Assembly: GCA_016179945.1 (NCBI GenBank)
Contig: JACPCE010000011.1
Coordinates: forward strand, 1 to 39,591
DNA length: 39,591 bases
Reading direction: 5' to 3'
Source of the DNA: Candidatus Woesearchaeota archaeon
GTDB taxonomy: Archaea; Nanobdellota; Nanobdellia; SCGC-AAA011-G17; GW2011-AR18
The first letter of the stretch is position 1; every line of letters starts with the position of its first letter. The translations under genes and the position numbers were made by a program. Under the pieces are notes generated by a model that worked only from the letters and a program-made list of their open reading frames with translations, was not told where the DNA came from and searched no databases. Below are positions 1 to 39,591 of the stretch, piece after piece.

Positions 1-82
1 CATTAATATCATTTAATTTTTCCTTTAAATGGGAAATTTCTGTCTGAACTTTCTTGTAATTATCTAAAGTTGCAGTTGACAT
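1..82 (-). CDS. 5' end of a gene running off the left edge (MSTATLDNYKKVQTEISHLKEKLNDIN...), coiled-coil-like
   Basis: Open frame from ATG at 82 to window edge on the minus strand. Confidence 0.45.
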   Translation of the reverse strand, partial: MSTATLDNYKKVQTEISHLKEKLNDIN

Positions 83-150
83 ACAAACAGAATAAATTGT
101 TGGTTTTTAAGTTTATTGGATAAAATTTAGGACAACACAATCAAAAAAAT

Positions 151-1647
151 TTAAGGTAATTTAACTCGCACAGGTAAAGAATTATCTTTAGTTGTTCCAT
201 CTCCTAGTTGACCATAATTATTAGATCCCCAGCACCACACTTCTTGTTGATTAGTTAATCTGATTGCGCAGGTAAAGTAGCGTCCAACTTCAATTTGATA
301 CAAATTGGTAAATGCCCCTCCCCCTAACGGATCAGCTACAAAAATAGGGAATTGGCGATTTATTAAAGTTCCATCTCCTAGTTGACCATAATTATTAGAT
401 CCCCAACACTGTGTAGTATGAGAAAGATCGGTATTCAAAAAGCACCCATGACCAATCACACCACCGCCAGTTGAAGCTTGTATTGTCATAATAGGTTTAT
501 TATTGCTATCAACTACTTGTCGTGGCGGATCAAATATATTCGCGTTAGGACCACCAACCTCTCTCCCTGGTGCTATTATTCCTATACCCCAGAGGGAGTT
601 ATCCTTGATTTGGAAAGCACTAAATCGATCAGCTGTTTGCACATGAGCAAGTGTTCTTAACCCTTTTATCTGATTATTTTTTTCATCTACAATAGGATGA
701 GGTACAAGATGATTTCCTACTCCTAACTTCCATTGTATGGTTTCACCCCAACACCACAAAGCTGTATTTTCATCAATAGCACAGGTATGGCCTTGACCAG
801 CACCCACTGCAGTAAATTTGAGATTTCCTATTACTTGTACTGCTACGTTTGATTTAATTTTAGTATTATCACCTAATTCACCAAAACCATTACCCCCCCA
901 GCACCATACAGTCCCATCATTTTTTAAAGCACACGTATGGTCACCACCGGCTGAAATTGCTTTAATTCCTTGTAAAGGGGTTTTTGGGTTTTTGGACGTT
1001 AATACTTGTACTGGGAATTCAGATGTTGTATTTGTTCCGTCTCCTAGTTGTCCGTATAGGTTATTGTTTTCAAAGTTAAAAGGAACAGCCCAGCACCATA
1101 CAGTCCCATCATTTTTTAAAGCACAGGTATGTGCTCTACCTGCTGAAATTGCTATCGCCCCCTTAAATGCTTGGACATTGTTATTAAGTACAATGAATGG
1201 AGTAGAGTAAGTAACAGTTTCTGATGTTTTAAAGACCTGTAATTGTTTTTCCCCAGTTACATTATTAATTACCTCTTGCAATACTTCTTTTTCAAAAATC
1301 CTTCTTCCACCCCAGCACCAAATTGTATCTGCTTGTGTGCTTAGAAAGCAGGCATGAGTTTCACCAGTAGTTAGGGCAGGAGGTGGTGGTCCAACAATTG
1401 GTCCAGGAAAAATTTGATCGGGATTTTGATAAACGAGTTGATTATTATCATTTGTGTCAATAGCTACTATATCTTCTGAAATAATAGATGAAGCTGTAAC
1501 TTCTTGAGATGCAGTTTCTTTAACGTTAGAGCTTTTTACATAAACCTGACCAGTAGAACGCAAATCTATATTATTACTAAAATAGAAAACAGATGCAAAA
1601 CTTAGGAAAAAAATAATGCTAAAAGCAAAAACTTTGTTTTTTTCCAT
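151..1647 (-). CDS. RCC1-repeat beta-propeller protein with N-terminal membrane anchor/signal
   Basis: Repeated HTCALKNDGTVWCWG...GQLGDGT units; hydrophobic N-terminus VFAFSIIFFLSFASVFYF. Confidence 0.85.
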   Translation of the reverse strand: MEKNKVFAFSIIFFLSFASVFYFSNNIDLRSTGQVYVKSSNVKETASQEVTASSIISEDIVAIDTNDNNQLVYQNPDQIFPGPIVGPPPPALTTGETHACFLSTQADTIWCWGGRRIFEKEVLQEVINNVTGEKQLQVFKTSETVTYSTPFIVLNNNVQAFKGAIAISAGRAHTCALKNDGTVWCWAVPFNFENNNLYGQLGDGTNTTSEFPVQVLTSKNPKTPLQGIKAISAGGDHTCALKNDGTVWCWGGNGFGELGDNTKIKSNVAVQVIGNLKFTAVGAGQGHTCAIDENTALWCWGETIQWKLGVGNHLVPHPIVDEKNNQIKGLRTLAHVQTADRFSAFQIKDNSLWGIGIIAPGREVGGPNANIFDPPRQVVDSNNKPIMTIQASTGGGVIGHGCFLNTDLSHTTQCWGSNNYGQLGDGTLINRQFPIFVADPLGGGAFTNLYQIEVGRYFTCAIRLTNQQEVWCWGSNNYGQLGDGTTKDNSLPVRVKLP

Positions 1648-1755
1648 AATATATAATATAAATATAATTTGAGCTAATATATAAAAATTACTTAGAGCTG
1701 ATTCTGTTTGGTCTTCATTATAAACAAAAATAACTTTTTAAAAAAATAAAAAAAT

Positions 1756-2058
1756 TTAGCCGAATAAACCGGCCAAACCAACAGCTGCTTCTTCTTCAGA
1801 TTTCTTCTCTTCCTTCTTAGCAGCAGGTGCATGTCCACTACTTTGTGCAGTAGGCGCAGCAACAGGTGCTGTCATCATAGGAACAGCAGCTTCTTTTATA
1901 GCTGCTTCAATGTCCACACCATCAAGAGCAGCAACTAAAGCTTTGACTCTTCCTTCTTCTGGTTTTACACCAGCAGCTTCAAGTACTTTTTTAACATTTG
2001 CTTCATTTACATTTTGTTTGGCGCTATGTAACAGCATCGCGCAATATATATATTCCAT
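1756..2058 (-). CDS. rpl12: Archaeal ribosomal protein L12 (P1 stalk protein)
   Basis: [42 protein letters not shown]..., Ala-rich hinge, [14 protein letters not shown] tail. Confidence 0.95.
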
Positions 2059-2079
2059 TGTATTTAACCTCCATTAGTA

Positions 2080-3156
2080 TTATTTCTTCTTCATTTTATC
2101 ATCTTGAAGTTTCTTCAAGATTTCTTTAGCTTTTTTCTCTTCCAGTTCAAAATTTTTGTCTTTCTCTGGTAAATCATGTGTTTTTGCAAGTTTCTCATCT
2201 TGAAGTTTCTTCAAGACAGCTTGCGCAACTTCTTCCTCTTTTTCCATTTTAGTATCTATTTTACCTTCTATAGTTTTACTTTTAAAAAAATCTTCTGGTA
2301 AATTAAGTTTACCTTTTACTACTTCCATTTCCATATTAGCTTTAGCAAGTTCTTTCTTCACGTTCTCACTAGTTAATATTTTTCTTGAATCTGCAAGAGC
2401 ATTGCTGTCTAAATAAACTTTTTTAATTAATAATTTAATGTTCTCTTTTGTTGGATAGGCTACGTTAAATGCCAGATTAAATGCATTTTGTGCAGCAAGT
2501 TTAATATTATTTAAATAAGTTGTTTCGTCAGCATTCAATACATCTTTTTTAAATATTGTTCCATTTTCTAAAGCAGCTAATAAATTAATGCCTATTTCCA
2601 TAGGTTCTATTCCTAATCTTGTTAATAAGTTTGCTACTTGTGAACTTATTACATTCCCTTCTTTTACAACCAAAGCATCTTCTTTTACAGCAACTTTGCC
2701 ATCTACTACTCCCGCTTTAACACCTATTTGTCCCAGTTCTCCCATAATAGGTCCGGGTGGAAATGGTGTTGGTCCAGCTTGAACAATTATATCATTAGGT
2801 GCTATTTGTCCACCTTTAGCAGGAGCAGAACTTCTGGATTTTTTTAAAACCTTAGCTAATTTAAAAGGGCTGTCATTTGTTAACAATAAAGCAGGCATGC
2901 CTCTAATTTGTTCTTCTAAAACCTCTAATCCTTTTATCTTATCCTTTAATTTATTAAATACAATCTTAATAAGCCTGCTTTTAGACATAGTTATTAAAGC
3001 AGAATCTTTAATGCTTGCTCTTAATTTTTGCAATTGAACAGAAGGCATATTTGTCATATCAGCAATAGCAATGACTTTGTATTTTTGAATAATGTTCTGC
3101 AGTCTGTCAACTTCTTTTCTCTTTGATTCCGCAACTTTTGCTTTATATTGGATCAT
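2080..3156 (-). CDS. rpl10: Ribosomal protein L10 (P0 / acidic stalk base)
   Basis: KVIAIADMTNMPSVQLQKLRASI... and GPTPFPPGPIMGELGQIGVKAGVVDGKVAV; between L1 and L12. Confidence 0.93.
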   Translation of the reverse strand: MIQYKAKVAESKRKEVDRLQNIIQKYKVIAIADMTNMPSVQLQKLRASIKDSALITMSKSRLIKIVFNKLKDKIKGLEVLEEQIRGMPALLLTNDSPFKLAKVLKKSRSSAPAKGGQIAPNDIIVQAGPTPFPPGPIMGELGQIGVKAGVVDGKVAVKEDALVVKEGNVISSQVANLLTRLGIEPMEIGINLLAALENGTIFKKDVLNADETTYLNNIKLAAQNAFNLAFNVAYPTKENIKLLIKKVYLDSNALADSRKILTSENVKKELAKANMEMEVVKGKLNLPEDFFKSKTIEGKIDTKMEKEEEVAQAVLKKLQDEKLAKTHDLPEKDKNFELEEKKAKEILKKLQDDKMKKK

Positions 3157-3830
3157 TTTTTCTGCTTAACAGACTCCACTATTTTTATCATTTGGCTCAT
3201 TGTAAATTTAACAGCCAAATATTTTATATTATTTTTTTCTTGTGGTAATTTAGATAATAAAGTATTATAAACTGCTAGAATATTATCTGCTAAATCTTCA
3301 TCTTTCATTGAATCATTTCCCACAGAGGCTTTTATAGAAGTCTCATTCTTGGTTTGTAGTCTTACTGTATTTTGTAATTTATTGGCTAATGGATCTAAAC
3401 TCTGAATATTGCCTGGAACAACACAGCCAGCCTTTGGATTTGGCATTTTTCCCCTTGCTCCTAAAACCTTACCAAAATTAGCTGCTACTTGTGCCATTAT
3501 TTCTACTTGAGCAACAAAGAAATCATGTGAAGTAGCTAATTTTTTTTGTTCTTTCTTATTATTTGTCCATTTAGCAAAATCCTCCTTTGTTATTACTGTA
3601 TCAAATACTCCCTTGGCTTTCTGTGCTAATTGAGCATCTAAAAATATGCACAATTTTATTTTCTTGTTCTTAGAATGAGGTAGTTGTAAATATAAATCAA
3701 CTTTATGCTCTGGTTTTTTTAAGTCTAGATTTTGTAAGTTTATTATTAAATCAAGAGATTGTGAGAAATTTCTTTTAGGTGATTTTTCCCTTAATTCTTT
3801 TATTGTTTTTAGTATGTCTTGCTTTTCCAT
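3153..3830 (-). CDS. rpl1: Ribosomal protein L1
   Basis: GKVLGARGKMPNPKAG motif; overlaps L10 start by 4 nt; GGAGG-like RBS upstream. Confidence 0.93.
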   Translation of the reverse strand: MEKQDILKTIKELREKSPKRNFSQSLDLIINLQNLDLKKPEHKVDLYLQLPHSKNKKIKLCIFLDAQLAQKAKGVFDTVITKEDFAKWTNNKKEQKKLATSHDFFVAQVEIMAQVAANFGKVLGARGKMPNPKAGCVVPGNIQSLDPLANKLQNTVRLQTKNETSIKASVGNDSMKDEDLADNILAVYNTLLSKLPQEKNNIKYLAVKFTMSQMIKIVESVKQKK

Positions 3831-3940
3831 TATATCCTCCTACTATAAAAGTAGTAATCGCGGATATATTTTGGATTTTTGATCTATTTATAAACATTTT
3901 GTCGAATAAGATTTATATATTATTTGTACATCTTCAGATA

Positions 3941-4318
3941 ATGATTGAATTACCACAGATTTGTGAAGAAACTGGAATTAGTGCTGACTATTGGAATTAT
4001 TGGGGAGTGCTCGCGCTTCATCTTAAGGATGGTGATTATGTTAATGTATTTGAGAAGCTGGGGAAAAAACCAATCCCATTTTATTGTGAAAGATTTAGAG
4101 TTAAACCGGAAGAAATCATCACTGATCAAAATAGGGATCGGATTATGCGATTAGATGAATTGGTAAGAGATTCAAATGCACTCCCTAGTAGATATTCTAA
4201 TCAACCAGATGATGCAATACAACAATTAAAAAGTAATGTAAATCAAGTAATTAGAATAATCTATGGTTCTACTGAAGAAATCTGGTTTCCAGAAGTTTCT
4301 CAAAATCCAGACGAGTAA
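3941..4318 (+). CDS. Hypothetical protein
   Basis: The listed ORF starts at 3779, but the ATG at 3941 lies about 30 nt after a TATA-like atttatatatta (3911) and avoids overlap with L1. Confidence 0.6.
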   Translation: MIELPQICEETGISADYWNYWGVLALHLKDGDYVNVFEKLGKKPIPFYCERFRVKPEEIITDQNRDRIMRLDELVRDSNALPSRYSNQPDDAIQQLKSNVNQVIRIIYGSTEEIWFPEVSQNPDE

Positions 4319-4419
4319 TATTTAATATAAATATTCATTAGCCGAAAATCAAATATCTTAAGTTAAAAATAAACTAATCACCAAAAACTTTTATATATTA
4401 CTAATATTAATCCAAAATT

Positions 4420-4884
4420 ATGAAAAAAGTACAAAAAGGTTCTGTTGTAGATGTTGATTATGAAGGAAGAACAGCAGATGGTAAACTATTTGATACTTCT
4501 AAAGAAGATTTGGCTAAAAAAGAAAATAATTATTTTGAAGGAAGAGAGTATCAACCTTTACATGTTACCCTAGGGGAAGGCCTATTAATAAAAGGATTTG
4601 AAAATGGTTTGATTGGAATGGAAGAAGATGAAGAAAAAACCATTAATATAGAAGCTAAAGATGCATATGGTGAAAAAAGACCTGAGTTAATTAAAACATT
4701 TCCAAAAAACACAGAAAAAGACAAAGACTTAAAAGAAGGAATGGTTGTTCTTGTTAATATTGAAGGAAAGCAGATTCCTGCAACAGTTGTAGAAGTTTCA
4801 GATAATATTTCATTAGATTTTAATCACCCATTGGCAGGAAAAGATTTAACATTTAAAATAAAAGTTCTAAAAATAGAAAACTAA
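4420..4884 (+). CDS. FKBP-type peptidyl-prolyl cis-trans isomerase, SlyD-like
   Basis: VDVDYEGRTADGKLFDTS...LGEGLLIKGFENGLIGMEEDEEKTINIEAKDAYGEKRPEL. Confidence 0.93.
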   Translation: MKKVQKGSVVDVDYEGRTADGKLFDTSKEDLAKKENNYFEGREYQPLHVTLGEGLLIKGFENGLIGMEEDEEKTINIEAKDAYGEKRPELIKTFPKNTEKDKDLKEGMVVLVNIEGKQIPATVVEVSDNISLDFNHPLAGKDLTFKIKVLKIEN

Positions 4885-5052
4885 TACAATAAAAAGTTTA
4901 GGTTATTGGGTGTTTTTTGACAATTTTTCTCATTAATGATTAATTACAAATTGAATTAATAATATTTCATACATAATTTCTGAAAATTTTTGTAAAAAGG
5001 TAAAGATTAGTTTTATATACTTGTTTTTCCAGAATAATTCAGAGGTGATAAC

Positions 5053-5298
5053 ATGGCAGAAAAACTAAACATGCAAAAAACTGCCCTATCGTTAGGTATT
5101 CTTTTTGCAGTAGTTCATGGAGTGGGTACTTTATTTATGTCTACTTGGATGAAATATTGGCAGTGGGCACATTTTGTATCTATGCAATATACAGCAACAG
5201 GATTTAGTTTTGGTGCATGGGTTGGAGGAATAGTTTTAGCCTTTGTACTTGGATTAATTGTTGGTGGCTTATTTGCTTTGATCTATAATAAATTATAG
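5053..5298 (+). CDS. Small membrane protein, two predicted TM segments
   Basis: Two hydrophobic segments; SD-like gaggtgat upstream. Confidence 0.7.
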   Translation: MAEKLNMQKTALSLGILFAVVHGVGTLFMSTWMKYWQWAHFVSMQYTATGFSFGAWVGGIVLAFVLGLIVGGLFALIYNKL

Positions 5299-5354
5299 AT
5301 CTTTCTTTTATTTTTTTTCATTAAATTTAAATATTACTAAAACAATTCAATTGA

Positions 5355-6488
5355 ATGCTAAAAAAGATCTTGGTTTTAATAATTTTAATAGCTGTAGTTT
5401 GGTACGTAGCAGATAAATTTACAATTAGACCATCTATAAAAGAGAAATCTTTAGATTTTATAGAGCTTCCAAAAGGATTTTATATAGAAGTTTTTGCAGA
5501 TAATATTGGTGGTTCAAAACTATCAACACCAGGCCCAAATCCAGGCCCAAGAATGATGGGTTTCAAAAATGATACAGTTTATGTAGCCGTTCCATCTCAA
5601 GGAGAAATATTAGCTCTAGAAGATAAAAATCAAGATTCAAAAATAGATGCAAAAAATATTTTAATAAATGGGTTAAATAGGCCGCATAGTATTGATTTTT
5701 ATGAAGATTGGGTTTACATTGCAGAAGAGAATAGGGTAATAAGGGTAAAAAATGAAAATAACTTAGCAAGACTTGATACATTGCAAGAGTTAGTTAAGCT
5801 TCCAAATGGAGGCCATTGGACTAGAACAATAAAGATTTTTAATAATTCATTGTTTATATCAACAGGATCTAGCTGCAATGTCTGCATTGAAGAAGATAAG
5901 AAAAGATCAGCAATTCAGAAATGTGATTTAGATGGAAAGAACTGTGTAATATTTGCATCAGGTATTAGAAATGCAGTTGGATTTATACAGCATGAAAGCA
6001 AAATTTATGCTACTGAAAACAGCAGGGATGGTTTAGGAGAAGATCTTCCTCCAGATGAAATTAATGTAATAGAAGCAGGTAAAGATTATGGCTGGCCTTA
6101 TTGTTACGGTAAAAAAATTCACGATACAGAATTTGACAAAAATCAAAATTTCAAATACCCATGTCATAGTACAGAACCATCATTTATTGATTTACAAGCA
6201 CATTCAGCACCATTAGGATTAGCAGTATATACTGGAAATAAATTTCCCAAAGAATATCAAGGAGATTTATTAGTAGCCTACCACGGATCTTGGGATAGAG
6301 ATAAACCAACAGGATATAAAATTGTTAGTATAGATTTACAAACAAAGGAAGTAAAAGACTTTGCAACAGGATGGCTAGATTATTTAACAGTAAAAGGAAG
6401 ACCAGTTGATATAATTAATTTTAGGGACTCTTTATTAGTTTCAGATGATAATGCAGGTATAATTTATAGGATATATTATGAAGATTAA
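5355..6488 (+). CDS. PQQ-dependent sugar dehydrogenase-like beta-propeller (GSDH family), membrane anchored
   Basis: LPKGFYIEVFADNI..., GLNRPHSIDFYEDWVYIAEENRVIRV, GWPYCYG..., HSAPLGLAVY, GDLLVAYHGSWDR. Confidence 0.85.
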   Translation: MLKKILVLIILIAVVWYVADKFTIRPSIKEKSLDFIELPKGFYIEVFADNIGGSKLSTPGPNPGPRMMGFKNDTVYVAVPSQGEILALEDKNQDSKIDAKNILINGLNRPHSIDFYEDWVYIAEENRVIRVKNENNLARLDTLQELVKLPNGGHWTRTIKIFNNSLFISTGSSCNVCIEEDKKRSAIQKCDLDGKNCVIFASGIRNAVGFIQHESKIYATENSRDGLGEDLPPDEINVIEAGKDYGWPYCYGKKIHDTEFDKNQNFKYPCHSTEPSFIDLQAHSAPLGLAVYTGNKFPKEYQGDLLVAYHGSWDRDKPTGYKIVSIDLQTKEVKDFATGWLDYLTVKGRPVDIINFRDSLLVSDDNAGIIYRIYYED

Positions 6489-6834
6489 GAAAATAATAAT
6501 AACATTAATAGGATTAATTTTATTGCAATTAATAATAGATTTATTTTTTGTTTTTATTTACCCAAATGTTAATCCAATAAGAGCGACAATGATTGGAATA
6601 ACCTCCCTAGTATTTTTATCTTTATTATATTTAATAAACAAAAAATTAGTAAATCCTGTAATTGGTGCCTTGTCTATATTTTACTCAGCATTTTTTGGAG
6701 CGTTATTAGTTCAATCAGGTTACTTAATTTCTAAATCTAGTTTATCAGGATTAGTCCATGCATTAATCCTTATAATAACTTACTTGATAATGTATTTTTT
6801 ATATGAAAGATTAAAATTAAGAAAATCAAGGTAA
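6478..6834 (+). CDS. Membrane protein of unknown function
   Basis: Multiple hydrophobic segments; start overlaps the end of the upstream gene. Confidence 0.65.
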   Translation: MKIKKIIITLIGLILLQLIIDLFFVFIYPNVNPIRATMIGITSLVFLSLLYLINKKLVNPVIGALSIFYSAFFGALLVQSGYLISKSSLSGLVHALILIITYLIMYFLYERLKLRKSR

Positions 6835-6883
6835 TATTTGGTATATGGAAAGTGTTTTATATCAGCTTTTATAAAAATTATTT

Positions 6884-7762
6884 ATGGTAAGTCTAGATTG
6901 GTTGCCTAGCGGAATATTTTCTATTATAGCTTTAGTAATAATTTTAGCTATAACTTTATATGCTATTTATATGATATTTGGTTATATTGGAAGATTTTTT
7001 GGTTTTTTTAAGGGAAAAAGTTTGTTCAGAAAAGACATTGAAGGGGCAGTAAGTGAAGGATTAAGCGCAAAAGCAATAATTGCCAAAGAAGCTCAAGAGA
7101 TTATCCAAACAGTAGAAATTGCAAGAACAAAATACCAATTAATGCAGAAAAATTTGGAATTAGCTAAAAAGCTGCAAGAAACTAAACAATTAAATATAAT
7201 TCCAGAAATGCAGACAACAATAGAGCAAGTAATAAATTTAATACAAAACCAATTAAGTTTGTTTAGACAAAACCTTGAAGATGTAAAAGAAGGAAAAACA
7301 GCTTTGTTAAAAAGTATAGAAAAATTAGTAAAATCTATGAATGATGCTAAAGAAATTATTTCTAAATTAAGCAGTGAAGAATTAGAAAGAAGTCCGCTTC
7401 AAAAAGCCTTGGCTATAGATGAAGAAAGTCTAAAAACTGTCAATCAATCATTACAATTAAATGAGAAGCAAATAAAATTAATACAAGAAGCGATAGAAAT
7501 TCTAGATGTTAACAAAATAAAATTTTGGAGTAAATCTCAATCAAAGCAAGCAAGAAAAGAACAAGAAATGTTATCTAATAATAAATTTGAGAAAATTGTA
7601 CAAACTGCTGAGTATTTATTAACAAGTGAAATAAATTTAATAAATATGATTAAGGAAATGAAAAAAACCATTGATTTATTAAATAGTTTGGCAGATAGAT
7701 CACAGAAATTATCTGGACAGGTATTGGGACTTGCTGAAGAGCAAGAAAGATTAGTAGCTTGA
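6884..7762 (+). CDS. Membrane-anchored coiled-coil protein
   Basis: N-terminal TM followed by long E/K/Q/L heptad-rich region. Confidence 0.7.
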   Translation: MVSLDWLPSGIFSIIALVIILAITLYAIYMIFGYIGRFFGFFKGKSLFRKDIEGAVSEGLSAKAIIAKEAQEIIQTVEIARTKYQLMQKNLELAKKLQETKQLNIIPEMQTTIEQVINLIQNQLSLFRQNLEDVKEGKTALLKSIEKLVKSMNDAKEIISKLSSEELERSPLQKALAIDEESLKTVNQSLQLNEKQIKLIQEAIEILDVNKIKFWSKSQSKQARKEQEMLSNNKFEKIVQTAEYLLTSEINLINMIKEMKKTIDLLNSLADRSQKLSGQVLGLAEEQERLVA

Positions 7763-7808
7763 ATAAGCAAATTTATAAACAAACAAAATTTGAATAATTT
7801 TAAAGAGG

Positions 7809-8801
7809 ATGAAAATAGCTTTCTTTGAAATAGAAAAATGGGAAGAGGACTACTTAAAAGAAAAATTAAAAAAGCATAAGCTATTTTTTTCTAAAAAAGA
7901 ATTAAGTAAAAGTAATGTTAAGGAATTTAATGACTGTAATGCAATATGTATGTTTATTTATTCTAAAATTGACAAAATTATTCTTGATAACTTACCAAAT
8001 TTAAAATTAATATGTACAATGAGCACCGGTTTTGATCATATTGATATAGAAGAATGCAAAAAAAGAAAAATCACATTATGCAATGTTCCATTTTATGGAG
8101 AAAATACTGTTGCAGAGCACACATTTACTTTAATTTTAGCTCTTAGCAGAAGATTAATAGACAGTGTAGAAAGAGTAAAACAAAATGATTTTGATTTAAA
8201 AGGTTTGAGGGGTTTTGATCTAAAAGACAAGACCATAGGAATAATTGGTCCAGGACATATTGGTCAGCATGTTATAAGAATAGCAAAAGGGTTTGAAATG
8301 AATGTTATTGCATATGCTAAGAAAATAGACAAAAATTTATCTAAAAAATTAGGTTTTAAATATGTAAGTTTTGAGAAGCTTCTAAAAGATTCAGATATAA
8401 TTTCAATTCACTGTCCGTTAAATAAAGAAACAGAGCACATGATTAATATGAAAAATATAAAATTAATGAAAAAAGGAGCTTATTTGATAAATACTGCAAG
8501 AGGAGGAATTATTGAAACAAAAGCCTTGGTTTATGCTCTTGATAATAAAATTCTAGCAGGTGCAGGCCTTGATGTGTTAGAAGATGAAGTTTATATAAAG
8601 GAAGAAAAGCAGCTTCTACACGAAAAATTTGTTAGTGAGTATGATTGGAAGATATTTTTAGAAAATCATTTATTGCTAAAGGAAAAAAACGTTATAGTTA
8701 CACCACATAATGCTTTTAATAGTAAGGAAGCATTATTAAGGATTATAGATACAACATTGGAAAATATTAATGGTTTTATAAAAAAGAATGAAATAAATTA
8801 A
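7809..8801 (+). CDS. D-isomer specific 2-hydroxyacid dehydrogenase
   Basis: TIGIIGPGHIGQHVIRIAKGF Rossmann motif; LINTARGGIIETKAL; ENTVAEHTFTLILALSRR. Confidence 0.92.
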   Translation: MKIAFFEIEKWEEDYLKEKLKKHKLFFSKKELSKSNVKEFNDCNAICMFIYSKIDKIILDNLPNLKLICTMSTGFDHIDIEECKKRKITLCNVPFYGENTVAEHTFTLILALSRRLIDSVERVKQNDFDLKGLRGFDLKDKTIGIIGPGHIGQHVIRIAKGFEMNVIAYAKKIDKNLSKKLGFKYVSFEKLLKDSDIISIHCPLNKETEHMINMKNIKLMKKGAYLINTARGGIIETKALVYALDNKILAGAGLDVLEDEVYIKEEKQLLHEKFVSEYDWKIFLENHLLLKEKNVIVTPHNAFNSKEALLRIIDTTLENINGFIKKNEIN

Positions 8802-8811
8802 TTTATTAAAT

Positions 8812-8967
8812 TTATTTCATTCTTCTAGCTTCTTTCCAGAATTTAACTACCAACACCCACACAAGAACTGTTAATCCTAACAAAAGAGCAAATAATAACA
8901 AACTCCAAAAAAACATAACAGTTCCACCATACATCATGCCGTCGTATCCCATCATATTCCAAACCAT
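8812..8967 (-). CDS. Small Met/Tyr/Gly-rich single-TM protein (51 aa), not in the supplied ORF list
   Basis: MVWNMMGYDGMMYGGTVMFFWSLLLFALLLGLTVLVWVLVVKFWKEARRMK; strong SD aaaggaggcg before ATG; same strand as Cu ATPase and HTH. Confidence 0.75.
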   Translation of the reverse strand: MVWNMMGYDGMMYGGTVMFFWSLLLFALLLGLTVLVWVLVVKFWKEARRMK

Positions 8968-8980
8968 ATTTTCGCCTCCT

Positions 8981-9433
8981 TTATTCAATCATCTTAAAAT
9001 ATTCTTCTACTCTTGAGATTATTGTAGGAATATAAAACTTCTTAAGTTTCTCCTCAAAAATATTATGCAAGTTTTCATTTTCAGTTATTCTATAAGTATT
9101 TCTTATTTTTTCAACTAAAAACAATTCTCTTAGTCTTCTAAGCTGTCTTCTTATATTTGATTGAGCTATTCCCTGCAAAGCTAAATTACTGTTTTTTCTG
9201 TAATCAATAACTCTTTTCTGTATCTCATCAGAATCTAAAGTTTCCTTTGAATCTAATAAAACATTAAATATATCAACAACTATATCTCTAGAATCACCAG
9301 GTTGCAATAAACCAACAGATAAACATAGTTTTTTTATAATATCTCTTTTTGACATTTCAGAAGAGGGCTTTTCATACCTTCTTAATGTAATCTCAGCTAA
9401 AGGAGTATCTTTTGACACAATCTTTTTTGTCAT
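8981..9433 (-). CDS. Winged-HTH-like regulator, possibly metal responsive by context
   Basis: LQGIAQSNIRRQLRRLRELFLVEKIRNTYRITE wHTH-like segment; between the Met-rich ORF and the P-type ATPase. Confidence 0.55.
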   Translation of the reverse strand: MTKKIVSKDTPLAEITLRRYEKPSSEMSKRDIIKKLCLSVGLLQPGDSRDIVVDIFNVLLDSKETLDSDEIQKRVIDYRKNSNLALQGIAQSNIRRQLRRLRELFLVEKIRNTYRITENENLHNIFEEKLKKFYIPTIISRVEEYFKMIE

Positions 9434-9478
9434 TGATTATTGATACTAATTTCTGTTTAAATATTTTTGGTTTTATTT

Positions 9479-11560
9479 TTAGATTTTAAATTTTCTAAGC
9501 AAAATAGCGTTTATAGCAACTATTACAGTGCTTAATGACATAAATAATGCAGCTAAAGCGGGTTGAAGCAAAATACCCTTAAAAAATAATACACCGCCAG
9601 CTAAAGGTATTGCAATTATATTATAACCGCTTGCCCAAAACAAGTTTTGTATCATTTTGTTATATGTCTTCTTTGACAATTTAATTATTTTTACAATATC
9701 TCTTGGATCGTTTTTTACTAAAATAATTCCTGCAGATTCAATAGCAATATTTGTTCCAGCTCCAATTGCAATTCCAACATCAGCCTGAGTTAAGGCAGGA
9801 GCATCATTTACCCCGTCACCAACCATTGCCACTTTTAAGCCTCTTGATTGAAGCAATTTTACCTTATCTGCCTTTTCACCTGGAAGAACCTTTGCAAAGT
9901 ACTCGTCTATTTTTAACTCATAAGAAACCCATTTTGCAACGTCTTCAGAATCCCCAGTTATCATAGCAACTTTTACATTCATATCTTTAAGATTATTAAT
10001 AGCTTCTACAGATTCCTTTCTGATAATATCACTTAGTGCAATTATTCCAGATAATTCATTTTTAATAACAACAAAAATAATTGTTTTGCCTTGAGAAGAC
10101 AAAGATTTAATATCATACATTAAGTCTATTGGGATTTTAATTTTCTTTTCGCTCAATATTGATTCCCCACCAATATAAACTTCATTGTTTTTAATTATTC
10201 CTTTGACACCTTTGCCAGGAATTCTATTAAATTTTTTAACTTCTAATAATTTCAATTTTCTTTTTTCAGCCTCATTAACAATTGCCTTTGCAACAAAATG
10301 CTCAGAAGGCTTGTCTGCAGAAGCAGCAAATTGAATTATTATGTCTTCGCTATATTTGGTTTTTGAATTTTTTATTATTTTATCTACACCATATTCTCCT
10401 TTTGTTAAAGTTCCTGTTTTGTCAAATAAAATAATGTCTATTTTTCTAGCAGATTCTAATGCCAGTCTCTGTTTGATTAAGAGTCCGCCACGAGCTGCCA
10501 TTGTGGTTGAAATTGATGCTACAAGAGGTATAGCAAGACCCAATGCATGAGGGCATGCTACTACTAAAACAGCAACCAGTCTTTCCAAAGCAAAAGTGAC
10601 TCCTTCTTTTGATGAAATCCAAATAAAAAACGTCAATCCTCCAGCTATAACAGCAATTATTGTCAGATAAAAAGCAGCTTTATCAGATAAGTTCTGGATC
10701 CTAGATTTAGAAGTTTGTGCTTCAGCTACAAGTTTCATAACACCAGCCAAAAAAGTTTTTTCTCCTATTTTAGTTATTTCTACATTTAAAATTCCATCTC
10801 CATTTATTGTTCCAGCTATAACTTCACTTCCAATATTCTTGCTAACAGGAGTTGATTCTCCTGTAATTATAGATTCATTAACATCAGAGTTACCTTTTAT
10901 TACAATACCATCTGCAGGAATTTTTGCACCAGGTCTTACTAAGACAACATCATTTATTTTAAGTTCATTTAATTGAATAATTTTTGTTTTGTTGCCGATA
11001 ATTAATTCTGCCTTGTCTGGAAGTAATTTTGCGAGTTCATTCAGTGCACTCTGAGCTCCCTGAATTGCCTTCATTTCAAGCCAGTGTCCAAGAAGCATTA
11101 CTGTGATTAATGTTGCTAATTCCCAGAATAAATTTGGTTTGTTAAGTACAAAAATAGCAAAAATACTGTAAATGTAAGCAGTAGAAATTGCAAAGCCTAT
11201 CAAAGTCATCATGCCAGGGAGCTTTGCTCTTATTTCTCTATAAGCACCAATGATAAAAACCCAGCCACAATAGAAAAATAAAACAGAACTGAAAATTAAT
11301 TGTATATATTGGGATCCTTGAAATTGTGGCAGTTCCCAACCTGTTAATATTTTAGGCAATTCAGAATATAATAAAATTGGGATTGTTAAAAAAAAGCTTA
11401 TCCAGAATTTCTTTGCAAAGGTTTCAGTTTTATGGCCTTCATGTTTATTATAATGTTCTTGGTTTTTTGATTTTTCAAGAATTAAATTCATGCCACAGTT
11501 TGGACAAATTCCTGGATTATCTTGCTTAACATCAGGATGCATTGGGCATGTGTAAACCAT
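9479..11560 (-). CDS. copB: Heavy-metal P1B-type ATPase, CopB-like (CPH) with N-terminal heavy-metal-binding domain
   Basis: YTCPMHPDVKQDNPGICPNCGM; CPHALGLAIPL; DKTGTLTKG; MITGDS; MVGDGVNDAPALTQADVGIAIG. Confidence 0.93.
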   Translation of the reverse strand: MVYTCPMHPDVKQDNPGICPNCGMNLILEKSKNQEHYNKHEGHKTETFAKKFWISFFLTIPILLYSELPKILTGWELPQFQGSQYIQLIFSSVLFFYCGWVFIIGAYREIRAKLPGMMTLIGFAISTAYIYSIFAIFVLNKPNLFWELATLITVMLLGHWLEMKAIQGAQSALNELAKLLPDKAELIIGNKTKIIQLNELKINDVVLVRPGAKIPADGIVIKGNSDVNESIITGESTPVSKNIGSEVIAGTINGDGILNVEITKIGEKTFLAGVMKLVAEAQTSKSRIQNLSDKAAFYLTIIAVIAGGLTFFIWISSKEGVTFALERLVAVLVVACPHALGLAIPLVASISTTMAARGGLLIKQRLALESARKIDIILFDKTGTLTKGEYGVDKIIKNSKTKYSEDIIIQFAASADKPSEHFVAKAIVNEAEKRKLKLLEVKKFNRIPGKGVKGIIKNNEVYIGGESILSEKKIKIPIDLMYDIKSLSSQGKTIIFVVIKNELSGIIALSDIIRKESVEAINNLKDMNVKVAMITGDSEDVAKWVSYELKIDEYFAKVLPGEKADKVKLLQSRGLKVAMVGDGVNDAPALTQADVGIAIGAGTNIAIESAGIILVKNDPRDIVKIIKLSKKTYNKMIQNLFWASGYNIIAIPLAGGVLFFKGILLQPALAALFMSLSTVIVAINAILLRKFKI

Positions 11561-11819
11561 AATAAAATTTAGCTTAAATTATTTAAATAGCTTTGTAAGT
11601 TGAGAAAATATCTAAAGACTTTAAATATGAACATTCACAGTATAGAGAAGTTTGAATAATTAAGTTTTTCAGTGCTTTTTTCCTGTGGAACTCAAAAATT
11701 TTGAAGTTTTAAGCCTTAAAATTTTTCAAAAATCGAGTTTTGCAAGTTTAATCTTAAGTGTTTTAAAATAAAAATTCAAACATAATAAGGTTTATAAATA
11801 TAAATAGTTCTTAAAATAT

Positions 11820-11978
11820 ATGGTAACATTTTTTTGCAGAAGTTGTAGGTTTAAGTATACACCAAGAACAGGTAGAACAGATCCCCCTTCAAGATGTGGA
11901 AATTGTGGTAATGTTGGTACTGTTGAAAAAGAGCCTGATGCTGAACAGATTTTAAGAGAGTCAGATATTTTTAACTAG
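11820..11978 (+). CDS. Small zinc-ribbon protein (52 aa), not in the supplied ORF list
   Basis: MVTFFCRSCRFKYTPRTGRTDPPSRCGNCGNVGTVEKEPDAEQILRESDIFN; two CxxC knuckles; TATA-like tttataaatataaa about 30 nt upstream. Confidence 0.8.
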   Translation: MVTFFCRSCRFKYTPRTGRTDPPSRCGNCGNVGTVEKEPDAEQILRESDIFN

Positions 11979-12057
11979 GTTTTTAAATTTAACATATACT
12001 AATCTTGAATTAAAAAAATTAGAAAGTTTTAAAATATAAAGAATTCTTTATTTAATA

Positions 12058-12669
12058 ATGAAAAAAGGTGTAAGTCCATTACTTGCTGCAGTTCTTCTTG
12101 TTGCTCTTGCTGTTACAATGTCGGCAATTGTTTCTAATTATGTAATAAAAAAGACAAGAGAGTTTAATCCAGAACAGTTGGCTGAACAAAGTATATATTG
12201 TGAGTCTGTAGCTTTAGGATACACAATTCAAGACTCATCTAAATTAGCAATATACGGCCAAGGAGAGAATGATCCAGCAAGAGGAGATCCTATTAAAAGC
12301 AAAGGTGTCTTTCTATTTGGTCCAATCACACTAGTAAACCGTGGATCTTTCTCAATCCATCAATTAATAATTAGTGCGCCAGGTTTACAATCCTTGACTT
12401 ATCCAGTATTCGGTAAAGACAACAAAATAACAGAACTAAAACCAGGCGTTGATAATAAATACACTTTAAGCATGCAGGTTAATATGGATAACACAAAGTT
12501 AGATAAAGAAATAAAAATAGTTCCAGTAATAAAAGATATAGAAAAAAATCAGTTTGTTAAATGCTCAGAAAGACAGCTTGTAATTAACTATAAGCAAGTA
12601 TGTCAAGAAATATTAAAAAAAGATTGTGAATGCAAAGGTGGAGGATTGCAGCCCAATTGTCAGCAGTAA
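12058..12669 (+). CDS. Archaeal type IV pilin/archaellin-like protein with class III signal peptide
   Basis: MKKGVSPLLAAVLLVALAVTMSAIV. Confidence 0.82.
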   Translation: MKKGVSPLLAAVLLVALAVTMSAIVSNYVIKKTREFNPEQLAEQSIYCESVALGYTIQDSSKLAIYGQGENDPARGDPIKSKGVFLFGPITLVNRGSFSIHQLIISAPGLQSLTYPVFGKDNKITELKPGVDNKYTLSMQVNMDNTKLDKEIKIVPVIKDIEKNQFVKCSERQLVINYKQVCQEILKKDCECKGGGLQPNCQQ

Positions 12670-12706
12670 TCGATATGCTTTTAAATAAGTAATTCTTTAG
12701 AAATTT

Positions 12707-13177
12707 ATGCAAAAGAGGTTATCTAAGAAAGGAATAAGTCCTTTAATAGCTACAGTTCTTCTTATAGGTGCTACAGTTGGTGTATTTATTATTGTATTTT
12801 CCCTAATAAGGGGTGTTACAGTAGGAACAATAGAAAAATCAACTACATGCGGAGCGCAAGAAGAAACTTCTTTGGATATTGCTGCATCATTTGCATGCTC
12901 ACAAGATGATAGTACAGTTGATGTTTCAGTAAGCAATAATGGTCAAACAAAAGTTGAAGGTTATATGTTTGTGTTCTACAAAGGTAATGAAGGAAAAAGT
13001 GTCCCGCCAACATTAAATCCAACAAAACCAGGTGAGCAAAGCATGAATAAAATCAAAATAGATGATCCAGCAGATTGTCCTGACAGAATAGAAGTTTATC
13101 CAGGAATAGTTAAAGAGACAGGAGACAAAGCTAAATTCCTAGTCTGTAAAGATAAAAAAATTGAAGTTAAGTTATAA
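12707..13177 (+). CDS. Archaeal type IV pilin-like protein
   Basis: MQKRLSKKGISPLIATVLLIGATVGVFIIVFSLI. Confidence 0.85.
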   Translation: MQKRLSKKGISPLIATVLLIGATVGVFIIVFSLIRGVTVGTIEKSTTCGAQEETSLDIAASFACSQDDSTVDVSVSNNGQTKVEGYMFVFYKGNEGKSVPPTLNPTKPGEQSMNKIKIDDPADCPDRIEVYPGIVKETGDKAKFLVCKDKKIEVKL

Positions 13178-13189
13178 GGAGGTTAGAAA

Positions 13190-13705
13190 ATGTTCAAAAA
13201 AAAGAAAGGAATAAGTCCTTTAATAGCTACTGTGCTTATCATAGGTTTTACAATAGTTTTAGCAGCACTTGTTATTACATGGGGGACTAAACTTTTTAAA
13301 ACAACAGTAGGAGAAACAGAAACAACATCAAAGCTTAGTTTGGCATGTACTACAGGACTAAATATAGAGATAACTCCTGATACCTCAGAAAAAGCAAATA
13401 AAAAGTTGTATCTTACAATGAGAAACAACAATCAAGATAGATCCATAGATGACTTCCAATTTTTGCTTTATACTAGTGCAGGTGCAGAAAAAGTTAGTGT
13501 TCATGGAAATGCTGCAGGACAATTCTCTTCTGCTGCAGGAACAGATGCAGTAGCAATTAAGTTGGAATTTCCAGTGCCAAAAAAATATACAATAAATGCA
13601 AACAGTGATCTTGCAACACTTAATAAAGTTGAAGTCTATCCTGCATTTGCAATTGATGGAGTAACTAAAGCTTGCGGATCTCCTATAGAAGTAAAAATAG
13701 TTTAA
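13190..13705 (+). CDS. Archaeal type IV pilin-like protein
   Basis: MFKKKKGISPLIATVLIIGFTIVLAALVITWGTKLF; aaggaggt RBS. Confidence 0.85.
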   Translation: MFKKKKGISPLIATVLIIGFTIVLAALVITWGTKLFKTTVGETETTSKLSLACTTGLNIEITPDTSEKANKKLYLTMRNNNQDRSIDDFQFLLYTSAGAEKVSVHGNAAGQFSSAAGTDAVAIKLEFPVPKKYTINANSDLATLNKVEVYPAFAIDGVTKACGSPIEVKIV

Positions 13706-13756
13706 AGTTTATAGCTAATTCAAAAGTGTTATAAACTTCTTTTTTCTTTATTTTTT

Positions 13757-14287
13757 ATGCAAAAAAAAGGTGATGTTTGGGTAAGTGCAATTTTATATTT
13801 TGGTTTAGGTATTGTTGTTATTTCAATACTTCTTGCAGCAGGCCTTCCAGTAATAAATAAACTAAGGGACAAAAATGTAGTAATTCAAACAAAACAAGTA
13901 ATGCATAATTTAGATCAGAGTATAAGGGAAGTTGTCAAGGAAGGGCCAGGTAGTCAGAGGGTTGTTACAGTAAATATAAAAAAAGGAAGCTTTATAATAG
14001 ATGAAAAAAAAGAATTAGTAATTTGGCAGTATAATAATTCTAAGGTGTTAATAAGTGAAATAGGAATTCCTGTTTTTGAAGGAAAACTCACCATAATAAC
14101 ACGGGAAGCACAAATTAAAAATAATTACAACATTCAAGTTTATACAAATTATAGTGATATAGCCAATATTACTAGGCCACCAGCTAAACCAAACACTTTG
14201 GTTGGAATAAATGACATGGTGATAAGAAACGATGGTGTTGGAGCAGACAACATAATTCAAGTTACAATATATGAAGCAAATAAATAA
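13757..14287 (+). CDS. Minor pilin-like membrane protein
   Basis: MQKKGDVWVSAILYFGLGIVVISILLAAGLPVINKL; inside pilus cluster. Confidence 0.65.
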   Translation: MQKKGDVWVSAILYFGLGIVVISILLAAGLPVINKLRDKNVVIQTKQVMHNLDQSIREVVKEGPGSQRVVTVNIKKGSFIIDEKKELVIWQYNNSKVLISEIGIPVFEGKLTIITREAQIKNNYNIQVYTNYSDIANITRPPAKPNTLVGINDMVIRNDGVGADNIIQVTIYEANK

Positions 14288-14340
14288 AGTTAAATTAATA
14301 AAGAAAGTATATTCTTTAATATAGGTAAAAAGGGGTAAAA

Positions 14341-17300
14341 ATGGGACTATTTAGTGGTTTTAAAAAAGAGGCATCTAAAGAAAATCAAACAGCACAGAAT
14401 AATAAAACCCCAATACCACAAGCAGCACCAACTTCTATAAAAAAGGAAACACAACCATTGTTTAAAATAGAGCAGCCAACAATACCAAACTTACCAGAAG
14501 CAAAAGACCCTAAAACAATTGATATTAGATATCCATTAATCCCGCCTTACACATTTGCTAGAATAAGGTGGGATCAAAAAGAAACTGAATTAGTATATGA
14601 AATAGAAGAGCCAAATATAACAGACAAAGAAAAACAAATACTTGACACACTTGAAGAAGGAATAAAAGAATTAATTAATCTAAGTTTCATAAGTGTAAAA
14701 GATAAAGAAACAGTTCTTCTCTATCTTGAAAAAAATATTAGGGTTTTATTAACAGAGTTATCCATAGAATTAACAACTGATTCTTATTTGAAAATAATGT
14801 ATTATATCTACAGGGATTTTGTAGGGCTAAATGAACTAGAACCCTTAATGAATGATTATTTTATAGAAGATATTGAATGCAACGGTGTAAATAGTCCCAT
14901 TTATGTTGTACACAGAAAATATAGAAATATTAGGACAAATTTGATTTACAAAGATATACACAAATTGGCTTCATTTGTTGAAAAGCTTGCACAAAAGTGC
15001 GGAAGATATGTTAGTTATGCAGAACCATTGCTTGATGGATCACTTCCAGATGGAAGTATAGATTATGATGAACCAGTAATTTATAGAGAAAATGGAATTG
15101 TTAAATTAAAAAAAATAGGTGATGTTATAGATAATTATTACAAAGATAATGAAAGCAATAAGTCAGTAAATATTAATAATATAGAAGTTGCAGCATTTGA
15201 TAAAGATTACAAAATAAGCTGGAGAAAAGCTAATTACGCATATAGACATAAAATTAATGGGGATTTATATCAATTAGATTTAGAATTTGGAAAAAAAATA
15301 AAACTGACTGGGTGTCATAGCATTTTTACATTGCGAAATACAGGAGTCATATCTGAAAGAACAGAAAATTTAAATGTAGGAGATTATGTTATTATACCCT
15401 CAATTATACCAGAAAATAATATTATGAAAGAAATTAATTTATGTAAAGAATTAATAAATTCTATTTACAAAGATAAACTAATAATAAGAGATGTGCCTAA
15501 TTATATTTATATTAAAAATAAAAAAGAACTTTATGATTACTACAATGGACATTATAAACATGCAAATCAGGCCTATTATGAACACAAAAATAAAAAAATA
15601 ATTCCGCTATGTTTATATTATATCTTAGATGAAAAAGAATTAAGAAACTGTTTTATAGGAACAACTTCATCACATAAAGTTCCTACCTTTTTAGAAATAA
15701 ATAAAGAATTGATGTGGTTCTTAGGTTTGTATATTTCTGAAGGCTGGCTCTATGATCGCGGTTCGCATGGTGTTTACTTTAGCTTAAATAAAAATGAGTT
15801 AAATTTAATTGAAGAAATAAGCAGATGCGCAAAAAATTCTTTTAATTTAGGTATATATGTAGAACCAGAGAAGGACAATGGTGTAAAAGTTAAAGTTGAT
15901 GGTTTAATATTATGGATAATTATGAAAGATGTTTTAAGAGTTAGCAAAGGAGCAAAAACAAAAGTAGTTCCTGAATTAATATTTAACGTTTCAAAAGAAT
16001 TGCAAAAGGCATTTATCAAATCATGGCATGCAGGAGATTATAGTACAACAACTAGTAAGTTCTTAGCAAATGATATTTCTTATTTGGCTTTATTTAATCA
16101 AGATATTACCTCTTTCTATAAATCAAAACCAAAAGTAACTAAAATTAAAGGTAGAGAAATAATTAATAATGGTGCTTATTATTCTAATTTTTATACTAGA
16201 GATGTAGAAAATCCTTATCCGTCAATGATTCCCATAGAATTATTTAATCCTCTAAATAAAACCCATTTGAGATTTAGAAATAAAAGAATAAATAGAAATA
16301 GGCTTATTAAAATTTTAAATGAAATTAGGTATAAAAGGTTTGAAAATTTAAATTTAATAAATAGAAAATCCTTTTTAGAATGGAACAAAAGAGGTTTATT
16401 AGATAGTAATTGTAATTTGACGAAAGAAGGTAAAAAATTAACAGAAGAATTAAACATTGTTAAAAAATTAATAAATTCTGATTTTTGCTTTGCCAAAGTA
16501 AAAAAAATATCAAGAGTTAAATCAACATCAGAATATGTTTATGATTTCAGTGTAGAAAATGATGAGAATTTCGTTGCAGGTTTTGGTGGTGTTTGCTGTC
16601 ATAATTCAAGGATAAACGCAACGTATACCACAGACGTTAGTTCCAAAGGGCCAACTTTTACAGCAAGAAAATTTACAAAAGAACCATGGAGTCCAATTCA
16701 ATTAATGATAAAAGGAACTTGTACTGCAGAGATTTATGCTTATCTTTGGATGGCTTTAGAATATGAAAATAGTTTGATGGTAATTGGAGGAACTGGAACA
16801 GGCAAAACTTCCTATATTAATTCAATAGCATTCTTTATTCCTCCGCAAGCAAGAGTAGTAAGCATCGAAGATACTCGTGAGCTTCAGCTTGAGCATGAAA
16901 ATTGGTTGCCAAGTGTTGCAAGAGCTGGTGTAGGTTTGACTAATCTAGTTGGTCAAAGATACGGTGAAGTTAGTTTGTTTGATTTGCTTAGGGCTAGTTT
17001 TAGGCAAAGACCGGATTATATAATTGTAGGAGAAGTTAGAGGAAAAGAAGCATTCGTTTTGTTTCAAGCATTCGCAAGTGGACATCCCGGAATGGCAACA
17101 ATGCACGCTGAAGATGTCAATACTTTAATTAAAAGATTGGAAACAGAACCAATTAATCTATCAGGATCTTTAATCGAAACACTTTCAGCAGTTGTAGTTA
17201 TGACACAGTCAAAAATTAAAGGAAAAGAAGTAAGAAAAGTAAGCAGTATTGATGAAATTGTTGAGGTAAAGGAAGGAATTGGTGGCGAAGTTACTAACAA

Positions 17301-17544
17301 TGTATTCAGATGGGACCCTAAAACAGATACATTTGTTTTTAATTCTAATAGTAAATTATTTGAAAAAATAGCAATACACTATGGATTTACTAAAGAACAG
17401 GTTCTAAATGAATTTAAGATAAGAGCAAAATTATTGAGAGAATTATATAAAAGAGGAATAATTGGTTTTAAGCAGGTGCAGGCAGTTGTACATGAATATT
17501 ATAAATCTCCAGAAATAATTTTAAAGAGGTATAATATAGTATGA
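14341..17544 (+). CDS. Type II/IV secretion ATPase (archaeal pilus GspE/FlaI-like), intein-containing precursor
   Basis: Walker A GGTGTGKTS, VVSIEDTRELQLEHENWLPS, RPDYIIVGEVRGKEA, GHPGMATMHAEDV; split by intein in LPDG/SRINATY. Confidence 0.95.
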   Translation: MGLFSGFKKEASKENQTAQNNKTPIPQAAPTSIKKETQPLFKIEQPTIPNLPEAKDPKTIDIRYPLIPPYTFARIRWDQKETELVYEIEEPNITDKEKQILDTLEEGIKELINLSFISVKDKETVLLYLEKNIRVLLTELSIELTTDSYLKIMYYIYRDFVGLNELEPLMNDYFIEDIECNGVNSPIYVVHRKYRNIRTNLIYKDIHKLASFVEKLAQKCGRYVSYAEPLLDGSLPDGSIDYDEPVIYRENGIVKLKKIGDVIDNYYKDNESNKSVNINNIEVAAFDKDYKISWRKANYAYRHKINGDLYQLDLEFGKKIKLTGCHSIFTLRNTGVISERTENLNVGDYVIIPSIIPENNIMKEINLCKELINSIYKDKLIIRDVPNYIYIKNKKELYDYYNGHYKHANQAYYEHKNKKIIPLCLYYILDEKELRNCFIGTTSSHKVPTFLEINKELMWFLGLYISEGWLYDRGSHGVYFSLNKNELNLIEEISRCAKNSFNLGIYVEPEKDNGVKVKVDGLILWIIMKDVLRVSKGAKTKVVPELIFNVSKELQKAFIKSWHAGDYSTTTSKFLANDISYLALFNQDITSFYKSKPKVTKIKGREIINNGAYYSNFYTRDVENPYPSMIPIELFNPLNKTHLRFRNKRINRNRLIKILNEIRYKRFENLNLINRKSFLEWNKRGLLDSNCNLTKEGKKLTEELNIVKKLINSDFCFAKVKKISRVKSTSEYVYDFSVENDENFVAGFGGVCCHNSRINATYTTDVSSKGPTFTARKFTKEPWSPIQLMIKGTCTAEIYAYLWMALEYENSLMVIGGTGTGKTSYINSIAFFIPPQARVVSIEDTRELQLEHENWLPSVARAGVGLTNLVGQRYGEVSLFDLLRASFRQRPDYIIVGEVRGKEAFVLFQAFASGHPGMATMHAEDVNTLIKRLETEPINLSGSLIETLSAVVVMTQSKIKGKEVRKVSSIDEIVEVKEGIGGEVTNNVFRWDPKTDTFVFNSNSKLFEKIAIHYGFTKEQVLNEFKIRAKLLRELYKRGIIGFKQVQAVVHEYYKSPEIILKRYNIV
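15055..16605 (+). mobile_element. Intein (517 aa) with LAGLIDADG-type homing endonuclease, Ser1 / C-terminal HN / +1 Ser
   Basis: Extein LLDGSLPDG|...|SRINATYTTDVSSKGPTF is interrupted by SIDYDEPVIYRENGIVKLKKIGD...TGCHSIFTL...FLGLYISEGWL...DFSVENDENFVAGFGGVCCHN. Confidence 0.9.
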
Positions 17545-17744
17545 GCTTGGCAATGCTTAAACAAAATGCAGAAATTCTTTTAGAAGTTGCTGAAAATTAT
17601 GAAATAATATTGGAAAAGAAAAAAAATGCCCCAAAGCAGGAAGCTGAGAAATATGAAGAAAAAATAAAAAATTTCAAAAACCAATTTTTGTATCTGCTCA
17701 CTGCAATGCATAAAATAATAGAACAGGAAAAAAATGTCAGGTGA
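17541..17744 (+). CDS. Short helical protein in pilus operon
   Basis: Overlaps stop of ATPase and start of the following gene. Confidence 0.65.
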   Translation: MSLAMLKQNAEILLEVAENYEIILEKKKNAPKQEAEKYEEKIKNFKNQFLYLLTAMHKIIEQEKNVR

Positions 17745-19101
17745 AATTGCAAATAGCGCTAAGAATATCCTTAGTTATATAGAAAATTTAAATACAATAA
17801 TTAATCAGATAAATTTAATCAGTGGAATTAAATCGCTAACAGCAGACCAAAAAAAACAAATCAATGATTTAAAAGCGAAAAAAGTCGAGATTCTAAGTAA
17901 AATAGATAGTGAAAATGCAAAAATTTACAAGATAATCAACCCCCCACAAAATATAGAACCACCGAAACCAACAATAAAAAACCCACAGGTGCTGCCTAGA
18001 CCGCAATTAACTGCACAAAAAGAGGCTCCAGCACCTATGCTGCAAAAAATTGTGGAATCGCCTTCCTTTACATCAGAAAAATTCAAGAATTTATCAAAAG
18101 AAGAGAAAAAGAAATTTATAAAAGAAGCAAACATAAATGTTTTAGAGTTAAAAAAATTCATAAAATTACAAAAGGAAAAAGGAAGAGTTAAAGTAACATT
18201 TGTTAAAGAAAATTACAGCATATATAAACCAAGCAGAGTTGGTGAAATTACAAATAAATATATGAAGAAGTATGCAGATGCTTTGGTAAAAAAATATCCT
18301 AAATTATTTGATCCAATGTTTTCACATTTTAAAATGGTAGAGATGGAAATACTATCAAGAACGTATATTAGCATGACGCTTTTTTTCACTATTTTATCTC
18401 TGCCTGCAATATTTTTATTTTTTCTGGCGCTCAATTTTGCTTTTAATTTAAGTATAGTAAAGATATTATTAATCTCTTTTGCAGGAATGATTCTTACATT
18501 TTTTGGGTTTTATTTTTATCCTGCTAGTTTAATTGGAGGAAAAAATACTAAAATAAAGCTTGAATTGCCATTTGCTCTGGTACATATGAGTGCAGTTGCA
18601 GGCAGCGGTGCAAATCCAATAAGTGTATTTGAACTTATTGCAGAGTCTGATGAATATCTGGAATTAAGAAAAGAAATAAAGAAAATATTAAACTATGTTA
18701 ATTTGTTTGGATATAACCTGACAAATGCTCTTAAAAATGTAGCTGCAACAACTCCAAATCCTGAACTAAAAGAACTATTAAACGGAATGATTTCAACCAT
18801 TGAAACAGGCGGAGATCTTAAAGGTTATTTAAAAGAAAAAGCTGATGATGCATTAAATACATATAGACTAGACAGAAAAAAGCAAGTTGAAGCTCTATCT
18901 ACTTATTCAGAAATTTATACAGCAATTCTTATAGCTTCTCCATTATTGTTGCTTGTAACACTTGCAATAATTAATTCAATTGGAGGAAATATTGCAGGTC
19001 TAAGTGTTGCAACTATTGCTTGGATAAGTATAATTGGTGCATTGCCTTTGCTCAATATTGGATTTATGTTTTTCATAAGCATATCACAGAAGGGATTATA
19101 A
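17734..19101 (+). CDS. Type II secretion F / TadC-FlaJ-like membrane protein with long N-terminal extension
   Basis: ELPFALVHMSAVAGSGANPISVFELIAES...; TM segments; operon context. Confidence 0.82.
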   Translation: MSGEIANSAKNILSYIENLNTIINQINLISGIKSLTADQKKQINDLKAKKVEILSKIDSENAKIYKIINPPQNIEPPKPTIKNPQVLPRPQLTAQKEAPAPMLQKIVESPSFTSEKFKNLSKEEKKKFIKEANINVLELKKFIKLQKEKGRVKVTFVKENYSIYKPSRVGEITNKYMKKYADALVKKYPKLFDPMFSHFKMVEMEILSRTYISMTLFFTILSLPAIFLFFLALNFAFNLSIVKILLISFAGMILTFFGFYFYPASLIGGKNTKIKLELPFALVHMSAVAGSGANPISVFELIAESDEYLELRKEIKKILNYVNLFGYNLTNALKNVAATTPNPELKELLNGMISTIETGGDLKGYLKEKADDALNTYRLDRKKQVEALSTYSEIYTAILIASPLLLLVTLAIINSIGGNIAGLSVATIAWISIIGALPLLNIGFMFFISISQKGL

Positions 19102-20036
19102 TGGAATTAAAAGCTAAACATTATGTAGGTTTAACAATAGGATTTATAATAATAATAGTTGATTTTATTCTGTTCTTTAATTTTACAGTAGAATTTGGCC
19201 CTAAAGTATGGTATTTCAGTCCAATAATAGTACTTGGTTCTCTTATAGCTTCAATTACATTTATTCTTGATTTTATGGAAGAAAACAAAAGACAGAAAGA
19301 ACTTGAAACAAAATTTCTTGAATTTGTTCGTGGTTTAGTTGAAACTGTAAGATCAGGTGCTAGTGTTACACAAGCAATAATTCATGTATCAAGTGTCAAC
19401 TACGGTTCTCTTACCCCATATGTAAAAAAATTGGCAAATCAGATAGAATGGGGATATTCCTTGCATGATGCATTGACAATATTTGCAAATGACACAAATA
19501 ATTCTGTAATAAAAAGAGCTATAACTATAGTGATAGAAGCAGAAAAAAGTGGGGGTGATATAGGCTCTGTTTTAGAGGCAGTAACAGGTTCTGTTCTAGA
19601 GATAAAAAAAATAAAAGAGGAAAGAAAAAGCAATGCATACACACAAACAATTCAAGGTTATATAATTTATTTCTTTTTTGTATTTATTATGATTGTATTG
19701 CAGATTTATTTAATCCCAAAATTAGGTTCTGTTGGAGGTGAACTAGGACAGGGGCTTGGAACTATTGGAATTGGAGGACTAGGTGGAGGAGGCAGTAGTG
19801 CTCTTGAATTTGGAAAGATATTTATTGCTACAATAATAGTTCAAGGCTTATTCGCAGGCCTTATGCTTGGTAAATTTTCTGAAGGAGACTACAAATCAGG
19901 ATTAAAACATTCATTAATAATGGTAATAGTTGGTTATCTAGTAATGTCAACAGCTGCAGGTATAATTAAGCCATCACAAGCATTAATTTTATTAATACCT
20001 TATAAATTTATAATAAAAGGTGCTGATGCTAAATAA
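19101..20036 (+). CDS. Second type II secretion F / TadC-FlaJ-like membrane protein
   Basis: FLEFVRGLVETVRSGASVTQAIIHVSS...IEAEKSGGDIGSVLEAV; start set to ATG 19101 (TAATG overlap) rather than 19020. Confidence 0.83.
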   Translation: MELKAKHYVGLTIGFIIIIVDFILFFNFTVEFGPKVWYFSPIIVLGSLIASITFILDFMEENKRQKELETKFLEFVRGLVETVRSGASVTQAIIHVSSVNYGSLTPYVKKLANQIEWGYSLHDALTIFANDTNNSVIKRAITIVIEAEKSGGDIGSVLEAVTGSVLEIKKIKEERKSNAYTQTIQGYIIYFFFVFIMIVLQIYLIPKLGSVGGELGQGLGTIGIGGLGGGGSSALEFGKIFIATIIVQGLFAGLMLGKFSEGDYKSGLKHSLIMVIVGYLVMSTAAGIIKPSQALILLIPYKFIIKGADAK

Positions 20037-21141
20037 AAGAGGTATAGGTCACGAAATAGATTGGGTGATAGGAATGGGTTTATTTCTAACAAGTGTTATA
20101 TTTATTTTTGTTATTTTTAGGCCAGGAGTAACAAAAATTCACGATCCCAAAACTCTGCTTGATATAATACAGGATGGATTTAATAATGATACTTATTGGA
20201 CTATAACAAATGTGCCTGTATTTCTACATCCTGCCAATTCTACATACAAAACAGGAAATGATATAGCAATTGTTGACTTGTCTAATAAAAAAATCAATGT
20301 AAGCTGCAAAGGAAAAAACCCATGCAGAACAGACAACTATAATACATTGCAAAATTTAATTAAAGGTAAAGATAAATTTAACATAAAAGTATATTATGTT
20401 AAAAGAGATGAAAGAGATGATCTTCCAAAACCAGATTTTAAAGTAGATCCAAATATTAAAACAGACCCAAAATTAGTTTGTAAATTAGAGAATGATAAAA
20501 AACACATATGCAAAGATAGAGATCCTGAGCTTATAGAACAAGCTCTTAATATATACAAAGATCCTGCCTTTGATAGACCAGGAGAGATTATCTATAATTT
20601 AACAAATACAGCAATAATAATGCCAGCACTCCTAGAAGAATCAATAACAGACCAGCCTATTAAGACAAAATATTTAGTAAGTGCATCAAACAAACCCATT
20701 AATTTTAATTTAAAAAACATAACATCACAATTTACTTATAGGTTTACAGCTTGTGCAAAAGTAGGGGAAAATGATTGGCCTTATAGTGAAGGTGTAGCTG
20801 CTTCCTGCAATGTAATTTATGAATTGGGAGTAGAAGATGTTGCAGAAGGAATTGATCTTGCCTCATTTTTTTCCCTTAATATAACAAAGATCCATGGCAA
20901 TGACTGCATACAAGGCTATGATTGCATTAAAGAAAAATGGAAGTTCCCAAGATCAAAAGAATTCAATATAAAAATAGAAAGCCTTCCTATAGGAATAAAG
21001 CAGTCAAATATCTCTGTTATTTTTCCAATAGGAGTATCTCCTCCTGAAAATGTAAATACTTTTGTACGTCAGTTTAATAGTTTTGTACTTACAGAAAAAA
21101 GCACAAGAATACCCGTTATGATAAGGATAACAACATGGTAA
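20026..21141 (+). CDS. Membrane-anchored surface/pilus-associated protein
   Basis: N-terminal TM MLNKRGIGHEIDWVIGMGLFLTSVIFIFVIF; operon overlap on both sides. Confidence 0.65.
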   Translation: MLNKRGIGHEIDWVIGMGLFLTSVIFIFVIFRPGVTKIHDPKTLLDIIQDGFNNDTYWTITNVPVFLHPANSTYKTGNDIAIVDLSNKKINVSCKGKNPCRTDNYNTLQNLIKGKDKFNIKVYYVKRDERDDLPKPDFKVDPNIKTDPKLVCKLENDKKHICKDRDPELIEQALNIYKDPAFDRPGEIIYNLTNTAIIMPALLEESITDQPIKTKYLVSASNKPINFNLKNITSQFTYRFTACAKVGENDWPYSEGVAASCNVIYELGVEDVAEGIDLASFFSLNITKIHGNDCIQGYDCIKEKWKFPRSKEFNIKIESLPIGIKQSNISVIFPIGVSPPENVNTFVRQFNSFVLTEKSTRIPVMIRITTW

Positions 21142-21653
21142 TAAATAAAAAAGGATTTCTAAAAATATTAGAAGCAATAATCGGTATAGTTGTTATTCTT
21201 GGTTTTGTAATTTCAATAATTCCAACAATACAAAAAGAATCATCAAGAATTCCCCCTGATTTAGAGCATACAACAAATTCTATATTTAAAGAAGTGCAAA
21301 ACAGCCCAGAATTTAGACAGTGTGTAATTAAAAGTAATGCATCTTGTATACATAGTTATATAGATTATTTGTCTTTTCCTGTGGCTTCACACCCTTGGAA
21401 TTATTCAGTGAGAATTTGCAAGATAAATTCCACATCTTCAATAATTGATTGTAACTATGATCCTCAAGTTAAAGGAATAGATCTTTATGAGAAAAACAAG
21501 AAATTTTCAGAAGAAGTACTTCCACAAGACAAGGATATATATACAAAGGCTATAACACTTACAGCACCCGATGTTCTTGGTTTTGATCAGCCAAATATAG
21601 ATGCATTTAGTAATTATAGCCTTCTCACAGTATATGCATGGTCAAAGAGCTAA
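21135..21653 (+). CDS. Pilin-like membrane-anchored protein
   Basis: MVINKKGFLKILEAIIGIVVILGFVISIIP. Confidence 0.62.
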   Translation: MVINKKGFLKILEAIIGIVVILGFVISIIPTIQKESSRIPPDLEHTTNSIFKEVQNSPEFRQCVIKSNASCIHSYIDYLSFPVASHPWNYSVRICKINSTSSIIDCNYDPQVKGIDLYEKNKKFSEEVLPQDKDIYTKAITLTAPDVLGFDQPNIDAFSNYSLLTVYAWSKS

Positions 21654-22493
21654 ATAAATTAAAATATAGCCAACAAGGCTTCCAGCAGAAATAAAAGGCA
21701 TTGCAGGATAGAATTTTTTCTTCTCAGCCATGAAAAATAAAATTAGAAGCGCTAGTGCAGCAGTAAAAGAAGTAATTAATGCAGCATAAAATCCAAAATT
21801 TTTTAGCATTACTCCAGAAAACAACAATGGAAATGCTATGTCCCCGCCTCCAAGTATTGCATTTTTGTTATGCTTAGATCTAGCAACATGCTTTGTCTCT
21901 TTTTTTGAATTCATAATAAGATTTTTTGCTGAACTAGGAACAAGCAGTCCTGCAAACATTTTAGATTTTACTTGAAATTTTGCCATTGAAACCATATGCT
22001 GGGTTTTCCATACAGCAACCATATCATAGATTGATATTAAGACTAAAAGTACAAATATAGACCAAATACTAAGCACCGGAACAAATATTGCTGCTAAGCC
22101 GCCATAAATAAAAACTTCAGTAAAATTATGTATTATAACATTTGGCTTGAAAGTTCTGAATATAGTCAAGCCTAAAGCCAAGATAAGTGCTGCAATTTCA
22201 GGAATAAAAGCAGCAAACGCTATAGTAATAGTAACAAAAACACTGAGAAAATACCACGCCTTCCATATCTTAAATGCAGCAAACCTTATCAGTATTAGGG
22301 CTATTGCAGTGGCAAAAAGTATTGAAATTATTATTGGAATATAAGCTGTTCTTTCTTCAAACTGTGGTTTTTCTATACCTAAAGGCAGGTTTTTTTCAGA
22401 AGGAAGATAATTTTTAATTATAAATAATCCAATAAAATGAGATGCTAAAAATAACAATATTAAGATCAATGTAACAGAAAGATCGTGTTTCAT
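21642..22493 (-). CDS. Presenilin/signal peptide peptidase-like GxGD intramembrane aspartyl protease (A22 family)
   Basis: YDMVAVWKTQHMV (YD) and ILGGGDIAFPLLFSG (GxGD), plus YPAMPF in the PAL position; multi-TM. Confidence 0.82.
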   Translation of the reverse strand: MKHDLSVTLILILLFLASHFIGLFIIKNYLPSEKNLPLGIEKPQFEERTAYIPIIISILFATAIALILIRFAAFKIWKAWYFLSVFVTITIAFAAFIPEIAALILALGLTIFRTFKPNVIIHNFTEVFIYGGLAAIFVPVLSIWSIFVLLVLISIYDMVAVWKTQHMVSMAKFQVKSKMFAGLLVPSSAKNLIMNSKKETKHVARSKHNKNAILGGGDIAFPLLFSGVMLKNFGFYAALITSFTAALALLILFFMAEKKKFYPAMPFISAGSLVGYILIYLAL

Positions 22494-22614
22494 GTAATAA
22501 AGAATAAATCTATATTTTTAAGTCTTTTTGTTCCAAAATTTATTTGAATATTATGGTGCCATGCAAGTTTTCTATAGACAGATTTATAAGTTAGTTTATT
22601 TATAATAAATAAAT

Positions 22615-23088
22615 ATGAAGAGTTACGAAGATATATACTCTAAATTTTTTGATTTAAGTAAAATAAAATCAGAAGATAAAAAAGAATTTATGCGAACAAA
22701 ACTTAAAGATTTTCCCGTTGCGGGTGCCGTTTTGTTACACATTTTTACTTTTGGAATTTTCTCACTTATTTACTATGGAATTGTGCATTCTAAATTTCCG
22801 AAGATTAAACAAAATGATTTTTCGGCAGGCAAAGCAATAGGTTTTATGTTTATACCAATTTTTAATTTATATTGGCAGTTCGTTTTTTGGTTGCGACTTG
22901 TTGATAGAATAAATTTACAATTTAAATTAAGAAATATAAAACATGAAGTTCCAAAGAGTCTTATTCTAACAAATCGGATACTTGGTGTAATTCCTTATAT
23001 TAATTTATTAACCTTACCGATACTTTCTCCAATTTGTATAGGGGTAATTCAAAGTGGAATTAACAAAATTGTTCATAGCAGAGAATAA
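22615..23088 (+). CDS. DUF4234-like membrane protein
   Basis: VAGAVLLHIFTFGIFSLIYYGIV...NLYWQFVFWLRLVDRIN. Confidence 0.6.
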   Translation: MKSYEDIYSKFFDLSKIKSEDKKEFMRTKLKDFPVAGAVLLHIFTFGIFSLIYYGIVHSKFPKIKQNDFSAGKAIGFMFIPIFNLYWQFVFWLRLVDRINLQFKLRNIKHEVPKSLILTNRILGVIPYINLLTLPILSPICIGVIQSGINKIVHSRE

Positions 23089-23090
23089 AT

Positions 23091-23396
23091 ATTAAGACTA
23101 AAAAACCACCTCTTAATTCTTATTTTTTATGTATCTCATTCGTTCAGTTGATAGGATGCTCTTGAAAATAATTTTTCTGGATTTTTTGTGCAGCAAAAAT
23201 TGTTCTACTTTAGCTCATCCTACTTTCAGTCGTCGGGACATATAACAGCGACTATCTAAAAAATTACTCGGCTCGCAATTTCTCCAAATTTTTTACACCA
23301 TGTTCAGTAAACTTCAGATAGCTACATACAATGTGTTATGGATAACATTTACCTTGCAGCTTACTTAGATAGTTAAGTTTAAAAATAAGTCTTAAT
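23091..23396. other. Structured intergenic region, candidate ncRNA or degenerate mobile element
   Basis: Outer inverted repeat ATTAAGACT (23091-23099)/AGTCTTAAT (23388-23396); nested TAGGATG/CATCCTA and AATAATTTTTCTG/CAGCAAAAATTGTT stems; no credible ORF. Confidence 0.4.
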
Positions 23397-23407
23397 GTTA
23401 ATAATTA

Positions 23408-24340
23408 ATGCAAAAAATATTAGAGGTGAAGGGTCTTAGTAAGAAGTTTGGAGACCATCTAGTTCTTGATAACCTTAATTTTGATATTGAAGAAGGATCT
23501 ATAGTTGGAGTAATAGGAAGGAGCGGATGCGGTAAAACTACACTTCTAAATACACTTGTGGGTTTTCTCAAAGCAGATGCTGGTAAGCTATTTTATAAGG
23601 GTAAAGAAATAAGTAAATCAAATAGTGGTTTAAGAAATAATATAGGTTTTGCAGTCCAAGAAAGTTCATTATATAATAAACTAAATGTTGTAGAAAATTT
23701 AAATTATTTTGGAAAATTATATGGGCTATCAAATCACGATATAAAAGAAAGAACTGAAATACTTTTAAGAACATTTGGCTTGACTGAGGCAAGGCATGTA
23801 CTTGGTGGAAATTTATCAGTTGGTATGCAGAAAAGACTTGATATTGCCTGCGCATTAATACATGATCCAGAAATACTTTTACTTGATGAGCCTACAGCAA
23901 ACTTGGACCATATGCTAAGAAAAAATATTGTTGAATTAATAAAGCAAGTAAATGATAGTGGAACAACTGTAATAATTTCTTCCCATCATCTAGAAGATAT
24001 AAGAAATATATGTCATAAAGTATTAATTATAAACAACAGAAAAGCAGTTGCTTTTGATACTCCTGAAAATTTAGAGCTTAATTTCTCCAGTCATAAATTA
24101 ATAAAGCTTGAAAGTGAATTAAAAAACTATGCTCAACTGGTTAGCACATTAACAAACACAGGTTTGGTTAGAAAGCACTATATGCAGGAAAATAAATTAA
24201 TGCTCTTTACAAAAGATATTAAATCAACATTGAAATTAATTAACCAGCATTACAGTCAAAGCAATGACAATTTAATTAATATAGATATAATTAAACCATC
24301 GCTTGATACAATATTTGAACACATAAGCAGGAAGCCTTAA
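23408..24340 (+). CDS. ABC transporter ATP-binding protein (CcmA/ABC-2 type)
   Basis: GRSGCGKTTLLNT Walker A, LSVGMQKRLDIACALIHDPEILLLDEPTANLD. Confidence 0.93.
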   Translation: MQKILEVKGLSKKFGDHLVLDNLNFDIEEGSIVGVIGRSGCGKTTLLNTLVGFLKADAGKLFYKGKEISKSNSGLRNNIGFAVQESSLYNKLNVVENLNYFGKLYGLSNHDIKERTEILLRTFGLTEARHVLGGNLSVGMQKRLDIACALIHDPEILLLDEPTANLDHMLRKNIVELIKQVNDSGTTVIISSHHLEDIRNICHKVLIINNRKAVAFDTPENLELNFSSHKLIKLESELKNYAQLVSTLTNTGLVRKHYMQENKLMLFTKDIKSTLKLINQHYSQSNDNLINIDIIKPSLDTIFEHISRKP

Positions 24341-24341
24341 A

Positions 24342-25859
24342 ATGAAAGAAATGAAAAGCAGCACAAGGCATTTTTTTATTAGCCTATATGCTATCCTGGT
24401 AAAAAATTTCAAGACAGTATTTAGATCTAAGAGCTCAGCATTTACAATAATTTTAGGGCCTTTATTAGTTATGTCTTTAATAATTCTGGCATTTAATAAC
24501 TCCTCATTTTATGACATTCATATAGGTACTTATTCAGAATCTTATAGCAAGTTAAGCAATCAAGTATTAACTAGTTTGGAAAACAAAGGTTATGTTGTAA
24601 CTAGAGCTGATAATTTGACAGAATGTGTAGAAGGTGTTAAAAGCAGTGAGTTTAATGTTTGCCTTGTTTTCTCAAAAGATATGCAGGTCTCAAACAAAGC
24701 AAAAAATAACATAGATTTCTATGTTGATCCTGGAAGAATTAATATTGTCCACAATATAATGGCAAGTGTAAACAAAGAGATTCTTCAAACATCAACAAAT
24801 GTAAGTTTAGAGTTGACAAATATATTATTGAATAAATTGTCAAGCACAAGAGACGAATTAAATAATAGATTGGAAATACTTTCAACATTAAATTCAAATA
24901 ATGGTAGAATAAAGGAAAGTGCCAACAACCTAAGAAGCAAAGCAGGAGCAGTTGATCTTACTGTTTTATACGATGACTTTAAAATTAGTGATTTATCTAA
25001 AGAAATATCTAGGGTAAATTCATCATACAATATAAGCAGTGTAGATAACAAGGCAATTAATGATAAGATAATAGTAATAGATACACAAATAAATGCGACA
25101 ATATCAAAGTTATCATCTGCAAAAAGCAAGTTAAACGAAATTTCAGATGGAATATTATTCTTCCCAGATATGGCTGAAAATAATATCAAACAAGTTAACA
25201 GCTTGAAAGATTCAATAGACAAAATAATTGCCAGTATAAACAGTATAGAAGTAACTGATCCAGAACAAATAGTTAGTCCTATAAAGACAAATGTGCAGAC
25301 AGTTGAAAGCCAGGAAACACACATAGGGAAATTATTGCCTACATTCCTTGTTTTAATAATTATGTTTGTATGTATATTATTGTCATCAAGCTTGATACTT
25401 ACTGAGAGAACTTCAAGTGCTTATCTTAGAAATGCAATAACTTCAACGCCTAGTTCAGTATTTTTAATGGGTGCATATTTAACATCTCTGATAGTTATAA
25501 TATTTCACATTATATTAATATCATTTATATTAAACATAATTCTAGGCTATAACTTGATATTTTTATTGCCTGCAGTATTGCCTTTATTCCTTATTGTAAG
25601 CATGTTCATACTGCTTGGAATTATTATAGGTTATATTTCAAATTCCCAGGAAACTTCAAGTGTAATTTCTCTGGCAATAATAACAATAGTAATATTCTTG
25701 TCAAATACAATATTGCCTCTTCTAAAAAGAATTCTTATATTTGAATTTGGACTGGAAAAAGTTTTAGATCATATTTTGAGGTTATTATGGTATAATATTG
25801 CATTAATAATTATTGGTTATTTATGTTTGAAATTCTCTAGACCTGCTATAAAACGTTGA
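24342..25859 (+). CDS. ABC-2 type permease with large extracytoplasmic coiled domain
   Basis: N-terminal TM, long soluble region, 5-6 C-terminal TM; 1-nt gap from ATPase. Confidence 0.85.
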   Translation: MKEMKSSTRHFFISLYAILVKNFKTVFRSKSSAFTIILGPLLVMSLIILAFNNSSFYDIHIGTYSESYSKLSNQVLTSLENKGYVVTRADNLTECVEGVKSSEFNVCLVFSKDMQVSNKAKNNIDFYVDPGRINIVHNIMASVNKEILQTSTNVSLELTNILLNKLSSTRDELNNRLEILSTLNSNNGRIKESANNLRSKAGAVDLTVLYDDFKISDLSKEISRVNSSYNISSVDNKAINDKIIVIDTQINATISKLSSAKSKLNEISDGILFFPDMAENNIKQVNSLKDSIDKIIASINSIEVTDPEQIVSPIKTNVQTVESQETHIGKLLPTFLVLIIMFVCILLSSSLILTERTSSAYLRNAITSTPSSVFLMGAYLTSLIVIIFHIILISFILNIILGYNLIFLLPAVLPLFLIVSMFILLGIIIGYISNSQETSSVISLAIITIVIFLSNTILPLLKRILIFEFGLEKVLDHILRLLWYNIALIIIGYLCLKFSRPAIKR

Positions 25860-25895
25860 TCAAATTTCATATAGTAAATTAAATACACCATGTTT

Positions 25896-25930
25896 GTTAT
25901 TACTACTATTGATCCCTATGTAGTGATAAC
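25896..25930. promoter_or_regulatory. Candidate operator: GTTATTACTAC-N13-GTAGTGATAAC
   Basis: 11-bp arms, 10/11 complementary, directly upstream of BRE/TATA-like cgaaacatttatatataaa and the trmB-like gene. Confidence 0.5.
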
Positions 25931-25934
25931 AAAA

Positions 25935-25954
25935 CGAAACATTTATATATAAAA
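25935..25954 (+). promoter_or_regulatory. Archaeal BRE/TATA-like promoter element
   Basis: cgaaacatttatatataaaa about 30 nt before the ATG at 25980. Confidence 0.6.
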
Positions 25955-25979
25955 CTTATTACCATTAGATAGTTGTAAA

Positions 25980-26771
25980 ATGATAGCAAATGAAGAATTA
26001 TTAAAGAAGTTAAGAAGCACATTCAACTTAAATATATATGAAGTTAAAGTATGGACTTCTTTGCTAAGCAAAGGCGCTGCTACAGCAGGCGAGCTTAGTG
26101 ATATGAGCAATGTTCCAAGAAGCAGAAGCTACGATGTTCTTGAAAGTTTGGAAAAGAAAGGATTTATTATAATGAAGTTAGGAAGGCCAATAAAATATTT
26201 GGCTGTACAGCCCTCTGAAATTATAAAAAGAGTAAAGAAGGGTTTGCAAGATAGGGCAGAATCACAGATAAAAGCAATAGAAGAGATACAAAAAACAGAT
26301 GTATTCCAGGAATTAACATTATTGTTTAGTCAGGGAATTACTCATGTTGATCCAAGCACAATTGCCGGAAGCTTTAAAGGCAGAAACAATATTTATGACC
26401 ATGTGCTTAATTTATTGGATAATGCTTCTAAAGAAGTTGTTATTGCAACAACACCTGAAGGCATAGCAAGAAAACTAGAGTACATGAAAACAACATTAAG
26501 AAAATTAAATAATAAAAAGATTAAAATAAGAATTGCTGCTCCATTAAAAACAGATAAAGCAAAGGAAGCTGCAAAAGAACTTTCAGACATTGCAGATGTA
26601 AAAGATATTGATGTTAATGCAAGATTTATAATTGTTGATGGAAAAGATCTAGTGTTTATGGTTTCCAATGATAAGGCAACACACGAAAGCATGGATGTTG
26701 GAATTTGGGTAAACACACCATTTTTCGCTGGTGCTTTAAGAACTATGTTTGATTCAGTTTGGAATAAGTAA
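25980..26771 (+). CDS. TrmB family transcriptional regulator
   Basis: LRSTFNLNIYEVKVWTSLLSKGAATAGELSDMSNVPRSRSYDVLESLEKKGFI. Confidence 0.92.
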   Translation: MIANEELLKKLRSTFNLNIYEVKVWTSLLSKGAATAGELSDMSNVPRSRSYDVLESLEKKGFIIMKLGRPIKYLAVQPSEIIKRVKKGLQDRAESQIKAIEEIQKTDVFQELTLLFSQGITHVDPSTIAGSFKGRNNIYDHVLNLLDNASKEVVIATTPEGIARKLEYMKTTLRKLNNKKIKIRIAAPLKTDKAKEAAKELSDIADVKDIDVNARFIIVDGKDLVFMVSNDKATHESMDVGIWVNTPFFAGALRTMFDSVWNK

Positions 26772-26773
26772 AT

Positions 26774-27490
26774 ATGAAAAGGGAAATAGAAGATAGAAAA
26801 AAATGGATTTTAGTTCCAGGAAAAAATTCTGAAGATTTATTATTTTACCAATATAGATTAAGCGTGGAAGATTGCACTCCTAGATATTTAGGAATGAGGT
26901 TGAAAAATACAGGCACTGGTTTATTAGATGCTAGACTGTATATAGGAAATATAAAATGGGAAGATGCAATAAGACTTAATCTATTGTCTGGTTATAGGAC
27001 TGCAAACATAAGACAGTTTATGGATTTTCGTCTTTTATTAGAACAGGGCGTAAGAGAAGGAAAAGAAGTATTTGATGGCAATGGAAGTAAAATTGATCAA
27101 AATAGGGTTCTTGGAATATATTCAGATTTGCAGGCACAACAAGAGCCATACAGAGGAGAATTTTTAGACGCTTATTTTGTATCAGGTAGAGAAGGCAGAT
27201 TATGTATTAATTATAGTTCTAGATTAGAGGAAGGTGTAGTTTTAGGAAAAAGTGAACTATTAGATGAATGTTTAATGGAAAGTGGGTTTGTTGATATTTC
27301 AAGTTTAAATAGACAAGGTCTACCAACGGAAAAAGCAATTAGTTCTAATGTTATTTATCATTATCCAAGAAATGATAGTATCACGGGGTTCGGAGCTGGC
27401 TCTGTCAGGGTGAGCTTGGTCTGCGGCGGGAATCCGCGGGACACTAATGCGGGTCTCGGGATACGTCCAGTTATAGTAAGAGAAAGATAA
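26774..27490 (+). CDS. Putative diversity-generating-retroelement target-like (C-type-lectin-like C-terminus) protein
   Basis: C-terminus ITGFGAGSVRVSLVCGGNPRDTNAGLGIRPVIVRE encoded by a sharply GC-rich segment. Confidence 0.5.
   Translation: MKREIEDRKKWILVPGKNSEDLLFYQYRLSVEDCTPRYLGMRLKNTGTGLLDARLYIGNIKWEDAIRLNLLSGYRTANIRQFMDFRLLLEQGVREGKEVFDGNGSKIDQNRVLGIYSDLQAQQEPYRGEFLDAYFVSGREGRLCINYSSRLEEGVVLGKSELLDECLMESGFVDISSLNRQGLPTEKAISSNVIYHYPRNDSITGFGAGSVRVSLVCGGNPRDTNAGLGIRPVIVRER
27380..27466 (+). repeat. Candidate DGR variable repeat (VR)
   Basis: 27383-27466 is about 64% GC (54/84 hand counted), A-poor, with many NNC/NNT codons interspersed with conserved F/L/C/P/LG codons. Confidence 0.45.
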
Positions 27491-27502
27491 AACATTTCAA
27501 AT

Positions 27503-29221
27503 ATGGCAAAACATGCTGATCTAGAAGCAAAAATTCATAGAAAAGTAACATCAGGTGTATTGCAGCAATGTATTGATGATTTTGGTTTCTCAAATAAACT
27601 AAGAGTAAATAAAAATATTAAAAGAGTAAATAAATATGATTATGATGGTTTTCTAAAACTTGGTTTCTTTGATTTGTATGATGATTCAATAGCTCTGTTT
27701 GTTTCATCACAAGATGTAACTTTTGATGGAAGACCTATAAAAGTTTTTCTAGTACCAAGAACAATAGAAGGTTCATTTTTAATAGATAAGAATAATGGAT
27801 TATTAGCAACAAGATATTTCTATGATATTCAAGGAAATTCTATAAATCTTATTAATACAGAAGAGCCATTAATTCTTGATGGATTAGATATTTCTTATGG
27901 GGGTTTATTTGGAGAATATAATTATCCAAAAGAAGCATTAACTACAACTAAATCTCTGGCAAGATTGACAAATGATAAAATACTATTTAAAAAATTATTA
28001 ATAGACAAGGGAATAAAGACACCAGAATATCATGTTGTAAGACCAAGAGAATATAAAGGAGTAAGAAGAGAAATATTAGATTTCACAAGAAAATTTGATG
28101 TTGATGAAGGTTTTGTAGTAAAGGGAAACAATGGTTCTTGTGGTGACTATGTAAGGATGTATGATCAAGATCAAATAGAAAGTTCAGCACGTTTTGCTGA
28201 AAGTTTAATTGAAAGAAATAAAAGTGTTATATTGGAAAGAAGAGTTATACCTCTAGAACTTAAATCAGGAAGATCAAATGAAGACTGGAATGTTAGAGTT
28301 TTAGTAACTGTTTCTGCAAATCCACAATATATAGATGCTGAAGTTAGACATAGGCCAATAAGCAAGGATACAAAAAACAAGCCTGTAAATATAGCCAAAG
28401 GAGCTAAAGCTTCAGAAATAAGTTATATAGCTGAAAAAAAAGGAGTCTCAGTAGATGAAATAATAGAAACATCAATCAGAACTGCTAGAGCAATATATTC
28501 TTCTGGAAATAATCAAAACAATTTTGGATTTGTTGGTTTAGATTTAATTGTTACTGCTGAAGGCAGTTATGTATTAGAAGCAAATTCTGGTCCAGGAGGT
28601 TTTTCTACATTATCTAAAATTAGAGGATTACCTAGTGATTCTTTTAAAAGATTATTTACTTCATTCGGAAATATTTTATTATCTAATCATGAACGTGCAG
28701 CAAAAGTACGTAAAAGATTTAGAGTTTCTGATATGATGCGAGGCTCAACTGGCGAAGTGCTTTATAGATTAGGAGATTTAGAAGATGCAGTTATTGAGTA
28801 TAGAAGAGATAAAAGAACAATTAATAATGAAGAGGCCCAGCACCAACTAGGAGATTCTCTAGAAAGATTAGGAAGGCATGATGAAGCAGTAGAGGTTTAT
28901 AAGAGAATAATAAAGATAAATCCTTCTTCATCAACAGCTTATTTTAACTTATGTTATACTCTTGTTATATTAAACCGTTATGAAGAAGCATTAATAGCGT
29001 TAGATAAAGTTTTAGAAATTGATGAAGAGAATGCAAAAGCTCATGCTAATAGGGGTTATGTTTTATGGAATTTGGGCAAAGAAAGAGAAGCTTACATAGA
29101 ACATAAAAATGCTGTAGATTTAAAAGGTGTTAAGAACAAGTGGGCCTATAAAAGAGCAAATGCTTTAGCATCAAAGGGCAATTATAAAGAAGCAATAAGA
29201 TTATTGGGATTATTTGTATAA
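27503..29221 (+). CDS. ATP-grasp domain protein fused to C-terminal TPR repeats
   Basis: LARLTNDKILFKKLLIDKGIKTPEYHVV...GFVVKGNNGSCGDYV...GFVGLDLIVTAEGSYVLEANSGPG; then EALIALDKVLEIDEENAKAHANRGYVLWNLGK. Confidence 0.83.
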   Translation: MAKHADLEAKIHRKVTSGVLQQCIDDFGFSNKLRVNKNIKRVNKYDYDGFLKLGFFDLYDDSIALFVSSQDVTFDGRPIKVFLVPRTIEGSFLIDKNNGLLATRYFYDIQGNSINLINTEEPLILDGLDISYGGLFGEYNYPKEALTTTKSLARLTNDKILFKKLLIDKGIKTPEYHVVRPREYKGVRREILDFTRKFDVDEGFVVKGNNGSCGDYVRMYDQDQIESSARFAESLIERNKSVILERRVIPLELKSGRSNEDWNVRVLVTVSANPQYIDAEVRHRPISKDTKNKPVNIAKGAKASEISYIAEKKGVSVDEIIETSIRTARAIYSSGNNQNNFGFVGLDLIVTAEGSYVLEANSGPGGFSTLSKIRGLPSDSFKRLFTSFGNILLSNHERAAKVRKRFRVSDMMRGSTGEVLYRLGDLEDAVIEYRRDKRTINNEEAQHQLGDSLERLGRHDEAVEVYKRIIKINPSSSTAYFNLCYTLVILNRYEEALIALDKVLEIDEENAKAHANRGYVLWNLGKEREAYIEHKNAVDLKGVKNKWAYKRANALASKGNYKEAIRLLGLFV

Positions 29222-29299
29222 CTCTAAATTTTTCTGTACAAAAGTTTTAAATATAAAATAAAAATCCAAAAATTATGATAACAAAGATTTCAGAGGATA

Positions 29300-29641
29300 A
29301 TGTGCAAAAAAGCACTGGTTGTCTTTTCTATAAGTAATGAATTATTTCAAATATTATTAAATATCTCGATTAACAATTTAAATTCAAAACAAAAGAAAAT
29401 AATAATACATTTAAGAAATAACAACGTAAATATAAATGTTACAAGAATAATTGAAAATTTATCTGAAAATCTAAAATGCTCAAAATCGACAATATGGAAC
29501 AATCTTAAAGTTCTTAAAAAATACAAATTAATAGATTATGGATCGTTAAACAACAAAGGGATTCCAATAAATATAACAAACATAGGAAGATTTATTTCTG
29601 AATATTTGGAGGAAAAACATGATAGACCCAAAAACTTATAA
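29300..29641 (+). CDS. Winged-HTH-like protein overlapping pheS start
   Basis: LKCSKSTIWNNLKVLKKYKLIDYGSLNNKGIPINITNIGR. Confidence 0.6.
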   Translation: MCKKALVVFSISNELFQILLNISINNLNSKQKKIIIHLRNNNVNINVTRIIENLSENLKCSKSTIWNNLKVLKKYKLIDYGSLNNKGIPINITNIGRFISEYLEEKHDRPKNL

Positions 29642-31214
29642 GTTATTTAGCTTAAACAATTCCATGGATATAAAGAGGTTAATAGAAAGTTTAAGTTCTT
29701 CAGAAAAAAAAGTAATTCCTTTTCTAGAAAAGTATCCATATTTTAGTGATTTAGTTAAAAATTCAAAACTTCCAGATATAGAAGTTCATAGAGCCCTGCA
29801 ATGGCTAGAAAGCAAGGGGGTTCTGAATATAAAAACTAAAGAAAATAAAATAGTTCTCCTATCAGATAAGGCTAAAAATTATAAAGAACTTCCAGAAAGA
29901 ATTCTCTTCAATAATTTATCAGAGAAAGAATTAACTTTAGAAGAAATAAAAAATAAAACAAACTTAAATTATCAGGAAATAAACATTTCTATTGGATTAT
30001 TAAAAAGAGATAATTTAATTGAAGTTATTAAAGATAATAAAAATTTAAAAATAAAAATAAAAAATACAAATTATGAAAAAAAGTCTCCTGAGGAACAATT
30101 ATTTTTAAGAATAGTTGAACATCCTAAATTTTTTAATGGAGAAAGTTTTACATTTGACAAATTAAATGATGGTGACATAAGGACATTTGAAAATTTAAAG
30201 TCCAGAGGTCTAGTAAACATTGATACTAAACAAGAGAGACTAGCAATTTTAACAGACTTAGGAAGACAATTAGTTAAAGAAAAAATAGATTTAGATATAA
30301 TAGAACAGATAACTCCTCAAATAATAAGAAATCACGAATGGAAGAACAAAAAGTTCAGGATTTATGATATTAAATCTGAAGTACCAACTATAAATAGGGG
30401 AAAAAGGCATTTTGTTGATCAGTCTATAGGGTATATTAAAAGAATCTGGCTGGACTTGGGATTCCAAGAAATGTCTGGAGATATTGTACAGACTGCATTC
30501 TGGGATTTAGATGCTTTGTTCGTTCCTCAAGATCATCCAGCAAGAGAAATGCAGGATACTTTTTACCTAGGAAATAAAGGTGTAATGGCTAAAGGAAAAC
30601 TTCCAGAAGAATTATCAACTAGAATAAAAAAAGTTCATGAAAATGGTTACAATACAGGAAGCAAAGGCTGGGGTGGTAAGTGGAGTACTGAAATTGCTAA
30701 AGAATTATTATTAAGAACACATACAACTGTTTTAAGTGCTAAAACATTAAGTAAATTAAAAAAAGAGGATTTACCAGCTAAATTTTTTGCAGTTGGAAAG
30801 GTCTATAGAAATGAAGCTTTAGATTGGAAGCACTTGTTTGAATTTTATCAGGTAGAAGGAATTGTAGTTGACCCATATGCGAATTTAAGAAATTTATTAG
30901 GTTACTTAAAAGAATTCTTTAGAAAGATGGGATATACTGATGTTAAAATAAAACCTTCTTTTTTTGGCTATACAGAACCAAGTGCTGAGATATTTGCATT
31001 TAATCCAGTTAAAAGGCAGTGGGTAGAAGTTGGTGGATCAGGAATATTTCGTCCTGAAGTCACTAAGCCATTATTAGGATTTGAATGTCCGGTTCTAGCT
31101 TGGGGATTAGGTATGGAGAGAATAATTACAAATTATTATGGAATAAGTGATTTAAGAGAAATTTACAAGAATGATCTAAAACAATTAAGAGAAGCTAAGG
31201 AGTTTTTGATGTAA
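29619..31214 (+). CDS. pheS: Phenylalanyl-tRNA synthetase alpha subunit
   Basis: DLGFQEMSGDIVQTAFWDLDALFVPQDHPAREMQDTFYL; FFGYTEPSAEIFAF; GLGMERI. Confidence 0.97.
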   Translation: MIDPKTYKLFSLNNSMDIKRLIESLSSSEKKVIPFLEKYPYFSDLVKNSKLPDIEVHRALQWLESKGVLNIKTKENKIVLLSDKAKNYKELPERILFNNLSEKELTLEEIKNKTNLNYQEINISIGLLKRDNLIEVIKDNKNLKIKIKNTNYEKKSPEEQLFLRIVEHPKFFNGESFTFDKLNDGDIRTFENLKSRGLVNIDTKQERLAILTDLGRQLVKEKIDLDIIEQITPQIIRNHEWKNKKFRIYDIKSEVPTINRGKRHFVDQSIGYIKRIWLDLGFQEMSGDIVQTAFWDLDALFVPQDHPAREMQDTFYLGNKGVMAKGKLPEELSTRIKKVHENGYNTGSKGWGGKWSTEIAKELLLRTHTTVLSAKTLSKLKKEDLPAKFFAVGKVYRNEALDWKHLFEFYQVEGIVVDPYANLRNLLGYLKEFFRKMGYTDVKIKPSFFGYTEPSAEIFAFNPVKRQWVEVGGSGIFRPEVTKPLLGFECPVLAWGLGMERIITNYYGISDLREIYKNDLKQLREAKEFLM

Positions 31215-31215
31215 A

Positions 31216-32877
31216 ATGCCAACAATAAACGTCAATAAAAAAGAATTCCTAAAAAACATAGGTAAAAAACTTTCGGATGAGGCTATAGAAGAAAAAATCT
31301 CTATGATGGGTGTTGCTGTTGAAGAAGTAAAAGATAATGAAATCATAGTTGAAGTATTTCCAAACAGGCCAGATTTGTTAAGTGAATATGGTCTGGCAAG
31401 AGCAGCATCAACATTCTTAGGAACTTCTAAAGGTCTTAAAAAATATAATGTAAATGAATCAAATTACGTCCTAAGAGTGGAAAAAACATTAGAGAATTGG
31501 TCTTATGCTGTTGCAGCAGTAGTTAAAGGTTTAAGATTAAATGACACAAAAATAAGAGAGATAATTCAAATACAGGAAAAATTAGGCATTACATTCTTAA
31601 GAAACAGAAAAAAGGGAGGCTTAGGTTTGTATCCATTAGAAAAAATAAAATTTCCAGTCAAATTTACTTCAGAGTTAAAAGAGAAAATAAAATATCGTCC
31701 TTTAGAATATCCAAAAGTATTGTCGGCAGAAGAAATTCTAGAAAAGCACCCGACAGGAATTAAATATAAACACCTGGTGCAAGGCTGGAAAAAATTTCCT
31801 ATTTTTATTGATTCCAAAAATACATTAATGTCAATGCCCCCAATTATTAATTCCCATGATGTAGGAAAAATAACAGAAGATACAACAGATGTTTTTGTTG
31901 AATGTACTGGTCCAGATTTTAAAACAATAAACGCAGCATTAAACATCTTAGTTACAGCATTAGCAGATATGGGTGGAAGAATTTATGAAGTAAAATGTGT
32001 TTATGGAAAAAAAACATATATAATACCAAATCTAAAATCTGAAGAGGTAAAAATTGATGTTGATTATATAAAAAAAAGAATTGGTTTGGATTTAAAACCA
32101 TATGAAGTTTCTAGGTTACTAGAAAAAATGGGATATGGAATAAAGAAAAAAGGAAAAGATTTATTTGCGTTAGTTCCTGCATACAGAGCAGATGTAATAC
32201 ATCAGATAGATCTTGCAGAAGACGTTGCAATTGCTTATGGTTATGATAATTTAAAGGAAGAAATCCCAAATGTTGCAACAATAGCTGAAGAAAATAAATT
32301 TGAAGTGTTTAAAAGAAAAATCTCAAATGTTTTAACAGGTCTTGGTTTATTAGAAACACACACTTATAATTTAACAAGTAAAGAAAATCAGACTATTAAG
32401 ATGAATATAAATATAAAATGTGTAGAGTTATTGAACTCATTAAACGAAGAATACAATGTTCTTAGAGCATGGATGATTCCAAGCCTAATACAAATATTAA
32501 AGGAAAACAAGCATAATGAATACCCTCAAAATATATTTTGTTCAGGAAATGTATTTAGTCATGATTCTGAGAAAGATACAGGAATTAAAGAATCAATAAG
32601 GCTAGCAGTAGTATTAAGTAGTACAAACGCTAATTTTACAGAAATAAAACAGATTTTAGATTCTCTAGCAAAAGCATTAGACTTCAAATATCAGATAAAA
32701 GAAGTTGAACATTCTAGTTTTATTCCAGGAAGGATTGGAAGAATAAGCGTTAATTCAGTGGATATTGCTTATATTGGAGAAATTCATCCCCAGGTTCTTG
32801 AAAATTTTAACTTAGAAATGCCTGTAGCAGCTTTAGAAATTAATTTAAGTGATTTATACGGGTTGATAATTAAATAA
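31216..32877 (+). CDS. pheT: Phenylalanyl-tRNA synthetase beta subunit
   Basis: IIVEVFPNRPDLLSEYGLARA; MPPIINSHDVGKITEDTTDVFVECTG; PAYRADVIHQIDLAEDVAIAYGYDN. Confidence 0.97.
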   Translation: MPTINVNKKEFLKNIGKKLSDEAIEEKISMMGVAVEEVKDNEIIVEVFPNRPDLLSEYGLARAASTFLGTSKGLKKYNVNESNYVLRVEKTLENWSYAVAAVVKGLRLNDTKIREIIQIQEKLGITFLRNRKKGGLGLYPLEKIKFPVKFTSELKEKIKYRPLEYPKVLSAEEILEKHPTGIKYKHLVQGWKKFPIFIDSKNTLMSMPPIINSHDVGKITEDTTDVFVECTGPDFKTINAALNILVTALADMGGRIYEVKCVYGKKTYIIPNLKSEEVKIDVDYIKKRIGLDLKPYEVSRLLEKMGYGIKKKGKDLFALVPAYRADVIHQIDLAEDVAIAYGYDNLKEEIPNVATIAEENKFEVFKRKISNVLTGLGLLETHTYNLTSKENQTIKMNINIKCVELLNSLNEEYNVLRAWMIPSLIQILKENKHNEYPQNIFCSGNVFSHDSEKDTGIKESIRLAVVLSSTNANFTEIKQILDSLAKALDFKYQIKEVEHSSFIPGRIGRISVNSVDIAYIGEIHPQVLENFNLEMPVAALEINLSDLYGLIIK

Positions 32878-32891
32878 ATTTAGTTTAATTT

Positions 32892-33576
32892 TTAGTATTT
32901 AGCAATCATCCACATAACCTCAAAATACTGCCTGAAAGAATCTGCAACTTTTTTATTGCTTATTAAAACAACAGTTGGATTTTTAGTTAGTAAAACAATC
33001 ATTACTTTATCAAGCCAAATATTGATTTCCGCAGGTGTAGTATTTTCTAAATACTTAACTTCAAACAATTTTGGATGTTTGAACTGTTCTTTTATATTTT
33101 CCCTTGCTTCTTCATTGTATATTATTCTTTGTTTTATCACCATGTCAGCTAATTCCTTAAGGTGTTTATTAAAGAATATTTTAACTCTTTCTTCATCTTC
33201 TCCCTTGCTTGCACCAAAAACATAGTTCATATCTCCCTTTTTTAATTTAGAACAAATTTTGTTTCAATTTCAGTTTAGGAATTATTTTTTTTATTTCTTC
33301 CTCTTGTTTGTTAATTGCGTTTTTCTTATCTTCCAAGAAATCAATTAATCTTTCAGGATCAACTGCTTTAAAATACTTAACATTAGAAATTATTACATAA
33401 CTTACCAATCCCTTATGCATTAACCTTTCCAAGCCGTCATAAACTTTGGAAGTATGTATACCTGTTTCTTTTATTATATTTCCTGTGGTTGTTGAGCCAA
33501 TTTTTAATAAATTTAAATAAATTTTAGTTTCATTCTTAGTTAATCCAATTTCTTCTAGTATTTTTTCATAAACCAT
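32892..33576 (-). pseudogene. Split/degenerate TrmB-like regulator: HTH half (33247..33576) and C-terminal half (32892..33230)
   Basis: EKILEEIGLTKNETKIYLNLLKIGSTTTGNIIKETGIHTSKVYDGLERL...IIPKLKLKQNLF*, then new ATG MNYVFGASKGEDEERVKIFFNKHLKE...TTPAEINIWLDKVMIVLL. Confidence 0.7.
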
Positions 33577-33681
33577 AACAAGTACAATAACTTGCTTCTT
33601 TTAAGCCTTTCTTTTTGTTCCCCCTAATGGGAAGAATAATATTTATTAAAGGAATTACATTTTCTACTATTTAATAGTAAA

Positions 33682-34089
33682 ATGAGACTAAACAATAGAA
33701 AAATAAAATTAGGAACTGCTGTGCACTATTTAGTTGATCCTGAATTGAAAGATGAAGAGACATCATGGTCTTCTTCATATCAGACACCGATTATAAGTTT
33801 TTTAACATACGACAAAGTAAGACATAATTTGCAAGATTTATCGGCTTTATTAGGAACATTTAAACCAATAACCAATGTTTATAGTTCGGCAAATCCAGAA
33901 ACAGAAACCATAGTTTTACTTGAAGATAGCATTGTGATATTAGGAAGCAGCACGATTAGGGTAGATAAAAGAAGTCATAGAATAACCTTAATACCAAAAA
34001 GCGACAAATTAACAGACCTAGTAAAATCAGCAAAAGAAATAGGTTTACCATACGAAGGTCTTGAATATTTTAAAATATTTTATGAATAA
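33682..34089 (+). CDS. Hypothetical protein
   Basis: Complete ORF preceded by TATA-like tttaatag region. Confidence 0.55.
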   Translation: MRLNNRKIKLGTAVHYLVDPELKDEETSWSSSYQTPIISFLTYDKVRHNLQDLSALLGTFKPITNVYSSANPETETIVLLEDSIVILGSSTIRVDKRSHRITLIPKSDKLTDLVKSAKEIGLPYEGLEYFKIFYE

Positions 34090-34360
34090 GAACATAAGAA
34101 AAATGAAAAAGAGAAATACACTTAGTGAACTTGTATTAATATTTAGAGTACCAAAAAGACATCATGGTAATGAACCATTTATGTTAAATTTTAGGCCTGA
34201 TTATTTTAATATATCAGAATATAAAAATTTTCTAAACTGTGAAGAATTAATTAACACAGGCTTTGGGACTTATAATAAATTTAGTGATTTGCCTGGTTTT
34301 GAAGAATTTGAAAATGCAAGATATCCTATTAGAAGGGTAATTTATAGAATAATGAAATAA
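34061..34360 (+). CDS. Hypothetical protein
   Basis: Overlaps preceding ORF; possible later start MKKRNTLSELVLIF. Confidence 0.45.
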   Translation: MNILKYFMNKNIRKMKKRNTLSELVLIFRVPKRHHGNEPFMLNFRPDYFNISEYKNFLNCEELINTGFGTYNKFSDLPGFEEFENARYPIRRVIYRIMK

Positions 34361-34373
34361 AAAAGAAAAAAAT

Positions 34374-34742
34374 TTATCTAAATAAATTCTTTACATCTTT
34401 GTTAAATGCTAGGAAATAAATTATTATAGCATTTATTATTGTTCCAATTGGGAAGCTTAGCAAACCAATCACTCCAAGCACTATTGCTGTAATTCTAGCC
34501 CAGTTTCTATTTCTCCATAAGCCTAGACCTACAAAAAAACCTAGAACTGCGAAAGCTATCATTACAATACCCATAGCAGCAAATAAGCCGCCAAACAAAC
34601 CACTAATTGAAGCAAAGCCCGTCATACCAATAGCACTGCCGCCAAAGAGCATAAGTAATCCACCAATGGCGCCTAAACCTGCTCCAATCCAGTACAATAT
34701 TGATATAACTTTAACTACTGTTTGTGCTGAACTTTTTTCCAT
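34374..34742 (-). CDS. Small multi-TM membrane protein
   Basis: Gly/Ala/Leu-rich TM helices; ggaggt RBS upstream. Confidence 0.7.
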   Translation of the reverse strand: MEKSSAQTVVKVISILYWIGAGLGAIGGLLMLFGGSAIGMTGFASISGLFGGLFAAMGIVMIAFAVLGFFVGLGLWRNRNWARITAIVLGVIGLLSFPIGTIINAIIIYFLAFNKDVKNLFR

Positions 34743-34843
34743 ATTTCACCTCCTTAATGCCCGGCAATATACACAAAACCAGATATTTAAACATTCTTAT
34801 TTTAAACAAAAACATTTATAACATTATTAATATTGAAAAATTT

Positions 34844-35677
34844 ATGGAAGTAAGGTACAGTTTATTATTAAAAAAAAGTTTGCATGATTTTAAGAAAAAT
34901 CCAGTATTGCTTCTCCCCTTGGTTTTCACAATATTCATCGGAATTTTTCTATTTCTAATTTTTTTTACACAAGTAATTGTTTTTGGATACTTAAATTTAT
35001 CTTATGAAACAAATTTAATTAAATTCATTATTTTGTTGTTAATATTCATATTTATAGATATTATATTGCTAATATTATCAGGGGCATTAATTAATTCAAT
35101 GTATTTTGGATTATTGCATGCAATTATTACAAAAAAAGAAGCCTTAGTAAAGGATATGTGGAACGGTGCTAGTAAATTTACAATTTTATATTCTAAGTTT
35201 TATTTAGTTAAATTATTATTATTTGTTGTTCCAATATCAGTTCTTGCACTGCTTATATTTATTGGGTTTTTAATAAGCAAAGGTACAGGCATTGTGTTTG
35301 CATTTATTTTTGGTGCTGTTTTAATATTATATTTATTGGCGTTGTGGTTATTATTCACATTTGGTTTTTTATTTTTTGCTCCAATTATGACTAAAAGCAG
35401 GACAAATTCAGTAATATTATTAATTAAAGAATCTTTGAAATATACAAGAGAAAATTTAGGACATGCAGTTTTAACATGGCTTATAGTATTTGTAATAAGT
35501 TTAACAATAACAATAGCAAACCAAATTTTAGGTTTTCTAATAAAAGTTTTACCATCAATATCATTGGTATTTGTTATTCTTACAATATTGCTGACAGTTT
35601 TTGCAGTATTATTAATTATATGGCTAAAAATATTTTTATTTAATTCTTATTTTAATTACAATTTAAAGAATTTATAA
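34844..35677 (+). CDS. Multi-TM membrane protein
   Basis: MEVRYSLLLKKSLHDFKKNPVLLLPLVFTIFIGIFLFLIFF...; start moved to 34844, about 30 nt after TATA-like element. Confidence 0.7.
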   Translation: MEVRYSLLLKKSLHDFKKNPVLLLPLVFTIFIGIFLFLIFFTQVIVFGYLNLSYETNLIKFIILLLIFIFIDIILLILSGALINSMYFGLLHAIITKKEALVKDMWNGASKFTILYSKFYLVKLLLFVVPISVLALLIFIGFLISKGTGIVFAFIFGAVLILYLLALWLLFTFGFLFFAPIMTKSRTNSVILLIKESLKYTRENLGHAVLTWLIVFVISLTITIANQILGFLIKVLPSISLVFVILTILLTVFAVLLIIWLKIFLFNSYFNYNLKNL

Positions 35678-36397
35678 ACTTTTAATTAATTTTATATTTA
35701 TTTCTCCAAAATGCTCTTTTTGTTCTAAATCAACTTTTTCTTGATTAGATAAATGCAATAATGGAACAAAAGTTATTATCTTGTCTTCTTTTCTACCACT
35801 AGGAACCAATTCTGAAAAAGTTAAGTTGTCTTTTTTTGTAAATACTAGCTTTATTTTATCATATAGTTCCATAATTAATTTAGTAATATCAATTTTTTTC
35901 TCAGGAATGCTTAGATTAGCAGGTATACTATTTCTGTCTGCAATTCTGAGTAATCTTCTCTGATTGACTTCTAATGCCCTTTCCAAGGCGCTTATTAAGT
36001 CATCAATTTGTACTCTCTTTTTTCTTGCTTGCGGTGTTTTTATTGTTAATTTTGGTTCTATATCAAGAATAATTCTTCTGCTTGCAGGATCCATAAATTG
36101 GTCAAGTTCTTCCATTGGAGCAGGAAACATTAAATTATCAAGAACTCCAATATCCTCAACTATTAATTTTTCAGATTTAATTTTCAGTAATATTGCAGAT
36201 GCAAGTAATACTTTTCCAGATATAAATAAATTGGCTTCCTGCAATTTTTTTACAATATCTAAGTATTTATTTGCTAATATAGAAATATCAATATCCCATG
36301 GATTTATTTCCCCAGATTTGACTAAATCATGAAGAATAGTCTGCCAAGTAATTTCATCCTTCTGCATTAACAAATTTAAAATTCTATCTTGTGACAT
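35672..36397 (-). CDS. scpA: Segregation and condensation protein A
   Basis: DEITWQTILHDLVKSGEINPWDIDISILANKYLDIVKKLQEANLFISGKVLLASAILLKIKSEKL. Confidence 0.9.
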   Translation of the reverse strand: MSQDRILNLLMQKDEITWQTILHDLVKSGEINPWDIDISILANKYLDIVKKLQEANLFISGKVLLASAILLKIKSEKLIVEDIGVLDNLMFPAPMEELDQFMDPASRRIILDIEPKLTIKTPQARKKRVQIDDLISALERALEVNQRRLLRIADRNSIPANLSIPEKKIDITKLIMELYDKIKLVFTKKDNLTFSELVPSGRKEDKIITFVPLLHLSNQEKVDLEQKEHFGEINIKLIKSL

Positions 36398-36451
36398 ATA
36401 GATTATTCATTATATTATATTTAAATAGCTTATGGCCAATTAAATCAGAAA

Positions 36452-37768
36452 ATGAAAAGCTCAGATATTTCTAAAATTAGAAGGGAAGCGCTTTTGCCAG
36501 CAGTTGAATTTAGAGAAGCTAGAGATCCTCCTTTAAAGATACTTAAGCAAATGAAGATTCATGACTTGCTGTTATTTATTGGTTATTTAAGACAGCAAGG
36601 GGTTGTTTTTAATTATCTAGATGAATTAAGAAACAGAATGCCTAACCTTTACTCTAGAGCTGATGATGTTGTAGGTGTTGAAAAAGGATATTGTCTATTC
36701 ATTACAATAGGGCACATAGTAAAAGGAAGAAGATTGCCTTACAAAAAAAGTCAAGGGTCAGAGGTTGTTTATCATTTAAGGCAGCTTTACAAAGAAGGAT
36801 ATAGTTTAACTAGACCTGTTTTAGATACAGAACTGAGGGGTTTATATCCTGCTTTAACTTCAAGTTTGTCTAGGTTATGTGGTGATATAGATTTTAGTTA
36901 TACAATTAAACCTGTTGTAAAACCATCAAGCACTAGAAAATTAAAAGCTGATTTTTTCATTTCTTTTGGATATGGTTACGAATCATTGGAATTAACAACC
37001 GCAATTCTAGCAGCAGGTATAGATGTTAGAACTTTGAAAGAAGAGGAAATAAAGCATAAAAGAGATTTAATAGATTTAGTTGTATGTCACTTGCGTGTTG
37101 GTAAAGTTATTCCTGAAATTTTAGTTAGGGAATTAAGAAAATTTTTCGGTAATGGTAACGCACACCCATATCTTAATAGATTTAGTTTTCCAAGTGCAAT
37201 AAATAATCAAATTATTTATTATATGGGGTCAGTAGCAGCTAGTAAACTTTTTAGTGCATCTAATGATATAGCAGACATGTTTGACAAAAAAGGTTTGGAA
37301 GATATTGGAGAAGTTACTTATAATAGAGGAGTATTTACTCAAAGATATGATAAGTTTTTTTATTATGAAGCTTTAATTAATATGTATAAAATATTAAAAA
37401 AAAGAATTACTAAAGAAGATTCTATTTTAATAAATGAAGATGGATTTAAAAAAAGATATGAACTTCATTATGATGCTTTGATGTATAAGTATGGTAATTG
37501 GAATGGAATTTTAGTGGCCTTTTATGGATTAGAAAATGTTGAATTCCCGAATAATGATAAAGTAAACACAACTATTGATGCTAGGCTTTTAGCAGAAGAA
37601 TTGAATTTAGAAGAAAAAGATTTTTATAAATTTGCTAAATTAATAAAATTGCCTTTAACTTCAAGAGAAGAAAGATCTAATAAATTTGTTCATGAGGAAA
37701 ATGCAAAAATATTATTAGAAAAAGTTAGAAAAAGATTTGAGTATTATGAAACTAGAGAAGCTACTTAA
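36452..37768 (+). CDS. Uncharacterised 438-aa protein
   Basis: Long ORF with native-like composition; contains KYGNWNGILVAFYGL, resembling homing-endonuclease-associated repeat motifs. Confidence 0.65.
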   Translation: MKSSDISKIRREALLPAVEFREARDPPLKILKQMKIHDLLLFIGYLRQQGVVFNYLDELRNRMPNLYSRADDVVGVEKGYCLFITIGHIVKGRRLPYKKSQGSEVVYHLRQLYKEGYSLTRPVLDTELRGLYPALTSSLSRLCGDIDFSYTIKPVVKPSSTRKLKADFFISFGYGYESLELTTAILAAGIDVRTLKEEEIKHKRDLIDLVVCHLRVGKVIPEILVRELRKFFGNGNAHPYLNRFSFPSAINNQIIYYMGSVAASKLFSASNDIADMFDKKGLEDIGEVTYNRGVFTQRYDKFFYYEALINMYKILKKRITKEDSILINEDGFKKRYELHYDALMYKYGNWNGILVAFYGLENVEFPNNDKVNTTIDARLLAEELNLEEKDFYKFAKLIKLPLTSREERSNKFVHEENAKILLEKVRKRFEYYETREAT

Positions 37769-37845
37769 TTATTCTAAATAAATTAAAAAATATTTTCAAA
37801 AATTTTATAGAAAGGTATATAAATTTATAATGTTAATATTAATTA

Positions 37846-37980
37846 ATGGAAACAGTAACAATACCAAAAGAAGAATATAAAAGATTAAAGAAAAAAGAAG
37901 AAATAGCTGATGATGCAATTATTCAATTAAATTTAAGCCTTGATGATATGAAAAATAATAGGATAAAGAGAGTTGCTTAG
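37846..37980 (+). CDS. Small RelB/VapB-like antitoxin (44 aa), not in the supplied ORF list
   Basis: METVTIPKEEYKRLKKKEEIADDAIIQLNLSLDDMKNNRIKRVA; TATA-like tatataaatttataa upstream. Confidence 0.65.
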   Translation: METVTIPKEEYKRLKKKEEIADDAIIQLNLSLDDMKNNRIKRVA

Positions 37981-38277
37981 ATATTTTTAAGATAGTTCAT
38001 TAAGTAAATTCTATTGTTTATTATAAAATTAATCACTTTGTTTTGATCTTTTTTTGTAGAAAAAGAGACTAAAAGTATTCTTTTTGTTTTATCATCAACT
38101 ATAAAATACAATCTCTTATTTAGGTATTTCTTTTCCCTAAAACAACCAATCTTAGAATTTTACCTGTAGGATTATTTTGATATTATATTTCATAGAATCA
38201 ACACATAACTTTTCACTATTATCCAATTGCTCATATATTTTAGAGAAATATTCTGTTTCATATAATTCATAAACCAT
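37977..38277 (-). pseudogene. Frameshifted RelE-like toxin remnant
   Basis: MVYELYETEYFSKIYEQLDNSEKLCVDSMKYNIK / NPTGKIL / FREKKYLNKRLYFIVDDKTKRILLVSFSTKKDQNKVINFIINNRIYLMNYLKNI* in different frames. Confidence 0.65.
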
Positions 38278-38396
38278 AAAAAATAAATTTTTTAAATCTT
38301 AAAGAAGTTAATTATAAAATTCATGAAAATTTTTCAACTTTACAGGAAAAATTAATTCAGAAATACTTAAAAGCAGATCTTTCAAATATAAATCAT

Positions 38397-38492
38397 GCCG
38401 ATGTCGCCTAATCTGGTAGGGCAGCAGATTAATTGCTGAATCTCGAAAACTGCATCCGAAAGGATCTACAGGTTCAAATCCTGTCATCGGCG
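38397..38492 (+). tRNA. tRNA-Ser (anticodon CGA), class II, with apparent ~13-nt insertion/intron
   Basis: Acceptor GCCGATG/CATCGGC with G73, T-arm ACAGG TTCAAAT CCTGT, variable arm ATCC GAAA GGAT, CTCGAAA loop flanked by GCAG...ACTGC. Confidence 0.82.
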
Positions 38493-38620
38493 TTTTTCTT
38501 TATTTTCACCGAGAAAGACTGTTTTGTTATTATAAGGCTTCTATTGTTGTTTAATGGCTTTTTCGTAGTTTTTTGTTTTGTTTTCCTTTCTAAAGTTATT
38601 CTTGTGGCATTTCTATTATT

Positions 38621-39133
38621 CTAATATTTATTCTTATCAAAATTTTTCGGAATCTTGTACTGTTCTGTAGTTAAATTGACTTTTTCCATTCTGCTTGCTC
38701 TGAATTTTCTGATTGCTTTGCGAAGATGACAGTAACTTATAATGTACTTTCTTGACTTATAATAAACATCTAATTTTCTTTTTGTAAACTCAGCACTGTC
38801 AATGTTAAAATAATTAATTTCAACTGTTTTCAATTCATCAAATGCTTTTTCAATAATAGAATAAGCCTTCTCATTTATAGGATTATTGAATGTATGATAT
38901 TTTGCTCTCAAAAAATCTTTGTCGATTTCTATTTTAGATTCTTTTGAGAGATTCTTGCTAACCTTTTTTAATATTGAAACAATAAGCTTTTTATCTATTT
39001 TTTCTTTTGATTTATCATAATCCCAATATTCTTCCTCATTGGGCATTTCTTCCTGATATTCTCTAATGATTTGATATAGTGCCTCCATTTCCTCAGCATT
39101 AAAGCTCAGATCCGGTGTTTTATTTGTCGGCAT
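38621..39133 (-). CDS. WYL-domain protein
   Basis: VEINYFNIDSAEFTKRKLDVYYKSRKYIISYCHLRKAIRKFRASRMEKVNLTTEQYKIPKNFD. Confidence 0.75.
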   Translation of the reverse strand: MPTNKTPDLSFNAEEMEALYQIIREYQEEMPNEEEYWDYDKSKEKIDKKLIVSILKKVSKNLSKESKIEIDKDFLRAKYHTFNNPINEKAYSIIEKAFDELKTVEINYFNIDSAEFTKRKLDVYYKSRKYIISYCHLRKAIRKFRASRMEKVNLTTEQYKIPKNFDKNKY

Positions 39134-39194
39134 GTTATTCGAACTCCGAAATTTTCTTATTATTATTCATTTTTATTTCGTTATGATACTTAAC

Positions 39195-39591
39195 TCAATT
39201 ATTATACATTTCACTATTACTCTGCCTCGATGTTACAAATCCTATCAATCCTTTTAGATACTCCCTATCCATTTTAAATGGAACTTTATATTTTAATCCC
39301 AGAATAGAAATTATATCTATATCATTTTTTCCTAAATCCCTTAATATTCTTGTTAATTTCAAGATTCTCAATTATGGCATTTGCTCTCCAAGTTCCTGGA
39401 ATAGAAAATTGGTCTAATTTAAATTCAAAATTCTCCTCGCTCTTTATATTCTTAGTAAATTCTATATCTCCGCTTGGGTTATAAAACTCAACAGAACCCT
39501 CTCCTTCCATAGGCTTACCGGCTTGGTCATATAACAAAACCTTCCCGGTGCGATCATAAATTTTGGTGCTCTGCGCCACCTGCCGGTCGCG
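39195..39591 (-). pseudogene. Frameshifted, edge-truncated ORF (Ig/macroglobulin-like segment) with discordant 5' end
   Basis: ...FEFKLDQFSIPGTWRANAIIENLEINKNIKGFRK, then at the A6 run (39325-39330 on top strand) shifts to NDIDIISILGLKYKVPFKMDREYLKGLIGFVTSRQSNSEMYNN*. Confidence 0.45.

Follow-up and report, generated by a model that had tools for sequence, protein, structure and literature searches.

A probable target of a diversity-generating retroelement, detached from its cassette, in a Woesearchaeota genome

Results

Target gene and its neighbourhood

The window, by which we mean the whole 39,591-base stretch of DNA analysed here, carries on its forward strand an ABC-2 type permease (24342-25859), a TrmB-type regulator (25980-26771) and, starting 2 bases after the latter ends, a gene of 238 codons (26774-27490). 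Over its last 36 or so codons this gene turns abruptly from AT-rich to GC-rich, with 31.4% GC in 26774-27379 and 64.7% in 27385-27469. The 84 nucleotides at 27384-27467, 55 of them G or C, are the richest stretch of that length in the window, the next best having 45. The sharp switch described in a first-pass annotation of this DNA is therefore real, at about 64% GC over 84 nt, although its counts need slight correction: we find 53 G+C of 84 at 27380-27463 where 54 had been claimed, and 13 adenines in 27380-27466 where 12 had been given for 84 nt.

The encoded protein matches no family in Pfam, NCBIfam or PHROGs and no sequence in the PDB, and no relatives of it were found on viral contigs. 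As regards the putative C-type-lectin-like fold of the C-terminus suggested in the first-pass annotation, two AlphaFold2 runs gave models of low confidence (pLDDT 30 and 33). The two upstream genes are kept in the genomes G003 and G004, the regulator at 81-82% identity and the permease at 55-57%, and a target of a diversity-generating retroelement (DGR) likewise stands beside them there; these targets are only about one third identical. About 0.7 kb separates the regulator from the target frame in G004, and in G003 the target frame at this locus is disrupted. The same permease and TrmB neighbours in both genomes indicate that the locus is old, with a neighbourhood conserved in the genus. Elsewhere in the window, an open reading frame of 1067 residues (14341-17544) reads as a secretion-type ATPase with an apparent, putative intein.

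DGR machinery in the rest of the genome

In a DGR, a reverse transcriptase (RT) copies the RNA of a template repeat (TR), misreading adenines at random, and the resulting cDNA takes the place of the homologous 3' end of a target gene, its variable repeat (VR). As the first-pass annotation had stated, the window contains no recognisable RT or TR; both occur elsewhere in the same genome (G000; 782 kb in 27 contigs, 74% complete), where three other contigs, C17, C14 and C26, carry RT genes. The annotation had proposed looking for a DGR-type RT, and C17 encodes one: an intact enzyme of 354 residues with the motifs PLGNLTSQ and YVDD. A TR adjoins the RT gene, and past this TR lies a divergent target gene. 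The VR of that target differs from the C17 TR at 17 of 22 adenine sites and at none of 48 others. Homology between the C17 target and the window protein runs the length of the protein (37%), and both have the pattern 'IRQF.DF..LL' and a common C-terminal pattern.

The second DGR of this genome, on C14 (L007:2622-3675), comprises a TR, a neighbouring target that is a homologue of AvpA (PDB 5ioo, E=4.9e-55) and a frame-broken RT; its VR equals its TR except at adenines and for one AAC triplet fewer. The third RT, on C26 (L008:11833-13229), is retron-like and directly followed by a small protein with a HELCH metallopeptidase-like motif; the two possibly form a defence pair.

The C14 RT gene is also one of several that contain a poly-G tract. 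Within the order, such tracts, 9-12 nt long, lie in the DGR RT genes of several families, before GMPLGN or near residue 312 (L007:4150-4159 on C14; L048, L115, L116, L117, L165, L122 and L159). Tracts of at least 9 nt number seven in 61 kb of RT sequence and one in 513 kb elsewhere (p ~1e-6), the latter directly adjoining the end of an RT match. The reading frame is broken where five of the tracts stand just before GMPLGN, and is kept at others. This distribution suggests either phase-variable RTs, with the tract as a mutator switch, or assembly errors in a homopolymer whose site is conserved. We found no literature report of poly-G tracts in DGR RT genes.

Adenine signature of the variable repeat

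Comparison with the C17 TR, together with GC content, places the putative VR of the window gene at 27380-27469 on the forward strand. It differs from that TR at 14 of 22 adenine sites and at 12 of 48 non-adenine sites (p=0.0024). For a broader reference we gathered the TRs found next to other RTs in the order, 15 of which belong to the C17 type, and scored as conserved any site where at least 14 of the 15 have a common non-A base, or A. Within the core of the VR (27385-27442, forward strand), all 20 conserved non-A sites are matched and 10 of the 15 conserved A sites are changed (p=1.6e-5); scored against this order-wide consensus, the substitutions of the core are limited to adenines. At the inner sites where the window VR departs from the C17 TR, each of its bases is also present in other TRs, whereas at four edge sites (27380, 27383, 27443 and 27445) its base occurs in no TR. 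Related TRs have AAT, AAC, GAT, AGG and AGA at the variable codons, and 20 of the 22 adenines of the C17 TR fall at codon positions 1 and 2, in line with the AAC/AAT template codons that had been expected. The core pattern and the cassette-linked homologue on C17 both bear out the first-pass identification of a DGR variable repeat.

An A-rich near-copy of the kind that the annotation had suggested seeking is present on another contig, as the C17 TR. This TR is homologous, but its 12 non-A mismatches out of 48 mean that it is not the exact donor; seven of the 12 lie at third codon positions, a share that fits drift as well as a sister TR. The G000 assembly contains neither a TR that fits the window VR better nor a second TR of the type, and a donor search in which every VR site could also be A recovered only the VR itself. 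We rejected the C14 TR, an AAC-rich template of an AvpA-type target. Since the inner mismatches carry bases found in other TRs, the donor was most likely a TR of the C17 type but of a different allele.

Sequence at the end of the repeat

VRs that fit their own TR with 0-1 non-A mismatches in 50 nt (exact-match VRs) number 19. All 19 have an IMH-like GG(G/A)GT, followed in 17 by a GCGC/CGCG element; on this comparison we take the two as the putative counterparts of the IMH and downstream hairpin at the VR end. Its position in the window copy (27455-27467, forward strand) reads CTCGGGATACGTC, degenerate relative to the exact-match VRs, and neither GG(G/A)GT nor GCGC/CGCG occurs in 27455-27490. 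Among VRs of G003 that mismatch their TR, the copies C5a and C9 are without both elements and C5b has both. The rule was seen before it was counted, so that it stands as a supported hypothesis and not as a blind test. The 'LGIRPV' end, which the first-pass annotation had likened to the C-termini of DGR targets, does not mark active targets: the exact-match VRs have GG(G/A)GT, and usually GCGC, at that place.

Templates and targets across the order

Of the 103 genomes of the order, 43 have DGR-type RTs related to that of C17 and 38 have the target family, one of them with as many as 18 matches. In G003, of the same genus, the TR on its contig C26 fits VRs on contigs C11, C24 and C26, all without a non-A mismatch in the best 50 nt; over 70 nt, the C24 VR has one. 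The single contig of G039 has VRs fitted by its own TR at about 184 kb (one mismatch) and 560 kb (none) from the RT, and G079 has one 43 kb away. These exact matches at a distance suggest that a single TR of this order can act in trans on several unlinked targets. Four G003 VRs (C9, C5a, C5b and C12) no longer fit that genome's own TR, and three G003 VRs point to a common TR that is absent from an assembly rated 100% complete.

At the end of G003 C5 (L037:17684-17819) and the start of C12 (L038:1-106), two different targets have an identical VR, A sites included, either because both were recently copied from one cDNA or because the assembly repeats the stretch. TRs of the C17 type also have an extra CTCG...CGAG stretch, in G000 and G003 some 17-21 nt long, which separates the mutable core from the tail (L006:4790-4900, reverse strand; L047:430-480; L049, upstream of the RT). 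It is missing from the matching VRs, as if skipped in copying, and an adenine beyond it differs among G003 VRs.

Discussion

We consider it highly probable (about 0.9) that 27380-27469 forms the VR of a DGR target gene and was written by machinery located elsewhere in the genome, because the gene is homologous to a cassette-linked target and its repeat has the adenine signature. The first-pass view of a target detached from its cassette was right, RT and TR being on another contig, C17. The VR would have arisen by the adenine-error copying and 3'-end replacement typical of DGRs, written in the past by a sister TR, of the C17 type but a different allele. Rewriting would then have ceased as the homing-site sequence decayed, the protein being kept as a fixed variant beside the ABC transporter and its TrmB neighbour.

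An ordinary gene whose GC-rich tail stems from foreign DNA or codon bias is very improbable. The exact TR is indeed absent, and the compositional shift taken by itself would also be compatible with foreign DNA. Such a gene would leave unexplained the A-specific pattern of the window copy, its homologue in the same genome standing beside an RT and a TR with a perfect A-only pattern, and the exact TR/VR pairs found across the family. We reject foreign DNA as the only source of the shift, since replacing A by G, C or T in a template of 47% GC is enough to produce it.

As to present activity, we lean towards a copy that is now frozen: no better TR is assembled, and the decayed homing-site sequence, with GG(G/A)GT and GCGC both absent against 19/19 and 17/19 in exact-match VRs, suggests that it is probably no longer rewritten. 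Against this stand the mismatching C5b copy of G003, which has both elements, and, for the reading as a whole, the exact donor TR, not found in a genome 74% complete. A smaller but appreciable share of probability goes to an active target, whose VR is still being rewritten, with the C17 RT or a further RT, from a same-type TR that would lie in the unassembled quarter of the genome or belong to another strain. The inner mismatches with their bases from other TRs, the conserved non-A core sites, none of which is broken, and the still high GC of the VR agree with this, and the G003 template missing from an assembly rated complete indicates that TRs may be lost in assembly. The homing-like sequences lost here, the four edge bases present in no TR and the want of a second same-type TR in the G000 assembly speak against it. 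If the copy is frozen, this did not happen long ago, as the GC of the VR is still 63%.

Detached archaeal DGR targets are already known, and the present case belongs among them. Partial DGRs without an RT were described in Nanoarchaeota in 2015 as 'fossils' or as 'diversified remotely' (PMC4372165), the same two readings weighed here. Like those of DUSEL4, which comprise target, VR and cis elements, the window gene is a DPANN target with an adenine-directed VR and no adjoining RT; unlike them, it has a homologous TR and RT located elsewhere in its genome and is without the homing-like sequence, and sequence searches set its protein apart from the AvpA family. It resembles the AvpA-type variable proteins (PDB 5ioo, PMC5006420) as a DPANN DGR target with a C-terminal VR, and has no detectable sequence similarity to AvpA itself. 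In Thiohalocapsa PB-PSB1, trans-diversified and unmatched VRs coexist (PMC10907252), and here too some loci exactly match a remote TR and others match none; that system differs in being bacterial, with transposon-degraded loci and diversification seen in reads.

Surveys that look next to RTs overlook detached targets, as the 2021 global survey states of itself in placing remote targets beyond its detection (PMC8144416). Trans rewriting in archaea, a matter not settled in 2015 (PMC4372165), gains support from TR/VR pairs that match exactly between contigs and, on one contig, over 560 kb. The window copy further suggests a criterion, the loss of the homing-like sequence, by which a retired target may be told from a live one. 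As a tentative generalisation, on which we would put less weight than on any active rewriting here, DGR networks might be dispersed over the genomes of the order, a single template serving many unlinked, operon-embedded targets in trans; some RTs would be switched on and off by poly-G slippage, and targets would leave by losing their homing sequence, with the last variant kept, as in the window.
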